Shown in pieces: positions 1 through 50,759 of a DNA stretch of 50,759 nt (the stretch's first letter is position 1; the number at the start of each line of letters is the position of its first letter). This DNA comes from Yinghuangia soli (GTDB lineage: Bacteria; Actinomycetota; Actinomycetes; Streptomycetales; Streptomycetaceae), in the NCBI RefSeq assembly GCF_021502675.1, contig NZ_JAKFHA010000005.1:373731-424489 (forward strand), written 5' to 3'. Made by a program: the position numbers and the translations under genes. Below the pieces are notes generated by a model that was not told where the DNA came from, searched no databases, and worked only from the letters and a program-made list of their open reading frames with translations.

Positions 1-37
1 CCGCACTGGCCTTGGCCCTGTTGGGGCATCACGGCCG

Positions 38-79
38 GCGGCCGGGCCGGGGGCGTGCCAAGCGCCCCGGCCCGGCCGC
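38..79. terminator. Hairpin terminator behind the permease gene
   Basis: A long inverted repeat lies just beyond the stop codon of the leftward permease gene. The arms at 38-55 and 63-79 are complementary over 17 bp with one bulged G, and the loop is 7 nt. There is no T-tract, which is usual for actinomycete terminators. It probably ends the kinase-permease transcript. Confidence 0.7.
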
Positions 80-83
80 GGGG

Positions 84-1661
84 TCACTCCGCGGGAACCG
101 GCTTCTCCGTGCCCGCCGGCTGCTCGTCGATGTTGCGGCGCGGCCCGGTGAACCAGTGCCGGGCGCCCAGGTACCACCACACGCTGATGCCGATCAGCAC
201 GCTGCCCACCGCGATCGGCGCGTAGTTGACCGCGGTCCAGGTGAAGTCGTCGTTGAACGGCACCGCCGCGGGGGAGAACGGCATGATGAAGTAGACCGAG
301 ATCACCGCGATCTCGATCACCGCGACCCAGCACATCCACTTGTACTTCGCGCCCAGGTTCCACGGCCCGGTCTGGAACGCGTCGCCCTGCTTCAGGCGCA
401 GCCAGATCGGGATGAGGAACGCCAGGTACAGGCCGATCACCGCGACCGAGGTCACCGCGTAGAACGCGGTCGGGGCGCCGGTCGGGCTCTTGTAGAGCGC
501 GGGCAGCGTGATGAGTGCGGCCACCACGCAGCCGCCGATCACCGCGTTGACCGGGGTGCGGTTGGCGTCGACCTTGGACCAGATCTTCGAACCGGGGACG
601 CCGCCGTCCCGGCTGAACGCGTACCCCATCCGGGACAGGCTGGTGACGCAGCTCATGCCGCACAGGAACTGGCCGACCACCGAGATGAGGATGACCAGCT
701 TGGCCAGCTTGGCGCTCAGCGCGGTGGTGAGCAGGACGTCGATGGCGCCCGCGCCCCCGCTGATCGCCTCGACGTCGTTGGCCGCGAACAGGAAGGCCAG
801 GAGCAGGATCCAGCCGCCGATCGCGGAGTAGAAGATGGACTTCCACAGGCCCTTGGCGGCGCTGACCGAGGCGCCCTTGGTCTCCTCGGAGACGTGTGCG
901 CACGCGTCGAAGCCGGTGATCGTGTACTGCGTCAGCAGGAAGCCGAGCGGCAGCACGAAGAACCAGTACCAGCCGTCCCCGAAGCCGGAGTTGTTGATCT
1001 GCTCGGTGAAGACGAACTTGGCGTCCTGGTGCGCGTCCGGGCCGAAGACCAGGACCAGCACGACCACCAGCACACCGGCGACGTGCCACCACACCGAGAT
1101 GTTCTGCAGCATCGCGATCAGGCCGTGCCCGAAGATGTTGATCAGCGCGTGCAGCGCCAGGATGCCCAGGAACAGCAGGAAGACCGTGTTCAGGTCGCCG
1201 TCCCAGCCGGGCGAGTACATCTTGATGAGGATGTTGAGGAACGTCGCGCAGCCGTAGTCGACCGATGCGGTCACCGCGATCAGGCCGACCAGGTTGAGCC
1301 ACCCGGTGAACCAGCCGTGGATCGGCTTCCCGAGCGTCGCGGCCCACCAGTAGATGCCGCCCGCGGTCGGGTACGCCGACACCAGCTCCGCCATGCAGAA
1401 GCCGATGATCAGGATGAACGCCGAGATGATCGGCCAGCCCCAGGCGATGGCGATCGGCCCGCCGTTGTTCCAGGCCTGCCCGAAGGTGGTGAAGCAGCCG
1501 GCCAGGATCGAGATGATGGAGAACGAGATCGCGAAGTTGGAGAACCCGCTCCAGGTCCGGGACAGCTCCTGCTTGTAGCCGAGCTGGGCCAGCCGTTCCG
1601 CATCCGCGTCGTGCGGGTCGGGCGCGGCCTGCGGAGCATCCTCGGGCACAGTCGTCGCCAT
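84..1661 (-). CDS. APC-superfamily amino acid/amine permease
   Basis: A 525-aa integral membrane protein with about 12 hydrophobic segments. The N-terminal motifs (SRTWSGFSNFAISFSII, then AYPTAGGIYWWAATLG) and GFDACAHVSEETKGA in the middle are typical of the amino acid/choline transporter branch of the APC superfamily, which includes GABA and choline permeases. It should import a small amino acid, betaine-type compound or amine in exchange for the proton gradient. The ATG is preceded by AGGAGG at a spacing of 4 nt. The upstream phosphotransferase gene ends only 18 nt away, so the two are probably co-transcribed. With a choline-kinase-like neighbour and a dimethylglycine/sarcosine-type oxidase across the divergent promoter, choline, ethanolamine or an N-methylated glycine is a reasonable substrate guess. 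That guess comes from context, not from substrate-specific residues. Confidence 0.85.
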   Translation of the reverse strand: MATTVPEDAPQAAPDPHDADAERLAQLGYKQELSRTWSGFSNFAISFSIISILAGCFTTFGQAWNNGGPIAIAWGWPIISAFILIIGFCMAELVSAYPTAGGIYWWAATLGKPIHGWFTGWLNLVGLIAVTASVDYGCATFLNILIKMYSPGWDGDLNTVFLLFLGILALHALINIFGHGLIAMLQNISVWWHVAGVLVVVLVLVFGPDAHQDAKFVFTEQINNSGFGDGWYWFFVLPLGFLLTQYTITGFDACAHVSEETKGASVSAAKGLWKSIFYSAIGGWILLLAFLFAANDVEAISGGAGAIDVLLTTALSAKLAKLVILISVVGQFLCGMSCVTSLSRMGYAFSRDGGVPGSKIWSKVDANRTPVNAVIGGCVVAALITLPALYKSPTGAPTAFYAVTSVAVIGLYLAFLIPIWLRLKQGDAFQTGPWNLGAKYKWMCWVAVIEIAVISVYFIMPFSPAAVPFNDDFTWTAVNYAPIAVGSVLIGISVWWYLGARHWFTGPRRNIDEQPAGTEKPVPAE

Positions 1662-1679
1662 GGCACCTCCTAGGGGTGG

Positions 1680-2708
1680 TCAGGGGGCGGTCGGCCGGGC
1701 CCCGGCAGGTCCGGCCGGTGGTGCGTTGCGTCCCGCCGCACGGTCCAGGAGCCGCCCGAAGTCGGCGGCGTCCAGGGCGTGTACGGCCCGTGCCCACTTG
1801 TCCGCCGCCTCGGCCCCGTAGTCGAACGCGGGAGTCGCGGCGGTGTCGGCGAGCAGTCCGTGGTGGACCGAGAACCACAGGGTCCAGGCGAAATCCGAGG
1901 CGATGCGGTTGAGCCGGACCCGGGCCGTGTGCCGGGGACTCGACTCGGCGCCGAAGTACGCGGCGGTCAGCGCCTCCACCGCGTCCGGGGCCAGCTGCGC
2001 CTCGGCGGCGATGTCGCCCAGCTCGAAAGCCGGGTCGTTCATGCCGGAGAGCTGGTAGTCGACGATGCGGACGCGGCGGCCGTCGTCGATGAAGTTGGCG
2101 GGCAGCAGGTCGTTGTGGCAGGGCACCGGCGGCAGCGCGGCCGCGGCCAGCGCCGCCTCGATGCGGTCCAGGTCGGCCAGCCGGACCGGGTAGTCCGGCG
2201 GGACCGGCAGCCCGTGCCGCAGGCAGCGCCCGAGCAGTTCCTCGGCCTTGCGGAAGATGTCGAAGCCGTTGCCGAAGCGGGGCGTGCGGGCATGCAGGCG
2301 GCGGCAGGCCGCGGCGATGCGCACCAGCGTGCCCGGGTCCGCGATATCGCGTGCCTCCAGAGTCCGGCCCTCGACGAATTCCAGGACCAGGACGGCCGGT
2401 TCGTCGAGCGCGCCCAGCACGCGCGGGCCGACCCCGGAGCGGGCCGCGGCGGCGGTGTTGGCGATCTCCTGGCGGCCGGGGACGCCCAGGCCCGCGGCGC
2501 TCACCCCGGGGTCCAGGATGCGCAGGATGCACCGCCCGGCGGCGCCGTCCACGCGGAGCACGCGATGGCTGAGGCCGCCCGTCAGCGGCGTGAAGGACGG
2601 GGCCGGGCCGGGGTCGAGGCCGGCCCGCACCAGCAGGTCGGCGAAGAGGCCAGTGTCGTCGGTGGCAGCCGTCACGGTGTGTCCCAGCGGGTCGGCAGGG
2701 GTCGGCAC
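1680..2708 (-). CDS. Choline/ethanolamine kinase-like phosphotransferase (APH fold)
   Basis: A 342-aa protein of the aminoglycoside/choline kinase fold. Visible motifs are an N-lobe LTGGLSHRVLRVDG, the catalytic loop CHNDLLPANF (Brenner-type H-N-D-x(4)-N) and the Mg-binding DYQLSGMNDPAFELGD. The LSHRV and DYQ.SGMNDPAFELGD patterns are closer to LicA-type choline/ethanolamine kinases than to antibiotic kinases. It would phosphorylate a small amino alcohol using ATP in the cytoplasm. It is the first gene of a two-gene leftward unit with the permease. The GTG start at 2708 is the most upstream choice; there is no convincing Shine-Dalgarno sequence, and a perfect inverted repeat lies 5 nt upstream of it. 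A downstream GTG (the V of VTAATDD) is an alternative start. Substrate identity is inference. Confidence 0.75.
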   Translation of the reverse strand: MPTPADPLGHTVTAATDDTGLFADLLVRAGLDPGPAPSFTPLTGGLSHRVLRVDGAAGRCILRILDPGVSAAGLGVPGRQEIANTAAAARSGVGPRVLGALDEPAVLVLEFVEGRTLEARDIADPGTLVRIAAACRRLHARTPRFGNGFDIFRKAEELLGRCLRHGLPVPPDYPVRLADLDRIEAALAAAALPPVPCHNDLLPANFIDDGRRVRIVDYQLSGMNDPAFELGDIAAEAQLAPDAVEALTAAYFGAESSPRHTARVRLNRIASDFAWTLWFSVHHGLLADTAATPAFDYGAEAADKWARAVHALDAADFGRLLDRAAGRNAPPAGPAGARPTAP

Positions 2709-2713
2709 TACGC

Positions 2714-2735
2714 AATGGGTTGCCCTTAACCCATT
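2714..2735. promoter_or_regulatory. Perfect 8-bp inverted repeat at the kinase start
   Basis: AATGGGTT (2714-2721) and AACCCATT (2728-2735) form a perfect inverted repeat with a 6-nt spacer. It lies 5 nt upstream of the GTG of the leftward kinase gene. It is AT-richer than its surroundings. It could be an operator for the divergent GntR regulator, or a hairpin that occludes the kinase start. Confidence 0.5.
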
Positions 2736-2851
2736 CGAAACAGGGCAGCGGGCAAGGCAGTCGAAGAGGCGCGAGGGCAGAGCTTGACGTGCGGTGCTGT
2801 GGAAGTCTGCGAGTCCGCGCCGGTGGCGTCAAGAGGCCGCTGCGGGGAACT

Positions 2852-2877
2852 TTGGTCCGACCGATGCACCAATTGGT
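2852..2877. promoter_or_regulatory. Palindromic operator candidate ACCAATTGGT
   Basis: The 10-bp palindrome ACCAATTGGT (2868-2877) lies 38 nt upstream of the GntR start. A TTGGT at 2852-2856 pairs with its left half, giving a nested second inverted repeat. GntR-family regulators usually bind such TGGT/ACCA-type sites. Autoregulation is inferred from its position. Confidence 0.45.
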
Positions 2878-2889
2878 ATGTCCTTTAGT

Positions 2890-2912
2890 GCTGTTCCGAT
2901 GATAGGAACAGC
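2890..2912. promoter_or_regulatory. 8-bp inverted repeat overlapping the gntR ribosome-binding region
   Basis: GCTGTTCC (2890-2897) and GGAACAGC (2905-2912) are perfect arms around a 7-nt spacer, ending 3 nt before the GntR ATG. The right arm carries the GGA that would serve as the Shine-Dalgarno sequence. Repressor binding or RNA folding here would therefore shut off initiation. Confidence 0.5.
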
Positions 2913-2915
2913 GGT

Positions 2916-3686
2916 ATGCCCGTCGACCAGGACGACCTGCCCCCGCACCCCGCCGAGGCGTCGCTGCGCGGACGCGCCTGGCGCGGTGTCGCCGACACCA
3001 TCCGGGCCGGCGGATACCGCCCCGGCGACCGGCTTCCGTCGGAACGCGAACTCGCCGACCGGTTGGGCGTCTCCCGCTCCACGCTGCGCCTCGCGCTGCA
3101 CGACCTGGAGCGCTCCGGGTTCGTGGTGCGGCGGCCCGGCCGCGGCGGCGGGACCTTCGTGGCCGCCCCGAAGGTCGAGCGCGACCTCGGGTCGTTCGGC
3201 GGCCTGGCCGACTACATCCGCCGCCAAGGCCTCGAAGCCGGCGCCCGGATCCTCGCGGTCGTCCTCGCCCCGGCCGACCCGCGGGCCGCTGCGGCCCTGC
3301 GCATCGACCCGGACGCACTCGCCGTGCACATCACCCGCGTCCGCCTGGCCGACGGCGAGCCCATCGCCCTGGAACGCTCCCGGTTCCCCGCCGAACTGTT
3401 CCCCGATCTCGCCGAACAGGCGCTCGGCGGCTCGGTCTACGAGCTGCTCCGCACCCGGTACGGGCGGGCCCCGCAGCACGCCGTCGAGCGCATCGAACCG
3501 GTGGCGGCCGACGACGAGATCGCCGCACTCCTCGAAGTCCCTTACGGAACCCCGCTGCTCGCCATCGAGCGGGTCGCCTACGACGCGGCCGGCGTCCCGG
3601 TCGAGCATGCCGACGACCTCTTCCGCGGCGACCGCACCAGCGTCGTCGTGTGGACCGCGCACGCAACGGAAGGAACCGCGACGTGA
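2916..3686 (+). CDS. GntR-family (HutC/UTRA type) transcriptional regulator
   Basis: A 256-aa regulator. Residues about 15-85 form a GntR winged helix: GYRPGDRLPSERELADRLGVSRSTLRLALHDLERSGFVVRRPGRGG is recognisable in pieces such as RLPSERELADRLGVSRST. The rest is a UTRA effector domain of the HutC subfamily, including DGEPIALERSRFP and the C-terminal GTPLLAIERVAYD. The gene starts 208 bp from a divergent kinase-permease pair and overlaps the next gene by 4 nt (GTGA), so it is translationally coupled to the dehydrogenase. It most likely represses both arms until a methylated amine or its metabolite binds the UTRA domain. The ligand is not deducible from sequence. Confidence 0.88.
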   Translation: MPVDQDDLPPHPAEASLRGRAWRGVADTIRAGGYRPGDRLPSERELADRLGVSRSTLRLALHDLERSGFVVRRPGRGGGTFVAAPKVERDLGSFGGLADYIRRQGLEAGARILAVVLAPADPRAAAALRIDPDALAVHITRVRLADGEPIALERSRFPAELFPDLAEQALGGSVYELLRTRYGRAPQHAVERIEPVAADDEIAALLEVPYGTPLLAIERVAYDAAGVPVEHADDLFRGDRTSVVVWTAHATEGTAT

Positions 3687-6244
3687 GCCCTGCCGACGTG
3701 ACTGCGACTGCTGCCGACGTGTCCGGTGCGGACGCCACCAGAGCCGAACCGGCTGCCGGCCCGGGCGGCCGCGAACTACCCTCCCGGGCCCGCATCGTGG
3801 TCATCGGCGGCGGCGTGGGGGGCACCAGCGTCGCCTACCATCTGGCCCGCCGCGGCGAACGCGACGTGCTGCTCGTCGACCGCGCCGAACTCACCAGCGG
3901 CTCGACGTTCCATTCGGCCGGCCTGGTCGGGCAGCTGCGCGCCGACCCGACGCTGACCCGCATGAACATGTACTCGGCCGAGCTGTACCGCGAACTCCAG
4001 CAGGGCGACAACCCGCCCGGCTTCGTCGAATGCGGCGGCATCAGACTCGCCTGCACGCCCGACCGCATGACGGAGATCCGCCGCCAGATCGGCTGGGCGC
4101 AGACCATGGGCCTGCCGCTCGTCGAGATATCCCCGGCCGAAGTGCTCGGCCTGTTCCCCCTGGCGGACGTCTCCGGGGTCCTGGGTGCCGCCTACCTGCC
4201 CACCGACGGCTACGTCGACCCGTCGCAGCTCACGTATGCCCTCGCGGCCGGCGCCCGGGGCGGCGGCGTCGCGATCGCCACGCACACCCGGGTGCTCGGC
4301 ATCGACACCGCGGACGGGCGCGTCACCCGGGTCCGCACCGACCGCGGCGACGTCGAGACGGAGATCGTGGTCGACTGCGGCGGCATGTTCGCTGCGGAGA
4401 TCGCCCGTATGGCCGGGGTCCGCGTGCCGCTCGTCCCGATGTCGCACCAGTACGTGGTCACCGAGCCGATGCGGGAGCGCGGAGGCCCCCGGCTGCCGAC
4501 CCTGCGCGACCCCGACAACCTCGTCTACTTCCGCGAGGAGGTCGACGGCCTGCTGATGGGCGGCTACGAACGCCGCTCCGCCTCCTGGTCGCTGGGCCGC
4601 GGTGCCCGCGACGCGGTGCCGCCGGACTTCAACGGGCGTCTCCTGCCCGAGGATTGGCCGCGCTTCGAGGAGATCACCGAGAACGCGGTGCGGCGCGTCC
4701 CGGCCCTCGCCGACACCGGCCTGCGGCGGCTCGTCAACGGCCCTGAGGCGTTCACCCCCGACAACGAGTTCTGCCTCGGCGAGACCGAGGTCGGCGGGTT
4801 CTTCGTGGCGGCCGGCTTCTGCGCGCACGGCATCGCGGGTGCCGGCGGCATCGGCCGGCTCATGGCCGACTGGATCCTGGACGGCGAGCCCGGCCTCGAC
4901 GTGCACCACATGGACATCCGCAGGTTCGCCGCGCACTACCGGTCGCCCGGCTACACCCTCAAGCGGACCGTCGAGAACTACGAGAGCTACTACGACATCC
5001 CCTTCCCCGGGCGAGAGCGCCGCGCGGGACGTCCGCTGCGGGTCTCGCCGGCATACGCGTGGCATGCGGCGCATGGCGCGGTGTTCGGCGAGAAGGCGGG
5101 CTGGGAGAGGGTGAACTGGTATGCGGGGAACGCGGATCAGACTGCGGATCAGCGTGCGGATCCGAGCGCGTCCGAGGCCATGCGCCCGCGGGGTTGGGCC
5201 GGGCGGGACCACACGTCCGCCGTCGCGGCGGAGCACACCGCGACCCGCACCTCGGCCGGGCTGTTCGACGAGTCCTCGTTCGCCAAGATCGAGGTGACCG
5301 GCCCCGGCGCGGCGGCGCTGCTCGAATGGCTCTGCGCCAACCGCGTCGCGCGCGGCATCGGGGACATCACCTACACGCAGATGCTGAACGCCCGGGGCGG
5401 CATCGAGTCCGACATCACCGTCACCCGGACCGCCGAGGACGCCTTCATGGTGTTCACCGGCACCGCATTCGGGACGCGCGACCTGGCGTGGCTGCGCAAG
5501 CACGCCCCGCGGGACGGGTCGGTCCGGATCGCCGACGTCACCGGCGCCTACGCGTGCTTCGCCCTGTGGGGCCCGCGGGCCCGCGACGTGCTGGCACCGC
5601 TCACCCCGGACGCCGTCGACGATGCCGCGCAGCCGTACCTGACCTCGCGCGAGATCACCGTCGGGGACGTCCCGGTACGCGCGGCACGCGTGACCTTCGT
5701 GGGCGAACTGGGCTGGGAGCTCTCGTGCTCCGCCGAATACGGCGCCGCCCTGTGGCGCACGCTGGCCGAGCTTCCCGGCGTCACTCCGGGCGGGTACCGG
5801 GCCATCGAGTCGCTGCGCCTGGAGAAGGGCTACCGGGTGTGGGGGAGCGACCTCACCCCGGAGGTGAACCCGTACGAGGCGGGCCTGGGCTTCTGCGTAC
5901 GCCTGGGCGAAGACGAGAAGCCCGGCGGATTCCTCGGACGCGAAGCCCTTGTGCAGGCCCGGGAATCCGGGATCACGCGCCGGCTGTCGTGCCTGCTGCT
6001 GGACGACCCGCGCGCGGTGTGCCTGGGCAGCGAACCCGTGCTGGCGGACGGCGCCGTGGTCGGCCGCGTGACGTCTGCGGGCTACGGCCACACCGTCGAA
6101 CGCTCCATCGCCTACGCCTACTTGCCCGTTGCCCTGGCCAAGGCCGGCACCCGGATCGAGATCGGGCTGTCGGGAGAGCGCTGCGGCGCCGAAGTGGCAG
6201 CCGGAGTTCTGTACGACCCGAAGGGGGAACGGGTCCGTAGGTGA
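3683..6244 (+). CDS. FAD-dependent dimethylglycine/sarcosine dehydrogenase-like enzyme with C-terminal GcvT folate domain
   Basis: An 853-aa fusion. The N-terminal half is a DAO-type flavoprotein with the dinucleotide motif VVIGGGVGG at residues about 39-47. It also has SGSTFHSAG, whose His (residue 77) matches the histidine that covalently binds FAD in dimethylglycine and sarcosine dehydrogenases. The C-terminal half, from about residue 500, is a GcvT aminomethyltransferase-like tetrahydrofolate domain with motifs such as TGAYACFALWGPRARDVL and ESLRLEKGYRVWGSDL. Enzymes of this layout oxidatively remove N-methyl groups from dimethylglycine, sarcosine or 4-methylaminobutanoate and hand the one-carbon unit to folate. 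The start chosen is GTG 3683, which overlaps the gntR stop and sits 6 nt after GGAAGGAA; an in-frame start 33 nt upstream lies inside gntR. The exact substrate is uncertain. Confidence 0.85.
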   Translation: MSPADVTATAADVSGADATRAEPAAGPGGRELPSRARIVVIGGGVGGTSVAYHLARRGERDVLLVDRAELTSGSTFHSAGLVGQLRADPTLTRMNMYSAELYRELQQGDNPPGFVECGGIRLACTPDRMTEIRRQIGWAQTMGLPLVEISPAEVLGLFPLADVSGVLGAAYLPTDGYVDPSQLTYALAAGARGGGVAIATHTRVLGIDTADGRVTRVRTDRGDVETEIVVDCGGMFAAEIARMAGVRVPLVPMSHQYVVTEPMRERGGPRLPTLRDPDNLVYFREEVDGLLMGGYERRSASWSLGRGARDAVPPDFNGRLLPEDWPRFEEITENAVRRVPALADTGLRRLVNGPEAFTPDNEFCLGETEVGGFFVAAGFCAHGIAGAGGIGRLMADWILDGEPGLDVHHMDIRRFAAHYRSPGYTLKRTVENYESYYDIPFPGRERRAGRPLRVSPAYAWHAAHGAVFGEKAGWERVNWYAGNADQTADQRADPSASEAMRPRGWAGRDHTSAVAAEHTATRTSAGLFDESSFAKIEVTGPGAAALLEWLCANRVARGIGDITYTQMLNARGGIESDITVTRTAEDAFMVFTGTAFGTRDLAWLRKHAPRDGSVRIADVTGAYACFALWGPRARDVLAPLTPDAVDDAAQPYLTSREITVGDVPVRAARVTFVGELGWELSCSAEYGAALWRTLAELPGVTPGGYRAIESLRLEKGYRVWGSDLTPEVNPYEAGLGFCVRLGEDEKPGGFLGREALVQARESGITRRLSCLLLDDPRAVCLGSEPVLADGAVVGRVTSAGYGHTVERSIAYAYLPVALAKAGTRIEIGLSGERCGAEVAAGVLYDPKGERVRR

Positions 6245-6274
6245 ATACGCCGATTCTGACAAGACGATATTGCG

Positions 6275-6312
6275 TTGAGATGAGCGCAGGGTCGCCCCTA
6301 GGGTGTGCCGGG
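6275..6312 (+). promoter_or_regulatory. Candidate leaderless promoter for the 6312 gene
   Basis: TTGAGA (6275-6280) and TAGGGT (6299-6304) are separated by 18 bp. The GTG at 6312 lies 7 nt after the -10 box, the distance expected if transcription begins at the start codon. No Shine-Dalgarno sequence precedes this GTG, which agrees with a leaderless mRNA. Confidence 0.45.
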
Positions 6313-7043
6313 TGACGAAGCTGAACCAGATCATCGCGGTGGAGAAGGGCGTCAAGAGCAAGTCCTTCCAGGAGCTCACCCAGGCGCATCAGGACTTGCA
6401 GAAGTCCCCTCTGCTGTCCGGCATTTCACGGACCTACCAGGCCAAGGACGAAGAGGGCGAGCAGCTCCCGCCCGAGTCGACCCGGGTCCAGGTGCGGGCC
6501 GAGGACGTGCTGCGCAGCACGGCGGCGACCCTGACCCGGCTCTTCGACGTGACCGCGACCAAGGACTGGGCGAACTGCGAGGCCCGGGCCGACGTGGTGG
6601 TGGCCGGCACGCCGCTGCTGCGTGACGTCCCGGTGAGCTACCTGCTCTTCCTCGAGAAGCAACTCGTCGACCTGCACACGTTCGTGCGCAAGCTCCCCGT
6701 GCTCGACGCCGCCGAGACGTGGTCGCTGGACGCCTCGACGGACGCCTGGCGCACCGATCCGGTCCGCACCGTGCGCACCAAGAAGGTGCCGCGCAACCAC
6801 GTCAAGGCCGAGGCCACCGCCGAGCACCCGGCCCAGGTCGAGATGTACTTCGAGGACGTCCCGGTCGGCTACTGGACGACCGTGAAGTTCTCCGGCGCGC
6901 TGCCTGCCCGGCGGATCAACGAACTCGTCGACCGGGTCGAGAAGTTGCAGCACGCCGTGAAGTTCGCCAGGGAAGAGGCGAACAGCGCGGAGGTGCAGGA
7001 CCGCAACCCCGGCGCCGTGGTGTTCGACTACCTGCTCGGGTAG
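6312..7043 (+). CDS. Conserved actinobacterial protein of unknown function (DUF7873-like)
   Basis: A 243-aa soluble protein with no signal peptide or membrane segment. It is rich in charged residues, with a likely helical C-terminus (INELVDRVEKLQHAVKFAREEAN). Highly conserved-looking blocks are TKLNQIIAVEKGVKS at the N-terminus, ATKDWANC and RTKKVPRNHVKAEATAEHPAQVE. From memory this resembles the family named DUF7873, found in streptomycetes and some of their phages; I could not check that. Its function is unknown. GTG 6312 (VTKLNQ) is preferred over GTG 6303 because the conserved family start is TKLNQ and a -10 box lies at leaderless distance. It is followed by a terminator and then two tRNA-like RNAs, which raises the possibility of a role in RNA metabolism, but nothing in the sequence proves it. 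Confidence 0.7.
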   Translation: MTKLNQIIAVEKGVKSKSFQELTQAHQDLQKSPLLSGISRTYQAKDEEGEQLPPESTRVQVRAEDVLRSTAATLTRLFDVTATKDWANCEARADVVVAGTPLLRDVPVSYLLFLEKQLVDLHTFVRKLPVLDAAETWSLDASTDAWRTDPVRTVRTKKVPRNHVKAEATAEHPAQVEMYFEDVPVGYWTTVKFSGALPARRINELVDRVEKLQHAVKFAREEANSAEVQDRNPGAVVFDYLLG

Positions 7044-7054
7044 TCTCCGAAGCC

Positions 7055-7078
7055 CCCGCCGGACGGCAATCCGGCGGG
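7055..7078 (+). terminator. Terminator hairpin after the 6312 gene
   Basis: A perfect 9-bp stem, CCCGCCGGA (7055-7063) and TCCGGCGGG (7070-7078), with a 6-nt loop, begins 11 nt after the stop codon. A second, longer GC-rich hairpin (GGTCCG at 7077-7082 with CGGACC at 7109-7114, inner GCCCC/GGGGC) follows directly and overlaps it, so the two could be alternative folds. Confidence 0.65.
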
Positions 7079-7125
7079 TCCGGCCGGGCACCCCGCCCCG
7101 CGCAGGGGCGGACCGGCCACCCACG

Positions 7126-7254
7126 CTCAATCTGAGACTCGTCGTGACGACGCGGTCAAGTGGGGGTTCGAATCCCTCCCCCGGCACTCCTGCCGGGGTA
7201 GCCCAAATCGGCAGAGGCAGCCGCGATCAACTTCAACGTCCTGCCCAGTTTGAG
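7126..7254 (+). ncRNA. Circularly permuted tRNA-like RNA, unit 1 (bacterial Y RNA-like or permuted tRNA)
   Basis: Complete tRNA elements occur in permuted order. First comes a T-arm: GGGGG 7162-7166, loop TTCGAAT 7167-7173, CCCTC 7174-7178. Then the 3' acceptor strand CCCCGGC (7179-7185), a 6-nt connector ACTCCT, the 5' acceptor strand GCCGGGG (7192-7198), TA as positions 8-9, and a D-arm GCC/GGC (7201-7203, 7216-7218) whose loop holds the conserved GG at 7210-7211. The acceptor strands pair perfectly (7 bp). An anticodon-arm-like stem joins CGCGGT (7151-7156) to GCCGCG (7220-7225), and CAAGT fills the variable-loop position. Outside it, CTCAATCTG (7126-7134) pairs with CAGTTTGAG (7246-7254) with one U-U mismatch, closing the molecule. 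There is therefore no ordinary anticodon loop. Bacterial Y RNAs, partners of Ro60/Rsr, are known to carry tRNA-mimicking modules of this kind; a genuine permuted tRNA gene is the alternative. Exact RNA ends are not known. Confidence 0.72.
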
Positions 7255-7288
7255 TATTCGCCACCGGCGGCCCGGGTCGACCGGGTGC

Positions 7289-7389
7289 GGGCGGTCATCG
7301 TCGGATGCGGGTTCGATTCCCGCTTCCCGCTCTCCCTGCGGGAATGGTCCAACGGGAAGACACGGCGACTTCACGGATGACCTGCGCCC
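7289..7389 (+). ncRNA. Circularly permuted tRNA-like RNA, unit 2 (tRNA-Gly-like module)
   Basis: This has the same order as unit 1. T-arm GCGGG 7307-7311, loop TTCGATT 7312-7318, CCCGC 7319-7323. The 3' acceptor strand TTCCCGC (7324-7330), connector TCTCCCT (7331-7337) and 5' acceptor strand GCGGGAA (7338-7344) follow, the last a perfect 7-bp match. Then come TG, D-stem GTC/GAC (7347-7349, 7359-7361) and a D-loop with GGG at 7354-7356. The T-arm and acceptor resemble tRNA-Gly. The ends close by GGGC (7289-7292) with GCCC (7386-7389), GGTCATC (7293-7299) with GATGACC (7376-7382) and GTCG (7300-7303) with CGGC (7363-7366, one G-U). This leaves a 9-nt bulge (7367-7375) and a 3-nt bulge (7383-7385) on the 3' strand. 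A bulged terminal helix plus a tRNA-like head is the Y RNA plan. A terminator follows 40 nt later. Confidence 0.72.
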
Positions 7390-7428
7390 TTAAACGTATC
7401 GGGCGGCACGAATCGGTGGCACACCAGG

Positions 7429-7457
7429 AGCCCGGGGGCAGGATAGGCCCCCGGGTT
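7429..7457 (+). terminator. Strong terminator after the tRNA-like RNAs
   Basis: CCCGGGGGC (7431-7439) and GCCCCCGGG (7447-7455) form a perfect 9-bp stem with a 7-nt loop. One G-U and one A-U pair extend it to 11 bp. No protein gene lies between it and the RNA block, so it most likely ends a non-coding transcript. Confidence 0.7.
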
Positions 7458-7710
7458 CCGTCGATCGAGTGAACGAATCCGCGGGTTGTGCGGAGCGTAA
7501 TCAAGCGAATGCATTGCGTGATATTCTTGGCATAGTCGCTTACGGAATGGTTGCGAATTTCGCAGTTCCGTCGTGATTCGGTCCGGATTTCATGACGACG
7601 GACCCGGCGGCCGACACCCGGCAACCCCCGCTGATGTTGTGTGCGGTATCTCGACCTCCTCGATCGAGTGAGGAAGAGGTACACCGTTCGACGCACACGG
7701 AGGTGTCCCC
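7458..7710. other. Gene-free stretch with palindromes
   Basis: No convincing ORF, and clearly lower GC than the genes around it. It holds AATGCATT (7508-7515), the dyad TGCGAA-T-TTCGCA (7552-7564) and a CTCGATCGAG palindrome near 7664. These could belong to the promoter of the small ORF at 7711, but no clear -35/-10 pair was found. Confidence 0.4.
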
Positions 7711-7866
7711 GTGAGTACTTGGGGCTGGAAGTGTCAGAACACGTCCTGCTCGGCCAACCGAGGACGGGACCGTCAGCGGTACGTCTCCGCGCATGCGGCA
7801 GCAGTCGCCGGGCGCGCACACACCTCGGCCACCTCGCACCCCACCACGGTGGTGGAGTTCCGGTGA
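7711..7866 (+). CDS. Possible small protein, 51 aa
   Basis: A GTG start sits 7 nt downstream of a good ribosome-binding site (GGAGG at 7699-7703). The ORF encodes VSTWGWKCQNTSCSAN at its start, with two cysteines and two tryptophans in the first 14 residues, followed by a polar Ala/His/Thr-rich tail. I do not recognise the family. Support is the RBS and the frame only; the third-position GC bias is modest. It lies between the tRNA-like RNAs and a C16 tract, convergent with tex. It may be spurious. Confidence 0.3.
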   Translation: MSTWGWKCQNTSCSANRGRDRQRYVSAHAAAVAGRAHTSATSHPTTVVEFR

Positions 7867-7892
7867 CACACAGCAGGCGGGGCGGGCCCCCG

Positions 7893-7908
7893 CCCCCCCC
7901 CCCCCCCC
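7893..7908. repeat. C16 homopolymer
   Basis: Sixteen consecutive C residues lie between the small ORF and the convergent tex stop codon, inside a longer C-rich run (about 7885-7925). Such a tract is slippage-prone in replication and sequencing, so the exact count should be treated as uncertain. Confidence 0.8.
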
Positions 7909-7984
7909 ACCAAACCCCCCACCCCGCCGCCCGCCTCACTTATCCGACAAGCCGGCAGCCGCGTGTCGCGCTGCCCGGCCGGTA

Positions 7985-10495
<2,511 letters not shown>

Positions 10496-10851
10496 GGAGC
10501 TGAACCACCTTCACACTGGGGTACCCGGGCATTCTGCCGATGTTGGGCCCCGAATGTCGCACCGGCGGCATGTGCGCGTGTCCCCGTCGGGCCGGGGCCG
10601 GACCCGGCGCGCGCCCGGCGCGGACCCCCGTCCCGGGTGCAGGGCCCAGACTGCGCAGGTCGGCGCCGTGCGCCCCGCGCGATCGGAACGGTCTGCCGAT
10701 CAGCTGACTATCCGTTATATCCCTTGTGTGGCATGCGTGTCGTTCGGCCGGTGACGGCACGGTGAACACCGGTGGACGCGCCGAGGAAAGCTCCGCGGCC
10801 ACTCGTCTCGGCCCGCGGCAGCCGCCGATCGCGCAGGTAGCGTTCGAAATC
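10496..10851. other. Divergent intergenic region, tex / secretion island
   Basis: About 356 nt with no believable gene. It is GC-rich except for the AT-rich patch around 10705-10730, which contains TTATAT and ACTATC motifs and is the best candidate for promoters in either direction. TAGCGT at 10838-10843 sits 8 nt before the ATG at 10852 and could be a -10 box for a leaderless mRNA; no clear -35 was seen. Confidence 0.4.
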
Positions 10852-13512
10852 ATGGACGGAAACCGAACCGGACTGCGGCCGCACCGACTTGGTGACGAAG
10901 AGCCCTCTGAGGAGCCCCGTAAGCGCACGCTGCGCCGGGGCAAGCGCGACCGGGCGAAAGTCCCGGTCGAGGCGGACGCCGGCAAGCGGGCCGCGGCCGG
11001 AGCGGCGGCATCGGCTGCCGGTTCCGGTTCCGGTTCGGCCCGGGTGTCCGCGGACTCGCCGGCTTCTGCGGGGACGGGCGGGGACGGCACTGCCGCCGCG
11101 CCGGGACGCCTGCGCAGGCTGGTGCGCCGCCCCGACCGGCTGACCGGAACCGTCGCCGTGACCCTGGCCGGCGTCCTCGTCGCGGCCTCGGTCGTGGTCG
11201 GCCTCGGTGCCTCCGGATCCCTGCCCAAGCCCGGCAACCTCGGTGCCTGGCTGCCCAGTTCCGGCAACGGCACGGCCTCGCACGTGAACGGGCCCACCGG
11301 CCGCACCGACGGCCGCATCCAACTCCCGGGCACCGAAGGGCACCCGCTGCAGGTGGCCGAGGACGGCGCGAACGTCTTCGTCGTCGACCAGCAGACCGGC
11401 GTGGTCTCGCGGATCGACCCCGGCCAGTTGTCCGTCCCGTACCGCTACGACTACGGCACGCCCGGCCTGCGGCTGGTGGCAGGCGGCGGCAGCACCTGGC
11501 TGGTCGACGAGGCGCAGGGCAGCATCCGGCCCATCAACCCGGTGGACCTCGTCCCGCTTTCCGGGCCGGTCGACCTCGGCGACAAGCCGCTCGGCCGGGC
11601 CCAGGCCGACTCGCGCGGCACGCTGTGGGTGCCGCTGCCCGGCAAGGGCCAGGTCGTCCCGGTGCGCGGCGCGCAGCCCGGCGTCCCGATCCGGGTCTCC
11701 GAGCCCGGCAGTGCCCTGCGCCTGACGCTCGCCGGCGACCGCCCGGTGGTCACCGACCCGCGCGCGGGCGTGCTGACCGTGGTCGCTGCGGGCGGCCCGA
11801 CGCTGACCATCCGGCTGCCCGACACCCTCGGCCGCGCCGACCACGACCTGCTGCTCGCCCCGGAGACCACGCCCGGCTCGCTGGTGCCGGTCCTCGCGAG
11901 CGACACCGGGACCCTGGTCCTGGTCGACCTGGACCACGGCTCGGTCACCGCGGTGCCGCTCGGCATCGGCGGCCGCGCCGGTTCGTACGCACCGCCTCAG
12001 GTGCTCGGCGCCCGGGTCTACATCCCGGACCGCGGGCACGGCAACCTCATCGTCTACGACACCGCCAAGGCCCAGTTCGACCCGCAGATCAAGGTCACCG
12101 GCAAGCCCGGACCGCTGGAGTCGTTCGTCCGCGACGGCATGCTGTGGGTCAACGACCAGAACAGCTCCGCCGCGACCGTGGTGGACGCCACCGGTGCCGC
12201 CCACCCGGTCGGCAAGTACGCACCGGACGCACCGGTCGGCGGGGGACCCGACGGCACCGGCACGGGGACGAGCGGGACCGGCGACAGCAGTGCCGGCGGC
12301 GGTGCCGAACCGCCTGCCCCGGCATCCGTCGGCGGGGGTTCCGCGGGCGGTTCCGGCGGCGGCCCCGCCGGCGGCAACAGCGGGGGCAATGGCAACAGCG
12401 GGGGCAACGGCGGGGGCAATGGCAACGGTGGCGGGAACGGCGCTTCCACAGGCGGGAGTTCCGCCGGTGGCAGCGGCGGTCAGCCGACCGCGGCGCCTTC
12501 GCAGCCGCCCGTGATCGTGCTGCCGCCGCTCCCGACCGACGTCCCGGTCCCGCCGGGCCCGACCCCGACCGCCGGTCCGGAGCCCACGCCGACGGCGACC
12601 GTCCCCACGACGCCGCCGACCACCCCGGCGCCGACCACGGCGCCGCCGACCACCACCGCACCCACGACGCCGGCGCCCACGACGCCGGTGCCGACCACCG
12701 CCGCGCCGACGACGGCCGCGCCCGCCACGTCGGCACCCGCGACCAGCAAGCCGCCGACCACGTCGCCGACGCCGACCACGCCGCCCGGGCAGCCGGAGGC
12801 GACCTCGGGCCCGGGGCGCATCGTGATCACGTTCGCCCCTTCGGGCGGAGCCCGGCCGCACAGCTACTCGCTCACGAACGTGGCGACCGGCATGAAGGTG
12901 AGCCCCGCGACCGTCGACTCGGACGGACCGTTCCAGTTCACCGTCTCGGGCGGCTCGTGCGACCAGGAGTACAGCTTCAAGGTCGTCGCGCACTACGTGG
13001 GCGGGACCGCGACGTCGCCGGCCTCGGTCCCGGTCCGCCCGTGCACGGTGCCCGGCTCGGTCGGCAAGGTGACCGCGAAGCCGTCGACCAGCGGTACCGG
13101 CGGCACGATCAGCTGGAGCGCGGCGGCCCGCAACGGGGCGTCCGAGGTCTGGTACACCGTCGAGGTCGACGGCCGGACCCAGGAGACCCGTTCGCTTTCG
13201 CTCGCCCTCGACGGGGTCAAGTCCGGCAAGGTCCACCAGGTCACCGTCACCGCGGGCAGCGCGGCGGGCTGCGGCCCGGTCGGCACCGCGTCGCTCGACC
13301 TGCGGCCGGTGGCGACCGCGTACCCGCACACCATCGCCCCCGGGCCGAACGCCCCGGCCGGCGCGGGGATGGACACGGCACCGCAGACGCGGCAGCCGGT
13401 CGGCACCGTGAAGGCCGCGGATGTACGGCCGGGCGGCGGCGCGACGCCCGAGCCGGAGCGGCCGCGGACCGACGGGACCGCCGCGGCGGCACCGCGCCTT
13501 CGCGAGGTGTGA
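10852..13512 (+). CDS. Membrane-anchored beta-propeller / fibronectin type III protein of the secretion island
   Basis: An 886-aa protein counted from ATG 10852 (MDGNRTGLRP). It has a basic cytoplasmic N-terminus, a single membrane segment at about residues 97-120 (VAVTLAGVLVAASVVVGLG), and an extracytoplasmic NHL/YncE-like beta-propeller region to about residue 460. A Gly/Ser/Asn-rich linker (about 463-545) and a Pro/Thr-rich linker (about 563-650) follow, then two fibronectin type III-like domains with single Cys residues (SGGSCDQEYSFKV; SAAGCGPVG). Proteins like this commonly precede MoxR-DUF58-transglutaminase genes in actinobacteria, and I infer a scaffold or envelope-sensing role. A longer in-frame start at 10726 exists but lacks an RBS and adds an unconvincing extension. 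A strong hairpin follows, so the downstream genes may be expressed separately. Confidence 0.75.
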   Translation: MDGNRTGLRPHRLGDEEPSEEPRKRTLRRGKRDRAKVPVEADAGKRAAAGAAASAAGSGSGSARVSADSPASAGTGGDGTAAAPGRLRRLVRRPDRLTGTVAVTLAGVLVAASVVVGLGASGSLPKPGNLGAWLPSSGNGTASHVNGPTGRTDGRIQLPGTEGHPLQVAEDGANVFVVDQQTGVVSRIDPGQLSVPYRYDYGTPGLRLVAGGGSTWLVDEAQGSIRPINPVDLVPLSGPVDLGDKPLGRAQADSRGTLWVPLPGKGQVVPVRGAQPGVPIRVSEPGSALRLTLAGDRPVVTDPRAGVLTVVAAGGPTLTIRLPDTLGRADHDLLLAPETTPGSLVPVLASDTGTLVLVDLDHGSVTAVPLGIGGRAGSYAPPQVLGARVYIPDRGHGNLIVYDTAKAQFDPQIKVTGKPGPLESFVRDGMLWVNDQNSSAATVVDATGAAHPVGKYAPDAPVGGGPDGTGTGTSGTGDSSAGGGAEPPAPASVGGGSAGGSGGGPAGGNSGGNGNSGGNGGGNGNGGGNGASTGGSSAGGSGGQPTAAPSQPPVIVLPPLPTDVPVPPGPTPTAGPEPTPTATVPTTPPTTPAPTTAPPTTTAPTTPAPTTPVPTTAAPTTAAPATSAPATSKPPTTSPTPTTPPGQPEATSGPGRIVITFAPSGGARPHSYSLTNVATGMKVSPATVDSDGPFQFTVSGGSCDQEYSFKVVAHYVGGTATSPASVPVRPCTVPGSVGKVTAKPSTSGTGGTISWSAAARNGASEVWYTVEVDGRTQETRSLSLALDGVKSGKVHQVTVTAGSAAGCGPVGTASLDLRPVATAYPHTIAPGPNAPAGAGMDTAPQTRQPVGTVKAADVRPGGGATPEPERPRTDGTAAAAPRLREV

Positions 13513-13533
13513 TCCGCATGGGCCGGACCTGAG

Positions 13534-13581
13534 GCGAGCGGGGAACCAGGGTCGATCGACCGGCCCCGGTTCCCCGTTCGC
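13534..13581 (+). terminator. Terminator or attenuator between the FN3 gene and moxR
   Basis: The arms at 13534-13547 (GCGAGCGGGGAACC) and 13568-13581 (GGTTCCCCGTTCGC) pair over 14 bp with one G-U. The 20-nt loop itself contains the palindrome GGTCGATCGACC. It starts 22 nt after the stop codon. Confidence 0.65.
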
Positions 13582-13685
13582 GCCGGACCTCGCGCCCGCG
13601 GGCCGCCTCGCCTGGACTGCACACCCGGCAGCCGCGTACCGCCGGCTCCGTCCCTTGTCTCTGCACATGAGGAGATCGCCCGAGC

Positions 13686-14772
<1,087 letters not shown>

Positions 14773-14783
<11 letters not shown>

Positions 14784-16098
14784 GTCCGGCGCAGCCGCCC
14801 GCCGCGGGTCCGCAAGCCGTCGGCGGCGCATCGCGCGGGTGGTACCGCTCACCGCGACGGGCCTGCGCGTCGCAGCCGTGTCCGTGCTGCTCCTCGGGGC
14901 AGCCTGGCCGCTCGGCTACCCCGAGGCCGCGATCCTCGGCGGCACCGGTCTGATCGCGGTGGCCTTGTCGGTGCTCCGGGTCCTGCCCGCGCGCCGCGTC
15001 AGCGCCGAACGCACCGTCGTCCCGGCCCGTGTCGCCCGCGGCGAAGCGGCCGAAGCGGTGGTCACCGCAACCGGCCGCGGCCGCCGCGGGGTCAGGGGCG
15101 TGGACATGGAAGACCTGTGCGGCGGGATCGTGGTGGCCGTGCGGACCGGGGCGCTGCGGCCCGGGGAGACCTCGACCGCGGCGTACCCGCTGCCCACCCA
15201 CCGCCGGGGCCGCTTGGCCGTCGGTCCGCTGCGTACGGTGCGCACCGACCTCTTCGGACTCGCGCGCCGTGCGCGCCGGTGCGCGGCGGACACGTCGGTG
15301 CTCGTGCGCCCGCGCGTGCACCCGCTCCCGCTGCTGGCGTCCGGGCGGGCGCACCACATCGAAGGCCCGAGCTCGGCCAATGCGGACGGCGGCAGCCAGG
15401 CGTTCCACACGCTGCGGTCGTACGTCACCGGCGACGATCTGCGGCGCGTGCACTGGCGGTCCAGCGCCCGCACCGGCGAGTTGATGGTGCGTCACATGGT
15501 CGACGTGAGCATGCCGCACACCACGGTCGTGCTGGACACGCGGCGGAGCGCGTATGCCACCGAGGGGGAGGTCGGGCCGCCGGCCGGACGCCTGCGCGAC
15601 GACGAGGCCGATCCGCTCGGCGACGCCGATGATGCCTTCGAACTCGCCGTGGAGGCAGCGGCGTCCGTGGCCCGTACGGCGCTGCTGACCCGGTTCCCGC
15701 TGCGCCTTCTCACCGCGGCGGGGACGGTGCTCGCCGACTCGCGGCGCGGCGTGGTCCCCGACGAACTCCTGGACCTGCTGGCGCTCGTCGCGTTCTCGGA
15801 TGAGGCCTCGCTGGCCGGCGCCTTCGACGAACTCGACCGCACGCGGGCGGGCGGCACGCTCGTCGTGATCACCGGCAGCGGCGACCTCACCGGCCTGGAG
15901 GCCCTCGCCCGACCGGCCGCCCGCTTCGAACGCATCGTGCTGGTCCGGACCGGACCGCAGCCCGGCCGCGGTACGGATGCGCCCGCGAATGCCGCCGAGG
16001 GGCACCGGCCCGCAGGACTGTCCGCGGCGATTCCCTGCCTGTACGTCGACAGCCCGCAGGCCCTCGTCGCGGCCTGGCAGCGCGAGGCGGCGCGATGA
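14773..16098 (+). CDS. DUF58-domain membrane protein
   Basis: A 441-aa protein. Two hydrophobic segments lie near residues 30-75 (VAAVSVLLLGAAWPLGY, then AAILGGTGLIAVALSVLRVL). A central region contains the DUF58 signature RSYVTGDDLRRVHWRSSART. The C-terminal part resembles a von Willebrand A fold (TTVVLDTRRSAY; LVVITGSGDLTG). DUF58 proteins are the standard partners of MoxR ATPases. The GTG start at 14773 lies inside the end of moxR, and the stop overlaps the next ATG (ATGA). This gives a tightly coupled moxR-DUF58-transglutaminase cassette. Longer ORF extensions in this frame run through moxR and are not real coding sequence. Confidence 0.85.
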
Positions 16099-18587
16099 AC
16101 CGCGCCGGGAGCCTGCAGGACGCGCCGCCCATCCCGAAAGCCGACCTCGCGCGACCGGACGGCCCGCAGCCCGACCCTGGAACGAGCCGGGCGACACCGG
16201 CGGTTGCCCTGTTCCTGGTCTTCCTCGCGGCAAGCACCGCGGGGCTGGCCTTCCACCGCGTCTATGGACTGCGCTCGGTCGCCGCGGTGGTCGTCGCCGC
16301 GGCGGCGGTGCCGGTGCTGATCAGCCCCGCGGCCGCCCGCCGCCGGGCCCGGACCGGCGGCAACAGCCCAGCAGGACTGTGGCGTTCGCTGATCCTGACG
16401 GTCGCGGCCTGGCCCGTCTTCGTATGGGTGCTCCTCTACCGCGAGCAGACACCCGATGCCGCCTTGCTGCGCACCCTGGGTACGGACCTCCTCGACGCAC
16501 CGCATCTCGCGCTGACCGTGATCGCACCCGTGCCGGCCGAAGGGCCGCTGCTCATCCTGCCGTTCACGGTCGTGTGGCTGGCCGCCTACGCCGCGGCCGA
16601 ACTCGTGCTGCGCACCCGGACCGTACTCGTACCACTGCTGCCGCCGTTCGCGGTCCTCGGCCTCGCCGTCGTGCTGGGCGCGGGCGCACCCGGCGCCAAT
16701 GCCGCCGCAGCCGGGGTATTCGCCGCCGTGTGCGGCATCTTCGTCGCGACCCGCAACCGCGGCCTCGCCGCAGAGCCCGCAGTCACCGCGGCCGCCATCG
16801 TCACACCGTTCGGTCCCGGCCCGCGCCGGCCGACCGGTGATCCGGCGCCGGCTGCGACGCCGACCGCTCCACGGTCCACCCGCCACCGCATGTCCGCGCT
16901 CGCATGGCCGCTGGCAGCCGCGCAGGCCCTGCTCGCGGCGGTATACGTGCCGGCCCTGACCGGGGTCGGCGAGCGCGACCCGTTCAGCCCGCGGACGAAG
17001 GCGGCCGCCGCCGAACCCCAGTACGTCACCGGCGGCAACCCGCTCGACCTGGTGGGCGCCTGGCTGGCCGACCCGGACCGGCCGCTGTTCCAGGTCCGCA
17101 CCGATGGCTCCGCCCCCGACGTCAACGCCCAACTTGCGGACCAGGAATGGCGGTTGGCAGTGCTCGGCCGCTTCGACGGCATCAGCTGGACGCCGGAGGC
17201 GATGCTGCGCCCGACCGGCGGCCGGATCCCGGAAGACCCCGAGCGCGGCACCGCGAACGGCGAGGGCGTCCGCCTCGTCTCCCTCGACCAGCAGGTGACC
17301 GTCCAGCAGTTGGGCGGGGTCTGGCTGCCCGCCGCGGACCGGGCCGCCCGTATCGAAGGGCTCTCGGTCCCGGCCACCCTGGCCGTGGACCCCGACAGCG
17401 GCGCGCTCGCCGGCCGGTCGCCGCTGCACGAGGGCGACGTGTACCGGGTCGAGTCGCACGTCCCGGTCTTCGACCCGCAGCGCATCCAGTTCGCATCCGC
17501 GGCCGACGACCCGCGGTACACCCGGATGCCGGACGCGCCGACCCGCGACCTGCTGCGCCGGCTCGCCCAGGAAGCCACCGCGGGCAGCAGCTTCCCGTAC
17601 CAGCAGGCCCTGCGCCTCGCGGCGTGGTTGCGCGGGCATGCCGTGTTCGACCCGGCCGCGGTGCCCGGGCACACTTACCGCAACCTCGAGTTCTTCCTCA
17701 TGGAGAGCAAGCGCGGGACGTCCGAGCAGTTCGCCGCCGCGTTCGCGGCGATGGCCCGCACCCTCGGACTGCCCGCCCGCGTGGTCGTCGGATTCCGGCA
17801 CGGCAGGCCCGAGGCGGGCGGCTGGCAGGTGACCGGCGCCGACGCGGTGGCCTGGCCCGAGATCGAGTTCGCCGGCGTCGGCTGGGTGCCCTTCCACCCG
17901 ACGCCGGACGGTCTGCCCGCGGCGCCTCGGCAGCCCTCGCCCGCCGGCCCGCAGGTCCCGACCGGCACGACCGCCACCGGCCCACTGCCGCAGCCAACCG
18001 CACCCGAGGCCATCCGGCAGCCGGGCGGACAGGCCGCGCCGCCCGGGGCCGGCGCCCGGCGCCTGCTGGCCGACCAGCAGATCATCGAGGCGCGCCACGA
18101 CGAACCCGCGGCACGCCCGGCGGATCGCCGCAACGGGGACGACGGCAAGAGCGGTGCGGATCTGCTGCGCTGGGGCATCGGCGCCGCCGCCCTGCTTGCC
18201 GCGGCCGCGGCCGCCGTCGTCCTGGGGAAGCTGCTCCGCCCCTGGGTGGCCCGGCGCCGCGAACGCCGGGGAGACCCCGGTGCCCAACTGGTCGCCGCGT
18301 GGCGGCGCATCGGCGACCACCTGCACCGGGCCGGCATGCCCGATCCGGCGACGCTGACCGCCGAAGAGGTGGCCGCATTCGGGGCAGGGCTGTCCGCGCA
18401 GGATCCTCCGGAGCGGGGAACGGGCGTGCCCGTCGACCTGTCCGGCCTCGCCGAGCTGGTCAACGCGATCACGTACGCGGACTTCCGCCCCGACCGTGCG
18501 CAGGCCGCCGATGCGTGGCACCGCGTCGACGAGGTCGGCCGCGCCGTGCGCACGGCACGCAAGATGGCGGACCGCGCTCCGGGGTGA
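16095..18587 (+). CDS. Transglutaminase-fold membrane protein (TgpA/DUF3488-like), apparently catalytically inactive
   Basis: An 830-aa protein with several N-terminal membrane helices (residues about 37-310), an extracytoplasmic transglutaminase-like domain (about 470-605), a low-complexity Pro/Ala region, one further membrane helix (ALLAAAAAAVVLGKLL, about 697-712) and a cytoplasmic C-terminal domain. The core motif reads RGTSEQFAAAF where active enzymes have G-x-C-E-Q-F, so Ser543 replaces the catalytic Cys. The usual HAWPE reads VAWPE (Val585 for His), and FDPT reads FHPT (His601 for Asp). All three triad positions are altered, so I infer a binding or structural role rather than peptide cross-linking. 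It overlaps the DUF58 gene by 4 nt and is the last gene of the moxR cassette before rlmG. Confidence 0.82.
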   Translation: MNRAGSLQDAPPIPKADLARPDGPQPDPGTSRATPAVALFLVFLAASTAGLAFHRVYGLRSVAAVVVAAAAVPVLISPAAARRRARTGGNSPAGLWRSLILTVAAWPVFVWVLLYREQTPDAALLRTLGTDLLDAPHLALTVIAPVPAEGPLLILPFTVVWLAAYAAAELVLRTRTVLVPLLPPFAVLGLAVVLGAGAPGANAAAAGVFAAVCGIFVATRNRGLAAEPAVTAAAIVTPFGPGPRRPTGDPAPAATPTAPRSTRHRMSALAWPLAAAQALLAAVYVPALTGVGERDPFSPRTKAAAAEPQYVTGGNPLDLVGAWLADPDRPLFQVRTDGSAPDVNAQLADQEWRLAVLGRFDGISWTPEAMLRPTGGRIPEDPERGTANGEGVRLVSLDQQVTVQQLGGVWLPAADRAARIEGLSVPATLAVDPDSGALAGRSPLHEGDVYRVESHVPVFDPQRIQFASAADDPRYTRMPDAPTRDLLRRLAQEATAGSSFPYQQALRLAAWLRGHAVFDPAAVPGHTYRNLEFFLMESKRGTSEQFAAAFAAMARTLGLPARVVVGFRHGRPEAGGWQVTGADAVAWPEIEFAGVGWVPFHPTPDGLPAAPRQPSPAGPQVPTGTTATGPLPQPTAPEAIRQPGGQAAPPGAGARRLLADQQIIEARHDEPAARPADRRNGDDGKSGADLLRWGIGAAALLAAAAAAVVLGKLLRPWVARRRERRGDPGAQLVAAWRRIGDHLHRAGMPDPATLTAEEVAAFGAGLSAQDPPERGTGVPVDLSGLAELVNAITYADFRPDRAQAADAWHRVDEVGRAVRTARKMADRAPG

Positions 18588-18629
18588 GGGGACCTCCCCT
18601 GCCCGGGCGACCGTTACCCTGGGCGCATA

Positions 18630-19808
18630 ATGAACCGGTTCACCACCTCATGGGGCGACTTCGACCTCGCCAGGTACCCCGACGACCCGCGCGACCAGCT
18701 GCGCGCCTGGGATGCTGCCGACGCGTACCTGCTGCGCCACCTCAAGGGCGAACCGGGACCGGACGGCACGGCCGGCGAGCCCGCCGACCTCAGCGGGGAG
18801 ATCGTCGTCTCCGGCGACCGCTGGGGCGCCCTGAGCACCGCGCTCGCCGCGCACCGCCCCACGATGATCACCGACTCCTACCTGGCCCGCGAGGCCGCGG
18901 TCGCGAATCTCGCGCGCAACGGCCTCGCCCCGGATTCGGTACGCATCCGCACCACCCAGGACCCGCCGCCCGCCCGTATCGACGTGCTCATCGTGCGGGT
19001 CCCCAAGAGCCTGGCACTGCTCGAGGACCAGCTGCGCCGGCTCGCCCCCTCCGTGCACGCCGGTACGCGCATCTACGGCACGGGCATGGTCGCCGAGATC
19101 CACACCTCGACGCTGAACCTCTTCACCCGCATCCTCGGGCCGACGCGCACCTCGCTCGCCGAGAAGAAGGCCCGGCTGATCTTCACGACCGCGGCGCCGG
19201 ACCTCGCCCCCGGCCCGAACCCGTGGCCGCACACGTACGCCCTCCCGGACGGCGTCGGCATCGTCTCCGGCCGCGAAGTCACCAACCACGCAGGCGTCTT
19301 CTGCGCCGAGCGCCTGGACATCGGCACCCGCTTCCTGCTCGCCCACCTGCCGCAGCGCAGCGGTGCGGAGCATGTCGTGGACCTCGGCTGCGGCAACGGC
19401 GTCGTCGGCACCGCGGCGGCGCTCGGCAACCCGGAGGCGCGGGTGACGTTCGTCGACGAGTCCTACCAGGCGGTCGCGTCCGCGGCCGCGACGTACCGCG
19501 CCAACGTCGGCGAACCGGCCGACCGCGGTGCGGAGTTCACCGTCGCGGACGGCCTGGACGGCTTCCCGTCCGGGACTGCCGACCTGGTGCTTAACAACCC
19601 TCCGTTCCACAGCCACCAGGCGACCACCGACCAGACCGCGTGGCGGATGTTCACCGGGTCGCGCGCCGCACTGCGGCCGGGCGGCGAACTGTGGGTGGTC
19701 GGCAACCGGCACCTCGGCTACCACGTGAAGCTGAAGCGCATCTTCGGCAACTGCGAAGTGGTCGCGAGCGACCGCAAGTTCGTGGTGATGCGCGCGGTGC
19801 GCAGGTAG
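18630..19808 (+). CDS. rlmG: 23S rRNA (guanine-N2)-methyltransferase RlmG-like
   Basis: A 392-aa class I SAM-dependent methyltransferase of the RsmC/RlmG type. It has an N-terminal degenerate methyltransferase-like domain and a C-terminal catalytic domain with DLGCGNGVVG (SAM binding), the NPPF guanine-N2 motif near residue 322, and a C-terminal VVGNRHLGYHVKLKRIFGNC that closely resembles E. coli RlmG. RlmG methylates G1835 of 23S rRNA; the family also includes RsmC (16S G1207), so the exact site is inferred. TACCCT at 18615-18620 could be a -10 box for near-leaderless transcription. It is convergent with the EccC-like gene and probably has nothing to do with secretion. Confidence 0.85.
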   Translation: MNRFTTSWGDFDLARYPDDPRDQLRAWDAADAYLLRHLKGEPGPDGTAGEPADLSGEIVVSGDRWGALSTALAAHRPTMITDSYLAREAAVANLARNGLAPDSVRIRTTQDPPPARIDVLIVRVPKSLALLEDQLRRLAPSVHAGTRIYGTGMVAEIHTSTLNLFTRILGPTRTSLAEKKARLIFTTAAPDLAPGPNPWPHTYALPDGVGIVSGREVTNHAGVFCAERLDIGTRFLLAHLPQRSGAEHVVDLGCGNGVVGTAAALGNPEARVTFVDESYQAVASAAATYRANVGEPADRGAEFTVADGLDGFPSGTADLVLNNPPFHSHQATTDQTAWRMFTGSRAALRPGGELWVVGNRHLGYHVKLKRIFGNCEVVASDRKFVVMRAVRR

Positions 19809-19809
19809 C

Positions 19810-19851
19810 GGGCGCCGGCACCCGCCGCCCCGGCGGCGAGCCCCGGCGCCC
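19810..19851. terminator. Bidirectional terminator between rlmG and the EccC-like gene
   Basis: GGGCGCCGG (19810-19818) pairs with CCGGCGCCC (19843-19851). Between them is a second hairpin, GCCGC/GCGGC (19824-19828, 19833-19837). The symmetric fold fills the 49-nt gap between the two convergent stop codons. Confidence 0.65.
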
Positions 19852-19857
19852 TCCGCC

Positions 19858-22800
19858 TCAGCCCAACCCGGTCGCCGGGACCTGCACCACCACCTGCTCG
19901 TTGTCGCCCAGGTGCAGGACGCCCCGGCCCGGGTGCACCGGGTGCCCGACGAACGCCCGCGGCAGGCGTACCCCGATGAGGTCGCCGTCCATCGTGTTCT
20001 GCGGCGACAGCACCAGGCCGCGCCGGGCCTTCTTGGCCTCCACCTGCCAGCCCGAGAAGCCCGAGCAGATGCTGTCCGCATCACCGGCCAGGATCAGCCC
20101 CACGTCAGGGCGCAGCGACCGGCGCGCGATCCGGGTCAGCTCCGGGCCCGCCGCGCAGTCGCGCAGCAGTTCGGCGTCGTCGACCAGCACCACGGTCGGC
20201 CCGACGGCCTTGTCCACGGCCGCCAGGAACTCCTCGACCGACACGTCCGGCCCGTCGAACACCGCCACGACCCCGGGCACCGAGGCCAGCGCGCGCAGCG
20301 GCGACTCGCGCGGGGCCAGCACGATGAGCTCGGTCCCGGCGGCCAGGTACGACCGGGCCGCGGACGCCAATGCGGTACTGCGCCCGGACTGGGCCGGTCC
20401 CGAGATGACGAACGCCGGTGTACCGGAGGCGAGATCGGGCCCGAGTGCGGTGAGCGTGTCGCCGCCGACCGCGACCATGCTCCACATCCCGCCGGGCGTC
20501 ACCGCGGCACCGTCGCGGCCGCGCAGCGCCCACGCAGCCGCGTACTCGATGCGCTGCGGCAGCACGTCCACCCCGAAGGGACGTCGTCCGCGCGGCACTT
20601 CGGCATCCCGCAGGCGGGTGCGTTCGGCGATCGCGCGCAGGTCGGCCGCCTGGGCCTGCCCGGCGGGATCGGCGCCGAGCAGCGAGACGTGCAACTCCAC
20701 CGCACCGATCCGGTAGCCGCGGCCGGGGGCCAGCTCGTCGGGCGCCTTGCGGCTCATCAGGCCGACGAGGCCGTAGTCGTTCCGGTCGCTGAGCGCGAAC
20801 GCCATGCGGTTCTCGCTGAGTTGCGAGATGCGGCCGGTCAGCACCGAGCGGTCGCCGGTGACGATGACGTGCACCCCCGCGCTGGCGCCCTCGCGCAGCA
20901 GGCGCAGGATCGTGTCGGTGTGCTCGCCGTGGTTGAGGTCGCCTACAGTGTTGGTGAAGCCCTCCCAGCGGTCGAGCAGCAGCACCAGGTGCGGCATGCG
21001 CTCGTCCTCGGCGACCCGGGCGCGCTGCTCGCCGATGTCGGTGAAGCCGCGCTCGCCGAGCAGCGCCATCCGGGTGCGGACCTCCTCGGACAGCTTCTCG
21101 AGGAGCCGGACGGCCCGTTCGGTGTCCGCGGCCCGCACGACCGCCCCGCAGTGCGGCAGCGACTCCAGTGCGAGCAGCGCGCCGTTGCCGCAGTCGACAC
21201 CGTAAATGTGCACATCGGCACAGGAGTTCGTGGACGCCAGCGATCCGGCGATGGTGCGCAGCAGCTGGGAGCGCCCGGTGCGCGGAGCGCCCGCCGCGAG
21301 CATGTGGCCGAACGTGGTCAGGTCGACCGCACGCACCACGCGCCGCTGCTCGCTGGGCATGTCCTCCAGGGCGTACGGCGCCGGTACGAGCGTCCCGGCG
21401 GCGGCCTCGGGGGCGTCGGCGGTCAGCTCGCCGAGGGTCAGGAGTTCCGGGAGCGGTGGTGCCCAGGGGCTGTGCTGGGGCGGGATGCCGAGCCGGTCGT
21501 TCGCCTCGCGTACCGCGTCCACCAGGACCGCCAGGTCGGTCAGCAGGTCGTCGCTCTCGGCGCCGGCGCCGCGCGGGGGCGGCGGAACCGGGGAACCCAG
21601 ATCCTTCCAGGGGAGTTCGACGATCCGCGGCGGCACCGCGGACGGGTCGGTCGCGGCACCCGGGCGGCGGCCGCCGACGCGGGCCGACTGGAACGGCAGG
21701 AGTGATGCCGCGCCGAGCCGCACATATGCCCGGCCGGGCGTGGACTTGGAGATCTGCCCGGCGTCCGGTGCGTCGATCACGTCCGCGCTCTCCGACGAGT
21801 CCGTCACCCGCAGCGCGATCCGCAGGTTGGTGTTGGCCCGGATCTCGGGGGACACCGCGCCGCTGGGGCGCTGGGTGGCCAGGATCAGGTGGATGCCCAG
21901 CGAGCGGCCCCGGCGCGCGATGTTGACCAGCGCGGTCACGTACTCGCCCATCTGCGTCACCATCTCGGCGAACTCGTCGATGACGATGAGCAGCCGGGGG
22001 AGCGGCTTCAGCGCCGGGTTGGTGCGCATCGCGACCTGGTAGTCCTCCAGGTCCTTGGTGTCGGCGTCGGCGAGGATGTGCTCGCGGCGCCGCAGTTCCG
22101 CGGCGAGGGACTCCAGCGCCCTTTCGACGAGGCGGGCCTCGAGGTCGGTGACCATGCCGACGGTGTGCGGCAGCCGGGCGCAGTCCTTGAACGCGGCGCC
22201 GCCCTTGAAGTCGACCAGCGCGAAGGTCATCGCATCGGGCCGGTTGGCGACCGCGAGCGAGGCCACGATGGTCTGCAGCAGCTCCGACTTGCCCGAACCG
22301 GTCGTCCCCGCGACCAGCCCGTGCGGGCCGTCCCGCACCAGGTCCACCCCGAACGCCCCGTCGAACGACTCGCCGACCACCGCCACGGTGGAGCGGCCGC
22401 CCAGTGCCCAGCGTGCCGCGATCAGGTCGCCGGTCGGCGGTTCGAGGTCGAGGACGTCCAGCAGCCGGGAGGAATCCGGCAGCCCGGCCGCCTCGTCGGC
22501 CTTGGCGTCGCGGATCGGGGCGAGCGCGCGGGCGACGTCGGCACACCAGGCGGGGCCGACCGCGTCCGGGCGCACCCCGTCGACGGTGTCCGCGCCGGTG
22601 CGGGTCACCCGCAGCAGCCCGTACCAGTCCTCCTCGGCGACCGCGGCGCACTCTTGCGGCAGCAGGCGGCGGTCCGCGTCCAGGCATATTGCGTGGATGC
22701 CGGCCGCCGGGCCGTCCCGCAGCAGCTGCGTGACGCCGGGCACCGACCGCAGGCGGCGCGAACCGTCCATGACCACCAGGTAGTCCGGGCTCGGCGGCTG

Positions 22801-24270
22801 CGCATTGCCGCCCGCCGCGCGCATCGCGTCCTGGCGGGCCGTCAGCACGCCGAGCAGCTCGGCGATCCGCCGCCCGACCGTCTCGGCGTCGGTGCCCACC
22901 AGGGCCACGGCCTGGTTCTCCGGCCCGGGCCGGCAATGCGGCAGCCACCGCACCCACTCCCAGTCCGGACCGCCGGCATGGTCGGTCAGCACGCACACGC
23001 GCAGATCGGTCGGGCTGTGCAGGACGGCGGCCTGCGCCACCAGCCAGCGCCCGACCGCCCGCGGCAGCGACCCGCGCCCGACCACGCCCATCACCCCGGC
23101 CGCGGCCAGCGGTACGGTGACCGGCACGTCGGCAAGTTCGCGCGGGTCGGTACGCCGGTGCTCCTCGCGGCGCGGGTCGGTCACTTCGATGGCCGACGGC
23201 AGCCGCCCGGTGCCCACCCGCAGCACCAGCCGGTCCGCGTCCCCGGGGCGGCGCTCCCACAGCCGCTGCCGCGGGCCGGTGGCGATCAGCCCGGCCTTGG
23301 CCGGGTCCGGGAATGCCGCACGCCGCTGCAGGGTCTCCAACTCCAGGGCGTGCCCGACCTGTTCCTCGATGGACGCCTTGCGCTGGTGGTAGCGCTCCAG
23401 GCGCTTGCGGAACGACCGCTTCCCGTGCCGCTTGTTGGTGACGTACATGCCGATCATCGACAGTGGGCTGAGCAGGGCGAGGATCAGCATCCTCGAGTTC
23501 TTCATCACGTACATCATCACCAGCGCGCCGAGCAGCGGCGTCAGCGCCATCAGCCAGGGCAGCGGCTGCGCCTCGCCCTGCTCGGGACGCGTCGGGATCT
23601 GGAACTTGCGGCGCCGCGGCAGCGGTTGCACCCGCGGCGGACGGTTGTAGTCCAGGCCCGCGCCGTCCTCGGCAGGCCGCAGCGCGGTGTCCGGGAACCC
23701 GGGGACGGCCCGCTCGAACGTGCTCAGGCCGCAGACCAGGATGCCGCGCAGCGGCCACTCCCGGGCCTCCTCCAGCGGATCGCCGTCCAGCCGGATGCCG
23801 CTCCCGGACGCCAGCGGGCGGACGGTGACGGTGCCGTCGACCGCCACGTCGACTTCGGCCGCCTCCGCGGGCAGGTCCGGGTCGGCGACCCGGATCCACG
23901 CGTCCGGGCCCGAGCCGAGCACCGCGGTGCTCGGGCCCAGGCGGTGCACACCGCCCGCGTCGGGGCCGCCGGTGACGTGGATCTCCGCCGAACCCTGAGC
24001 GTCCGGAAGGGAGTCCGGCGCCGGCGCGCCGTAGCCGAGCACGGCCCCGTCGCGGATCGGCGAGGCGCCGATCGCCGCGGCGGCGTCGACCGGATGGCCC
24101 CCGACGTACAACTGCACCGGCTCTCCGGGGAGTTGCGGACCGCCCAGCGGCGCCAGGCCCACCTGGCGGCGCACCTCCGCGGCCAGCACCCCCGCCGTCA
24201 CTTCGGCCTCCGCCTCCACCAGCACGTCGGCGGCACCGTCGGCACCTGCCAGGCTCAGTCGGATCTCCAT
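19858..24270 (-). CDS. Type VII secretion FtsK/SpoIIIE ATPase (EssC/EccC-like) with ubiquitin-like and FHA N-terminal domains
   Basis: A 1470-aa motor protein. Residues about 1-85 look ubiquitin-like (YukD-type) and about 90-200 look like an FHA domain (VLGSGPDAWIRVADPDLP; SGIRLDGDPL). Two membrane helices follow near 240-280 (LMALTPLLGALVMMYVM), then three ATPase domains. D1 has an intact Walker A, GTTGSGKSE (about 653-661), and Walker B LLIVIDEF. D2 (GAPRTGRSQ, about 993) and D3 (GPAQSGRST, about 1289) have Arg in place of the Walker lysine. A degenerate D2/D3 is known for EccC/EssC, where these domains bind substrates. The FHA-plus-helices start is closer to firmicute EssC than to mycobacterial EccC. 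The ATG is 4 nt after GAGGGG. It is divergent from the WXG100 gene cluster, whose products it should export. Confidence 0.92.
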   Translation of the reverse strand: MEIRLSLAGADGAADVLVEAEAEVTAGVLAAEVRRQVGLAPLGGPQLPGEPVQLYVGGHPVDAAAAIGASPIRDGAVLGYGAPAPDSLPDAQGSAEIHVTGGPDAGGVHRLGPSTAVLGSGPDAWIRVADPDLPAEAAEVDVAVDGTVTVRPLASGSGIRLDGDPLEEAREWPLRGILVCGLSTFERAVPGFPDTALRPAEDGAGLDYNRPPRVQPLPRRRKFQIPTRPEQGEAQPLPWLMALTPLLGALVMMYVMKNSRMLILALLSPLSMIGMYVTNKRHGKRSFRKRLERYHQRKASIEEQVGHALELETLQRRAAFPDPAKAGLIATGPRQRLWERRPGDADRLVLRVGTGRLPSAIEVTDPRREEHRRTDPRELADVPVTVPLAAAGVMGVVGRGSLPRAVGRWLVAQAAVLHSPTDLRVCVLTDHAGGPDWEWVRWLPHCRPGPENQAVALVGTDAETVGRRIAELLGVLTARQDAMRAAGGNAQPPSPDYLVVMDGSRRLRSVPGVTQLLRDGPAAGIHAICLDADRRLLPQECAAVAEEDWYGLLRVTRTGADTVDGVRPDAVGPAWCADVARALAPIRDAKADEAAGLPDSSRLLDVLDLEPPTGDLIAARWALGGRSTVAVVGESFDGAFGVDLVRDGPHGLVAGTTGSGKSELLQTIVASLAVANRPDAMTFALVDFKGGAAFKDCARLPHTVGMVTDLEARLVERALESLAAELRRREHILADADTKDLEDYQVAMRTNPALKPLPRLLIVIDEFAEMVTQMGEYVTALVNIARRGRSLGIHLILATQRPSGAVSPEIRANTNLRIALRVTDSSESADVIDAPDAGQISKSTPGRAYVRLGAASLLPFQSARVGGRRPGAATDPSAVPPRIVELPWKDLGSPVPPPPRGAGAESDDLLTDLAVLVDAVREANDRLGIPPQHSPWAPPLPELLTLGELTADAPEAAAGTLVPAPYALEDMPSEQRRVVRAVDLTTFGHMLAAGAPRTGRSQLLRTIAGSLASTNSCADVHIYGVDCGNGALLALESLPHCGAVVRAADTERAVRLLEKLSEEVRTRMALLGERGFTDIGEQRARVAEDERMPHLVLLLDRWEGFTNTVGDLNHGEHTDTILRLLREGASAGVHVIVTGDRSVLTGRISQLSENRMAFALSDRNDYGLVGLMSRKAPDELAPGRGYRIGAVELHVSLLGADPAGQAQAADLRAIAERTRLRDAEVPRGRRPFGVDVLPQRIEYAAAWALRGRDGAAVTPGGMWSMVAVGGDTLTALGPDLASGTPAFVISGPAQSGRSTALASAARSYLAAGTELIVLAPRESPLRALASVPGVVAVFDGPDVSVEEFLAAVDKAVGPTVVLVDDAELLRDCAAGPELTRIARRSLRPDVGLILAGDADSICSGFSGWQVEAKKARRGLVLSPQNTMDGDLIGVRLPRAFVGHPVHPGRGVLHLGDNEQVVVQVPATGLG

Positions 24271-24363
24271 ATGCCCCTCGCGTCCGTCCCGGTTTCGAAC
24301 CGCCCGGGCAATACGCCCGGAGAATGCCTGCCATCGCCTGCGCGACGGCCGCCGATCACATTC

Positions 24364-24410
24364 CCGATATCAATTCCGCAACCCCCGGCCTATCGTCATG
24401 CTGATATCGG
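24364..24410. promoter_or_regulatory. Paired 9-bp inverted sites in the divergent secretion promoter
   Basis: CCGATATCA (24364-24372) and TGATATCGG (24402-24410) are exact reverse complements with centres 38 bp apart, each containing the palindrome GATATC. They lie between the EccC-like gene and the first WXG100-like gene, in the AT-richest part of the gap. They look like twin operators for one regulator acting on both transcripts. TATCGT (24391-24396), between them, is a possible -10 box. Confidence 0.5.
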
Positions 24411-24446
24411 AAGCACTGCTCGGAATCGTAGACGAAAGGCCAGCCC

Positions 24447-24758
24447 ATGCCCTTTACGACCGGTGATCTCCGGGTCGACCTGCCGGCCCTTGATCTTTTT
24501 GCGCGGCGCCTCGACGTCATGGTCGACACCATGGTGGACACACCCAGCCGGGTGAACGCCGTGGACGACCATCTAGGACATTCCGGGGCAAGCGATGCGC
24601 TGCACGCGTTCGTGAAGGGCTGGAAGGACGGCCGCGGGAAACTCGAACGCGAAATGAACGCACTGGCGAAAATGGGACATTCGGTGGTCGAGACCCTGAC
24701 CGAGACCGACATCGGTCTGAAGAATGCCGTGACCAACGGGAAAAAGAATTCACCGTGA
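24447..24758 (+). CDS. WXG100-like protein, 103 aa
   Basis: A small, almost entirely helical protein of WXG100 size. Two predicted helices (residues about 12-38 and 50-90) flank the turn GHSGASDA, where classical family members have W-x-G. The second helix carries FVKGWKDGRGKLEREM. The C-terminus is basic (KNAVTNGKKNSP) and has no clear Y-x3-D/E export signal. Its position directly downstream of the divergent EccC promoter supports its being a secretion substrate or a heterodimer partner of the second WXG100 protein at 25545. Codon use is less GC-biased than in the neighbours (many aaa, gaa, aat codons). AAAGG lies about 8 nt before the ATG. Confidence 0.7.
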   Translation: MPFTTGDLRVDLPALDLFARRLDVMVDTMVDTPSRVNAVDDHLGHSGASDALHAFVKGWKDGRGKLEREMNALAKMGHSVVETLTETDIGLKNAVTNGKKNSP

Positions 24759-24853
24759 CCTCTCCTGCCGTTAACCTCCGGTAATCCGCACGCTTCCCCG
24801 TGGCCCGCTAGAAATCATGGTCGGCGGTGAATTTCCACGGGGAGGCGGTGCGG

Positions 24854-25483
24854 GTGGACGGCACGAGTACAGCGGCCCCGCGGGGCGTCTCGATCACCGT
24901 GCCCCAGGAGTGGTACGAGTTCGACATCCATCCCGCGTCCCGCGACGACAACATCCGCCGCGCGGTGAACGACCGCATCCGCGCCGAACCCGGACTCGCC
25001 CAGTACCGGCCGATGTTGCTCAAGCTGCTCCGCGAAATGGGCCGCGAGGCGTGGGACTCCGGGGCGATCTACTGCGGCTGCCTGGCCGAGCAGGTCGCCG
25101 GCACCGCGGTGACGGCGAGCGTCACCATGTCGGTCGTCTCGACCCGCTCGCCCACCGGCGAACTCACCGACACCGACCCGCGGGCGATGGCCGCGGCGCT
25201 GGCCGCGAAGACCGCCTACCACGCCGCCGACACGTGGCAGCGGACCACCACCGTCGACATCCCCGGCGTCGGCCCCGCCGCGCGCAGCGAAGGCGTCGAG
25301 GACCTTCCGCTGCCCGGCAGTCCGCGCAAGGTCCGCATGGTCACCATGCAGACCTTCGTACGGGTGCCCGGCTACGACGACCGGCTCGCGGTCGTCTCCG
25401 CGTCCAGCCCGTCGGTGGCCCTCCACGAGCCGCTGCTGGACATGTTCGACGCCATCTCCTCGACGTTCCGCTTCGACTACTGA
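24854..25483 (+). CDS. Conserved secretion-island protein of unknown function
   Basis: A 209-aa cytoplasmic protein with no signal peptide. It begins with a beta-rich segment (GVSITVPQEWYEFDIHP), continues with a basic helix (LKLLREMGREAW) and ends with a block of alternating strands (VRMVTMQTFVRVPGYDD; FDAISSTFRFDY). The overall pattern resembles the LpqN/Mog1/PsbP-like fold, but that is a guess from strand order. Similar proteins sit beside WXG100 genes in other actinomycetes, so a chaperone or adaptor role in export is plausible. GTG 24854 is chosen because GGGGAGG lies 8 nt upstream; GTG 24848 would be only 2 nt from it, and GTG 24827 has no RBS. Confidence 0.65.
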   Translation: MDGTSTAAPRGVSITVPQEWYEFDIHPASRDDNIRRAVNDRIRAEPGLAQYRPMLLKLLREMGREAWDSGAIYCGCLAEQVAGTAVTASVTMSVVSTRSPTGELTDTDPRAMAAALAAKTAYHAADTWQRTTTVDIPGVGPAARSEGVEDLPLPGSPRKVRMVTMQTFVRVPGYDDRLAVVSASSPSVALHEPLLDMFDAISSTFRFDY

Positions 25484-25486
25484 CAT

Positions 25487-25508
25487 CCGGCCGCCGCCCG
25501 GCGGCCGG
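25487..25508 (+). terminator. Hairpin before the WXG100 gene
   Basis: CCGGCCGCC (25487-25495) and GGCGGCCGG (25500-25508) form a perfect 9-bp stem with a 4-nt loop, directly after the stop codon of the preceding gene. It could terminate, attenuate or act as an mRNA 5' stabiliser for the WXG100 message. Confidence 0.55.
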
Positions 25509-25544
25509 ACCGCCCGGTCCCCACCGACCACGGAGGAATCCGCC

Positions 25545-25838
25545 ATGGCAAACGTCAACGTCACCTACGACGACATGCGCAAGGCCGCGTCCGACCTGTC
25601 CGACGGGCACGCGGACATCATCGACAAGCTCACGATCCTGCAGACCCTGATCAAGACCCTGGTCAACGGCGGCTACGTCACCGACAAGTCCAGCAAGCAG
25701 TTCGAGACCTCCTACGAGGAGTTCAACCGCGGCGCCGCGCAGACCATCGAAGGCCTGCAGGGCATGAGCGGCTACCTGAAGAAGGCCGCCGAGACCTTCG
25801 AGCAGGCCGACCAGCAGCTGGGCTCCGGCCTCGGCTGA
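25545..25838 (+). CDS. WXG100-family type VII secretion substrate, 97 aa
   Basis: A typical ESAT-6-sized helical hairpin protein. The turn reads NGGYVTDKSSKQFETSYEEF, the variant in which the W of W-x-G is replaced by a GGYVT turn, a form I associate with streptomycete EsxA-like proteins. The second helix is AAQTIEGLQGMSGYLKKAAETF. Near the C-terminus FEQAD approximates the Y-x3-D/E export signal with Phe for Tyr. A strong GGAGG RBS precedes the ATG. Codon use is highly biased to C-ending codons, consistent with abundant expression. Hairpins on both sides could allow this small message to accumulate above its neighbours. Confidence 0.85.
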   Translation: MANVNVTYDDMRKAASDLSDGHADIIDKLTILQTLIKTLVNGGYVTDKSSKQFETSYEEFNRGAAQTIEGLQGMSGYLKKAAETFEQADQQLGSGLG

Positions 25839-25896
25839 CCCGGCGCCGGACCGCCGGGCGTCCCCGCCCGTCCCGGTCCGCGACGCCCAGGGCGCC

Positions 25897-25925
25897 GGTC
25901 CGGCAGCGGCACATGCTGCCGGACC
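25897..25925 (+). terminator. Strong hairpin after the WXG100 gene
   Basis: GGTCCGGCAGC (25897-25907) and GCTGCCGGACC (25915-25925) form a perfect 11-bp stem with a 7-nt loop, 58 nt after the stop codon and 68 nt before the next ATG. It is a likely terminator or attenuator that lowers expression of the large coiled-coil gene relative to the WXG100 gene. Confidence 0.65.
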
Positions 25926-25993
25926 CGCGCCCCGAGGCCAGCCGCAGCGCGCGGTGCGCTCCGCCGTCCGACGTTCACAAGGGGAGAACGGGC

Positions 25994-28900
25994 ATGGCTC
26001 CGTCCATCTGGGACAACCTCGCACCAGGGACCGACCCGACACCGGGCAGCCCGTCCGAAGTCAGGTCCCTCGGCAACGAGTTCAACCAACTCGCCACGCG
26101 CGCGCAGCTGGCCGTCGACCAGACGAAGAAGATGCAGGACGACACCACCGTCCAGCAGTGGCTGGGCGTCTCCGCGAAGGCGTTCCGCGCGCACCTCACG
26201 CCCGTGCCCGGCGACATCGAGAAGCTGCGCGCCTCCTACGACCTGGCCGGCCGCGCCCTGGTGACCTATGCGGACGAACTCGCCAAGGCGAAGTCGAAGG
26301 CGGACCAGGCCCGCACCACCGCGGACCAGGCCGCACGCGACAAGAAGACGGCGCAGACCGACGTCAAGAACACGCAGACCGCCCTCGACACGGCCGTGAA
26401 GGACCTCGCCACCCTCCAGAACTCCGGCACCGCCACACCCCAGCAGCTCACCGCCGCACAGACCCTGGTGAACGACAGCAGGACCAAGCGCAACGACGCC
26501 GGGGGACGGCTCACGGCGGCCGGGACCGCGATGGGGACCGCGGACAAGCTGCGCGTCGACGCCGTGGGGATCCGCGACGCAGCCGCCGGCATCCTGATCA
26601 AGCAACTGGACCAGGCTTCCGACCTCGGCATCCAGAACCTCGCCTGGTACAAGAAGGTCGCCGACTGGTTCCACGAGACCGTGGTGCCCTGGCTCAAGAT
26701 CGCGGTCGCCGTGCTGGGCGTCATCGCGCTGTTCGTCAGCGGCCCGCTCGGGTGGATCGTCTTCGCCTTGGCCGCCGCCGTCTTCGTCTCCACGCTCGCG
26801 CAGTATCTGCAGGGCAAGACCGGGCTCGGCGAGGTCTTCATGTCGCTCCTCGACGTCCTGCCCGGCGTCCGCATGATCACCCGGGCGAACTGGGCGGTCA
26901 AGCTTGGCAAGTCGGTGGCGGGCGTCGCCAAGGCGGGTACCAAGGGCCTCCAGGGCGGCAAGTTCGCTGCCGCCTTGGCACGGCCCGGCAACGTCGTCAA
27001 GAACTCGGTCAACGCCTTCCGCAACGGCAAGGCCATGCGCGGCTACAAGGGCGAATGGGCGGCCGGCCCCAACGGCCTGTCGCGGGCGCAGCGGATCGGC
27101 CAGACCAGCCTGAAGTACTCGAGCCAGTACGCGGTGAACGTCGGCACGAAGTACGCCACGACGCTGTCCGCGAACTACCTCAACGGCAAGGACGTCAAGC
27201 TCTGGGACGCCGGGGCGTTCGTGAACGCCTCGGCCGCCGCCCTGGTCAGCGTCGGCGGCAAGGGCCTGGGCGACAAGTTCAAGCAGCGCGTGGAGACCGG
27301 CGCCTGGCGCAACGGCCGCGGCTCGCGCGACGCGGACGGCAACCCGACCCCCAACGCCCCGCGCAACCCCGACGGCACCCCGGCCCGCGACCCCAAGGTC
27401 GGCGAGCAGCGGTCCGCGAGCGACCGCGTCCAGGAACGCCACAACAACCGGGCATCGGAACACCGCGAGGCCCAGCAGCGTCACGAGCAGCAGGCCGCCG
27501 AGCAGCGCAACAACGCCGCCCAGCACGAGCGCTCGGCCGCCGAGTCGAACAAGACCGCGGACCGGCACGACGAAGCCGCCGCCAAGCATCGCGAGGACGC
27601 ACAAGGCCACACCGAGAAGGCCGAGAACCACCGCACCGACCGCGACGAGGCCGCGAACACCGCCAAGCGCGAGGACACCGACCGGGCCGACCACCAGAAG
27701 AACGCCGACCAGAGCAAGGAAGCGGCCCAGCAGCACACCAAGAACGCCGAGGACCACAACAAGCAGGCCGAGGCCCAGGCCAAGACGCACACCGACAAGA
27801 CCCAGGAAGCCGACGGCCACGCCAAGAACGCGTCCGACAAGACCCAGGAAGCCGAGACGCACCGCAACGACGCCGCCAAGTCCCGCGAGGAAGCCCAGAC
27901 CCACCGCGACACCGAACGCACCCACAACGACAAGGCCGACGCCCACGAGGCCAAGGCCCGCGAAGCCGACGCCAAGGCCGACAAGGACCCGGCCAACGGC
28001 GCCAAGCACCGCGAGGAAGCCGCCCAGGAACGCAGCAATGCGGCCAACGAGCGGGGCGAGGCGAAGACCCACGCCGACAAGGCCGAGGCCGCCGACAAGC
28101 AGGCCGGCACGCACGACAAGGACGCCGCGGCCGCGGACAAGCAGGCCGCCGACTCACGCGGCGCCGAGACCAAGGCCCGCGAGGACGCCGCCCAGGCCAA
28201 GAACGACGCCGAGACGTCCAAGAACAACGCCGAGGCCGAGAACGCCAAGGCCGGTACGGCCAAGGACGAAGGCGCCGCATCCCAGCAGAAGGCCGACGAG
28301 GCCGCCGCGCGCCGCGACGAGGCGCAGACCAAGGCCGACGAAGCCGACGCCAAGGCCAAGTCCTCCGAGGAGGCCGCGGCCGACTCCAAGAAGGCCGCCG
28401 AGCAGTCCGACAAGGACGCTGCCACGTCCCGCAAGGAAGCCGCGGCGGAGCAGAAGGCGGCCGACGCCGCGAACAAGACCGCGGCCCGCGAGGACGCCCG
28501 CGCGGCCGACTCCGAGAAGCGCGTCGAGATGAACCAGAACCGCGCGGCCGGCAAGGACGCGGACGGCGGAGCCCGCTACGAGAAGCTCACCCACCGCTTC
28601 TTCGACACCGCGTCCGACACCCTGAACACCCGGCGCCACTGGTGGACCGGCGGCCTCAACAGCGCCGTGTCCAGCCTGGTCGGCAAGTCGGCGGAGAACA
28701 CCTACCTCATCGTGGTCGAAGGCCAGAGCATGTCGGCCGGGAAGTTCGCGAGCAGCGTCGGGCTGAGCACCGCGGGCGGCTTCGCGGGCGGTGCGCTCCA
28801 GCAGACGGCCACCAAGTGGCAGGTGCACCAAGGCGCGATCATCGGCAGCAACCGGAGCAACGGCACCGGCGACCACATGTTCCAACTGCGCCCGGACAAG

Positions 28901-29047
28901 TTCAGCTTCGTCGACGAGCGCGGCGTGGAGATCGCCACCAAGCGCATCGGCAAGGTCATCCCGGACGCGGCGACCGGCACGCTCGTCGCCGACCTGGACA
29001 TGGCAGCGGCGTTTGGCTCGACCGAGTACGCCAACCTCGTTTACTAG
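25994..29047 (+). CDS. Large WXG-domain / membrane / coiled-coil protein, putative type VII substrate
   Basis: A 1017-aa protein counted from ATG 25994, which follows GGGGAG at 8 nt. Residues about 15-100 form a WXG100-like helical hairpin with QWLGVSAKAF (W-L-G near residue 55) and YADEL as a Y-x3-D/E-type tail. A second helical pair follows to about 225. Two adjacent hydrophobic helices (about 233-272) come next. From about residue 474 to 850 it is an Ala/Glu/Asp/Lys/His/Gln-rich coiled coil with a clear 7-residue period (AEDHNKQ, AEAQAKT, ADGHAKN, AETHRND). The last about 160 residues form a compact beta-containing domain ending in EYANLVY. I recognise no toxin motif. Export by the neighbouring EccC-like motor is inferred from the WXG domain and location. 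There is no obvious immunity gene downstream. Confidence 0.75.
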   Translation: MAPSIWDNLAPGTDPTPGSPSEVRSLGNEFNQLATRAQLAVDQTKKMQDDTTVQQWLGVSAKAFRAHLTPVPGDIEKLRASYDLAGRALVTYADELAKAKSKADQARTTADQAARDKKTAQTDVKNTQTALDTAVKDLATLQNSGTATPQQLTAAQTLVNDSRTKRNDAGGRLTAAGTAMGTADKLRVDAVGIRDAAAGILIKQLDQASDLGIQNLAWYKKVADWFHETVVPWLKIAVAVLGVIALFVSGPLGWIVFALAAAVFVSTLAQYLQGKTGLGEVFMSLLDVLPGVRMITRANWAVKLGKSVAGVAKAGTKGLQGGKFAAALARPGNVVKNSVNAFRNGKAMRGYKGEWAAGPNGLSRAQRIGQTSLKYSSQYAVNVGTKYATTLSANYLNGKDVKLWDAGAFVNASAAALVSVGGKGLGDKFKQRVETGAWRNGRGSRDADGNPTPNAPRNPDGTPARDPKVGEQRSASDRVQERHNNRASEHREAQQRHEQQAAEQRNNAAQHERSAAESNKTADRHDEAAAKHREDAQGHTEKAENHRTDRDEAANTAKREDTDRADHQKNADQSKEAAQQHTKNAEDHNKQAEAQAKTHTDKTQEADGHAKNASDKTQEAETHRNDAAKSREEAQTHRDTERTHNDKADAHEAKAREADAKADKDPANGAKHREEAAQERSNAANERGEAKTHADKAEAADKQAGTHDKDAAAADKQAADSRGAETKAREDAAQAKNDAETSKNNAEAENAKAGTAKDEGAASQQKADEAAARRDEAQTKADEADAKAKSSEEAAADSKKAAEQSDKDAATSRKEAAAEQKAADAANKTAAREDARAADSEKRVEMNQNRAAGKDADGGARYEKLTHRFFDTASDTLNTRRHWWTGGLNSAVSSLVGKSAENTYLIVVEGQSMSAGKFASSVGLSTAGGFAGGALQQTATKWQVHQGAIIGSNRSNGTGDHMFQLRPDKFSFVDERGVEIATKRIGKVIPDAATGTLVADLDMAAAFGSTEYANLVY

Positions 29048-29109
29048 CAAGCGAGTTCGCAGCCGACGCCGCATGCGGGCGGCGGGGCCGCGGGCGGGGC
29101 CGCAGATCG

Positions 29110-29153
29110 AGGGCGGGTGGGATGGAGCCTGAGGGCTCTATTGCACCCGCCCT
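29110..29153. terminator. Bidirectional terminator
   Basis: AGGGCGGGTG (29110-29119) pairs with CACCCGCCCT (29144-29153). An inner hairpin GAGCC/GGCTC (29125-29129, 29134-29138) stacks on top. It lies between the convergent coiled-coil and kinase-like genes and can serve both. Confidence 0.7.
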
Positions 29154-29218
29154 GTCGTCTGCATCGCCGTCTGCTTTGCCGTGCGGCCGGATTCCCGCCC
29201 CGCCGTTCGAGCGCGGCG

Positions 29219-30946
29219 TCAGCGCACGGCGGTGGCGGTCGCGTTCGGCGGCGTGGCCTTCGCCCCGGGAGAGGCTGTGCCCTTGCCGCCGGAAGGCGTG
29301 GCCGACGGCAGACCCGAAGGCCGCGCCGGGCACACCTGCGCCGCGGGGGCCAGGCCAAGGGCGCCGTCCGGCAGGCGTACCAGCGTGGTCACGGTGAAGC
29401 ACACCGGTCCGGCCGCCGAGCCGCGCGGCAGTGTGAAGACCGCATTCGACGTCCCGGCCGGAGTCTGGCGCCGGTCGACCGCCGCCCCCTGCGGGTCCTG
29501 GGCCAGGACCAGGTAGCCCGCGACCTGGGCCTGGGCGGCGGCGTCCCCGGGCGGCTGCCATGCCACCTGCACGCTGTCCCCGAAACCGACCGTCGTCACG
29601 TCCCGCGGGGCGTACTGCGCACCCTGGGACGGGGTCAGCAGCCGGGCCGGGCCGCCCGCCCCCGGACTCGGCGAACCGCTCGCCGCGGGAGGGTTCTTGC
29701 GGCTCTTCCCGGCGTTCCCGGTCTGCACGATGGCGTACGCCCCGGCCGCGAACAGCAGCGCCGCCGTACCGGCCATCACCCACAGCCAACGCCGTCGGCG
29801 CCGCTGGCGGGCCTCGTACTCCGGGTCGTCCTCTTCGTCCTCGTACGGCTCCTCGGGCGGATCGGGACGCAGCAGCGGATCCGGCTCGTCCGGCTCGGGA
29901 TCGAGGCGCGGAACCCGCTCCGCGGCGGTCGCCGGGACCATCGCGCACAGGGCGCCGTGCACTTCGCCGATCGACGGCCGGTCGGCCGGATGCGGGGCCA
30001 GCATGCGGCGCAGCAGTGCCACCAGGGACCCCGGAATCGGCACGCCGAGCGGCGCGGGGACACTGCCGCGCAGGATCGCGTGGTAGGCGGCGTCGACCGC
30101 GTCGGCGATGTCGGGGGCGTTCGGCGATGCGGATGCGGACGACCCGGTGGCGGTACCCGCATCGGCCGGTTCACCCGGTGCGGTCGCTGGGCCCTCCGAC
30201 GCGGGCGAAGCCGCGCGGACGGCCAGCCACGGATTCGCCGGCCGCGGCACGGCAGCCGCGGGACGGGCGGGGGACACGGGGGTGCCGCTGAGCAACTGGT
30301 AAAGAGTGGCGCCCAGTTGGTACACGTCGCAGGCCGGGCCGGGAGACTCCCAGCCGGCAAGCTCCCGCGGCGCGTGCGCCGGGTCGTACGGCCGTCCGGA
30401 GCCCGGGGCGGCACGCTCCACGGCCCGGGCGATGCCGTGCCCGGACAAGTACGCCTCGCCGTCGCGGCCGCGCAGCAGGGCGCCCGGCCGCACGTCCAGG
30501 TGCAGCACACCGCGCCGATGCGCGGCCCGCAGCGACAGCGCCGCGCGCACGCCGGCGATCAGCACGTCGTCCAGGGGCAGGGGATCGGGCGACGCGAACG
30601 ACCCGTCCGGATACCAGTCCAGCAGCAGCTGGCCGTGTCCCTCGGGCGTCATCGCGACATCGTGGACCGGAGCCGTGCACGGGTGCCGGGCCGCGGCGGC
30701 CGCCGCGAGGAGTTCCGTGTGCAGCGCGAGCTGCTCGGCTTCCGTCACCGGCCGCGCATGCAGCACGACCGCGACGCGGTGCTCCGGACCGGTGCCGCCG
30801 CTGCCGGACTCACCTTGCCGGCGCGCACAGAGCCAGGCGGCGCCGTACGCGCCCGACCCGAGGACGCGCACGGACGCGTAGCCGCCGGAGGGTGCGGGCG
30901 CGGGGTGGCCAGTGGGGGACACGGACCCGGCCGCCGTTGCACGCAC
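29219..30946 (-). CDS. Membrane protein kinase homologue (probable pseudokinase) with extracellular FN3-like domain
   Basis: A 575-aa protein. Residues about 25-345 follow the Hanks-type kinase fold. The Gly-loop LGSGAYGAAW (29-38) is good, but the beta-3 strand reads VAVVLHA with no catalytic Lys. The catalytic loop is HLDVRPGALL (149-158), lacking the Mg-binding Asn, and the DFG position reads LSGHG (167-171). Missing the VAIK Lys, the Asn and the DFG Asp, it should not catalyse normal phosphotransfer. An acidic linker, one membrane helix (about 385-405) and an extracytoplasmic FN3-like domain (VQVAWQPPGDAAAQAQVAGY) follow. Pseudokinases can act as scaffolds; in this island it may bind the FHA domain protein or the FN3 protein. 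The GTG start has a GGGGAT-like RBS. Confidence 0.8.
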   Translation of the reverse strand: MRATAAGSVSPTGHPAPAPSGGYASVRVLGSGAYGAAWLCARRQGESGSGGTGPEHRVAVVLHARPVTEAEQLALHTELLAAAAAARHPCTAPVHDVAMTPEGHGQLLLDWYPDGSFASPDPLPLDDVLIAGVRAALSLRAAHRRGVLHLDVRPGALLRGRDGEAYLSGHGIARAVERAAPGSGRPYDPAHAPRELAGWESPGPACDVYQLGATLYQLLSGTPVSPARPAAAVPRPANPWLAVRAASPASEGPATAPGEPADAGTATGSSASASPNAPDIADAVDAAYHAILRGSVPAPLGVPIPGSLVALLRRMLAPHPADRPSIGEVHGALCAMVPATAAERVPRLDPEPDEPDPLLRPDPPEEPYEDEEDDPEYEARQRRRRRWLWVMAGTAALLFAAGAYAIVQTGNAGKSRKNPPAASGSPSPGAGGPARLLTPSQGAQYAPRDVTTVGFGDSVQVAWQPPGDAAAQAQVAGYLVLAQDPQGAAVDRRQTPAGTSNAVFTLPRGSAAGPVCFTVTTLVRLPDGALGLAPAAQVCPARPSGLPSATPSGGKGTASPGAKATPPNATATAVR

Positions 30947-31043
30947 CCGATCCCCACCCCCGCGACCCGCACCGCCCGACCCGGCAATCCAGCCACGCCC
31001 GGGTGTCGTCCCGGTGAACGGGGACCGGCGTCCGGAAAACGTT

Positions 31044-31078
31044 TTGATCGACTTCTCGGGCCCGGCCTAAAGTGCAGC
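31044..31078 (+). promoter_or_regulatory. Candidate promoter of the HAD gene
   Basis: TTGATC (31044-31049) and TAAAGT (31068-31073) are 18 bp apart, a good HrdB-like pair. The GTG at 31079 begins 5 nt later, so the mRNA is probably leaderless; no RBS is present. Confidence 0.55.
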
Positions 31079-31819
31079 GTGACCCACGATGCGAATCCCC
31101 TGCCGGCACCTGCCGCCGGTGCTCCGAGTCCTGCGCGGTTCGTCCTGCTCTTCGATGCGGACGACACGCTGTGGGAGAACAACATCCTGTTCGAGCGCGT
31201 GATCGACGACTACCTCGACTGGCTCGTCCACCCGGTCCTCGGCCGCGACGAAGTGCGGTCCGTCCTGGACGACATCGAGCGTGCCAACGCGGTCACCCAC
31301 GGGTACGGCAGCAAGGTCTTCCTGGACAGCCTCGCCGAGTGCCTCGCCAAGCTGCGCGAGCGCCCCGCGACCGGAGCCGAGCTGGAGCGCATCGCCGAGC
31401 TCGCCGCACCGCTCATCGAGCGCGAGCACATCGAGCTCATCCCCGGCGTCGCCGAGACCCTCGCGGTCCTCGGCACCCGCCACGAACTGCGCCTGGTCAC
31501 CAAGGGCGACGACAGCGAGCAGCGCGAGAAGGTCGCCGCTTCCGGCCTCGCCCACCACTTCCGCAGCGTGCATGTCGTGGCGGAGAAGAACACCGCCGTG
31601 TACACCTCGCTCGTCGCCGAGCTGGGCCTCGACCCGGCGGTCAGCTGGATGATCGGGAACTCCCCGAAGTCGGACATCCTGCCCGCCCGGGCGGCCGGTC
31701 TGCGCGCGGTGTTCATCCCGCACGAGCACACCTGGGTGCTCGAACACGAGGAAGTCGACCGGTCCGACGCGGGCGTCCTGCACGTGCAGGCCTTCGCGGA
31801 CCTCCTCGACCACTTCTGA
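31079..31819 (+). CDS. HAD-superfamily hydrolase
   Basis: A 246-aa phosphatase-like protein. Motif I is LLFDADDTLWENN (nucleophile and acid/base Asp), motif II is the Thr in RLVTKGDD, the conserved Lys falls around HVVAEK, and motif IV is MIGNSPKSDILPA. A helical cap lies between motif I and motif II. This matches small-molecule phosphatases of the YjjG/nucleotidase-like subfamily; the substrate is unknown. GTG 31079 is selected because the promoter places transcription start there. The long upstream extension of the frame runs antisense to the kinase-like gene and is not coding. A Nudix gene follows 79 nt downstream, suggesting a shared nucleotide clean-up theme. Confidence 0.82.
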   Translation: MTHDANPLPAPAAGAPSPARFVLLFDADDTLWENNILFERVIDDYLDWLVHPVLGRDEVRSVLDDIERANAVTHGYGSKVFLDSLAECLAKLRERPATGAELERIAELAAPLIEREHIELIPGVAETLAVLGTRHELRLVTKGDDSEQREKVAASGLAHHFRSVHVVAEKNTAVYTSLVAELGLDPAVSWMIGNSPKSDILPARAAGLRAVFIPHEHTWVLEHEEVDRSDAGVLHVQAFADLLDHF

Positions 31820-31898
31820 CGCCGACCTGCCCGATCCGCCCGATCCGCCTGGCCGGCCGAGCCCGTGCCCGGCCCGCTCGACCTGCCGAGGAACCACC

Positions 31899-32309
31899 AT
31901 GAGCGACCGCACCCCGTCCGTCTCCTGCGTCTTCGTCTGCCACGACGGCGCGGGGCGCATCCTGCTCGCCCGCCGCGGCCCGGGCGCCCGCGACGAGGCG
32001 GGCACCTGGGACTGCGGAGCCGGCGCACTGGAGTTCGGCGAGACGTTCGAGGCGGCGGTGACGCGCGAGGTCCGCGAGGAGTACGTCGCGGAACCGCTGG
32101 AGATCCGCAACATCGGCGTGCGCAACGTGCTGCGCGGCGACCCGGTGGACTCGCACTGGGTCGCCGCCGTCTTCGCGGTGCGCGTCGACCCGGCGGCGGT
32201 GGCCATCGGCGAACCGCACAAGTTCGACGCACTCGAATGGTTCGACCCGGCCGGGCTGTCGAGCCCACTGCACTCGCAACTCGCCGACACCCTGGCCCTG
32301 TTCGCCTGA
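31899..32309 (+). CDS. Nudix hydrolase
   Basis: A 136-aa single-domain Nudix protein. The Nudix box appears as GALEFGETFEAAVTREVREEY. It has the required Gly, Glu and REVxEE residues, but the usual Gly near the end of the box is replaced (YVAEP). It would hydrolyse a nucleoside diphosphate linked to another moiety, with Mg2+ held by the box glutamates. The ATG is preceded by GAGGAACC. It lies downstream of the HAD phosphatase in the same direction, and both may process nucleotide-like metabolites. The substrate cannot be assigned from sequence. Confidence 0.85.
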   Translation: MSDRTPSVSCVFVCHDGAGRILLARRGPGARDEAGTWDCGAGALEFGETFEAAVTREVREEYVAEPLEIRNIGVRNVLRGDPVDSHWVAAVFAVRVDPAAVAIGEPHKFDALEWFDPAGLSSPLHSQLADTLALFA

Positions 32310-32315
32310 ACCGAC

Positions 32316-32347
32316 CTGCGCCGGACCGCCAACCCGGTCAGACGCAG
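32316..32347. terminator. Hairpin between convergent Nudix and flavoenzyme genes
   Basis: CTGCG (32316-32320) pairs with CGCAG (32343-32347), and an inner GACCG/CGGTC stem (32324-32328, 32335-32339) stacks inside. It occupies nearly the whole gap between the two stop codons. Confidence 0.45.
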
Positions 32348-32348
32348 C

Positions 32349-33569
32349 TCAGACACCCTGCTGCACCAAGCTGTCGCGGCCGAGCTCGCCGACACTCGCA
32401 TGCCCGGAAAGCGCGAGTGTCAGGTCGAGTTCGGCCAGCAGGCAGCGCAGCACATGCCGTACGCCGTCTTCACCGCCGAGGGCCAGCCCGTACACGTACG
32501 GACGGCCGACCAGGACCGCTTCGGCGCCGAGCGCGAGCGCCTTCACGATGTCCGCGCCGGTCCGGACACCGCTGTCGAACAGCACCGCGAGGTCCGCGCC
32601 CACCGCATCGGCGACGCCGGGCAGTGCGGCCAACGCCCCCAGGGCACCGTCCACTTGGCGGCCGCCGTGGTTCGACACCACGATGCCGTCCATGCCCGCA
32701 TCGCGCGCCCGGCGGGCGTCGTCCGCGTGCACGATGCCCTTCAGGACCACCGGCCCGTCCCAGTGCTCGCGCAGCCACGCGAGGTCGGCCCAGGTCAGCG
32801 CCGGGTTCGAGAACATCCCCGCCCAGTGCGCGACGGCACCGAACGGATCCTCCTCCGGCGGCTTGGCCAGACCGGCCCGGAACGCCGGATCCGTCAGGTA
32901 GTTCGCGATGCCGGTCGACCGCAGGAACGGCAGATACGCCTGGTCCAGATCCCGCGGCCGCCACCCGAGCATCCCGGTATCCAGCGTCACCACCAGATGC
33001 GTGAACCCCGCCGCCCTCGCGCGCGCCAGCAGGCTCGCGGTGACCTCCGGATCGCGCGCCCAGTACAGCTGGTACCACCGCGGCCCGTCGCCCGCAGCCG
33101 CCGCGACTTCCTCCATCGGCGTCGACGACGCGGTGCTCAGCACGCTGCCCAGCCCGAGCGCCGCCGCCGCGCGGGCCACCGCCGGCTCGGCCTCTTCGTG
33201 CACGATCGACAGCACGCCGACCGGCGCGGTCAGGACCGGCGCGGCAAGGCGCGTGCCGAGCACCGTGCGGGACAGATCGCGCACCGATACGTCCCGTAGC
33301 ATCCGCGGCACAATCGCCCACCGGTCGAACGCCGCGCGGTTGGCCCGCAGCGTCGCACCCGTCCCGGCCGCACCCGCGACGTACCCGAACGGCCCGGGCG
33401 CCAGCACCTCGCGGGCGGCGTCCTCCAAGGCCGACAGGTCCGTCGGATACCCGGGCACCCGCTCTTCGAGCAGGCCGTGCAGGTAGATCTCGTCCTGGAA
33501 TCCGGACAGCGCGGCGGTCGGCACGGCAGCCGCTGCGGGACCCGGCTCGGTCGCGTCATCAGTGGTCAT
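32349..33569 (-). CDS. FMN-dependent alpha-hydroxy acid oxidase, lactate 2-monooxygenase type
   Basis: A 406-aa TIM-barrel flavoenzyme. Characteristic motifs are APVLTAPVGVLSIVHEEAEP near the N-terminus, WYQLYWARD (FMN/substrate contacts), PVVLKGIVHADDA, and the catalytic histidine in VVSNHGGRQVDG, followed by LFDSGVRTGADIVKALALGA. The length and the insertion around YLPFLRSTGIANYLTDPAF fit lactate 2-monooxygenase (lactate to acetate, CO2 and water) rather than simple lactate dehydrogenase. Other 2-hydroxy acids are possible substrates. The gene stands alone, convergent with the Nudix gene. The start ATG has no strong RBS. Confidence 0.85.
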   Translation of the reverse strand: MTTDDATEPGPAAAAVPTAALSGFQDEIYLHGLLEERVPGYPTDLSALEDAAREVLAPGPFGYVAGAAGTGATLRANRAAFDRWAIVPRMLRDVSVRDLSRTVLGTRLAAPVLTAPVGVLSIVHEEAEPAVARAAAALGLGSVLSTASSTPMEEVAAAAGDGPRWYQLYWARDPEVTASLLARARAAGFTHLVVTLDTGMLGWRPRDLDQAYLPFLRSTGIANYLTDPAFRAGLAKPPEEDPFGAVAHWAGMFSNPALTWADLAWLREHWDGPVVLKGIVHADDARRARDAGMDGIVVSNHGGRQVDGALGALAALPGVADAVGADLAVLFDSGVRTGADIVKALALGAEAVLVGRPYVYGLALGGEDGVRHVLRCLLAELDLTLALSGHASVGELGRDSLVQQGV

Positions 33570-33661
33570 CCGTCAGTCATACACGCGCTGCCCCCGCTTC
33601 GCGCCCCCTCAGGACCGGCCAATTCGTCGGCCCTCGCAGGGGCGCAGAGGCCGACCGGAGC

Positions 33662-34258
33662 TCAGCCGTGCTGCTTGCGGCGGCGGTAGTACGCGACCGT
33701 CACGATGGCCAGCAGCGGACCCCACAGCATCAGCGGGGCGTACGAGGCCGTCATGATCCAGTACTTCGCGCCCTGCGGAGAGTCCGGGTGGCCCATGTTG
33801 TCCGCATCGTTCCAGCCGAAGGCACCGCCCACGGTCACCAGCGTGACCAGCAGCGCGCCCAGGGACGCCGGTATGACCGCGGCCATCGCCGGGATCCGCC
33901 GGCCGCCCAGCCACGGCACCCAGCGTGGCAGCACCTCGCCCCAGCGCTGCACCAGGCCCAGCGTGAGCATCCCGACCAACTCGGCGAAGATGCTCAGCGC
34001 GATCAAGTAGAACGAGTAGCGGCCGGGGAAGTTGGACGGGTGCAGGGCCTCGTCGCGGAAGCCGGAGTCCCAGCCGCACGCGATCGCGATCCGCCACAGT
34101 CCGCTCGGCAGCAGCGTCAGCGTCGCGGCCGTCGCGGTCCACCGCAGCCGGCGCGACACCAGCGGCCCGCGGATCTCGGGCTCGCCGCCACCGAGAACGG
34201 ACGCGGCCGGGGATGCCGTGGCGGCCGGGACGGCGGTCTGCTGCGTGGCCATGGCCAT
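33662..34258 (-). CDS. Polytopic membrane protein of unknown function
   Basis: A 198-aa protein with four hydrophobic segments: TATAATLTLLPSGLWRIAIA, YLIALSIFAELVGMLTLGLV, ASLGALLVTLVTVGGAF and ASYAPLMLWGPLLAIVTVAYY. It has short loops and a basic C-terminus (YYRRRKQHG). I do not recognise a named family. ATG 34258 (MAMATQQT) is preferred because AGGAG lies 6 nt upstream; the longer frame upstream is unsupported. It is divergent from a NarL-type two-component system with an inverted repeat in the gap, so it may be that system's target. Confidence 0.7.
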   Translation of the reverse strand: MAMATQQTAVPAATASPAASVLGGGEPEIRGPLVSRRLRWTATAATLTLLPSGLWRIAIACGWDSGFRDEALHPSNFPGRYSFYLIALSIFAELVGMLTLGLVQRWGEVLPRWVPWLGGRRIPAMAAVIPASLGALLVTLVTVGGAFGWNDADNMGHPDSPQGAKYWIMTASYAPLMLWGPLLAIVTVAYYRRRKQHG

Positions 34259-34414
34259 GGTCGACTCCTGCTCGTGGGGCAGCGGCAGCCCGCCCGGCGG
34301 ATGGTGCCGGAGGGCGGCGGCGGTTGCTGCGGCGATGGGCACAAGCCTCGTCCGCCCGCCCCCGCCCCGGCCATCCGCCGATCGGCAGATCCTGCCCTTC
34401 ACCTGCGCTTCCGC

Positions 34415-34435
34415 TTCGGCAGCGGCTCTGCCGAA
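34415..34435. promoter_or_regulatory. Inverted repeat in the divergent sensor-kinase promoter
   Basis: TTCGGCAG (34415-34422) and CTGCCGAA (34428-34435) are perfect 8-bp arms with a 5-nt spacer, 45 nt before the histidine kinase start. This is a good candidate binding site for the response regulator encoded downstream. TAGCCT (34466-34471) could be the -10 box. Confidence 0.5.
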
Positions 34436-34479
34436 CGGCATATGCCGCAGCCGATGACCGCCGCATAGCCTTGCGTCCC

Positions 34480-35769
34480 ATGTCCGAGATCACCCCGGCC
34501 GAGACGACCGCAGCCGAGACCGCCACCAGGGCGCGCGCACGCGAGTACGCGGCAACCGCCGCCGCGCTCGCCCTCGGCATCACCGTGCTTGCGGTCGGCC
34601 GGGCCGGCGGCCAGGACGCGTACACGACCGTGCCCGCGGCGTTGGCGGGAGCGGTCGCCCTGGGGGTGCTGGGCTGCCTGCCGCGTTCACGGCGCCTCCT
34701 CGCTGCGGCACTCACCGGCACGGCCCTCGTCTCCCTGGCCGCGGACCTCTTCCGTCCCCGTCCGGCGATGGAGAGCACCGGCGGCTGGAAGATCACCGAA
34801 GTCGGCGTGCTGATGCTGCTCATCGCGGTGACCACGCGCTGGGGCTCACGTCGGCAGGTTGCGGTGGCCGCGGTGCCGGCCGTCGCCGCGGTCGCCCTGT
34901 GGGTGGTGCCGTTTCTCGGCACCGAGCCGCGCATGGCCCAAGCCGGTGCGGTGCTCTTCTGGGCGGCCGGCGGGGCGATCGCCGCGGCAGCCGGGGCCTA
35001 CCCGCGCCGGCAGGCCCGGCGGGCCCGGCGCGCGGTGGCCGAGGCCCGGCGTACCCAGCAGCTCGAACTCGCCAAAGACCTGCACGACTTCGTGGCCCAC
35101 GACGTGAGTGCGATCGTGGTCCAGGCGCAGGCCGCCCGCTTCGTCGCCGCCCAGGACCCGCAGGCCGCGATCCTGGCACTCGAACGCATCGAGAAGGCCG
35201 GCCTCAGCGCTCTCGCGTCGATGGACCGCACCGTGCAGATGCTGTTCACCGCGGACGGCGCACCGATCGGCGCCTCCGCGCCGCCCGGCGTCGGCGAACT
35301 CCCCGGCCTCGTCGGGCGGTACGCCGGTGAACGCGACGCCCCCGTCCGACTGGACATCGACCCTGACGCGGCCGCCGCCCTGTCCCGAGAAGCCGGGGCG
35401 GCCGCCTACCGGGTGGTCGTCGAGGCCCTCACGAACGTCCGGCGGCACGCCCGGCCCGGCGCCCGCATCGAGGTGGCCGTCCGTCAGCAGTCCGACGCGG
35501 ACCGGGCCGGACGGGCTCCCGGCATCGAAGTGGCGGTACGGAACGACGCCGCGGACGACGGAGAATCCGACGGTCCGGCCAAGCGCCCGGCCGGCCCGGG
35601 CCGCCTGCTGCGCCGCAACAGCGGCCGCGGCCTGGCCGGGCTCGACGAGCGCGTCGCGGCGGCGGGTGGCCGGTTGACCGCAGGCCCGGCCTCGGACGGC
35701 GGTTGGCAGGTCGCCGCGGTCTTCCCCGGTCAGGGGCGCGCCACCGGCCGCGGATCCCGCCCGGCATGA
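34480..35769 (+). CDS. NarL-family sensor histidine kinase
   Basis: A 429-aa kinase. About five N-terminal membrane helices (residues 25-185) form the sensor, with no large extracytoplasmic domain. The HisKA_3 dimerisation box is LAKDLHDFVAHDVSAIVVQ with His202 as phosphoacceptor. The ATPase domain shows the N-box VVEALTNVRRHA and G-box NSGRGLAGLDERV. ATG 34480 follows a possible -10 box at leaderless distance. The stop overlaps the next ATG (ATGA), so kinase and regulator are coupled. The signal is unknown; a membrane-embedded sensor suggests envelope or membrane stress. Confidence 0.9.
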   Translation: MSEITPAETTAAETATRARAREYAATAAALALGITVLAVGRAGGQDAYTTVPAALAGAVALGVLGCLPRSRRLLAAALTGTALVSLAADLFRPRPAMESTGGWKITEVGVLMLLIAVTTRWGSRRQVAVAAVPAVAAVALWVVPFLGTEPRMAQAGAVLFWAAGGAIAAAAGAYPRRQARRARRAVAEARRTQQLELAKDLHDFVAHDVSAIVVQAQAARFVAAQDPQAAILALERIEKAGLSALASMDRTVQMLFTADGAPIGASAPPGVGELPGLVGRYAGERDAPVRLDIDPDAAAALSREAGAAAYRVVVEALTNVRRHARPGARIEVAVRQQSDADRAGRAPGIEVAVRNDAADDGESDGPAKRPAGPGRLLRRNSGRGLAGLDERVAAAGGRLTAGPASDGGWQVAAVFPGQGRATGRGSRPA

Positions 35770-36488
35770 TGGACATGGTGACCACCCGCATCCTGATAGC
35801 CGACGACCAGGACGACATCCGCAGCGGCTTCCGGCTCATCCTCGACTCGCAGCCCGATATGACCGTGGTCGGCGAAGCCGCCGACGGGGAGGCCACGGTC
35901 GCTCTGGCACGCAAGCTCGCCCCCGACGTCGTGCTCGCCGACATCCGGATGCCGCGCCTCGACGGCCTCGAGGTCACCCGGCAACTCGCCCCGCACACCC
36001 GGGTCGTCGTGGTCACCACCTTCGACCTGGACGAGTACGTGCACACCGCGCTCCGCAACGGCGCCTGCGGCTTCCTGCTCAAGCGGTCCGGCCCGGCGCT
36101 CCTCATCGAGGCGGTCCGCGCGGCCATGGCCGGCGACACGCTCATCAGCCCGCAGATCACTGTGCGCCTGCTCAGCAGCCTGGCCGGCGGGCCTGCTGCG
36201 AAACTGCGAGCCGCCGCCGGACCCGAGACGAGCGCCGCGGCTCCGCAGCCCGGCCCGGCGGACGGTCCGGGGCCGCTCACCGAACGCGAACTCGAGATCG
36301 CCAGGCTCGTCGCGCACGGCCGGACCAACGCCGAGATCGCCGAGGCGCTGTTCATCACCGCCGGCACGGCCAAGACCCACGTCGCCAACATCCAGGCCAA
36401 GCTCGCCGCCCGCAACCGCGTCGGGATCGCCGCCTGGGTCTGGCAGTCGGGCGAGGCCGGACCGCCCCCGCAAGACCGACCGTCCTAG
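35766..36488 (+). CDS. NarL/LuxR-family response regulator
   Basis: A 240-aa regulator. The receiver domain has the acidic pair in ILIADDQDD, the phosphoacceptor Asp59 in VVLADIRMPRLDG, and a conserved Thr/Lys (VVVTTFDLDEYV; FLLKR). The C-terminal LuxR helix-turn-helix reads LTERELEIARLVAHGRTNAE then GTAKTHVANIQAKL. Start codons ATG 35766, 35769 and 35775 are all possible; the first gives a 4-nt overlap with the kinase gene. A Gly/Pro/Ala-rich linker joins the domains. Its probable target is the divergent membrane-protein/kinase promoter. Confidence 0.92.
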   Translation: MMDMVTTRILIADDQDDIRSGFRLILDSQPDMTVVGEAADGEATVALARKLAPDVVLADIRMPRLDGLEVTRQLAPHTRVVVVTTFDLDEYVHTALRNGACGFLLKRSGPALLIEAVRAAMAGDTLISPQITVRLLSSLAGGPAAKLRAAAGPETSAAAPQPGPADGPGPLTERELEIARLVAHGRTNAEIAEALFITAGTAKTHVANIQAKLAARNRVGIAAWVWQSGEAGPPPQDRPS

Positions 36489-37144
36489 TCCGCCTTCCCT
36501 TTCTTTCCCTCCTTCTCCGCCGTCTCCGCCGCCGCCAGGCGATCCAGTTCGTCGGCTCGGCGCAGGTCTTTGGGGCGGCCGACCGCGCGCCGCATCGCCA
36601 CGAGGTCGGTGCGCCGCAGGAAATGCATCGTGGTGCCGTCCAGGCCCTCGGCCTGCTCGGCGCGGGCGAGGAACGCCGCGACGTCCAGGGCGCCCCAGGG
36701 CAGTTCCGGGGTGCACAGGTCGCCGCCGGCCGTGGGCGTGACGTAGTCCCACTTCGGCCGCCGCATCGCCGCTGCGGTGGGCGGCACCATGGTCCCGTCG
36801 TCCTCGACCAGCATTCCGCCGACCGCCGCGAGTGCGGCTGCGACGGCGGCCGCCTGCGCGGCACTGCCGTCCCACAACAGGTCAAGGTCGCCAGTGAGTT
36901 CGGCCGATCCGTGGATGATCCCGGCGACCTGGCCGATGGCCGCGACCCGGGCGCCCGCCCGGTCGAGGGCGGCCAGCAGCGGCAGCGGGTCGAAGCCGAT
37001 CGCGCCGTCGGTGCCGATCGTGCCCTCGGTGTCGTCCGCGTCGTTATGCCCGGTACCGGACGCCACGCGGCCGCGCGTGAGTTCGGCGGTCCGGCGTACG
37101 GCGTCGCGCACCCGCGCCAAGGGCTGGTCGGTGGTCTGCGTCAT
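36485..37144 (-). CDS. Nucleotidyltransferase-like protein
   Basis: A 219-aa protein. The segment AGIIHGSAELTGDLDLLWDG has the G-S and D-x-D pattern of the minimal nucleotidyltransferase fold. The downstream region (LDVAAFLARAEQAEG; LRRTDLVAMRRAVGRPKD) resembles the helical part of AbiEii/MNT-like or nucleotidyltransferase substrate-domain proteins. No partner HEPN or antitoxin gene is adjacent. The C-terminus is Lys/Glu-rich (EKEGKKGKAD). ATG 37144 (MTQTTDQ) is chosen over an upstream frame extension of 47 residues with non-coding character. Its stop codon overlaps that of the response regulator by 4 nt in a shared CTAG. Confidence 0.6.
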   Translation of the reverse strand: MTQTTDQPLARVRDAVRRTAELTRGRVASGTGHNDADDTEGTIGTDGAIGFDPLPLLAALDRAGARVAAIGQVAGIIHGSAELTGDLDLLWDGSAAQAAAVAAALAAVGGMLVEDDGTMVPPTAAAMRRPKWDYVTPTAGGDLCTPELPWGALDVAAFLARAEQAEGLDGTTMHFLRRTDLVAMRRAVGRPKDLRRADELDRLAAAETAEKEGKKGKAD

Positions 37145-37370
37145 CCCGCAATCCAACACGAACGAGGGGGCGGAGCTCTCCGGTGTCACAGGTCCGCGGG
37201 ATCGTGGACGGAAGGGCGAAACCGACCTGTGCCGCGGAACCGTCCATGCCGGTACATCCGATGCCGGGCTTGGGCATGACGGCAAGTACAGGACGCGGCG
37301 AGCAGCGGCAGGCAGCGGCCGGCAGATGTGTGCGGATGGACCGGTAGTACGGATGTCTGGGGGAAGACCT

Positions 37371-38189
37371 GTGGGGACGATGGTGTTGGCGGCCGCCGTC
37401 TACTTCGCGGCGCTGGCCGTGTTGGCGGCGGTCGTGTGCGGGAAGCGCCGGCGCCTGCTGGCCGGGCCCGGGGACGGCCCGGAGGTCCGGCCGATGGGGC
37501 TGCTGGAGACTGCGCTCCTGCACGGCGGGCGGCGGCGGGCGGCCGAGGCGGTGGTGGCCGAGCTGTACGAACAAGGCGACCTGGACTGCGCGTACAACGG
37601 ATGCCTCTCCGTGCGTGGCGACCTGCAGCCGGACGGTCCCGCGCAGAGCGCGGTGCTGGAGGCCCTGCACGGTCGGCGCGCGGCGCCGTTCCCCGAACTG
37701 GCCCGGGCCTTGGGGAGGACGCCCACGGTCCGCGCGGCCGAGGACCGGCTGGTGCGCGGCGGGCTCCTGACGCCGCGCCGCCAGGTCGCCCGCATGCGGG
37801 CCTGCGCGGTCGGTGCCGGGGCGCTGGCGTTCGCGGGCGGGGCCGCGGTGTTCGGGATCGCGGCGACCGCGGTTTCGGCCGGGATCCCGTACCACGCGGT
37901 GCCGCTCGGCCTGCTGTCCGCCCTGCTGCCGCTCATGTCGGGCCTCGCGGCGCTCACCGGCTCGGTCTTCTACGGGTACGTCCGGCTGCCCGCCGACCTC
38001 CGGCTCACCGCACTGGGCCGCGGCACCCTCGGAGACCCCGCACCGCCCAAGCGGCTGGGGATGCTGATCGCCCGCGAAGGGCACACCGAACTCCCGGACG
38101 GCACACTGCGCGACGCACTGCGCCCCGAACCCGCCCGGGCCGCGGCGTGGCATCACCGGCATCGCGTGCGCGTCACCCTCCGAGCCTGA
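37371..38189 (+). CDS. TIGR04222-like membrane protein
   Basis: A 272-aa protein from GTG 37371, 4-6 nt after GGGGGAAG; an ATG at 37353 is an alternative. It has one N-terminal membrane helix (MVLAAAVYFAALAVLAAVV), a central soluble region containing LLETALLHGGRRRAAEAVVAEL, and two C-terminal helices (GALAFAGGAAVFGIAATAV; LSALLPLMSGLAALTGSVFY). The hydrophobic layout and the P-x-G-x-L-E-x-A-x-L-x-G-G-R-R-R-x-A pattern are typical of the actinobacterial TIGR04222 family of unknown function. It is divergent from the nucleotidyltransferase-like gene. Confidence 0.65.
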   Translation: MGTMVLAAAVYFAALAVLAAVVCGKRRRLLAGPGDGPEVRPMGLLETALLHGGRRRAAEAVVAELYEQGDLDCAYNGCLSVRGDLQPDGPAQSAVLEALHGRRAAPFPELARALGRTPTVRAAEDRLVRGGLLTPRRQVARMRACAVGAGALAFAGGAAVFGIAATAVSAGIPYHAVPLGLLSALLPLMSGLAALTGSVFYGYVRLPADLRLTALGRGTLGDPAPPKRLGMLIAREGHTELPDGTLRDALRPEPARAAAWHHRHRVRVTLRA

Positions 38190-38276
38190 TGCGGGGTCTC
38201 GGCCGGCCTGACACGCCCGGCGGACGCGGCCGGAACGTTCAAGACTGCATGCCGTCCCCGGGGCACGCTGGACCGC

Positions 38277-39242
38277 ATGAACAGTGCCCCGCGCTCCGAC
38301 CGCTCCGCTGCGTCCTTCCCGTCCTCTGCGTCCTCTGCGTCCTCTGCGGAGATCCTGTCCGCGGCCTCCGACTTCATGGCCACCCACGCGCGCCAGCTCG
38401 ACCGGCTCCGCTTCCACGCCTTCCTCGGCCGTACCCTCGCCCCCGGGCAGCTGCTCAGCGCCGTGGACGCCTACCGCAATCCGGACGGCGGCTACGGCTG
38501 GGGCCTGGAGAGCGACCTGCGTTCGCCGGAGAGCCAGGTCGGCGCGGCCCTGCACGCCTTCGAAGCGTTCGAGGACCTCGGCGGACCGACCCCGCACCAG
38601 GCTGCCGAGCTGTGCGCATGGCTGGACGGGGTCACCCGGCCGGACGGTGGTCTGCCCTTCGCCCTGCCCATCACCGAACCTGCGGGCTGCGCGCCGTGGT
38701 GGGGATGGGGCGACCCGTCCGCGTCGTCGCTGCAGCTGACCTCGATCGTCGCCGCGACCGCGCACCGCGCCGCGGCGCACGACCCGGCGCTGCGTGTCCA
38801 CCCCTGGCTCGGCCGGGCCACCCGGTACTGCCTGACCGAGGTGGCCGCTCGCCTGGAGACCGGGAAGGCGCCGCAGGCCCTGGAGTTCGCCTTCGCGGTC
38901 CGGCTGCTCGACACCGTGCACGCCGACTACCCGGAAGCCGCGGACCTGCTGCGCGGACTCGGCGCGCACCTCCCGGCGGACGGCCTCGTGCACGTCGAGG
39001 GCGGCACGGAGAACGAATACCTGCGCCCGCTCGACTTCGCCCCGTTCCCGGGCGGCCCCGCCCGTGCGCTGTTCTCGGACGCCGCGGTCGCCGCCGACCT
39101 GCAGCGCCTCCTGGCGGGGCAGCAGGAGGACGGCGGTTGGACGGTCGAGTACGCCCGCATCTCGCCGGCCGGGTCCATGGAGTGGCGCGGCGCCGAGACG
39201 GTCCGCGCGGTCCGCATCCTGCGCGCCGACGGGCTCCTCTGA
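38277..39242 (+). CDS. Alpha/alpha-toroid (prenyltransferase/squalene-cyclase-like) protein
   Basis: A 321-aa protein built of repeated helices with Gly- and Trp-rich turns: AYRNPDGGYGWGLESDL, GVTRPDGGLPFAL, QQEDGGWTVEYA. These PDGG/EDGGW repeats are typical of the prenyltransferase and squalene-oxidocyclase alpha/alpha barrel. The protein is too short, and lacks the DxDD motif, to be a terpene cyclase, so it is best regarded as a family member of unknown function. The N-terminal Ser/Ala-rich stretch is encoded by a 9-bp tandem repeat. No clear RBS precedes the ATG. Confidence 0.6.
   Translation: MNSAPRSDRSAASFPSSASSASSAEILSAASDFMATHARQLDRLRFHAFLGRTLAPGQLLSAVDAYRNPDGGYGWGLESDLRSPESQVGAALHAFEAFEDLGGPTPHQAAELCAWLDGVTRPDGGLPFALPITEPAGCAPWWGWGDPSASSLQLTSIVAATAHRAAAHDPALRVHPWLGRATRYCLTEVAARLETGKAPQALEFAFAVRLLDTVHADYPEAADLLRGLGAHLPADGLVHVEGGTENEYLRPLDFAPFPGGPARALFSDAAVAADLQRLLAGQQEDGGWTVEYARISPAGSMEWRGAETVRAVRILRADGLL
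38322..38348 (+). repeat. 9-bp tandem repeat, three copies
   Basis: TCCTCTGCG occurs three times without interruption inside the toroid gene, encoding Ser-Ser-Ala three times. Copy-number change would add or remove residues without shifting the frame. Confidence 0.85.
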
Positions 39243-39315
39243 ACGCACGGGACAGGGGAGAGCGGCAAAGGACAAGGAAGCAGGGGCGCGTGCGGCGCTC
39301 CTCCCGCCAAATACA

Positions 39316-39330
39316 GGTGCGCAGCGCACC
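39316..39330. promoter_or_regulatory. 15-bp palindrome upstream of the SDR gene
   Basis: GGTGCGC (39316-39322) and GCGCACC (39324-39330) are perfect arms around a single A. The site lies 59 nt upstream of the SDR start codon, a typical operator layout for TetR-like regulators, although no such regulator is encoded nearby. Confidence 0.4.
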
Positions 39331-39389
39331 CGCCCATGATCAAGTTGCCGGGCGGGGACGGATGCGGATCCGGTAGCGGAGGGGCGGCA

Positions 39390-40259
39390 ATGACGCAGGC
39401 AGCGATGTCAGCAGGGGCATCAGCAGGTGCATCGGCGGGCAGGCCGGCGGGTGCATCGGCAGCGGCGCGGACGGCGGCCGCGGCGGGGCACGGTACGGGG
39501 GCGGCCGGCGACCTGGCCGGCCAAGTCGCCGTCGTCACCGGTGGATCGGCGGGTCTGGGCCGGTCCATCGCGGGTGCGCTGGCCCGGGCCGGGGCTGCCG
39601 TGGTCGTCGCGAGCCGACGCGCCGACGCGTGTGCCGAGGCGGCCGCGGAAATAGCCGCCGGGACCGGGGCCGCGGTCACCGGGATCGCCTGCGACGTCGC
39701 CGACGAGGCTTCCGTACAGCGCTTGTTCGCCGCGGTCGCCGAGGAGCACGGGCGCCTGGACATCCTGGTGACCAGCGCGGGTGTGCAGGCCCGCGGCGAG
39801 ATCGGCGATCTCGACGTGGCCGCCCTGCGGCACTGCCTGGAGGTGAACGTGATCGGGACGTTCCTGGCCTGCCAGGCCGCCGTCCCGCTCATGCGCGCCC
39901 GCGGATACGGCCGCATCATCACCTTGGCCAGCGCCCTGGGGCTGGTGGGCGCCGCCGGGCGCACCGGCTACGCGGCCAGCAAAGGCGCCGTCGTCCAGTT
40001 CACCCGCAGCCTGGCCGTGGAACTGGCCGGTACCGGCATCAGCGTGAACGCGCTCGCCCCCGGACCGTTCCGCACCCCGCTCAACGAGGGCGTGGACGAC
40101 GACCCGCACGTCAAGGCGTTCCTGGCCCACCAGGTGCCCGCGGGCCGATGGGCCGATCCGTCCGAACTCGACGGTGCGGCACTGCTGTTGGCCGGCCCGG
40201 CCGCCTCGTACCTGACCGGTGCGGTGCTGCCGGTGGACGGCGGGTGGACTGCGCACTGA
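39390..40259 (+). CDS. SDR-family NAD(P)-dependent oxidoreductase
   Basis: A 289-aa short-chain dehydrogenase. A low-complexity Ala/Gly/Ser N-terminal extension of about 45 residues ([17 protein letters not shown]) precedes the fold. The cofactor motif is [17 protein letters not shown], the strand-4 motif reads VTSAGVQ (Ser for the usual Asn-Ala-Gly start), and the catalytic Ser/Tyr/Lys are in [19 protein letters not shown]. The tail [16 protein letters not shown] and [13 protein letters not shown] fit gluconate 5-dehydrogenase or glucose 1-dehydrogenase-like enzymes; the substrate is unknown. ATG 39390 follows GGAGGGG at 5 nt. Confidence 0.85.
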
Positions 40260-40308
40260 GCGGCAGGCGCGGCCCGCCGGGTGCCGCCGGCCCGTAACGC
40301 GACAACGC

Positions 40309-40320
40309 GATAATGGGCGT
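40309..40320 (+). promoter_or_regulatory. Candidate -10 box before the YchJ gene
   Basis: GATAAT (40309-40314) is close to the consensus and ends 6 nt before the ATG at 40321. No RBS is present. Leaderless transcription is likely; no convincing -35 was found. Confidence 0.4.
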
Positions 40321-40824
40321 ATGTCCCGACGCCACACCCCCGCGAAGCCCGCCAAGACCGCCAAGTCTGCGAAATCCGCAAAGCCCGCCCGGTCCGGCAA
40401 GCCCGGGAACGCGGCGGCCGCGCCGCGCATCCAGCCGCCCGCCGACGGCGCCGCATGCCCGTGCGGGCTCGATGCCGCCTACGGCGACTGCTGCGGGCGG
40501 TTCCACCGCGGCGAGGGGACCGCACCGAGCGCCGAGCGCCTGATGCGGTCGCGCTACTCCGCCTTCGTGGCGGGCGACGCCGCGTACCTGCTCCGCACCT
40601 GGCACCCGGACACCCGGCCGGAGCGCCTGGAGCTGGACCCGAAGACCCGCTGGCTCGGCCTGGAGGTGCTGGAGACCAGCGGCGGCGGCGCGTTCCACAG
40701 CGAGGGCACCGTGCGGTTCCGGGCCCGGTTCCGCGAGGCGGGCCGGGAAGGCGCGGTCGACGAGCACAGCACGTTCGTCCGCCTCGACGGCGCCTGGGTG
40801 TACGTCACCGCACTCGGCGACTGA
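40321..40824 (+). CDS. YchJ-family (UPF0225) SEC-C motif protein
   Basis: A 167-aa protein. A Lys/Ala/Pro-rich basic extension of about 40 residues (KTAKSAKSAKPARSGK) precedes the SEC-C zinc-binding motif CPCGLDAAYGDCCGRFH. The NTF2-like YchJ domain follows, with the conserved APSAERLMRSRYSAFVAGDAAYLLRTW and FRARFREAGREG. The second C-terminal SEC-C motif of E. coli YchJ is absent. The function of the family is not established. It is convergent with the ankyrin gene with only 12 nt between stop codons. Confidence 0.85.
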   Translation: MSRRHTPAKPAKTAKSAKSAKPARSGKPGNAAAAPRIQPPADGAACPCGLDAAYGDCCGRFHRGEGTAPSAERLMRSRYSAFVAGDAAYLLRTWHPDTRPERLELDPKTRWLGLEVLETSGGGAFHSEGTVRFRARFREAGREGAVDEHSTFVRLDGAWVYVTALGD

Positions 40825-40836
40825 CCGCCGGGGCGG

Positions 40837-41274
40837 TCAGAGCAGCGTGAGGGGGATGAACGCGCCCGCGTCCTTGAGGATTTGCCGCGTCTCCGGCATC
40901 TCGTAACCGGGCGTGGTCGTCCACTGGATCGCGGTACGGCCGAACCCGCCATCCTCGCGCGCATTCGGGTCGGCACCGCCGGCCAGCAGCGCGCGGACCG
41001 CGTCGTCGTGGCCCCACGCGGCCGCGCCGCACAGCGGCAGGCCCTCGTCCCCGGTGCCGCTTTCCCGGTCGGGGTCGGCGCCCGCGTCCAGCAGCATCGC
41101 GGCGATCTCCGCATCGCCGCGCACCGCGGCGGCGTACAGCGGCGTGGTGCCGTCCGCGTCCGGGCGGTCCGCGTCGGCCCCCGCGCGCAGCAGGAGGCGG
41201 ACCGCCTCGATGTCGGCCATGTGCACGGCCAGGACCAGCTTGTTGGACAGCTTCTTCGCGGTACGGCGGTTCAT
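40837..41274 (-). CDS. Ankyrin-repeat protein
   Basis: A 145-aa protein made of about three to four ankyrin repeats: ADIEAVRLLLRAGADADRPD, GTTPLYAAAVRGDAEIAAML, GAAAWGHDDAVRALLAGGAD. It has a basic N-terminal cap (MNRRTAKKLSNKLVLAV). Such small bacterial ankyrin proteins mediate protein-protein contacts; no partner is identifiable. The region 31-54 nt upstream of its start holds three copies of an 8-bp repeat. Confidence 0.85.
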   Translation of the reverse strand: MNRRTAKKLSNKLVLAVHMADIEAVRLLLRAGADADRPDADGTTPLYAAAVRGDAEIAAMLLDAGADPDRESGTGDEGLPLCGAAAWGHDDAVRALLAGGADPNAREDGGFGRTAIQWTTTPGYEMPETRQILKDAGAFIPLTLL

Positions 41275-41304
41275 GATCCTCGGTCGCTTGTCGGTACGGG
41301 TTCG

Positions 41305-41328
41305 GCGGAAGTGCGGAAGTGCGGAAGT
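41305..41328. repeat. 8-bp tandem repeat, three copies
   Basis: GCGGAAGT is repeated three times in a row, just upstream of the leftward ankyrin gene. On the coding strand it reads ACTTCCGC three times. It may be a multi-copy regulator site in the promoter/5' leader or a slippage-prone array. Confidence 0.8.
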
Positions 41329-41358
41329 GCGGGGGAGCGTGCGCGGCGTGCGGCGTGC

Positions 41359-42996
41359 TCAATGATCGCCGATGCGGCCCGCGGTCACCGTGATCCGGCG
41401 GTTCGTCTCCACCGCATCCAGCATCCGCCGGTCGTGCGTCACCAGCAGCAGCGTCCCGTGGTACGACGCCAGCGCCGACTCCAACTGCTCGATCGCGGGC
41501 AGGTCGAGGTGGTTCGTCGGCTCGTCGAGCACCAGCAGGTTCACGCCCCTGGCCTGCAGCAGCGCCAGCGCGGCGCGGGTGCGCTCGCCGGGCGACAGCG
41601 TCGCCGCGGAGCGCAGCACGTGGTCGGCCTTGAGCCCGAACTTCGCGAGCAGCGTCCGGACGTCCGCGGGGGACATCTCCGGCACCGCGGCACCGAACGC
41701 GTCGAGCAGCTTGGCCTCGCCGAAGAACAGCCCGCGGGCCTGGTCGATCTCGCCGACCACGACACCCGGCCCGAGCGAGGCCTGCCCCTCGTCCAGCGGC
41801 ACCCGGCCGAGCAGGGCACCCAGCAGCGTCGACTTGCCGGCCCCGTTCGGGCCGGTGATGGCGATCCGGTCGCCCCAGTCGACCTGCAGCTCGGCCGGCC
41901 CGAAGGTGAAGTCGCCGCGCCGGACCACCGCACCGCGCAGCGTCGCGACCACCGCGCCGGCCCGCGGGGCGGCGGCGATCTCCATGCGCAGCTCCCACTC
42001 CTTGCGGGGCTCCTCGACCACGTCCAGCCGCTCGATCATGCGCTCGGTCTGCCGGGCCTTCGCGGCCTGCTTCTCGCTCGACTCGGACCGCATCTTGCGG
42101 CCGATCTTGTCGTTGTCGCCGGCCTTGCGCCGCGCGTTCTTGACGCCCTTGTCCATCCACGAGCGCTGCATGCGGCCGCGCTCCTCGAGGGCGGCCTTGG
42201 TGTCCGCGTACTGGTCGTACTCCTCGCGCGCATGGCGCCGGGCCACCTCGCGCTCCTGCAGGTACGCCTCGTAGCCGCCGCCGTACGAGCGGATCTGCTG
42301 CTGGGCCAGGTCCAGTTCGACCACGCGCGTCACCGTGCGGGTGAGGAACTCGCGGTCGTGGCTGATCAGCACCGTCCCGGCACGCAGGCCGGTGACGAAC
42401 TTCTCCAGCCGGTCCAGGCCGTCCAGGTCGAGGTCGTTGGTCGGCTCGTCGAGCAGGAAGACGTCGTACCGGCTGAGCAGCAGCGAGGCCAGGCCCGCCC
42501 GGGCGGCCTGGCCGCCGGACAGCGAGGTCATCGGCTGGTCGAGGCCGACCGTCAGGCCGAGGTCGGCGGCCACTTCGTCGGCCCGCTCGTCCAGGTCCGC
42601 GCCGCCCAGGTCGAGCCAGCGCTCCAGCGCGACGGCGTACTCGTCGTCGGCGCCCGCGCGGCCTTCGACCAGGCCCTCGGTCGCGGTGTCCAACGCCAGC
42701 TGCGCGGCCGCGACACCGGTACGGCGGCCGAGGAACTCGCGGACCGTCTCGCCGGGACGCCGTTCGGGCTCCTGCGGCAGGTGCCCGACCGACGCGGTCG
42801 GCGGGCTCAGCGCGATCGAGCCGCCTTCCGGCTCGGCCAGGCCGGCCAGCAGGCGCAGCAGCGTCGACTTGCCCGCGCCGTTGGCGCCGACCAGGCCGAC
42901 CACGTCGCCCGGGGCGACCACGAGATCGAGTGCGGAGAAGAGGACGCGGTCCCCGTGGCCGGCGGACAGGTCCTTGACGACGATCGTGGCGCTCAT
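41359..42996 (-). CDS. ABC-F family ATPase
   Basis: A 545-aa soluble protein with two ABC domains and no membrane segments. Domain 1 has Walker A GLVGANGAGKSTLL, signature SLSGGQAARAGLAS and Walker B VFLLDEPTNDLDLD. A charged linker of about 80 residues (YDQYADTKAALEERGRMQRS) follows, then domain 2 with GPNGAGKSTLL, signature TLSPGERTRAALAL and LLVLDEPTNHLDLP. ABC-F proteins act on the ribosome as translation factors or antibiotic-protection proteins. The neighbours do not indicate a particular drug, so a housekeeping role is equally possible. ATG 42996 (MSATIVVKDL) matches the family start; the 22-residue upstream extension does not. Confidence 0.9.
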   Translation of the reverse strand: MSATIVVKDLSAGHGDRVLFSALDLVVAPGDVVGLVGANGAGKSTLLRLLAGLAEPEGGSIALSPPTASVGHLPQEPERRPGETVREFLGRRTGVAAAQLALDTATEGLVEGRAGADDEYAVALERWLDLGGADLDERADEVAADLGLTVGLDQPMTSLSGGQAARAGLASLLLSRYDVFLLDEPTNDLDLDGLDRLEKFVTGLRAGTVLISHDREFLTRTVTRVVELDLAQQQIRSYGGGYEAYLQEREVARRHAREEYDQYADTKAALEERGRMQRSWMDKGVKNARRKAGDNDKIGRKMRSESSEKQAAKARQTERMIERLDVVEEPRKEWELRMEIAAAPRAGAVVATLRGAVVRRGDFTFGPAELQVDWGDRIAITGPNGAGKSTLLGALLGRVPLDEGQASLGPGVVVGEIDQARGLFFGEAKLLDAFGAAVPEMSPADVRTLLAKFGLKADHVLRSAATLSPGERTRAALALLQARGVNLLVLDEPTNHLDLPAIEQLESALASYHGTLLLVTHDRRMLDAVETNRRITVTAGRIGDH

Positions 42997-43040
42997 AGGA
43001 CTGCGATGGTATCGGGCGGGAGTACCTGCCCCGTGCGGCA

Positions 43041-43081
43041 GCCGCCCGGGGCTGCGCGGCATCGGGCGCAGCCCGGGCGGC
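43041..43081 (-). terminator. Terminator behind the ABM gene
   Basis: The arms at 43041-43057 and 43066-43081 pair over 16 bp with a single bulged G and an 8-nt loop, directly after the stop codon of the leftward ABM gene and before the ABC-F gene. The ABC-F gene probably has its own promoter. Confidence 0.65.
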
Positions 43082-43096
43082 TCCGGTCCGGGCCGG

Positions 43097-43390
43097 TCAG
43101 GCGCCGGCCTCGAAGACGTGCTCGGCGGGCGGGCCGGCCAGCAGGTCCGGGCCGGCGGCCAGGGCGGCGGTCAGGTGCGGGCTGGCCAGGTGCGCCTCGA
43201 AGGCGGCGCGGTCCGCCCACTCCTCGAACACGATCCACGAACCGGGCTCTTCCGGGTTCATGTACGCGGTGTACGAGATGTTGCCGGGCTCGGCACGCGA
43301 CGGCTCCACCAGCGACAGGGCCTGGGCACGGACCTTGTCCTCGGCGCCGGGAGCGGCCTTGAGCAGGGCGATTGCCGTGATTTTGGGCAT
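43097..43390 (-). CDS. ABM-domain (putative quinol monooxygenase) protein
   Basis: A 97-aa single-domain protein with the dimeric ferredoxin-like ABM fold: ITAIALLKAAPGAEDKVRAQ, then SRAEPGNISYTAYMNPEEPG, then FVFEEW-type WIVFEEWADRAAFEAHLASP. Members of this family are YgiN-like quinol oxygenases, cofactor-free, or act in polyketide tailoring. There is no biosynthetic cluster here, so a general redox role is more likely. AAGGAG lies 7 nt before the ATG. Confidence 0.85.
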   Translation of the reverse strand: MPKITAIALLKAAPGAEDKVRAQALSLVEPSRAEPGNISYTAYMNPEEPGSWIVFEEWADRAAFEAHLASPHLTAALAAGPDLLAGPPAEHVFEAGA

Positions 43391-43510
43391 GGGGGGACTC
43401 CTTGGATCGGGTTCGGCAGGGATGCTACTGCGGGGACCGGAGTGACCGCGGGGGTCCGAGTGCGTAGTGTCCGAACAGCGCGAGGACAGTGCGAGAACGG
43501 CGGGCGGACA

Positions 43511-44458
43511 GTGGGCGGCACGGAGGTCGGGGCCTGGCGCCCCCGGGGGATCCGATGGGCGGACGGCCGTCCCGCGCTCGCCTGGGTGCGTACCGGTCCA
43601 TCGGATGCGTCCGCGGTATCGGACGCAGAGCCGGCGCCGAGTCCGCTGGAGCGCGGCGGGCGCCTGGCGTTCGCGGTCGGTGCGGACCGGCTCTGCGGCG
43701 GTGTGTGGCGCGGCGGCCGGCGGATCGCCTGCGCGCTGCGTGCGGAACTCCCGGCGAAGGTGCTCGGCGGCATGTGCCCGGACTGCCAGGCGATGGACCG
43801 CTCGTCGTCGATCGCCGCGGACACCCGGGTCGACGATCCGCGGCCCTTCATGGTCTACCTGGCCTACCACGGCGCCGGGACGGTGAAGGTGGGCATCACC
43901 GCCGCCGAACGCGGCAACGCCCGGCTGTGGGAGCAGGGTGCGCTGGCGTCGGTGGCGCTGGCCGAGGGCCCGCTGATGGCGGCGCGCCGGACCGAGCACC
44001 TGCTCGGCACGGCACTGGGACTCCCGGACCGGGTCGCCACCCGGGTCAAGCGCCTGGCCCGGTTCGCTCCGGGGACCGCAGAACAGCGGCTGGCCGCGCT
44101 GCGCGAAGTGCGGGATCTGACCGTGGACTTGCCCGGATGGCCGGACTCGTTGGCCCGGCGCTTCGAGGAGCCGCTCGACCACGCCGCCGCGTACGGCCTG
44201 CCGGACGCCGGAATCCGCCCCGATGCCGAACTTGCGCCGCTCGTCCCGGGATCGGTGATCGCCGGGCGGTTGGCGTGCGTCATCGGGTCAGACCTCTACC
44301 TCGCGGTGGGGGCCGGGTCCGCGCGGCTGGTCCTGGTGGACAGCCGGCTGCTGGCCGGGTGGGCGCTGCAACCGGCCACCGGAGAAGCCGAGTTCGCAGC
44401 CGCAACGGCCGTGCCGGTGCTGCCGCGGGAGACCGCCGAACCGGATGCACTGTTCTGA
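43511..44458 (+). CDS. DUF2797-domain protein
   Basis: A 315-aa protein of the DUF2797 family. Conserved pieces are a Cys-rich, probably metal-binding segment (CALRAELPAKVLGG followed by CPDCQ) and a central segment, VYLAYHGAGTVKVGIT, reminiscent of the GIY-YIG core. Function is unknown. GTG 43511 is preferred. TAGTGT at 43465-43470 could be its -10 box, and GTG 43457 is an in-frame alternative lying upstream of that promoter. It stands alone and is convergent with the L,D-transpeptidase gene. Confidence 0.7.
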   Translation: MGGTEVGAWRPRGIRWADGRPALAWVRTGPSDASAVSDAEPAPSPLERGGRLAFAVGADRLCGGVWRGGRRIACALRAELPAKVLGGMCPDCQAMDRSSSIAADTRVDDPRPFMVYLAYHGAGTVKVGITAAERGNARLWEQGALASVALAEGPLMAARRTEHLLGTALGLPDRVATRVKRLARFAPGTAEQRLAALREVRDLTVDLPGWPDSLARRFEEPLDHAAAYGLPDAGIRPDAELAPLVPGSVIAGRLACVIGSDLYLAVGAGSARLVLVDSRLLAGWALQPATGEAEFAAATAVPVLPRETAEPDALF

Positions 44459-44544
44459 ACGGCCGATCGAGCCGGTCAGGCCGGTCAGGCTGGTCGTGCC
44501 GGGCGTACCAGTCGTGATGGTCGTGCCGGGCGAGCCGATCGGTT

Positions 44545-44579
44545 CGCCCGGCCGGGCAGGGGGGCTGCCCGGCCGGGCG
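44545..44579. terminator. Perfect 15-bp bidirectional terminator
   Basis: CGCCCGGCCGGGCAG (44545-44559) and CTGCCCGGCCGGGCG (44565-44579) are exact reverse complements around a GGGGG loop. This is the strongest hairpin in the window, placed between two convergent genes. Confidence 0.8.
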
Positions 44580-44627
44580 TCGGGGTGCTGCGGCCCGGGG
44601 AGCCGGCCGCAGGACCCCGCGTCCCGG

Positions 44628-46064
44628 TCATCGGGCGGCGAGCGCGCTGCCTGCCTGCCACTTGTCCCAGGCCACGTTCCAGCCGCCGTAGCCGTTGCCG
44701 GCCTCGACGGTCGCGGAGGCGGAGTTCATGACCTTGATGACGTCGCCGACGATGACCCGGTCGTAGAACTTCTTGGCGGTGCCGTCCGCGGCCAGGCCGA
44801 CGCAGCCGTGCGTGATGTTCTGCTTGCCCGCGAACTGGATCGCCCTGGGGTTCTCGTGCACGTAGGTGCCCGAAGCGGTCGTGTGAAGCGCCCAGTTGTA
44901 ATACCCCTGGTATTCGTTGCCGTAGTTCACGGTCCGCGAGTCCATGTACACACTGGAGTTGCGGTCCATGACGACCATGGTGCCGTTCCAGGTGTCGCGT
45001 CCCGGCTCGCCCGCGGTGATCGGGATGACCGAGTCGGGCTTGCCGTCCTCGACGACCGTCATCTTGTGCGTCTTGACGTCCACGGTCGCCACCAGCGAGC
45101 GGGCGACGGTGACGTCGGCCTTGACGTCCTGGATCGCGAACCGGCCCCCGCCGGTGTCGACGCCGTCCAGGTCGGCGAAGAAGGAGATCTTCGTGCCCGG
45201 CTTCCAGTACTCCTGGGGCCGGAAGTCGATGCGCTGCCCGTCGGCCAGGTTCCGGTCCTTGACCCAGCTCCACGACCCGGCGACCGGCGGATCGGCGGTC
45301 ACCGAGAGGGCGCGCTCGACGGCGGCGCGGTCCTTGACCGGAGTGTCGAAGGTGACCGAGACCGGCATCCCGACGCCCATCCGTCCCAGTCCGGAGATAT
45401 TGACCTGGTAGGTCATCGTCTTGCCGGCCTGCGCGGTGCTGAACGCTGCGGTGCTCTTGGTCTCCACGCCCGCGGCGTTGGTCGCGGTTGCGGTCACCGT
45501 GTACTTCGTGTTGGTGTGCAGGGCGCCGCTGGTCCGCCACGATGCGGCGTCGTCGGAGATGTTGCCGTCGACCAGGCTGCCGTCCTCGGCCTTGACGATC
45601 ACCGAGCCGACCGTCCCGCCCTGCGCGGTCACCATGACGGGCAGGCCCGGTGCGACCTTGGCGCTGCCGTCGGCAGGAGTGATGACAAGAGTCGCAGGCG
45701 CCGCTGCCGGTGCCGAACTTGCGCCTGCCGCTTGGGAGTCCGATGCACCGGACACCCCTGCGGACGATCCGGCCGACGCGCCGCCGTCCTTCTTGCCGTC
45801 CCCGGTGCAGCCGCTCACCGCCACGAGCGCGACGGCGAGGGCGGCCACCACAGAGGCGGTGCGCCGGCGGGCCCGGAACCGGGCTGTCCGGCCTGCCCGG
45901 GCCGCCCGGGCCGCCTGCGAGACCCGGGAGGTCCGGGAGGCCGGGAGGCCCCGGAAAGTCCCGGATGCCCGGCCGGCGGCCGTGGTGGCCGTGACGGAGA
46001 TCGTGGTGGTGGCCGGGCCTGCGATTGCGCCGTTGTCCCCGGCCGAGTGGTCCCTCTCGGACAT
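44628..46064 (-). CDS. L,D-transpeptidase lipoprotein (YkuD domain)
   Basis: A 478-aa exported enzyme. The lipobox LVAVSGC places the lipidated Cys at residue 86, preceded by a hydrophobic core (SVVAALAVALVAV) and a basic RFRARRR. Two Ig-like domains follow (ADGSAKVAPGLPVMVTAQGG; GVGMPVSVTFDTPVKDRAAV). The C-terminal YkuD domain has the catalytic motif THGCVGL and the upstream HENPRAI segment. Such enzymes make 3-3 cross-links in actinobacterial peptidoglycan. The signal peptide is preceded by an unusually long N-terminal extension (about 60 residues). No internal start codon was found between residue 1 and the signal core, and GGGGGA precedes the ATG, so the extension seems real. Confidence 0.9.
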   Translation of the reverse strand: MSERDHSAGDNGAIAGPATTTISVTATTAAGRASGTFRGLPASRTSRVSQAARAARAGRTARFRARRRTASVVAALAVALVAVSGCTGDGKKDGGASAGSSAGVSGASDSQAAGASSAPAAAPATLVITPADGSAKVAPGLPVMVTAQGGTVGSVIVKAEDGSLVDGNISDDAASWRTSGALHTNTKYTVTATATNAAGVETKSTAAFSTAQAGKTMTYQVNISGLGRMGVGMPVSVTFDTPVKDRAAVERALSVTADPPVAGSWSWVKDRNLADGQRIDFRPQEYWKPGTKISFFADLDGVDTGGGRFAIQDVKADVTVARSLVATVDVKTHKMTVVEDGKPDSVIPITAGEPGRDTWNGTMVVMDRNSSVYMDSRTVNYGNEYQGYYNWALHTTASGTYVHENPRAIQFAGKQNITHGCVGLAADGTAKKFYDRVIVGDVIKVMNSASATVEAGNGYGGWNVAWDKWQAGSALAAR

Positions 46065-46375
46065 TGCCGTCCCCCGTTCTGCGTGTTGTCCGCGCTTCCG
46101 ACACCCGCCTGACGCATCTCCGCCGCGGCCGCGTTGCTTGCGGCAACTGTGAGAGAAAGCACGTCATTTGCGAGGGAACCGGACGTCGATTCGCTGCGTC
46201 TTCTCCGTCTTGGGCACGAAAGTCGGACGCGTCTGCATCGCGTGCGCGCCAGGGCTGCAAGGTGTCGCCGCCCAGACAACGATTCGGACAAAGTGTTAAG
46301 AATTTCCCGAATCCGGAAGATAATTGATCTGCATCTCGGGGTGACCGCGGCGGCGAGCAGCGAGCGGAGACCGTG
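46065..46375. other. Divergent intergenic region with lower GC
   Basis: About 311 nt between the transpeptidase and the membrane hydrolase genes. It contains a small GTTGC/GCAAC hairpin near 46133-46147 and an AT-rich stretch at about 46290-46335 (GTGTTAAGAATTTCC, GATAATTGATC) that probably holds the rightward promoter. No gene is convincing here. Confidence 0.4.
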
Positions 46376-48154
46376 ATGACGGGGAACGGCAAGGCCGGGG
46401 GCCTGGGCGGCGGCCGCAGGCCGCGGCCGCACAGGGCATCCAAAGCGAAGGCGGCACCGCAGGCGGCGGTGCCGAAGCGCGACGGCCGCCAGGCGGTCGT
46501 CATCGTCCACGGCATGGGGGAGCAGCGTCCTTTGGACGCGCTGACCGGATTCGTGCAGGCGGGCCTGCCGCCCGGTGCCGACGGGCGTCGGACGTATTAC
46601 TCGCGGGCCGACATCGTCACCGACTCGTTCGAGTCGCGGCGCTTCGTGGCCCCGGCCGAGGGCAACCGCCCGCAGACCGACTTCTTCGAGTACCACTGGG
46701 CCCATCTCATGCAGGGCAACCGCTTCGGCGACATGTGGCCGATCTTCAAGAAGCTGCTCGTCCGGCTGCCTTGGCGGGTGCCGAACGGCCTGCGGTTCGT
46801 GTGGGCGCTGTTCTGGGCGATCATCGCCGGCGCGCTCACCTGGTGGTTCGTCGCGGACCCGGCCGACATCAGCACGCTCACCTCGCTCGTCGCCGGGGTC
46901 GCCGGAGCGGGCGCGCTGGCCGCCGTCCTGACGTTCGCCCTCGGGCGGCTCGGCGCGATCGTGCCGAACATGGTGACGACCAGTTTCGTGGACGTGGTGC
47001 GCTACCTGGACACCTCGCCCCGTTCGTACGCGGTCCGCCGGGACATCCGGAAGGGCTTCGTCGAGATGCTGACCCGGCTGCACGAGGCCAGGTACGCAGG
47101 CAAGCGCCGCTACGAGCGCATCGTCATCGTCGCGCACAGCCTCGGTGCGTACATCGCGTACGACGGCATCTGCTATTTGTGGGGCCGGATGAACAACCAG
47201 TCCGGCGAGCACGCCGTCGGCGAGCCGGCCGGCCTCACCGCGTTCGACCAGGCCGCGTCCGTCCTCACGACCGACGCTTCCGCGGGCATCTGCGACCCGG
47301 AGCATGTACGCACCTACCGCCGGACGCAACGCGAACTCTGGTACGGGCAAAGGGCGCACGGCAGCAATTGGCGCATCAGCGACTTCGTCAGCGTGGGTAC
47401 GCCGATGTACTTCGCAGACATCCTCTACACCGGCAACCGCGAGAAGTTCAGGCAGCGGGTGGGCCGCGGCGAGATCCCCACGTGTCCGCCCCTGCGGAGC
47501 CCCGGCAAGCACCCGTTCACGTACCGCTGGCACGACAGCCGCGTGCTCAACGACGCAGCACCGTTCGCCGTCGTCCGCTGGACCAACCTGTGGTTCCCGG
47601 TGTGGCCGCGGTGGTTCGGCACTCTCGGGGACTGGTTCGGCGGACCGCTGACCCCGCTGTTCGGCAGCGGCATCCTCGACGTCCCGATCCTCGGCAACAA
47701 GCCGTGGCGCCTCATGATCGCCTCCCCGCACACGCTCTACTTCAAGCAGCCCGACCGGAACGCCGTCGGCGACGCCGCCTGGCACCTCGAACGGGCCCTG
47801 GCACTGGACGATTTCGCGGTACCGGCCACGGACGAGCAGGTCGCCGAGGCCAAGGCGCTGCTCCGCGGACTCGACGACCGGGAAGGCGGCATGGGTGCGC
47901 GCATCGAGCGCTTCACGGACCCGAAACTGCCGCCGGTGACCGGGTCCGCCGAGGACTGGCTGGCGACCCGCACCCGCGCCCAGATGTCCACCTTGATCGA
48001 CCAGCTCGCCGCCATGCAGCCGGTCCGGCCGCCGCCCAGGCGGCGCCGGTTCGCCTGGCTGCGCCCCGGAAGCCGGCGGCGGCGCGCGGACCGGGCCGGC
48101 GACCGGATCAGGGACGGCGCTCCCGAGGAGCGGCGCCGGGAGGCGGCGTGTTGA
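46376..48154 (+). CDS. Membrane-associated alpha/beta-hydrolase-like protein
   Basis: A 592-aa protein. After a basic N-terminus it has VIVHGMGEQRP (oxyanion-type H-G-x-G, His45) and later the nucleophile elbow VAHSLGAY with Ser255. Two or three membrane helices lie between them (about 138-160 and 166-195: RFVWALFWAIIAGALTWW, LVAGVAGAGALAAVLTFALG). Placing membrane helices inside the hydrolase fold is unusual. A C-terminal region contains WTNLWFPVWPRWFGTLGDWFGG. It is probably a lipase/esterase-like or structural protein at the membrane; the substrate is unknown. ATG 46376 is about 5 nt after GGAGA. Its 3' end overlaps the convergent PucR gene by 47 nt. Confidence 0.65.
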   Translation: MTGNGKAGGLGGGRRPRPHRASKAKAAPQAAVPKRDGRQAVVIVHGMGEQRPLDALTGFVQAGLPPGADGRRTYYSRADIVTDSFESRRFVAPAEGNRPQTDFFEYHWAHLMQGNRFGDMWPIFKKLLVRLPWRVPNGLRFVWALFWAIIAGALTWWFVADPADISTLTSLVAGVAGAGALAAVLTFALGRLGAIVPNMVTTSFVDVVRYLDTSPRSYAVRRDIRKGFVEMLTRLHEARYAGKRRYERIVIVAHSLGAYIAYDGICYLWGRMNNQSGEHAVGEPAGLTAFDQAASVLTTDASAGICDPEHVRTYRRTQRELWYGQRAHGSNWRISDFVSVGTPMYFADILYTGNREKFRQRVGRGEIPTCPPLRSPGKHPFTYRWHDSRVLNDAAPFAVVRWTNLWFPVWPRWFGTLGDWFGGPLTPLFGSGILDVPILGNKPWRLMIASPHTLYFKQPDRNAVGDAAWHLERALALDDFAVPATDEQVAEAKALLRGLDDREGGMGARIERFTDPKLPPVTGSAEDWLATRTRAQMSTLIDQLAAMQPVRPPPRRRRFAWLRPGSRRRRADRAGDRIRDGAPEERRREAAC

Positions 48155-49259
48155 GGCGGGCGGCCTTCAGGGCCATGTGCAGCAGCAGGCGGTGCTCGCC
48201 GTTGCCCAGGTCGAGGCCGGTGAGCTCCTCGACGCGCGAGAGCCGGTAGTACAGCGTCTGGCGGTGGATCGCCAGCAGCCCGGCGGCCTGCGTGGCGTGC
48301 GCCGCGTGGTCGAGGTAGACCTCGGCGGTGCGGGCGAGTTCCGCGTGCTGCGGGGCCAGCAGCGGAGCCACGGCCGGATCCGCCGCCGGCAGCCGGGCCA
48401 GTAGCCGGTACGGGCCCAGCTCCGCCCACGCGGCCACGGGAGCCCGCTCCGGGAACGCCGCCGCGGTCCGCGCCGCGGCGCGCGCCTGCTCCAGCAACTG
48501 CCCTGCGGACGCCAGGTCCCGGACGTCCGACGAGACTCCGGCACGGGCCGATCGGCGGCCCTTGGCGATGCGCCGCGCGGTCTCCGCGGCCGGACGCGCG
48601 GAGCGGATCAGCGCGACCAGTTCCCCGCGTCCGGCCTCGTCCGCATACGCGGCCACGACGTGGGACATCGCGTGCACGCTGAGCGGGTCCGGGAGGGCTG
48701 CCGGGCTGTCGTGCAGCACGGCGAGCGCGTACAGCGCTCCGCTGCCGCCCATCCCTGCCGCCGCGGCCTCCAGCACGGCCGCGGCCCGCGCCTCGTCGAC
48801 GCCGTGGACCAGGTCGCGCAGCAGGTCGCCCAGTTCCGCGCCCGCATGGGCCTCCTCGGCCAGCAGGTCGCCGGCCCGGCCGGCCAGCGCGAAGGCGGCG
48901 TCCAGGTCCTCGGCGGGCCAGGTGTCCGCGCCCGGGTCGAGCAGCCAGATGTATCCGTACGTCACCCCGCGGTGCCGGGCGGGCAGGCACAGCCGCGCGC
49001 GGACGCCCGTGTCCGGGTCCGCGGGGATGCGCACCGGGCCCGTCGCGCGGGTGATGCCGAAGCCCTCGAACCAGGCCTTCACCTGCGGCGCCGACCGGCG
49101 GCTCAGGATCGACCGGGCGCGCACGTCGTCGGCGGCCAGGTCGCCCTCGTGGGCCGCGAAGGCGACCAGCACGAAGTCGCGGTCCTCCAGCGTCGCGGGC
49201 GCGCCGAGCAGCACCGCGACCTCCTCGACCAGGCGCTGGTACTCCCGCTGCCCTGCCAT
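48108..49259 (-). CDS. PucR-family transcriptional regulator, probable proline-utilisation activator
   Basis: A 383-aa regulator. It has an N-terminal sensory region (EEVAVLLGAPATLEDRDFVLVAF), a GAF-like middle, and the C-terminal PucR helix-turn-helix LLAIHRQTLYYRLSRVEELT followed by GLDLGNGEHRLLLHMALK. It is divergent from proline dehydrogenase. PucR-type proteins (for example B. subtilis PutR) activate proline catabolism, and the same gene order is found in streptomycetes, so it is a likely proline-responsive activator of the adjacent operon. The ATG follows GGAGG. Confidence 0.88.
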   Translation of the reverse strand: MAGQREYQRLVEEVAVLLGAPATLEDRDFVLVAFAAHEGDLAADDVRARSILSRRSAPQVKAWFEGFGITRATGPVRIPADPDTGVRARLCLPARHRGVTYGYIWLLDPGADTWPAEDLDAAFALAGRAGDLLAEEAHAGAELGDLLRDLVHGVDEARAAAVLEAAAAGMGGSGALYALAVLHDSPAALPDPLSVHAMSHVVAAYADEAGRGELVALIRSARPAAETARRIAKGRRSARAGVSSDVRDLASAGQLLEQARAAARTAAAFPERAPVAAWAELGPYRLLARLPAADPAVAPLLAPQHAELARTAEVYLDHAAHATQAAGLLAIHRQTLYYRLSRVEELTGLDLGNGEHRLLLHMALKAARLNTPPPGAAPRERRP

Positions 49260-49289
49260 GCCCGCCTCCTCTCGCTGCCGACCCGACGG

Positions 49290-49320
49290 TTGACCTGCGG
49301 ACTTCCTTCATACATATGTA
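49290..49320 (+). promoter_or_regulatory. Proline-operon promoter and palindrome
   Basis: TTGACC (49290-49295) is a good -35 box. The perfect palindrome TACATATGTA (49311-49320) covers the expected -10 position. This AT-only core is striking in such GC-rich DNA and may be both promoter element and binding site for the divergent PucR regulator. Confidence 0.5.
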
Positions 49321-49483
49321 CAAGAAAGGAGAGCGTAAACGCGACTGCGGTCCATATCGCGCAGCCCGGCACCGGACGTACGGTCCCTCCGGACGCCGAA
49401 CCGGCGTCCCCCGACCGGGCCCGGCGGCCGACCGCCGCCTCCCCCCGGCCGGCCAGGATCGGCGACGCCTTCCGGAGGTTCTC

Positions 49484-50413
49484 GTGCTCGGCCGCATGTT
49501 GCTCACCGCATCCCGCAGCGACCGGCTCCGCGACTTCGTCGCGACCGCCCCGGTCACCCGCCCCGTCGTCGACCGGTTCGTGGCCGGCGAAGGCCTCCCC
49601 GACGCGCTCGCCGCGGTCCGCGACCTCACCGATGCGGGCCTCGACGTCACCATCGACCACCTCGGCGAGGACATCACCGACCCGGCCCAGGCCGAGGCCA
49701 ACCGGGATGCGTACCTCGCGCTGCTGGCCGCGGCGGCTCCGCTGGGCGCGGGCCCGCGCGTCGAGGTGTCCGTCAAGCTGTCCGCCTTCGGCCAGGCACT
49801 CGGCCCCGACGGGCACGAGCTCGCACTCGCCAACGTCCGCCCGGTCTGCGCGGCCGCGGCGAAGGCCGGCACCACGGTCACGCTCGACATGGAGGACCAC
49901 ACCACCGTCGACTCGACGCTCGCGATCCTCGACGAACTGCGCAAGGACTACCCGGGCACCGGTGCCGTGCTGCAGTCGTACCTGTTCCGCACCGAGGAGG
50001 ACTGCCGCAGACTCGCAGTGGAGGGCTCGCGCGTGCGCCTGGTCAAGGGCGCCTACCGCGAGCCGGCTTCGGTCGCTCACCAGGACCGGCGGGAGGTGGA
50101 CCTGGCGTATGTGCGCTGCCTCAAGATCCTCATGGCCGGCGGCGGGCACCCCATGGTCGCCACCCACGACCCGCGGCTGATCGCGATCACCCTCGATCTC
50201 GCGCTGCGCAACGAACGCGTGCCCGGCTCCTACGAGTTCCAGATGCTGTACGGCATCCGCGAGCCGGAGCAGCGCCGCCTCGCCGAGGCCGGCGAGCAGG
50301 TGCGGGTCTACGTGCCGTTCGGCACCGACTGGTACGGCTACTTCACCCGGCGCCTGGCCGAGCGCCCGGCGAACGTGGCGTTCTTCCTGCGCTCGTTCCT
50401 GCCGGCGAGCTGA
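49484..50413 (+). CDS. Proline dehydrogenase
   Basis: A 309-aa monofunctional PRODH with an FAD-binding TIM barrel. Conserved motifs are VSVKLSAFGQALG, TLDMEDHTTVDSTLAILDEL, GAVLQSYLFRTEEDC, RVRLVKGAYREP (substrate/FAD) and the C-terminal VRVYVPFGTDWYGYFTRRLAERPAN. It oxidises proline to pyrroline-5-carboxylate, passing electrons to the respiratory chain. GTG 49484 is chosen: GGAGG lies 5 nt upstream and the resulting N-terminus (VLGRMLLTASRSDRLRDFV) fits the family length of about 308. A longer frame from 49316 is read-through of the leader. It is followed after 90 nt by P5C dehydrogenase. Confidence 0.94.
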   Translation: MLGRMLLTASRSDRLRDFVATAPVTRPVVDRFVAGEGLPDALAAVRDLTDAGLDVTIDHLGEDITDPAQAEANRDAYLALLAAAAPLGAGPRVEVSVKLSAFGQALGPDGHELALANVRPVCAAAAKAGTTVTLDMEDHTTVDSTLAILDELRKDYPGTGAVLQSYLFRTEEDCRRLAVEGSRVRLVKGAYREPASVAHQDRREVDLAYVRCLKILMAGGGHPMVATHDPRLIAITLDLALRNERVPGSYEFQMLYGIREPEQRRLAEAGEQVRVYVPFGTDWYGYFTRRLAERPANVAFFLRSFLPAS

Positions 50414-50503
50414 GCCCCGGCGGGCCGCCCGAGTGCCGGCCGCCGCGGCAGCTCCCTCGTCACCCCGAACCGATCCGACACTCCACCAGCGAAGGGCAGT
50501 TCC

Positions 50504-50759
50504 ATGGACGCCGTCACGCAGGTCCCGGCTCCGGTCAACGAGCCGATCCACTCCTACGCTCCGGGAAGTCCCGAACGCGCCCGGCTGGAAGCCGAGTTGA
50601 AGCGGCAGGCCGCGGACCACCTGGACCTCACCCAGACCATCGGCGGTGTGCAGTCCGCGGGTGGCGGTGCCAGGGTCGATGTGGTGCAGCCGCATCGGCA
50701 TGGTGCGGTGTTGGGGTCGTTTGCGGGGGCGACGCAGGCGGATGCGCGGGCTGCGGTGG
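50504..50759 (+). CDS. 1-pyrroline-5-carboxylate dehydrogenase, N-terminal part (cut by the window edge)
   Basis: The first 85 codons of a gene beginning MDAVTQVPAPVNEPIHSYAPG and continuing with LEAELKRQAADHLDLTQTIGG, the typical N-terminus of actinobacterial P5C dehydrogenases. The enzyme would oxidise P5C/glutamate semialdehyde to glutamate with NAD+, completing proline breakdown begun by the upstream gene. GAAGGGCAG lies about 6-8 nt before the ATG. The catalytic Cys and NAD motifs are beyond the window. Wobble bases in the last 60 nt are more often T or G than in the upstream genes. Confidence 0.85.
   Translation, partial: MDAVTQVPAPVNEPIHSYAPGSPERARLEAELKRQAADHLDLTQTIGGVQSAGGGARVDVVQPHRHGAVLGSFAGATQADARAAV

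What the first reader, a model, noticed from the sequence alone, without database searches (positions are those of the whole stretch)
7126..7389. Two tandem circularly permuted tRNA-like RNAs (Y RNA-like tRNA mimics or permuted tRNA genes)
Seen directly: twice in 270 nt, a tRNA T-arm plus 3' acceptor strand is followed by a short connector and then the perfectly complementary 5' acceptor strand, positions 8-9 and D-arm with its GG. The connectors are alike (ACTCCT; TCTCCCT). In both units the sequences where the anticodon loop should be instead run outward and pair with each other, closing a terminal helix. Known: bacterial Y RNAs that bind the Ro60 orthologue Rsr have a terminal helix plus a tRNA-mimicking module, usually encoded near Rsr. 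True permuted tRNA genes are known from some algae and archaea, but I know of none established in bacteria. Unusual here: two copies in tandem, no Ro60/TROVE gene in the visible 50 kb, and different 'isotypes' (unit 2 is tRNA-Gly-like).
Basis: partly seen in the sequence, partly recalled or inferred. Interest (0 to 1): 0.9.

Follow-up and report, generated by a model that had tools for sequence, protein, structure and literature searches.

The report
Twin tRNA-mimic RNA beside DUF7873 gene
Next to a gene of unknown function lies one structured RNA carrying two 'cut-and-rejoined' tRNA look-alikes; the same gene-RNA pair recurs in about a hundred related bacteria examined and among the tRNA genes of several phages, so it looks like an undescribed RNA-protein machine built on tRNA mimicry.

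Summary
Window 7126-7389 holds two circularly permuted tRNA-like domains (acceptor stems 7/7 paired). They look not like two separate Y RNAs but like domains of one RNA of about 360 nt (roughly 7095-7459), just downstream of a DUF7873 gene (6303-7043). In 150 genomes of the family, all 93 matches of 55 bits or more to a domain-2 model lie beside DUF7873, and 93 of 94 DUF7873 copies have one. All 13 helices tested, including a probable pseudoknot, show both-side changes. The A15-U48 pair is kept. Domain 1 has a tRNA-Leu-like D-arm, and about half its connectors read N-CCA. Ro60 lies on another contig with its own YrlA-like RNA. DUF7873 occurs in 73 phage records. Of ten read, all have at least one unit downstream and eight have annotated tRNA genes nearby. 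Best reading: a new tRNA-mimicking ribonucleoprotein, probably phage-linked, processed by tRNA enzymes. RNA and pairing are well supported; function is inferred. I found no description in the papers searched.

The parts
6303..7043 (+). DUF7873 (PF25283) protein gene, 246 aa, the conserved protein partner
   Evidence: Pfam PF25283 390 bits; the only gene shared by all 42 diverse loci compared
7095..7459 (+). Approximate extent of the single noncoding RNA with two tRNA-like domains, from the hairpin/pseudoknot after the DUF7873 stop codon to the 3' hairpin (ends not mapped)
   Evidence: Conserved block across 59 diverse loci chosen from 105, covarying helices
7126..7134 (+). 5' strand of pseudoknot helix PK-b (CTCAA.CTG), pairs with 7246-7254
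   Evidence: Helix 37-41 x 166-170; 93% paired, 3 of 5 pairs with both-side changes, 7 of 500 shuffles reach the count; window strands by eye
7151..7155 (+). Domain 1: 3' strand of anticodon-stem equivalent (CGCGG), pairs with 7221-7225
   Evidence: AC-stem1: 3 of 3 pairs with both-side changes, 79% paired; extension to 5 bp by eye
7162..7178 (+). Domain 1 (tRNA-Leu-like): T-arm with TTCGAAT loop
7179..7198 (+). Domain 1: 3' acceptor strand (7179-7185), connector ACTCCT (7186-7191; first base A = position 73 equivalent), 5' acceptor strand (7192-7198)
   Evidence: 7 of 7 pairs with both-side changes across relatives
7199..7225 (+). Domain 1: positions 8-9, D-arm with GG, then 5' strand of anticodon-stem equivalent (7221-7225)
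   Evidence: D-arm closest to Leu in 130 of 133 loci, ties shared
7227..7262 (+). Conserved linker carrying the 3' strands of the pseudoknot helices
7260..7266 (+). 5' strand of outer helix P-out (GCCACCG), pairs with 7414-7420
   Evidence: 2 of 6 pairs with both-side changes; exact window register by eye
7270..7291 (+). 5' strands of P-mid (7270-7275) and P-in (7283-7291) with the conserved internal loop TCGACC between; pair with 7399-7404 and 7381-7389
   Evidence: P-in: 9 of 9 pairs with both-side changes
7298..7303 (+). Domain 2: 3' strand of anticodon-stem equivalent (TCGTCG), pairs with 7363-7368
   Evidence: 6 of 6 pairs with both-side changes
7307..7323 (+). Domain 2: T-arm with TTCGATT loop
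7324..7344 (+). Domain 2: 3' acceptor strand (7324-7330), connector TCTCCCT (7331-7337), 5' acceptor strand (7338-7344)
7345..7368 (+). Domain 2: positions 8-9, D-arm with GG, and 5' strand of anticodon-stem equivalent
7381..7420 (+). 3' strands of P-in (7381-7389), conserved TTAAACG loop, P-mid (7399-7404) and P-out (7414-7420)
7427..7459 (+). 3' hairpin with a GGATA-type loop (GGAGCCCGGGGGCAGGATAGGCCCCCGGGTTCC)
   Evidence: Such a hairpin in 133 of 174 loci against 3 of 174 shuffled, but in only 4 of the 10 named phage loci; 7 of 7 pairs with both-side changes

Best explanation
The element is one noncoding RNA of about 360 nt that acts together with the DUF7873 protein encoded just upstream. 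It has a 5' pseudoknot that encloses a tRNA-Leu-like domain, an outer helical arm that carries a second tRNA-like domain, and a 3' hairpin. Each tRNA-like domain is a circular permutation: the acceptor stem is closed by a short connector, and the anticodon stem opens into the body of the RNA. SHOWN by computation: the fold, its conservation, the near one-to-one pairing with DUF7873 in the window's family, and the placing of the pair among phage tRNA genes. INFERRED: that the two units are one transcript; that the tRNA-like domains are read by tRNA enzymes; that RNase P and 3'-processing enzymes cut out the connectors, leaving open acceptor ends with CCA. MOST LIKELY FUNCTION (inferred, about one in three): an RNP with two tRNA elbows and acceptor stems but no anticodon loop occupies tRNA-binding factors. 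In phages it would act as an uncleavable decoy or carrier that protects the phage tRNA set against host tRNA-cutting defences. Streptomyces and relatives would have kept it for tRNA or ribosome homeostasis under stress.
For: Pairing: 93 of 93 R1 matches of 55 bits or more lie on the same strand at the end of or just downstream of DUF7873 (offsets -20 to 300 nt, median 210), and 93 of 94 DUF7873 copies have one, in 150 genomes of the window's family. In named genomes, 80 of 80 DUF7873 loci kept have at least one unit and 62 have two. Structure: all 13 helices tested have both-side changes; in 12 of 13 no shuffle of 500 reaches the observed count, and PK-b is reached by 7 of 500. A15-U48 is kept in 119 of 123 loci for each unit, with G15-C48 in L176 and L183 for unit 2. 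tRNA identity: domain 1's D-arm is closest to tRNA-Leu in 130 of 133 loci; the first connector base is A in 110 of 123. Processing hint: N-CCA in 60 of 123 (unit 1) and 16 of 123 (unit 2) connectors, against 0 of 18 Ro60-linked units; in phage/viral loci 14 of 24 and 10 of 24. Phage context: DUF7873 in 73 phage records; 8 of 10 phage loci read have annotated tRNA genes within 5 kb; 12 of 28 viral contigs have ARAGORN tRNA predictions within 4 kb. Independence from Ro60: 23 of 23 examined DUF7873 loci from genomes without a TROVE match keep at least one unit. A decoy role was suggested for YrlA's tRNA-like domain against an anticodon nuclease (passage of PMC7790460 seen).
Against: No transcript, processing or binding data. 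DUF7873 is mildly acidic in the window (pI 6.2), and its predicted fold matches no solved protein at E of 0.001 or less; only two of the five AlphaFold2 models are confident (88.8 and 88.2; the others 67-71). One domain is often missing by the strict finder (14 of 56 loci, 18 of 80), so two domains may not be essential. For P-out, slid versions reach 6 cells with both-side changes against 7 observed. In the Streptomyces-type genomes read the locus is not in a tRNA array, so an anti-defence role does not explain its presence there. N-CCA is absent from half of unit 1 and most of unit 2 connectors, including both in the window. The divergent DUF7873 copy in L058 has no match. The window's own PK-a pairing is not in the consensus register.
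Confidence: 0.45

Rival explanations
1. A ribosome-facing, tmRNA-like machine. Connectors are excised as in two-piece permuted tmRNA, the two acceptor ends are aminoacylated, and DUF7873 plays the part of SmpB, placing one or both tRNA-like domains in ribosomal tRNA sites.
For: Topology matches permuted two-piece tmRNA (recalled): T-arm and 3' acceptor strand first, then the 5' strand, with a long helix in place of the anticodon arm, a pseudoknot and CCA in the connector. A dedicated small protein partner. The first connector base A and the Leu-like D-arm fit a LeuRS-like substrate.
Against: No conserved G3-U70: U70-G3 in 3 of 59 domain 2 sequences and 0 of 59 domain 1 sequences. No match to tmRNA families above threshold in the window. 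No tag reading frame was established (not formally tested). Most unit 2 connectors lack CCA.
Confidence: 0.2
2. A Ro60-free cousin of the Y RNP. DUF7873 replaces Ro60, and the tRNA-like domains tether or gate a nuclease such as PNPase for structured RNA.
For: Same permuted tRNA module as YrlA (weak match; for the Ro60-linked one). YrlA's tRNA-like domain binds PNPase in the Rsr-YrlA-PNPase machine (PMC8394870, passages read).
Against: DUF7873 shows no fold match to a solved protein at E of 0.001 or less. Architecture differs: two domains plus a pseudoknot. N-CCA connectors are absent from 18 Ro60-linked units. The phage tRNA-gene setting is not explained.
Confidence: 0.2
3. The RNA is a cis element of the DUF7873 mRNA, such as a 3' UTR stabiliser or attenuator processed by tRNA enzymes, with no role of its own.
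For: Lies 3' of the gene on the same strand in 93 of 93 cases, and a hairpin often follows.
Against: In L185 the RNA lies upstream of DUF7873. In the Microcoleus phage an RRXRR/HNH gene sits between them. Elaborate covarying tertiary marks exceed what a stabiliser needs.
Confidence: 0.08
4. Two ordinary YrlA Y RNAs bound by the Ro60 encoded elsewhere in the genome.
For: Weak RF02553 hits. A TROVE match is present in this genome. DUF7873 and TROVE co-occur slightly more than by chance: 62 both, 30 DUF7873 only, 27 TROVE only, 31 neither, Fisher p 0.017, not corrected for kinship.
Against: Pair present without a TROVE match in 30 of 92 DUF7873 genomes; divergent Ro60 could have been missed. All strong model matches lie beside DUF7873. 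The Ro60 locus has its own YrlA-like unit. Scores far below the Rfam threshold.
Confidence: 0.06
5. An artefact: relics of tandem tRNA genes that mimic a permuted order at their junction.
For: Such junctions do give background: the four weak R1 hits (45-51 bits) that I fetched are tandem tRNA-Asn genes.
Against: No tRNA in the window, no outer tRNA halves, a strong covarying body outside the tRNA parts, and units after DUF7873 in phages whose hosts belong to three bacterial phyla.
Confidence: 0.01

Closest known systems
YrlA (bacterial Y RNA, Rfam RF02553)
   Same: Circularly permuted tRNA-like module: T-arm, acceptor closed by a loop, D-arm, outward helix instead of an anticodon loop. Y RNA and tRNA superpose with circular permutation (PMC11472068, passages read).
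   Different: Two modules in what looks like one RNA of about 360 nt with a pseudoknot and a 3' hairpin; partner gene DUF7873 rather than Ro60; N-CCA in many connectors, 0 of 18 in Ro60-linked units; scores 22-24 bits against a threshold of 69.
tmRNA, in particular two-piece permuted tmRNA (recalled; RF00023, RF04321)
   Same: tRNA-like domain whose anticodon arm is replaced by a long helix, a pseudoknot, reversed strand order, CCA in the excised loop, a dedicated small protein.
   Different: Two tRNA-like domains, both with full D-arms; no conserved G3-U70; no tag frame established; DUF7873 is not SmpB.
Permuted tRNA genes of algae and archaea (recalled)
   Same: 3' half before 5' half, connector holding discriminator and often CCA.
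   Different: No anticodon loop; the anticodon-stem strands continue into a larger conserved RNA.
GOLLD RNA of phage and mycobacterial tRNA arrays (search listing with abstract starts, and a reference title)
   Same: Large noncoding RNA living in tRNA arrays.
   Different: No GOLLD match at Rfam gathering scores in the loci scanned; this RNA contains the tRNA-like domains itself and has a fixed protein neighbour.

Membership tests
YrlA / bacterial Y RNA | circularly permuted tRNA-like module with D-, T- and acceptor arms | tested here: met
YrlA / bacterial Y RNA | encoded next to a Ro60/Rsr (TROVE) gene | tested here: not met
   own TROVE match on another contig; DUF7873 loci from genomes without a TROVE match keep at least one unit, 23 of 23 examined
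YrlA / bacterial Y RNA | one module on a basal stem of 5' and 3' ends, total 90-150 nt (PMC8394870) | tested here: not met
   two modules tied by covarying helices into one body of about 360 nt; transcript ends not mapped
YrlA / bacterial Y RNA | Rfam RF02553 gathering score 69 bits | tested here: not met
   23.6 and 22.0 bits; the Ro60-linked unit of the same genome also falls short, 32.5 bits
YrlA / bacterial Y RNA | binds Rsr and PNPase | not testable with these tools
   needs biochemistry
tmRNA | alanine identity pair G3-U70 in the tRNA-like domain | tested here: not met
   3 of 59 (domain 2) and 0 of 59 (domain 1)
tmRNA | SmpB partner | tested here: not met
   neighbour is DUF7873; SmpB itself was not searched for
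tmRNA | resume codon and tag reading frame | not tested
   no formal test was run
tmRNA | Rfam gathering score for a tmRNA family | tested here: not met
   no match in the window; RF04321 13.3 of 47 bits, T-arm only
permuted tRNA gene | 3' acceptor half precedes the 5' half, joined by a connector | tested here: met
permuted tRNA gene | an intact anticodon loop | tested here: not met
   anticodon-stem strands continue into conserved linkers; ARAGORN finds no tRNA
permuted tRNA gene | connector holds discriminator plus CCA | tested here: inconclusive
   N-CCA 60 of 123 (unit 1), 16 of 123 (unit 2), not in the window itself

The most novel reading that the evidence does not exclude
A phage-born, two-headed tRNA machine. 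The RNA is cut at both connectors by the cell's own tRNA maturation enzymes into three base-paired pieces with two real CCA ends; one is charged with leucine and one with a second amino acid. With DUF7873 it enters ribosomes or tRNA enzymes as a double tRNA mimic. It would be a third natural kind of cellular tRNA mimic beside tmRNA and Y RNA.
Probability: 0.2. Interest if true: 0.97.

Novelty: categorically new. Interest (0 to 1): 0.88.

Why it matters
It defines an RNA-protein pair with no description in the papers searched, whose RNA contains two tRNA mimics. It gives a job candidate to an uncharacterised Pfam family, DUF7873. It also shows that circularly permuted tRNA modules are not limited to Ro60 RNPs, and adds a conserved RNA to the open question of why large phages carry tRNA arrays. 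The pair can be tested directly in ordinary Streptomyces and in cultured Arthrobacter or Gordonia phages.

Tried and rejected
Ordinary YrlA: rejected as membership on Ro60 linkage, size and Rfam score. Tandem-tRNA junction artefact: four weak model hits (45-51 bits) were fetched and all four were tandem tRNA-Asn genes; this explains part of the background but not the window. Fold homology of DUF7873: no PDB or viral-model match at E of 0.001 or less, and TM-scores are low. Sequence against PDB: best E 0.76 for the single protein and 0.088 for the profile. No NCBIfam or PADLOC match, PHROG at best E 0.12. Conserved neighbours: DUF7873 is in 42 of 42 loci; the next three clusters (37, 22 and 18 loci), as far as listed, lie over the same gene in other frames or strands; the largest other cluster is in 4 loci. 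Short peptide in the 5' region: repeated CTGA/CTCA hexamers looked coding in some loci, but in-frame stops in others made me drop it (by eye). Sigma-70 promoter and T-rich terminator scan of 7000-7700: nothing found. DUF7873 in a sample of the phylum: 6 of 296 genomes, all in the window's family; the named-genome scan shows it also in Actinomadura, Thermomonospora and Lentzea. Background of the finder in the 80 named loci: 3 hits upstream and 13 on the opposite strand; in the 28 viral loci 5 and 17. Dropped before counts: one search counts only the 123 loci with exactly two finder hits; one search aligns 59 of 105 loci with suitable spacing; one search leaves out L058 and L060; one search keeps 18 Ro60-linked units that pass a D-arm filter; searches take the first two T-stem-perfect hits of a locus (in L189 the first is probably a chance hit). 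Literature: searches found no description; the YrlA discovery paper (PMC4201824) is not held, so its content is recalled.

Full report
OBSERVATION. The window holds two units in which a T-arm and the 3' acceptor strand come first, then a short connector, then the perfectly complementary 5' acceptor strand and the D-arm (unit 1 from 7162, unit 2 from 7307). Both have T-stems 5/5 and acceptor stems 7/7 paired. The same finder gives 4 hits in 865,645 shuffled bases, and two weaker hits on the window's minus strand. ARAGORN finds no tRNA in the window and Rfam gives nothing at gathering thresholds. At relaxed thresholds RF02553 (YrlA) matches both units, at 23.6 and 22.0 bits against a gathering score of 69.

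NEIGHBOUR GENE. The RNA follows a 246-aa gene of Pfam family PF25283, DUF7873 (6303-7043, 390 bits), for which no paper was found. Among the 80 named-genome loci kept, 62 have two and 18 have one. In 28 viral contigs, 13 have two, 10 one, 1 three and 4 none by the strict finder. Of those four the covariance model later matched L173 (90.2 bits), L179 (31.9) and L175 (24.8) but not L181, whose stretch ends soon after the gene; in L185 the RNA lies upstream of the gene (73.6 bits, 22 loci and the window searched). In 42 diverse loci DUF7873 was the only gene shared by all; the largest other gene cluster was in 4.

ONE-TO-ONE TEST. A covariance model of domain 2 (R1, 40 sequences) was run on 150 genomes of the family. 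All 93 matches of 55 bits or more lie on the same strand beside a DUF7873 gene (offsets -20 to 300 nt, median 210; the -20 is at a partial gene match), and 93 of 94 DUF7873 copies have one. The exception is a divergent copy, L058. At least 15 of the 40 training sequences come from these genomes, so bit scores are inflated for them; the neighbourhood result does not depend on that. The next matches score 51 bits or less: they include domain 1 units and short hits beside TROVE genes, and the four that I fetched are tandem tRNA-Asn genes, whose junction imitates a permuted tRNA.

FOLD. An open search for stacked covarying pairs on 59 diverse sequences returned the tRNA stems of both units except D-stem 1 and anticodon-stem 1, plus helices that tie the units into one body; its list also holds weaker alternatives. 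The tying helices are an outer helix P-out (GCCGCC/GGUGGC), P-mid (CGCCGG/CCGGCG), P-in (9 pairs, all with both-side changes), a 3' hairpin, and two crossing helices around domain 1 (GAGCG/CGCUC and GCUGA/UCAGC), that is, a pseudoknot. Thirteen helices were tested. For 12 of them no shuffle of 500 reached the observed count of both-side changes; for PK-b 7 of 500 did. Shuffles ignore kinship, so the slid controls matter too. Observed pairing is 79-100%. The margin over slid versions is small for T1 (up to 80% against 99%), AC-stem1 (68% against 79%) and the 3' hairpin (67% against 88%), and in both-side cells for P-out (6 against 7) and AC-stem1 (23 against 28). RNAalifold gives 37 pairs for domain 2, 33 with both-side changes, and 19 for domain 1, 14 with both-side changes. 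In the window itself PK-a is not in the consensus register; a shifted alternative with one bulge (7106-7113 with 7238-7246) is visible by eye only.

tRNA MARKS. In the 123 loci with exactly two hits, T8 is present in 122 and 123 (units 1 and 2), A14 in 122 and 117, and A15-U48 in 119 and 119. G15-C48 replaces A15-U48 in unit 2 of L176 and L183, an exchange that keeps the Levitt pair; the other exceptions break it. Domain 1's D-arm is closest to tRNA-Leu in 130 of 133 loci with ties shared; domain 2 is mixed, most often Trp (75.5 of 133). The first connector base of domain 1 is A in 110 of 123, and N-CCA opens the connector in 60 (domain 1) and 16 (domain 2) of 123; C follows the first base in 112 and 119. 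In phage and viral loci N-CCA is found in 14 of 24 and 10 of 24, while 35 of 126 ordinary tRNA genes there encode CCA. Ro60-linked units from the same family have N-CCA in 0 of 18. Connector length varies from 4 to 38 nt within the finder's limits. This pattern is what one expects if the connector is removed as a tRNA trailer plus leader, but no cleavage is shown.

RO60. The own genome has one TROVE match (56.8 bits over part of the model), on another contig, with a YrlA-like unit just upstream of it (32.5 bits). In 150 genomes, DUF7873 and TROVE are both present in 62, DUF7873 alone in 30, TROVE alone in 27 and neither in 31. All 23 examined DUF7873 loci from TROVE-negative genomes keep at least one unit. 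The weak association (p 0.017, no correction for kinship) leaves room for cooperation but not dependence.

PHAGES. A tblastn search finds DUF7873 in 73 phage records: Vibrio 29, Gordonia 12, Rhizobium 12, Klebsiella 7, Serratia 6, Arthrobacter 3, Pseudanabaena 2, Rhodococcus 1, Microcoleus 1. I read the stretch around the gene in ten of them. Eight of 10 have annotated tRNA genes within 5 kb, often many on both sides. At least one permuted unit follows in all ten: two in L186, L187, L188, L189, L190, L191, L192 and L195, one in L193 and L194. L189 and L191 rest on model hits (70.5 and 28.3 bits; 37.7 and 23.0 bits, the latter behind an inserted RRXRR/HNH gene). L193 rests on the finder alone and has no model hit. 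Five phage proteins and the L058 paralogue were checked and all belong to PF25283. In viral contigs 12 of 28 loci have tRNA predictions within 4 kb, 71 in all; L163 and L169 look like the same phage. In the named cellular genomes I saw no such array: 14 of 80 loci have an ARAGORN call, and 10 of these lie just after DUF7873 over the domain 1 region, which I take to be spurious.

PROTEIN. The best AlphaFold2 model is confident (pLDDT 88.8, pTM 0.74), a second is close (88.2), the other three are not (67-71). No match at E of 0.001 or less was found in the PDB or in viral models. The window protein is mildly acidic. Its function cannot be read from sequence or fold.

READING. Shown by computation: one conserved structured RNA body with two permuted tRNA-like domains, locked to DUF7873 in this family, present beside phage tRNA genes and in bacterial chromosomes. 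Inferred: a single transcript; an RNP; recognition by tRNA enzymes; connector removal; decoy or carrier function in phages. The decoy idea has a precedent: the authors of PMC7790460 suggest that YrlA's tRNA-like domain could competitively inhibit an anticodon nuclease (passage read). The tmRNA-like and nuclease-tether rivals remain open.

NOVELTY. The tRNA module is of the YrlA kind, but the YrlA features of Ro60 linkage, size and Rfam score were tested and not met, and the tested tmRNA and permuted-tRNA criteria also fail. I found no description in eight literature searches and no Rfam 15 family at gathering score over the RNA in the loci scanned. bioRxiv and most subscription papers were not searchable, so prior description cannot be excluded.

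Noticed in passing
L001:401-602 (own genome, upstream of the Ro60-like gene): Three direct repeats of 40 nt (GGTGCGCAGGC..CGGTTACTTC; 68-73% identity to the first) spaced about 80 nt, the last running into the YrlA-like unit; possibly repeated Ro60-binding stems.
   Followed up: partly
L036, L041, L044, L046, L047, L053: Several TROVE loci show two or more permuted-unit finder hits beside the Ro60-like gene (L036 four on one strand); only some pass the D-arm filter.
   Followed up: partly
L187:2384-2912 (Gordonia phage GodonK): The phage tRNA array with DUF7873 and the twin RNA also holds a full tmRNA match (RF00023, 90.3 bits); the record's feature table shows no tmRNA there.
   Followed up: no
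L191:6175-7452 (Microcoleus phage): An RRXRR/HNH gene (IscB-like, recalled) is inserted between DUF7873 and its RNA.
   Followed up: partly
L195:6018-6097 (Klebsiella phage FBKp24): The record annotates 'tRNA-Sup-TTA' over the linker and the T-arm/3' acceptor strand of unit 2, probably a false call on the twin RNA.
   Followed up: no
L090, L092, L104, L117 and others, just after DUF7873: ARAGORN reports tRNA-Phe, tRNA-Val or an undetermined tRNA over the domain 1 region; such loci may carry false tRNA annotations.
   Followed up: partly
window 7893-7908: A run of 16 C just after a 51-aa reading frame (7711-7866).
   Followed up: no
L058:2697-3425: A divergent second DUF7873 copy (37% identity) in a genome that also has a normal one; no twin RNA was found beside it.
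   Followed up: partly
14 control genomes of the genome search: Among the 14 named control genomes only Deinobacterium chartae matches, and it matches both DUF7873 and TROVE; its DUF7873 locus was not read.
   Followed up: no
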